12,446 bases of DNA from Clostridia bacterium (GTDB taxonomy: Bacteria > Bacillota > Clostridia > RGIG8785), in the NCBI GenBank assembly GCA_017620795.1, contig JAGAUM010000203.1, positions 1 to 12,446 on the forward strand. Direction: 5' to 3'. The notes below the pieces were generated by a model. The model ran no database searches, was not told where the DNA came from, and worked only from the letters and a program-made list of their open reading frames with translations. Both the position numbers and the translations under genes were made by a program. Positions 1-12,446 of this stretch are shown here, in pieces; position 1 is the first letter of the stretch, and every line of letters starts with the position of its first letter.

Positions 1-83
1 GACATATCCGAAGGTTGCAAGTCCAGCGCGTTGATGTAGTAACGATAGACCTCGGGCTGGGTCAGTTCGTCAAAGCCTGACGG
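1..83 (-). pseudogene. Out-of-frame C-terminal continuation of the PHP gene
   Basis: Read from base 83 leftward in the -1 frame, the minus strand gives PSGFDELTQPEVYRYYINAL and continues DLQPSDM with no stop up to base 1. Joined to the upstream frame this restores DAHSPSGFDELTQ, the usual form of the last PHP motif. One missing C in the AGC-CG junction (about 81-84) explains the break. No slippery heptamer is visible there, so programmed frameshifting is unlikely. It is either a real single-base deletion or a sequencing or assembly error. Confidence 0.7.
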
Positions 84-796
84 CTGTGAGCGTCGGTACC
101 GAAGTGGAACTTACACCCGATTTCCTTTGCCAGCTTGAAGAGCTTTAAGTAGGTTTCGTTAAAGAGCGGTGTACCACGGGCGGCAGACAGGGAGAAATTA
201 ATCTCGAAGCTGATGTTGTGGTCCTTACACTTCTGCAAAGACTGGGCAAAGCGGTCCCAACCAACCAGCTCGTAAATCTTTCTTAAATCGTCCCCATAGC
301 TGAAAATCATGGGGTCAAAGGGATGAGCGACGGCTTGGGTCAAGGGGTTTTCGCAGACCTCGTCAAAGGTCTTGGTCAGGTAGTACGCAACCCCTTCGTG
401 GTTCTTGTATTCTTCGGGCAGAGCACGGGGACCTGCGTGGAAGTGGCAGGGAGCCACCAAGACATAGTCTAACAGGGCGGCACTGCTTTCGTGGATGCCC
501 AACATACCACAGAAGTATTCCACCTCGGCACTGTACTTGATTTTGACCCCATGCTGAACACGGGCACAATCGTTAAAGTGTTGCAACTGATGCTCGAAAC
601 AGTTGGAGGTGAAGTTGATGTCCATGGGCAGTTTGATACGAATGTCCCAGATGTGATCGGAAATACCAATCAGCTCCACGCCATTCTTGGCGGCAATGGG
701 CGCATAGGTTTCGGGGGTTGCCCCTTTGTCTCGGGAACACATAGAAAGCCCGGTATGTAAATGTAAATCATGTAGAGGGATTCCGTTAATCTTCAT
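62..796 (-). CDS. PHP-domain metal-dependent phosphoesterase, frame broken near the C-terminus
   Basis: Probable PHP-fold (histidinol-phosphatase-like) hydrolase, a family that cleaves phosphoesters with a di- or trinuclear metal centre. The metal-binding motifs are visible in order: H12-x-H14 in HDLHLHT, SDH at 46-48, an AEVEYF segment, APCHFH, AHPFDP, and GTDAH with D235 and H237. The start is taken as the ATG at 796, because AAGGAG lies 8 nt upstream. A GTG at 805 in the same frame would overlap that ribosome binding site and is unlikely. The frame ends at a TGA (64-62) just after the last motif, but the family normally continues and reads DAHSP there. Shifting frame at about position 83 restores that motif and continues to the window edge (see separate entry). 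It is monocistronic here, with its own promoter at 817-845. The fold is confident; the substrate is unknown. Confidence 0.85.
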   Translation of the reverse strand: MKINGIPLHDLHLHTGLSMCSRDKGATPETYAPIAAKNGVELIGISDHIWDIRIKLPMDINFTSNCFEHQLQHFNDCARVQHGVKIKYSAEVEYFCGMLGIHESSAALLDYVLVAPCHFHAGPRALPEEYKNHEGVAYYLTKTFDEVCENPLTQAVAHPFDPMIFSYGDDLRKIYELVGWDRFAQSLQKCKDHNISFEINFSLSAARGTPLFNETYLKLFKLAKEIGCKFHFGTDAHSRQALTN

Positions 797-816
797 ACCA
801 ATCACTCCTTTCCTTT

Positions 817-845
817 ATCATAAATAAAAAACCGCCCAATGTCAA
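817..845 (-). promoter_or_regulatory. SigA-type promoter of the PHP gene
   Basis: On the minus strand a perfect TTGACA (845-840) is followed by a 17-bp spacer and TATGAT (822-817). The predicted transcript would start around 810, leaving a leader of only about 14 nt with the ribosome binding site almost at its 5' end. The -35 box sits in the loop of the hairpin at 827-855. Confidence 0.7.
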
Positions 846-855
846 GGCGGTTTTT
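826..855 (-). terminator. Second hairpin terminator downstream of the S-layer gene, possibly bidirectional
   Basis: An inverted repeat of 10 bp (827-836 with 846-855, core ACCGCC/GGCGGT) is flanked by A/T runs on both sides. On the minus strand it is followed by TTTTTTATTTA, so it can act as a second terminator behind the S-layer gene. On the plus strand it is also followed by a T-rich run. It overlaps the PHP promoter. Confidence 0.6.
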
Positions 856-890
856 CTTTTCAGCATATTTTGGACAATAAAAAGGGCAAC

Positions 891-918
891 AAAAAAGCGA
901 GTGGCATAAGCCACTCGC
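891..918 (-). terminator. Rho-independent terminator of the S-layer gene
   Basis: On the minus strand, a perfect 9-bp stem GCGAGTGGC/GCCACTCGC with a 4-nt loop (918-897) is followed by a run of six T (896-891). It begins 22 nt after the stop codon of the SLH protein. This is a textbook strong terminator, as expected for a highly expressed surface protein. Confidence 0.9.
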
Positions 919-939
919 CTTCGTGTTAGTAATCAGAGA

Positions 940-3612
940 TTACAGACCCAGGTTCTCGTAAGCATCTTTAACAGGCTCAACGATGATCAAGGAAACGATG
1001 TTTTCATCTTCGTCCAGAACGAACAGAGCGTAGTGTGCTACGTCTGCGTTTTCGCCGCCGATGTCAGCTTCGTTCTCGCCCAGGTCAAATGCATCAGCAA
1101 CAGCGAAGTTGGTCTTCTTGTTGTAGTTAACAACATAGGTGTCAACTTCTGCCAACTTGATGTTGGTTACGGACTGGTTACCAGAAGCGTAGTTCAGGGT
1201 AACGATACCGTTGTTGTTGATGTCAGCGATGGTACCATAAGCGAAGATGCGGTTGGTGGTAGCAACTACAGCAGAGGTAGCATCAGAGGTCAGGGTGATT
1301 ACGTTGTTGCTGTTAGCAACAGGAGCGATAGCAGCGATCTTCTTGTAAGCATCGATCTTGCCTTCGCCGTCAACAACGTAGGTGATAACGTCGCCGATTG
1401 CGAAAGTAGCGTCGGTGGTAACCTTAGCTTCTGCGCCTTCAACCAGAACGGTCAGCTCGGTAACTTCGTTCTCATCAGCATCCAGAATGGTGTCCTTAGC
1501 AGTAACGATAGCGATGGGAGCTTCGAAGGTAGCGGAAGAAGCACCGCCGAAGATTGCGATAGCGGTAACCTCACCGTCATCATTGGTAGCACCAGTGATC
1601 GGGTAGAAGGTGTATTCCTTATCGTCAACCAAGGAATCTAAACCAGCAACAGAGATGTCAGCCAGTTCGCCATCCTCAGGCAGGTTGAAGACCAGAACGT
1701 CCTCAGCCAGGAATGCGCTCATCTTGGTCAGAGCTTCGCTGTACTTAGCGGTAATAACAGAATCAACGGAAGCAGCCTTCAAAGTGGTAACAACGCCGTT
1801 AGCGTTGGTCTCGATTTCGAAGAAGTTGCCTTCAACGTCGGTGTCTTCGATTACGCCAGCGGAACCGAATACATGGATACCGGTAACCAGAGCGTAAGCA
1901 ACATCAGCGTAAACCTTATCGGTAGCGCCGGTGTCAATCTTGGTGTCATAAGCCAAGGTGTAGGTGTTCAGACCGTCTTTGTCCAGAACCTTGATGGTGT
2001 AATCGTCGGTACCAGCAACAGCCTGTGCACGGTATACCCATGCGTAGTTAGCAGTGGATTCAGCAGCTTCGAAGTTAACGATCTTGCCAGCAGCATCCAG
2101 GTAGAAGGTACCTTCATCCTTGATAGCGAAGTTGTTGAACAGAGCGATAGCAGCGGACTTGTAGTACTTGGTGTCACCGATGGTGTACATGGTTACGTTG
2201 TCTTCGTCCTTAGAAGTAGCAGTAACCTTACCCTCAACGGTAGCGGTGGAAACAACCATGTCGATAGAAGTGGTGTTCTTCTTGATGGTCAGAACTGCAT
2301 CCTCGGTCAGGTCAGCGGGCTCAACAGCAGCGCCGTTAACGTCAACTAAGGTGTAGGTCATGTCTTCCAGAGTATCTTCGTCCAGCTTGATGTACTTGGA
2401 ACCGTCAACGGTGTTCTTCAGAACGATTCTCTCACGAGCTGCATCGTACTTGCTAACCATAGCGGTCTTGTACTGGGTAGCGAAGATGGTCAGGATAGCG
2501 TCTTCGTCTTCGTTCAGAACGAATTCGTAAGCCATGTCAGCGCCGTTGGTCAAACCGGTCAGGTTTGCAACCCACTCGCCGTTGATGTACATACCGGTAG
2601 CAGAAACGTCCAGAACAACGTCTTCGTCGTCAGCGTCGGTATAGGTAACGGTGGACTTGTCACCAGCGACGGTGCAATCTTCACCAGCCAGATCCAGAAC
2701 AACGTTGTCGGAATCCTTAGCAACAGCTACCAATTCGAACTTGGGAGCCTTCTTACCGGACTCAGCCAGGTAAGCTTCTACAGGATAGCCAACTAAAGAA
2801 GCATCGATGTCAGCAGCCAGAACGGTCAAACCGTCGGTGCCATCGATAACCAGGTCAGAGTTGGTGGGGCAAACGTAATCGTCGCCATCCTCAACGGTCA
2901 ACTTAACCTTTTCTACGTCAACGATGGAATTCAAGGTAGCTTCTACCTTGTAGATTTCCAGCTTCTCAGACAGTAAGGTCTTGCCAGCTACTACATCGTA
3001 GGAGATGTCAGAACCCCAACCAGACTGTTCCATCAGGTTGATGTCCAGAGCGTTGTAAGCCAGTTCAGCTACGATAGCACGAGCTGCTTCCTGACCAGCG
3101 GAACCGGAAACACCCTTGGTCAGCTTCATTTCCTTAGCGGCAATGAGGTAACCGGTGGGATAGGTACCCTTGGTCAGAGCCTTGGGCTCATAACCCAGAG
3201 CGCAAACTAACATCTTAACGAACTGCTCGTAGGTAACTGCATCTTCGGGACCGAAGTTGCCATCGCCGTAACCAGCAATGATGCCGGACTGAGCAGCCAT
3301 GTTGATGTAGCCGCTGCCCCAGTGGTCAGCTGCAACGTCAACGAACTGAGTTGCACCAGCAGCGCCAGCTGCTGCTTCTTCAAGACCCAGCAGACGAACG
3401 ATTACAGCGGCAGATTCTGCACGAGTAATGGTGTTGTCGGGGTTGAAGTTGCCCTTGTCGTCACCCTTTAAGATATCAAGAGCGGACAGGACTTCGACTG
3501 CGGTTGCATAATCAGCGTCTGCAGCAACATCGCCGTAAGCAAAGGAAGTAACCGATGCGAACAACATTGCAGCAACTACTAAAAATGCTACCATGCTTTT
3601 GAGATTTCTCAT
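940..3612 (-). CDS. S-layer-type protein with N-terminal SLH repeats
   Basis: Secreted cell-surface protein of 890 aa, likely the main or an abundant S-layer component, attached non-covalently to secondary cell-wall polymer through SLH repeats. A signal peptide covers about residues 1-25 (positive MRNLK, hydrophobic core, cleavage after SFA). SLH repeats follow at roughly 33-78 (with the ligand-binding TRAE motif), 88-140 and 150-190, the last degenerate. The remaining ~700 residues are acidic, rich in Ala, Val, Asp and Thr, poor in Cys, and show no enzyme motif; repeated beta-rich strands suggest Ig-like or S-layer assembly domains. The ATG at 3612 is chosen because AGGAGG lies 8 nt upstream; an in-frame TTG at 3618 is only 2 nt from it. 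The gene has its own promoter, a structured leader and a strong terminator, all consistent with high expression. Not recognised beyond the SLH part. Confidence 0.88.
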   Translation of the reverse strand: MRNLKSMVAFLVVAAMLFASVTSFAYGDVAADADYATAVEVLSALDILKGDDKGNFNPDNTITRAESAAVIVRLLGLEEAAAGAAGATQFVDVAADHWGSGYINMAAQSGIIAGYGDGNFGPEDAVTYEQFVKMLVCALGYEPKALTKGTYPTGYLIAAKEMKLTKGVSGSAGQEAARAIVAELAYNALDINLMEQSGWGSDISYDVVAGKTLLSEKLEIYKVEATLNSIVDVEKVKLTVEDGDDYVCPTNSDLVIDGTDGLTVLAADIDASLVGYPVEAYLAESGKKAPKFELVAVAKDSDNVVLDLAGEDCTVAGDKSTVTYTDADDEDVVLDVSATGMYINGEWVANLTGLTNGADMAYEFVLNEDEDAILTIFATQYKTAMVSKYDAARERIVLKNTVDGSKYIKLDEDTLEDMTYTLVDVNGAAVEPADLTEDAVLTIKKNTTSIDMVVSTATVEGKVTATSKDEDNVTMYTIGDTKYYKSAAIALFNNFAIKDEGTFYLDAAGKIVNFEAAESTANYAWVYRAQAVAGTDDYTIKVLDKDGLNTYTLAYDTKIDTGATDKVYADVAYALVTGIHVFGSAGVIEDTDVEGNFFEIETNANGVVTTLKAASVDSVITAKYSEALTKMSAFLAEDVLVFNLPEDGELADISVAGLDSLVDDKEYTFYPITGATNDDGEVTAIAIFGGASSATFEAPIAIVTAKDTILDADENEVTELTVLVEGAEAKVTTDATFAIGDVITYVVDGEGKIDAYKKIAAIAPVANSNNVITLTSDATSAVVATTNRIFAYGTIADINNNGIVTLNYASGNQSVTNIKLAEVDTYVVNYNKKTNFAVADAFDLGENEADIGGENADVAHYALFVLDEDENIVSLIIVEPVKDAYENLGL

Positions 3613-3728
3613 TCTCAATTCCTCCTAAAAAAGTTTTTTGAAAGAGCGAGTGGTTATCAGGTAACCTACGTGCTCTTTCTGGTCCATAAAGTTACCTGTC
3701 AGAGCAGAGTATCCTCTACTCTGACTCT
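3613..3728 (-). promoter_or_regulatory. Structured 5' leader of the S-layer mRNA
   Basis: The predicted 116-nt leader starts near 3728 and ends at the AGGAGG (3626-3621). Its first bases form a hairpin: AGAG plus CAGAGTA pair with TACTCTG plus CTCT (3728-3701, 5-nt loop), leaving almost no single-stranded 5' end. Such 5' stems are known to stabilise long-lived bacterial mRNAs. Further on are two interleaved complementary pairs: CAGGTAAC (3698-3691) with GTTACCTG (3665-3658), and GAAAGAGC (3679-3672) with GCTCTTTC (3647-3640). The second helix can also enclose a small GGTTA/TAACC hairpin (3666-3652). The pairs are either mutually exclusive or form a pseudoknot. It does not match a riboswitch class that I recognise. 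Confidence 0.6.
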
Positions 3729-3734
3729 GGTAAC

Positions 3735-3763
3735 ATCATAGCAAAGAATTATTTATTCGTCAA
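3735..3763 (-). promoter_or_regulatory. SigA-type promoter of the S-layer gene
   Basis: On the minus strand TTGACG (3763-3758), a 17-bp spacer and TATGAT (3740-3735) form a near-consensus promoter. The predicted start is an A near 3728, directly at the 5' stem of the leader. A TGTAAN direct repeat lies 15 bp upstream of the -35 box. Confidence 0.8.
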
Positions 3764-3778
3764 TAAGTTTTCTCAACT

Positions 3779-3795
3779 TGTAACAAAACTGTAAT
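3779..3795 (+). promoter_or_regulatory. WalR(YycF)-like box upstream of the S-layer promoter
   Basis: TGTAAC-N5-TGTAAT is an exact match to the B. subtilis WalR consensus TGTWAH-N5-TGTWAH, a direct repeat with one helical turn of spacing. It is centred about 59 bp upstream of the predicted S-layer start, a typical activator position. A nearly identical 16-mer (one difference) lies in front of the SLH gene at 7782. The match is seen in the sequence; the binding protein is inferred. Confidence 0.5.
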
Positions 3796-3808
3796 TTTAA
3801 GGGGCGTT

Positions 3809-3826
3809 TGTAACGGATTTGTTACA
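3809..3826. repeat. Inverted repeat TGTAAC-N6-GTTACA at the end of rex
   Basis: A perfect 6-bp inverted repeat with a 6-bp centre overlaps the rex stop codon (3824-3822). It carries the same TGTAAC word as the direct repeat 14 bp away, giving four TGTAAY half-sites within 48 bp. As RNA it would be a weak hairpin without a T-run, so it is a poor terminator. It may be an operator extension of the S-layer promoter region. Confidence 0.4.
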
Positions 3827-4460
3827 GTTCCGCTTCTTTCATCTGGTAAGAAAGCATCATCACGTGGTCAATTAAGTGCATGTTCTGGATGGGAACGGCA
3901 GGTTCGACCTTTAAATCGGCGTAAGAGAAATTCCACAGTCCGCGGATGCCCAAGTCCACCAGGTGCTGGGCGACCTCTCCGACCGTTTCTTTCGGAATAC
4001 AAAGGACAGCAATGTCTGCACCTTCGGTTTTCATCCACTCGTCTAACGCGGCAACATCATAAACGGGGACGTCTGCCACCCTGGTGCCGATTTTCTTGGG
4101 GTCAATGTCAAACATGGCCTTTACTACAAACCCACGGGTCTTCATGTTGGGGTAGTTTGCCAAGGCAGAGCCCAAGTGGCCTGCACCCATGATGATAATC
4201 CGTTGGGTCTCGGTCAAGTTCAAGATGCGGTTGATTTCCATGTAGAGGTTTTCTACATTATAACCGTAACCCTGTTGACCAAACTGGGCAAAGCAGTTCA
4301 AGTCCTGACGAATCTGGGAGGCGGTCACCTGCATCCGCTTGCTTAATTCTAATGAAGAAATGCGTTTGATTCCGTTTTTTAAACATTCACCCAAGTAGCG
4401 ATGGTAACGCGGCAGTCGGCGGATGACCGCTTCCGGCACGTTTTTTCGATTGTATTCCAT
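3822..4460 (-). CDS. rex: Redox-sensing transcriptional repressor Rex
   Basis: Rex is a cytoplasmic homodimeric repressor that binds DNA when NAD+ is high and releases it when NADH rises, controlling fermentation and respiration genes. At 212 aa it has the usual family length. The N-terminal winged helix (about 1-80) contains the family signature SSLELSKRMQVTASQIRQDL and the following FGQQGYGY wing region. The Rossmann domain has GAGHLGSAL (G-x-G-x-x-G) near residue 92 and the acidic FDID at the end of the second strand for the NAD(H) ribose. The C-terminal MLSYQMKEAEL fits the domain-swapped tail helix. The start ATG has AAGGTG 5 nt upstream, inside a 12-nt gap after the icd stop, so it is translated from the same operon. 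No convincing terminator follows. Confidence 0.96.
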   Translation of the reverse strand: MEYNRKNVPEAVIRRLPRYHRYLGECLKNGIKRISSLELSKRMQVTASQIRQDLNCFAQFGQQGYGYNVENLYMEINRILNLTETQRIIIMGAGHLGSALANYPNMKTRGFVVKAMFDIDPKKIGTRVADVPVYDVAALDEWMKTEGADIAVLCIPKETVGEVAQHLVDLGIRGLWNFSYADLKVEPAVPIQNMHLIDHVMMLSYQMKEAEL

Positions 4461-4472
4461 CTTTACACCTTC

Positions 4473-5633
4473 TTATAACTTGCAAATGGTCTCCATGACA
4501 TAGTCGGCGAACTCTGCGCCAGTAGCACCAGTATCACGACCTGTTACAGTGAGTTTCTTTTCTTCGTACATACAAATATCCAGCGCCCGCTCCAGCTTAT
4601 TGGCTTCCTCGCCTGCACCGATATGGTTTAAAAGCATAACGCAAGCGCGCAATACCGAGCAGGGGTCGGCGTACTTGGCACGGCCTTCGGCAACCATACG
4701 GGGTGCGGAGCCGTGGATGGCTTCGAACATGGCGTAGCGCTTACCCGTATTGGCAGAGCCTGCAGTGCCGACACCGCCTTGGAACTCAGCCGCTTCGTCG
4801 GTTAAGATATCGCCGTAGAGGTTAGGCAGAATCAAAACCTCGAAAGCGGTGCGACGCTTTTCGTCCACCAGCTTGGCGGTCATGATATCAATATACCAGT
4901 CATCTACCGTGATTTCGGGGTAGTCCTTGGCAACATCGTAGCAAATCTTTAAGAACTTGCCGTCAGTGGTTTTAACGACGTTGGCTTTGGTTACGATGCT
5001 GACCCGCTTCTTGCCATTCTTACGCGCATACTCGAAAGCGGCACGGGCGATGCGCTCGGTACCCTCGGTGGTGGCAACGCAAAAGTCGATTGCCAGCTCG
5101 TCGGTAACATGGCTACCGCTGCTACCTAAAGCATAGGAGCCCTCGGTATTCTCACGGAAGAAGGTCCAGTCGATGCCTTGGTCAGGCACCTTTACGGGGC
5201 GGACGTTGGCAAACAGGTCCAGCTCCTTACGCATGGCAACGTTGGCACTTTCGATGTTGGGCCAGGGATCGCCTGCGCGGGGGGTGGTGGTGGGACCCTT
5301 TAAGATAACATGGCAGGCTTTTAACTCCTCCAGTACATCTTCGGGGATGGCACAGTTGACTGCAACACGGTTTTCGATGGTCAGGCCGTTGATGTCACGG
5401 AATACCACCTTGCCACTGGCAACTTTATCTTTTAATAAGAATTCCAAAATGCGCTTGCCTTGGGCAGTGATTTCGGGGCCGATGCCGTCGCCACCACAAA
5501 CACCGATGATAATCTGATCCAGCTTGTCATAGTCGACAAATTCTTTTTCTGCTTTGATGCGCTCGTTCCGCTCTAACTGACTTTTTAAGAGAGCGGCATA
5601 GTGGTCGACTGCTTTTTGGATGTATTCTTGCAT
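4473..5633 (-). CDS. icd: Isocitrate dehydrogenase (isocitrate/isopropylmalate dehydrogenase family)
   Basis: Oxidatively decarboxylates isocitrate to 2-oxoglutarate, reducing NAD(P)+; cytoplasmic, Mg/Mn dependent. The 386-aa protein has a roughly 40-residue charged helical extension, then the Rossmann-like start IIIGVCGGDGIGPEIT. ESANVAMRKELDLFANVRPV carries the Ser and Asn used for isocitrate and the conserved Arg residues, which argues against isopropylmalate dehydrogenase. RENTEGSYA, KANVVKTTDG and the metal-binding segment NLYGDILTDEAAEFQGGVGT follow. In EAIHGSAPRM the two residues after AP usually decide NADP (Lys-Tyr) versus NAD (Asp-Ile); here they are Arg-Met, so cofactor choice is unclear. 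The ATG has GAGGG 8 nt upstream. It sits 28 nt behind the aconitase gene and 12 nt before rex, clearly one operon. Confidence 0.9.
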   Translation of the reverse strand: MQEYIQKAVDHYAALLKSQLERNERIKAEKEFVDYDKLDQIIIGVCGGDGIGPEITAQGKRILEFLLKDKVASGKVVFRDINGLTIENRVAVNCAIPEDVLEELKACHVILKGPTTTPRAGDPWPNIESANVAMRKELDLFANVRPVKVPDQGIDWTFFRENTEGSYALGSSGSHVTDELAIDFCVATTEGTERIARAAFEYARKNGKKRVSIVTKANVVKTTDGKFLKICYDVAKDYPEITVDDWYIDIMTAKLVDEKRRTAFEVLILPNLYGDILTDEAAEFQGGVGTAGSANTGKRYAMFEAIHGSAPRMVAEGRAKYADPCSVLRACVMLLNHIGAGEEANKLERALDICMYEEKKLTVTGRDTGATGAEFADYVMETICKL

Positions 5634-5661
5634 GAGAAAACCCTCTTTCTTCTATTATATA

Positions 5662-7587
5662 TTAGGCTTGTTCGCGAGTGAAGTTCAAAAGACCGCCTGC
5701 CAACAGAATCTTGCGTTGGCGTGCCGACAGGGTCAAGGTCACGGGAATGGTCTTGCCAGTGGTCTTGTTCTCCACCACGATGGGCAGGTCATTTGCCACG
5801 CAGTTGCGGATGTCGGGCAGAACCAGCTCGTCCCCTTGGGAGATGGCGTCATAGTCCGCCTCGTTGGCAAAGGTCAAGGGCAGGATGCCCGAGTTCATTA
5901 AGTTGGCGGCATGGATGCGGGCAAAGGATTTTGCCACAACGGCACGGATGCCCAAATACAAGGGAACCAGTGCAGCATGCTCACGGGAAGAGCCTTGACC
6001 GTAGTTGGATCCGCCGATGATGAATCCGCCACCCTCTTTTTTCGCGCGGGCAGGGAATTCGGGGTCGCAGGGGACCAGGCAATAATCAGACAGATAGGGG
6101 ATGTTGGAACGGTAAGGCAACAGTTTTGCGTTAGAGGGCATGATGTGGTCGGTGGTGATGTTGTCCACCACTTTAATCAGCGCCTTGCCCGAAACCGTTT
6201 CGTCCAGCGCATGGTTGATGGGGAAGGGCTGGATGTTGGGGCCACGGACCACTTCAACATCGGAGCTCTTTTCCGCAGGAGCCAGTACCAGGTTATCGTT
6301 AATCAGGAAGTGCTCGGGTTGTGCAACGACGGGGGCTTCACCACAGGTAGACGGGTCGGTTAAGTAGCCGGTCAATGCGGAAACCGCCGCAGTTTCGGGG
6401 CTGACCAAATAAACCTGGGCGGAAGCAGTACCGCTTCTGCCTTCAAAGTTACGGTTGAAGGTACGCAAGGAAATGGCGTTGGTGCGGGGTGCCTGACCCA
6501 TACCGATACAAGGACCGCAAGCGGATTCCAAGATTCGCGCACCAGCGGCAACCAGGTCTGCCAAAGCGCCGTTCTGCGCCAACATGGTCAGTACCTGCTT
6601 GGAGCCAGGGGCAATGACCAAGGAAACATGGGGGCAAACAGTCTTACCCTTTAAGATTTGAGCAACCTTCATCAAGTCCATATAGGAGGAGTTGGTGCAG
6701 CTGCCGATAGCGACTTGGTCTACTTTAATCTTGCCGATATTGGCAACGGTGTCCACGCGGTCAGGGCTATGGGGTTGTGCAGCCAGAGGAGTCAGCGCGG
6801 ACAGGTCGATGGTGACCGTCTCGGCATACTCTGCATCCGCATCAGCGCAAAGAGGCATGTAAGCTTCTTCACGGCCTTGGGCTTTTAAGAAGCCGTGGGT
6901 AACTTCGTCCGACGGGAAGATGGACGTGGTAGCGCCCAGCTCTGCACCCATGTTGGTGATGGTGGCACGCTCGGGCACGGTCAAGGTCTTGACACCCTCG
7001 CCCGTATACTCGATAATCTTGCCGACGCCACCCTTAACGGTGAGCAGGCGCAAAACTTCCAAGATAATATCCTTGGCGGCAACCCACGGACGGAGCTTGC
7101 CAACCAGCTCTACTTTTACAATTTTCGGCATGGTGATATAATACGCACCACCACCCATGGCAACAGCGACGTCCAGTCCGCCTGCGCCGATGGCGAGCAT
7201 GCCGATGCCGCCACCCGTGGGGGTGTGGCTGTCCGAACCCAAAAGCGTCTTTCCGGGAACGCCGAACCGCTCTAACTGAACCTGATGGCAGATGCCATTA
7301 CCCGGCTTGGAGAAGTAAACACCGTGCTTTTGTGCGACGGTCTGAATAAACATATGGTCGTCGGCATTTTCAAACCCCGACTGGATGGTGTTATGGTCGA
7401 TATAAGCAACCGAACGCTCGGTACGAACGCGGTCGATGCCCATTGCTTCGAATTGCAGATACGCCATGGTGCCTGTGGAGTCCTGGGTCAAGGTCTGGTC
7501 AATCTTGATGGCGATATCCTGACCTGCAACCATTTCTCCTTCTACTAAGTGTGCTTTGATAATCTTTTCTGCTAATGTGAGTCCCAA
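5662..7587 (-). CDS. acn: Aconitate hydratase
   Basis: Isomerises citrate to isocitrate via cis-aconitate using a [4Fe-4S] cluster, in the cytoplasm. The 641-aa length fits the compact, mitochondrial-type aconitase. Cluster ligands are visible as C297 (GSCTN) and C357/C360 (ACGPCIGMG). Other landmarks are TQDSTG near the N-terminus, GSDSHTPTGGG, and the C-terminal swivel domain with GGSNYGQGSSREHAAL and SFARIHAANLMNSGILPL. Translation most likely starts at TTG (7587): a TGA stop in the same frame lies six bases upstream, AGGAAGGG is 9 nt before it, and MGLTLAEKII is the usual family beginning. First gene of the acn-icd-rex operon, feeding its product to the next enzyme. The promoter is at 7625-7653. 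Confidence 0.95.
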   Translation of the reverse strand: MGLTLAEKIIKAHLVEGEMVAGQDIAIKIDQTLTQDSTGTMAYLQFEAMGIDRVRTERSVAYIDHNTIQSGFENADDHMFIQTVAQKHGVYFSKPGNGICHQVQLERFGVPGKTLLGSDSHTPTGGGIGMLAIGAGGLDVAVAMGGGAYYITMPKIVKVELVGKLRPWVAAKDIILEVLRLLTVKGGVGKIIEYTGEGVKTLTVPERATITNMGAELGATTSIFPSDEVTHGFLKAQGREEAYMPLCADADAEYAETVTIDLSALTPLAAQPHSPDRVDTVANIGKIKVDQVAIGSCTNSSYMDLMKVAQILKGKTVCPHVSLVIAPGSKQVLTMLAQNGALADLVAAGARILESACGPCIGMGQAPRTNAISLRTFNRNFEGRSGTASAQVYLVSPETAAVSALTGYLTDPSTCGEAPVVAQPEHFLINDNLVLAPAEKSSDVEVVRGPNIQPFPINHALDETVSGKALIKVVDNITTDHIMPSNAKLLPYRSNIPYLSDYCLVPCDPEFPARAKKEGGGFIIGGSNYGQGSSREHAALVPLYLGIRAVVAKSFARIHAANLMNSGILPLTFANEADYDAISQGDELVLPDIRNCVANDLPIVVENKTTGKTIPVTLTLSARQRKILLAGGLLNFTREQA

Positions 7588-7624
7588 AGTTCATCGCCCT
7601 TCCTGAGATTTTCTCTATCTTATT

Positions 7625-7653
7625 ATTTTAATATGAAGAAAGCCATTTGTCAA
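7625..7653 (-). promoter_or_regulatory. SigA-type promoter of the acn-icd-rex operon
   Basis: On the minus strand a perfect TTGACA (7653-7648), a 17-bp spacer and TAAAAT (7630-7625) predict a start near 7618 and a leader of about 30 nt. It is divergent from the SLH gene at 7782. I see no good two-sided Rex operator over it. Confidence 0.78.
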
Positions 7654-7717
7654 GTAAACATGAAAAAAGGAACCATATTTTAACATTGGGCTCATTTCAT
7701 AAGTTTTTGGTCTTTTT

Positions 7718-7746
7718 TTGCAAATACATTTGTCGGAAGATATGCT
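7718..7746 (+). promoter_or_regulatory. Probable promoter of the first SLH beta-helix gene
   Basis: TTGCAA (7718-7723), a 17-bp spacer and TATGCT (7741-7746) match the SigA consensus 4 of 6 at each box. This is a weak promoter, predicting a start near 7753 and a leader of about 30 nt. Confidence 0.45.
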
Positions 7747-7754
7747 AAAATAAA

Positions 7755-7771
7755 TGTAACAAAATTGTAAG
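7755..7771 (+). promoter_or_regulatory. WalR(YycF)-like box in the leader of the first SLH beta-helix gene
   Basis: TGTAAC-N5-TGTAAG matches TGTWAH-N5-TGTWAH except for the last base. It differs by one base over 16 from the box at 3779-3795. It lies just downstream of the predicted start of transcription and runs directly into the GAGGTGG ribosome binding site. A bound regulator would therefore be expected to repress here, in contrast to the upstream placement at the S-layer gene. Confidence 0.45.
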
Positions 7772-7781
7772 AGGTGGCATC

Positions 7782-10460
7782 ATGAAAAAAGTACTTTGTT
7801 TGTGTCTGGTATTGGCAATGGTTCTTTCTTGTCTGTCCTTTTCGGGCGGCGCAGGGGCGATTTGCTATTCTATTGAAGAAGCCTCCGCTGAGTGGACCTT
7901 TTCTTCCGTAGAGGGGACAACCTTTGTTCCGACGGTGGAAAAGACGGCAACAGCAGTCTTTACTGCGCCCGGCAACGGCACGGTGACCATTCCCGAAACG
8001 GCCGTTTCGGCAGTGGGGAATGACGGTGCGCGGGTACGTATCTTAAAAGGAAGTAACGAAGTCCTTTCTTATCTGGATGTTCAAGGCAAAACATCGGTTC
8101 CTGCCCTTACGTTGCATGTGACCGCAGGGGAGACGGTCACCTTTGAAGCAGACGCCCGCGCCATGGACGAAGATCGGGGTTCTTGGGCAGTATCCCTTTC
8201 TTATGTAGGTGGTATTGCCGAAGCGGAAGCCTTGGTCAATTTCATCGACTTAAACAATCACTGGGCGAAGTCCTATGTGGTTCCGTTGGCGGAAGAAGGC
8301 ATTATTAAGGGAAAGACCGCCAACCGTTTTGACCCCGACGGACAGATTACAAGAGCTGAGTTTTTGACCCTGGCTTTGAAGGTTGCCAACCTACCTACTG
8401 AGATTTATCTTCCTTCTTATGCAGACGTCACCGAAACCCAGTGGTTTGCCAAAGTGGCACACACGGCGCAAAAAGCTGACATTTTGGCTCCCGAAATGGT
8501 GGTTAACAACCAATTACTTCCTGACGCACCCATCCTGCGCGAAGAGATGACTGCAGTCATCATGCGCCTGATTGCCGTGATGCGTGGCACCACCGTGGAC
8601 CCTGCCCACTCTTTCACCGATGGCGCAACCTTTGCACCTTGGGCAAATGATTATATTGGTAAAGCCGCTAAACTGGGCATCGTTACGGGCAATCCCGACG
8701 GAAGCTTTAATGCAAAAGGCTCTGCCACCCGTGGGGAAGCGGCGGTCATGTTCTCTCGTTTGAAGAAATTTTTAGCAGATACCCCCATCTATACTCCTGC
8801 AGGGGAATATTCCCCCGTCTATGACGCTATCGTTTACGAAAATATTGACTTGCACAAGATGATTAACGATGCCTATGCCGCAGGGCAGAAGGAAATTACC
8901 ATTGCCCCCGGTGCGTATCGCATCAAGTCCTCTCCCAAAGGCGGACATATCCGTTTGGAAGGCGCCAAAGACTTTACCATCAACGGCGAAGGGGTCACCC
9001 TGCTCCTGCAAACAGGTTCCACTTCCGCATTCAACCTAGTTAATTGCGAAAACGTCCGCATCAACGGCTTTAATGTGGATTGGGAAAAGGGGATGCTCTT
9101 CCAGGGTCAGATTTACAATTTCGACCCCGACGGCTATTACTTCGACTTTACCATCGAACCGGGCTATCCCAGCGACTTGAAGAAGTTAAGCGCGTCCATG
9201 ATGGGCTCTTTCTATGACCGTGACACCCACGAACTGGTCATCGGCACCGAAACTTTTAACTTAAGACCGACCCAGATAGACCAGCTGGGCCCCAACACCT
9301 ATCGTTTGAATGCAAAATCCATTGCAGGTCAAAAAGAACTGAAGGTTGGCGACTACCTCTGCGCCCGTGCCTATGCCAACGCGTCAACCGTACACCTGTA
9401 TCGTAGTAAAAACTGTGCTGTTGTAGGCATGAACATCTGGGGCGGTCTCTGTTCCTTGACCGACACCTTTGGTGAGGGAGGAACCTTATACCAAGACATT
9501 AAAAACGTCTGCGGCCCTACGCCTTTGGGCGCCATCTCCCCCAGAATGGTTTCCACCCAGGGCGACGGCGTACACTGCACCGCGCTCCGCAAGGGTCCGA
9601 AAATCATCAACTGTGTCTTTGAAAATCAGTTGGACGACGGCACCAACATCCATGGTTCTTTTGGCAAGGTCTATGAAGTCAAAGGTGACACGATAGTTGT
9701 CGGCCTGCATAGCAAACATACCCTCTATTGGCAAGGCGACGATATCCGCTTCTATAACCCCACCACCGAAGAAAATACCCAAGCTTTTGTCAAAGAGGCC
9801 AAGGCTTTGGAGGGCTATACTCCTTCCGTCAACTTAAACGAAGACGTGGGCTCGGTCAGCTTCGTTGCTGAAAAGTACTTTGAAGTCACCTTGGAAAAGG
9901 GCGAAAAGAACTACAAGGTAGGCGACTGGGTCATCAACCGTGACTGGACCTCCAGCGACTTTGAGATTCGGGACTGTGTTTTCAGAAACTCCCGTTCCCG
10001 TTCACTTTTGGTGAAATCCAGCAATGGCGTAATTGAAAACTGCGACATCTCTTTAGGCGCCATGTACGGACTCTGGATTGCGCCGGAGTTTGACTGGACC
10101 GAATCGGGCTACTCCGAGAATGTAGTTGTCCGCAACTGTACTTTCTACAAAAACGGTTGGGTACAGGTGGGACACTCAGGCGGTCTTACCGTCAGCGGTG
10201 GCGAGGGTATCGGTCAGGATCACCATAACGTCACCATTGAAAACTGCACCTTCTATGACAACTACAATTTAGACCTGCATATGAGTGAGGGTACCGATTT
10301 TGTCATCCGCAACAACACCTTTAAAAACAGTACCCAAAACGCGTCGGTCTGCATCAGCCTGGACAACGCCACCAACGTCACTCTTTCGGGCAACACCTTT
10401 GGCGAAGGTCGCACCAACGTCAAAGCGTCCGACAGTGTTTCCAATTTAAAAGAACTCTAA
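7782..10460 (+). CDS. SLH-anchored right-handed beta-helix protein, GH110-like (alpha-1,3-galactosidase type)
   Basis: Predicted cell-surface glycan-active enzyme of 892 aa. A signal peptide (1-26, cleavage after GAGA) is followed by a beta-rich domain at about 30-150 (TAVFTAPGNGTVTIPE through SWAVSLSYVGG) resembling small carbohydrate-binding sandwiches. Three SLH repeats come next, at about 155-200 (IDLNNHW, TRAE), 215-270 (REE) and 277-333 (TRGE). From about 345 a parallel beta-helix begins, with many N-G/N-C turns such as FTINGEGVTLL, VRINGFNV, IENCDIS and VRNCTF. QGDGVHC (D595) and QLDDGTNIHG (D618, D619) reproduce the 23-residue spacing that I recall for the catalytic aspartates of GH110 enzymes. 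GH110 removes terminal alpha-1,3-galactose, as in blood-group B glycans. The class is likely; the substrate is not proven. It has its own terminator and is followed by a paralogue. Start: ATG with GAGGTGG 4 nt upstream. Confidence 0.82.
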   Translation: MKKVLCLCLVLAMVLSCLSFSGGAGAICYSIEEASAEWTFSSVEGTTFVPTVEKTATAVFTAPGNGTVTIPETAVSAVGNDGARVRILKGSNEVLSYLDVQGKTSVPALTLHVTAGETVTFEADARAMDEDRGSWAVSLSYVGGIAEAEALVNFIDLNNHWAKSYVVPLAEEGIIKGKTANRFDPDGQITRAEFLTLALKVANLPTEIYLPSYADVTETQWFAKVAHTAQKADILAPEMVVNNQLLPDAPILREEMTAVIMRLIAVMRGTTVDPAHSFTDGATFAPWANDYIGKAAKLGIVTGNPDGSFNAKGSATRGEAAVMFSRLKKFLADTPIYTPAGEYSPVYDAIVYENIDLHKMINDAYAAGQKEITIAPGAYRIKSSPKGGHIRLEGAKDFTINGEGVTLLLQTGSTSAFNLVNCENVRINGFNVDWEKGMLFQGQIYNFDPDGYYFDFTIEPGYPSDLKKLSASMMGSFYDRDTHELVIGTETFNLRPTQIDQLGPNTYRLNAKSIAGQKELKVGDYLCARAYANASTVHLYRSKNCAVVGMNIWGGLCSLTDTFGEGGTLYQDIKNVCGPTPLGAISPRMVSTQGDGVHCTALRKGPKIINCVFENQLDDGTNIHGSFGKVYEVKGDTIVVGLHSKHTLYWQGDDIRFYNPTTEENTQAFVKEAKALEGYTPSVNLNEDVGSVSFVAEKYFEVTLEKGEKNYKVGDWVINRDWTSSDFEIRDCVFRNSRSRSLLVKSSNGVIENCDISLGAMYGLWIAPEFDWTESGYSENVVVRNCTFYKNGWVQVGHSGGLTVSGGEGIGQDHHNVTIENCTFYDNYNLDLHMSEGTDFVIRNNTFKNSTQNASVCISLDNATNVTLSGNTFGEGRTNVKASDSVSNLKEL

Positions 10461-10483
10461 AAAAAGCCCTTCGGGGCTTTTTT
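10460..10483 (+). terminator. Rho-independent terminator of the first SLH beta-helix gene
   Basis: AAAAAAGCCC, a TTCG tetraloop and GGGCTTTTTT form a 10-bp hairpin ending in a T-run directly after the TAA stop. C(UUCG)G is an exceptionally stable loop. It separates the two tandem paralogues into distinct transcripts. Confidence 0.92.
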
Positions 10484-10489
10484 AGTCAA

Positions 10490-10522
10490 GATTGTGTAAA
10501 TTTTATCCATGATTGTGTAAAT
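10490..10522 (+). promoter_or_regulatory. Direct repeat operator upstream of the second SLH beta-helix gene
   Basis: GATTGTGTAAAT occurs twice (10490-10501 and 10511-10522), exactly 21 bp apart, or two helical turns. Each copy contains TGTAAA, a valid WalR half-site. The second copy overlaps the place of the -35 box, which is otherwise not recognisable. This arrangement suggests an activator-dependent promoter. Confidence 0.5.
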
Positions 10523-10542
10523 CCTTTAAGCATTTTCCTTGT

Positions 10543-10548
10543 TATAAT
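10543..10548 (+). promoter_or_regulatory. -10 element of the second SLH beta-helix gene
   Basis: A perfect TATAAT lies 27 bp before the ATG at 10576. No TTGACA-like box is found 16-18 bp upstream; the repeat GATTGTGTAAAT ends there instead. The GGAGGTG at 10564-10570 is the ribosome binding site. Confidence 0.6.
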
Positions 10549-10575
10549 AAAAGTAATAAAGACGGAGGTGCAAAA

Positions 10576-12446
10576 ATGAAAAAAGTTTTATGTGTGTGTT
10601 TAACAATGATGTTACTCCTCTCCTGCCTGCCCATGACCGGTGGCGCAGGGGCAATTCTCTACACCCCCGAGGACGGCGCTTGCTGGACTTTAAACGGGGT
10701 TGACGGCAACCTGTTTGCAGGCGATGCCACGGCAGTCTTTACCGCCCCTGGTAACGGAAGCGTGCAAATCCCCGAAACGGTTGTTTCCGCTTTGGGCGGA
10801 GATGGTGTTCGCGTCCGCATCTTAAAGGAAAAGGCGGAAGTGGTTTCTTACATCGATATTGCCGACGGTGAAAGCATCACCATCCCTGCTTTATCTTTGA
10901 CGGTTGCCGAAGGCGACACCATCACCTTTGAAACCGATGACCGTGCTATCGCCGGGGACAAGGCAGAGTGGGATATTGCCCTTGCTTATACAGGCGGCAT
11001 TGCCGATGCAGAAGCGTTGGTCAACTTCATCGACTTAAATAACCACTGGGCGAAATCCTATGTACTTCCCTTGGCAGAAGAAGGCATCATCAAAGGTAAA
11101 ACCGCCAACACCTTCGACCCCGACGGGCAGATTACCCGTGCAGAGTTCTTGACCTTGGCATTAAAGGTTGCCAACCTGCCCACCGAAATCTATAAAGCAT
11201 CCTATGCGGATGTCACCGAGAGCCAGTGGTTTGCTAAAGTAGCGCACACGGCGCATAAAGCAGACATCTTAGACCCCAACATGGTGGTCAATAACCAATT
11301 ACTGCCCGACGCGCCCATCCTGCGCGAAGAAATGACCGCAGTCATCATGCGCTTGGTTGCTGTAATGCGTGGTACCGCTGTGGACCCTGCCCATTCCTTT
11401 ACCGATGCTGCAACCTTTGCGCCTTGGGCAAACGATTACATCGGCAAAGCCGCTAAACTGGGCATCGTCACAGGCAATCCCGACGGAAGCTTTAATGCTA
11501 AAGGCTCTGCCACCCGTGGGGAAGCGGCGGTCATGTTCTCTCGGTTAAAGAAGTTCTTGGCAGACACCCCGTTGTTTACCCCTGCGGGCGAGTACTCACC
11601 CGTTTATGACGCCATCGTTTACGAGGGTGTTGACCTGCATAAAATGATTAACGATGCCTATGCCGCAGGCCAGAAAGAAATTACCATTGCTCCCGGCGCG
11701 TACCGCATCAAGACCCAGCCGAAAAACGGACACATCCGTCTTTTGAACATGAAAGACTTTACCATTAACGGTGAGGGCGTTACCTTGCTGCTGCAGACCT
11801 ATACTGCCGTTGGCATCGTGATGCAGAACTGTGAAAATGTAACCATCAACGGCTTTAACATTGACTGGGAAAAGGGCACCATCGCCCAAGGTCAGGTCTA
11901 TAATATCGACCCTGACGGCTACTACCTGGACATTGCCGTTGAACCGGGCTATCCCAATGATTTCCACGGCGGTAAGATGTACGCAGACGGCATGTCCTAC
12001 ACCTATTATGACGGAGACACCTTCAACCAACTGCCTGTAAACGGCGGACTGATCCGACCCTTGGCACAGATGGAACAGTTAGGCCCCAACACCTATCGTA
12101 TCAACGGCAAGCGTCTTGCAGGTGAAGCAGGCATCAAGGTAGGCGACTGGTTCGCCGCCCGTGCCTATAAGACCACTGCCGCAACGTCCTTGTTCAACTG
12201 CAAAAACTGCCACTTCAACGGACTTCGGGTCTGGAGTGCACTGTCCACCTTGAACGATTCTTACGGCGAGGGCGGTTCTTCCTACCACGATGTTCACTTA
12301 GAGCGCGGTCCCATGCCTTTGGGCGCCATCTCCCCCCGAATGGTCTCCACCCAAGGGGACGGCATTCACTGCACCGCCTTGCGTAAGGGGCCGCAGGTTA
12401 CCAACTCCTCCTTCTCTCATCAGTTGGATGACGGTACCAACATCCA
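10576..12446 (+). CDS. Second SLH-anchored GH110-like beta-helix protein (3' end outside the window)
   Basis: Tandem paralogue of the gene at 7782, open to the window edge (623 codons seen). It begins MKKVLCVCLTMMLLLSCLPM with cleavage expected after GAGA. The same beta-rich domain (TAVFTAPGNGSVQIPE) is followed by three SLH repeats from IDLNNHWAKSY to about residue 330 and the beta-helix start at SPVYDAIVYE. QGDGIHC (D595) and QLDDGTNIH (D618, D619) keep the candidate catalytic aspartates at the same residue numbers as in the first copy. The SLH block is nearly identical even at DNA level, whereas the segment at about 461-500 is quite different from the copy and three residues longer. This points to a conserved anchor with a changed binding cleft. 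ATG with GGAGG 7 nt upstream. GH110-like function is inferred from the motif, not proven. Confidence 0.85.
   Translation, partial: MKKVLCVCLTMMLLLSCLPMTGGAGAILYTPEDGACWTLNGVDGNLFAGDATAVFTAPGNGSVQIPETVVSALGGDGVRVRILKEKAEVVSYIDIADGESITIPALSLTVAEGDTITFETDDRAIAGDKAEWDIALAYTGGIADAEALVNFIDLNNHWAKSYVLPLAEEGIIKGKTANTFDPDGQITRAEFLTLALKVANLPTEIYKASYADVTESQWFAKVAHTAHKADILDPNMVVNNQLLPDAPILREEMTAVIMRLVAVMRGTAVDPAHSFTDAATFAPWANDYIGKAAKLGIVTGNPDGSFNAKGSATRGEAAVMFSRLKKFLADTPLFTPAGEYSPVYDAIVYEGVDLHKMINDAYAAGQKEITIAPGAYRIKTQPKNGHIRLLNMKDFTINGEGVTLLLQTYTAVGIVMQNCENVTINGFNIDWEKGTIAQGQVYNIDPDGYYLDIAVEPGYPNDFHGGKMYADGMSYTYYDGDTFNQLPVNGGLIRPLAQMEQLGPNTYRINGKRLAGEAGIKVGDWFAARAYKTTAATSLFNCKNCHFNGLRVWSALSTLNDSYGEGGSSYHDVHLERGPMPLGAISPRMVSTQGDGIHCTALRKGPQVTNSSFSHQLDDGTNI

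Follow-up and report, generated by a model that had tools for sequence, protein, structure and literature searches.

Among the described enzymes, those of glycoside hydrolase family GH110 stand closest to the two genes considered here. According to PMC7939477, all GH110 enzymes characterised up to that time show alpha-1,3-galactosidase activity, and PMC10364487, which names GH110, describes the removal of blood group B antigen from human kidneys with an alpha-galactosidase of Bacteroides fragilis. In PdGH110B, D344 is described as the likely acid and D321 and D345 as candidate bases; the -1 subsite is built from N85, R265, N348, R453, E480, W486 and E488, and R451 belongs to the +1 subsite. 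R265 coordinates O2 and O3 of galactose, and N85 is given as one of four residues that touch the O3, O4 and O6 hydroxyls, their individual contacts not being separated (PMC7939477). Specificity varies within GH110 as well, since GH110A is described as accepting galactose-6-sulfate and as showing no activity on pNP-alpha-Gal (PMC12549532). Further afield, GH28 and GH49 form clan GH-N, to which PMC7939477 proposes adding GH87 and GH110; the proteins described below share with GH28, GH49 and GH87 the fold and the layout of the acid/base pair as set out in that paper, although the sequence match of gene A to GH87 reaches just 0.0036. They also resemble ChiW, a Paenibacillus chitinase, in being predicted glycoside hydrolases of a Gram-positive cell surface (the paper contains the term S-layer homology, SLH; PMC5132251), but differ from it in catalytic family.

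The window, 12,446 nucleotides long, is an entire contig (C38) of the source genome (G000; assembly of 1.20 Mb, 62.8% complete), which comes from a probably uncultured Clostridia bacterium; the class is taken from database proteins nearly identical to its own (P0003), whose names point to a Clostridia MAG. Two of its genes, A and B (Table 1), belong in our judgement, with a probability of about two in three, to a large GH110-related family of glycoside hydrolases specific to this lineage, and are held on the cell wall and altered in specificity. The structures used for comparison were those of PdGH110B (7jw4, 7jwf, 9beu), GH110A (9beh, 9bev), AgaBb (8yk1-3), PpaGal (9i4f) and the Akkermansia enzyme (8pvs).

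Architecture and surroundings of genes A and B

Table 1. Positions in the window of the features of genes A and B
Feature	Position	Strand	Basis or remark
Gene A, SLH-anchored GH110-like protein, 892 aa, complete	7782..10460	+	ATG 7782, stop 10460
Gene A signal peptide, residues 1-26	7782..7859	+	judged by eye from a basic start, a hydrophobic stretch and GAGA
Gene A N-terminal jelly-roll domain, residues 27-145	7860..8216	+	resembles carbohydrate-binding modules, also TNF/C1q folds
Gene A three SLH repeats, ~residues 150-335	8229..8786	+	Pfam, motifs, structural match
Gene A GH110-like right-handed beta-helix, residues 345-892	8814..10457	+	sequence and structure matches
Gene A D595 codon	9564..9566	+	aligns with PdGH110B D321 (candidate base)
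Gene A D618 and D619 codons	9633..9638	+	align with PdGH110B D344 (acid) and D345 (candidate base)
Intrinsic terminator after gene A, GCCC-TTCG-GGGC with A5/T5 flanks	10461..10483	+	by eye; not reported by the automatic scan
Direct repeat GATTGTGTAAAT, two copies at 21 bp spacing, before gene B	10490..10522	+	possible operator
TATAAT and ribosome-binding site GGAGGT of gene B	10543..10569	+	by eye; promoter scan listed no site in this upstream region
Gene B, second copy, cut by the contig end after 623 residues	10576..12446	+	ATG 10576 behind GGAGGT
Gene B D595 codon	12358..12360	+	sequence
Gene B D618 and D619 codons	12427..12432	+	sequence

The adjacent pair of genes that a sequence-only reading had described, each with a signal-type N-terminus (judged by eye in B as in A), a beta domain and SLH repeats, is borne out, the SLH repeats by Pfam (SLH 3.1e-26 in A, 8.2e-30 in B) and by three TRAE-like motifs in each gene. 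The beta-helix assigned to both is whole in gene A, but in gene B, which the contig end cuts, it can be followed only in part. Of 630 aligned columns, 438 (70%) are identical between A and B. Two SLH stretches of gene A pass Pfam singly and the third is supported by its motif and a structural match; gene A also matches solved SLH domain structures, and its structure model has a mean pLDDT of 91.4. CsaB, which synthesises the wall ligand for SLH domains, scores above cut-off in the source genome, as it does in 4 of 14 control genomes, and together with the SLH repeats and the signal peptide this makes the proposed display of A and B on the cell wall credible.

Among A, B and the copies on contig C216, the SLH part is 84-95% identical and the first half of the helix only 56-68%: the anchor stays uniform while the enzymatic part diverges. 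The N-terminal domain of B is 93% identical to that of C216 copy 1, as against only 54% between A and B. The pairing of SLH with a beta-helix is not unique to the source genome, since a G051 protein (one of eight long proteins scanned from other genomes) has both.

A terminator directly after gene A, and TATAAT and GGAGGT before gene B, indicate that the two genes are separately transcribed. Pairs of direct repeats, spaced by ~21 bp, were also seen by eye upstream of C216:2688, C216:5093, C72:5249 and C212:12674, with a sequence that varies from copy to copy; at a guess, such pairs could be operators of AraC-like regulators. The minus strand of the contig encodes an SLH protein, a regulator that we take to be Rex-like from its domain pair, an isocitrate/isopropylmalate-type dehydrogenase and an aconitase-type protein. 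The 892-aa SLH protein at 940-3618, with no further Pfam match at 1e-5, is a candidate S-layer protein, and the 247-aa minus-strand frame at 62-805, with no Pfam match at 1e-5, has an HLHT start presumably like that of a PHP-type phosphoesterase.

Catalytic residues and the sugar pocket

Gene A matches GH110 members of solved structure at 3.8e-14 as a single sequence and at 2.5e-43 as a profile, which upholds the earlier description of its beta-helix as GH110-like, and it shares with GH110 a right-handed parallel beta-helix over ~500 residues. Pfam gives a partial match to the GH110 barrel PF23763, below cut-off, and its scan did not report PF23764; the aligned length suggests that barrel domains I and II (PF23763, PF23764) are at least partly present. 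Both genes contain DGVHC or DGIHC and QLDDGTNI; the closing H of QLDDGTNIH, ascribed to both, is found in A and lies beyond the contig end in B. Aspartates stand at residues 595, 618 and 619 of both proteins as had been noted, the 23-residue spacing given there for the catalytic trio agrees with D321, D344 and D345 of PdGH110B (PMC7939477; 23/24 spacing), and the alignment with PdGH110B places the trio on those catalytic positions. The full trio occurs in A and B and, overall, in 14 of the 19 readable copies: the equivalents of D618 and D619 are present in all 19, and the first position is Asp in 14 and Thr or Gly in five, with Thr-Asp-Asp copies on C130 and C212.

Positions were mapped through the alignments printed for 9beh and 7jw4 and through the numbering in the papers. 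Residues were counted over 132 rows, grouped by the 132-row tree, in which 15 rows come from the source genome, 5 of its 20 loci being too short. In gene A, N348, R453, W486, E488 and R451 of PdGH110B correspond to N622, R740, W772, E774 and R738, while N85 falls in a gap, R265 becomes A532 and E480 becomes A767. E480 was dropped as a mark of GH110 because it is variable within the GH110 clade itself (5/26). Within that clade of 26 rows, N85 is found in 24, R265 in 25 and both in 24; among the 106 rows outside it, N85 is found in none and Arg at the R265 column in 11. The 15 own-genome rows all lack the N85 loop, only two have Arg at the R265 column and none has the His of the FHG motif (21/26 in the GH110 clade), whereas the Trp of the W-x-E motif is kept in all 15 and its Glu in 14. 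By this alignment, then, the catalytic apparatus is retained, as are the stacking Trp and the Arg at O6 and the ring oxygen; the N85/R265 part of the pocket is not.

In the mechanism that we propose, the A and B proteins would be secreted and held on a wall polymer through their three SLH repeats, with the beta-helix preceded by a jelly-roll domain that possibly binds sugar. Catalysis would most likely follow the GH110-type single displacement, with inversion: D618 would give a proton to the glycosidic oxygen, D595 and/or D619 would activate water below C1, and W772, E774, N622 and R740 would retain their GH110 places around the -1 sugar. With the N85/R265 part of the pocket changed, the paralogs probably act in exo mode on terminal alpha-linked sugars besides or instead of alpha-1,3-galactose, and separate copies may serve separate glycans.

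Phylogeny and expansion of the family

Of 145 profile matches, 12 were too short and dropped, the other 133 covering more than 380 profile positions, and 132 entered a quick tree; a second tree, under a mixture model, was built from 71 hand-picked rows with 9beh, 9i4f, 8pvs and 8yk3 as its structures, PdGH110B and the Bacteroides and Streptomyces enzymes being left out. The 71-row tree splits 23 GH110 rows, the four PDB enzymes among them, from the 48 others with support of 100/99.9; the own-genome rows fall outside the clade of the four structures, and all 15 group together when set against the GH110 rows alone. In the 132-row tree they join SLH-bearing homologs in one 49-row group (SH-aLRT 95). 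Six of the 15 copies pair there with a near-identical protein on another database contig, and the counterparts of genes A and B (P0004, 88% identical, and P0009, 83%) belong with this evidence that at least part of the expansion probably predates the source strain.

The whole-genome search gave 20 matches in the source genome. The beta-helix is matched by 21 open frames on 18 contigs (44.5 kb in total, about 3.7% of assembled bases), two of them being halves of one gene split by TGA, and at least 19 family copies are present, some in tandem on C216, C102, C212 and C246. The earlier suggestion that the array of A and B may run on past the window meets the contig end within gene B, though tandem copies do occur on these other contigs. 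The count of 19 is not inflated by contig-end fragments, since these copies all span the catalytic region with differing sequences. SLH is found in 14 of the 19 (in the C49 copy upstream of an in-frame stop); C246 copy 2, C72 and C66 lack it despite an intact start and also lack a signal peptide by eye, and the remaining two are truncated at their start. We know of no comparable paralog number for a ChiW-type system.

Several members depart from the pattern of A and B. Those on L047 and L048 have neither SLH nor, by eye, a signal peptide and are probably cytoplasmic. In C72 the jelly-roll domain stands at the N-terminus, and a similar stretch is apparently C-terminal, by eye, in relatives such as P0027 and P0028. 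One in-frame stop each (TAG and TGA) interrupts the otherwise long matches L041:33-2552 and L042:984-3659, which are either decayed genes or assembly errors. At L046:5211-12674 two copies, of 1135 and 1329 aa, lie in tandem and have a long additional N-terminal region; residues 1-330 of the shorter match nine proteins, with SLH annotated in all nine and a beta-helix in eight.

Across the class, 33 of 391 genomes (G000 included) match at 1e-10 in a screen that scored at most three candidates per genome. Among these 33, to which copy numbers are confined and in which one gene may yield more than one match, G000 has 20 matches and the next genomes 8, 7 and 6. The 59 other genomes drawn as relatives are related to it merely at the level of class. 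The best match outside the source genome in the class sample (G128, L078:138-3575, 3.4e-91) is a 1146-aa protein in which a Big_2 domain is matched and SLH is not.

Competing readings and significance

The sequence-only reading had pointed to GH110 alpha-1,3-galactosidases, a label for A and B that is not supported: they lie outside the structure clade, and the equivalents of N85 and R265 are mostly missing from their family. That they are nonetheless ordinary enzymes of this kind, acting on alpha-galactosyl glycans of host or plant with the lost pocket residues supplied from other positions, we consider unlikely, given the clade boundary and the pocket changes, but the close match to GH110 in fold and catalytic residues speaks for it, as does Arg at the R451 column, a +1 galactose contact, in 11 of 15 own-genome rows against 17 of 26 GH110-clade rows. 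Gene setting also keeps it alive: on contigs with family members lie a GH35 beta-galactosidase (C49), a sialidase-like protein with BNR repeats (C130) and a KDPG-type aldolase with a DGOK-type kinase (C60), and on C137 the terminal part of an SLH gene and a galactonate dehydratase that scores above cut-off, all of which points to the use of galactose or galactonate.

Somewhat less likely still is that many copies now serve as surface binding proteins or antigens, the expansion reflecting variable cell-surface adhesion; mere binding needs neither the catalytic Asp pair nor the W-x-E motif, both of which are nearly universal among the copies, and three copies with an intact start have no SLH. 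Another catalysis on the same fold, by an epimerase, a lyase or a GH28/GH87-like endo-hydrolase, seems very improbable, since such proteins cover ~310 rather than 500 residues with weak or absent sequence matches, and most copies retain the GH110 trio and W-x-E. Within the preferred reading of a GH110-related family with altered specificity, the target sugar may be different or varied, as two galactose-holding residues are mostly absent and the cutting residues nearly all kept.

In its ~20% identity to GH110, its own clade, its mostly SLH-anchored members and its copy number, the family differs from GH110 itself. We also entertain, tentatively and at well short of even odds, that A and B are founding members of a family apart from GH110, of the clan GH-N type, which one lineage has turned into at least 19 enzymes, some anchored to the wall and others cytoplasmic, each under its own regulation and with sugar pockets remodelled in different ways.

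As an expanded family at the edge of GH110, mostly anchored to the wall, these genes are of more interest than as a tandem pair alone. New exo-glycosidase specificities might be found in this neighbouring clade, where the cutting residues are the same and the pocket is changed, and the expansion suggests that one glycan type is central to the life of the organism, whose diet could be tested from a single fold. If the separate-family proposal is true, the repertoire would be a Gram-positive counterpart of the polysaccharide loci of Bacteroidota, made from one enzyme fold.
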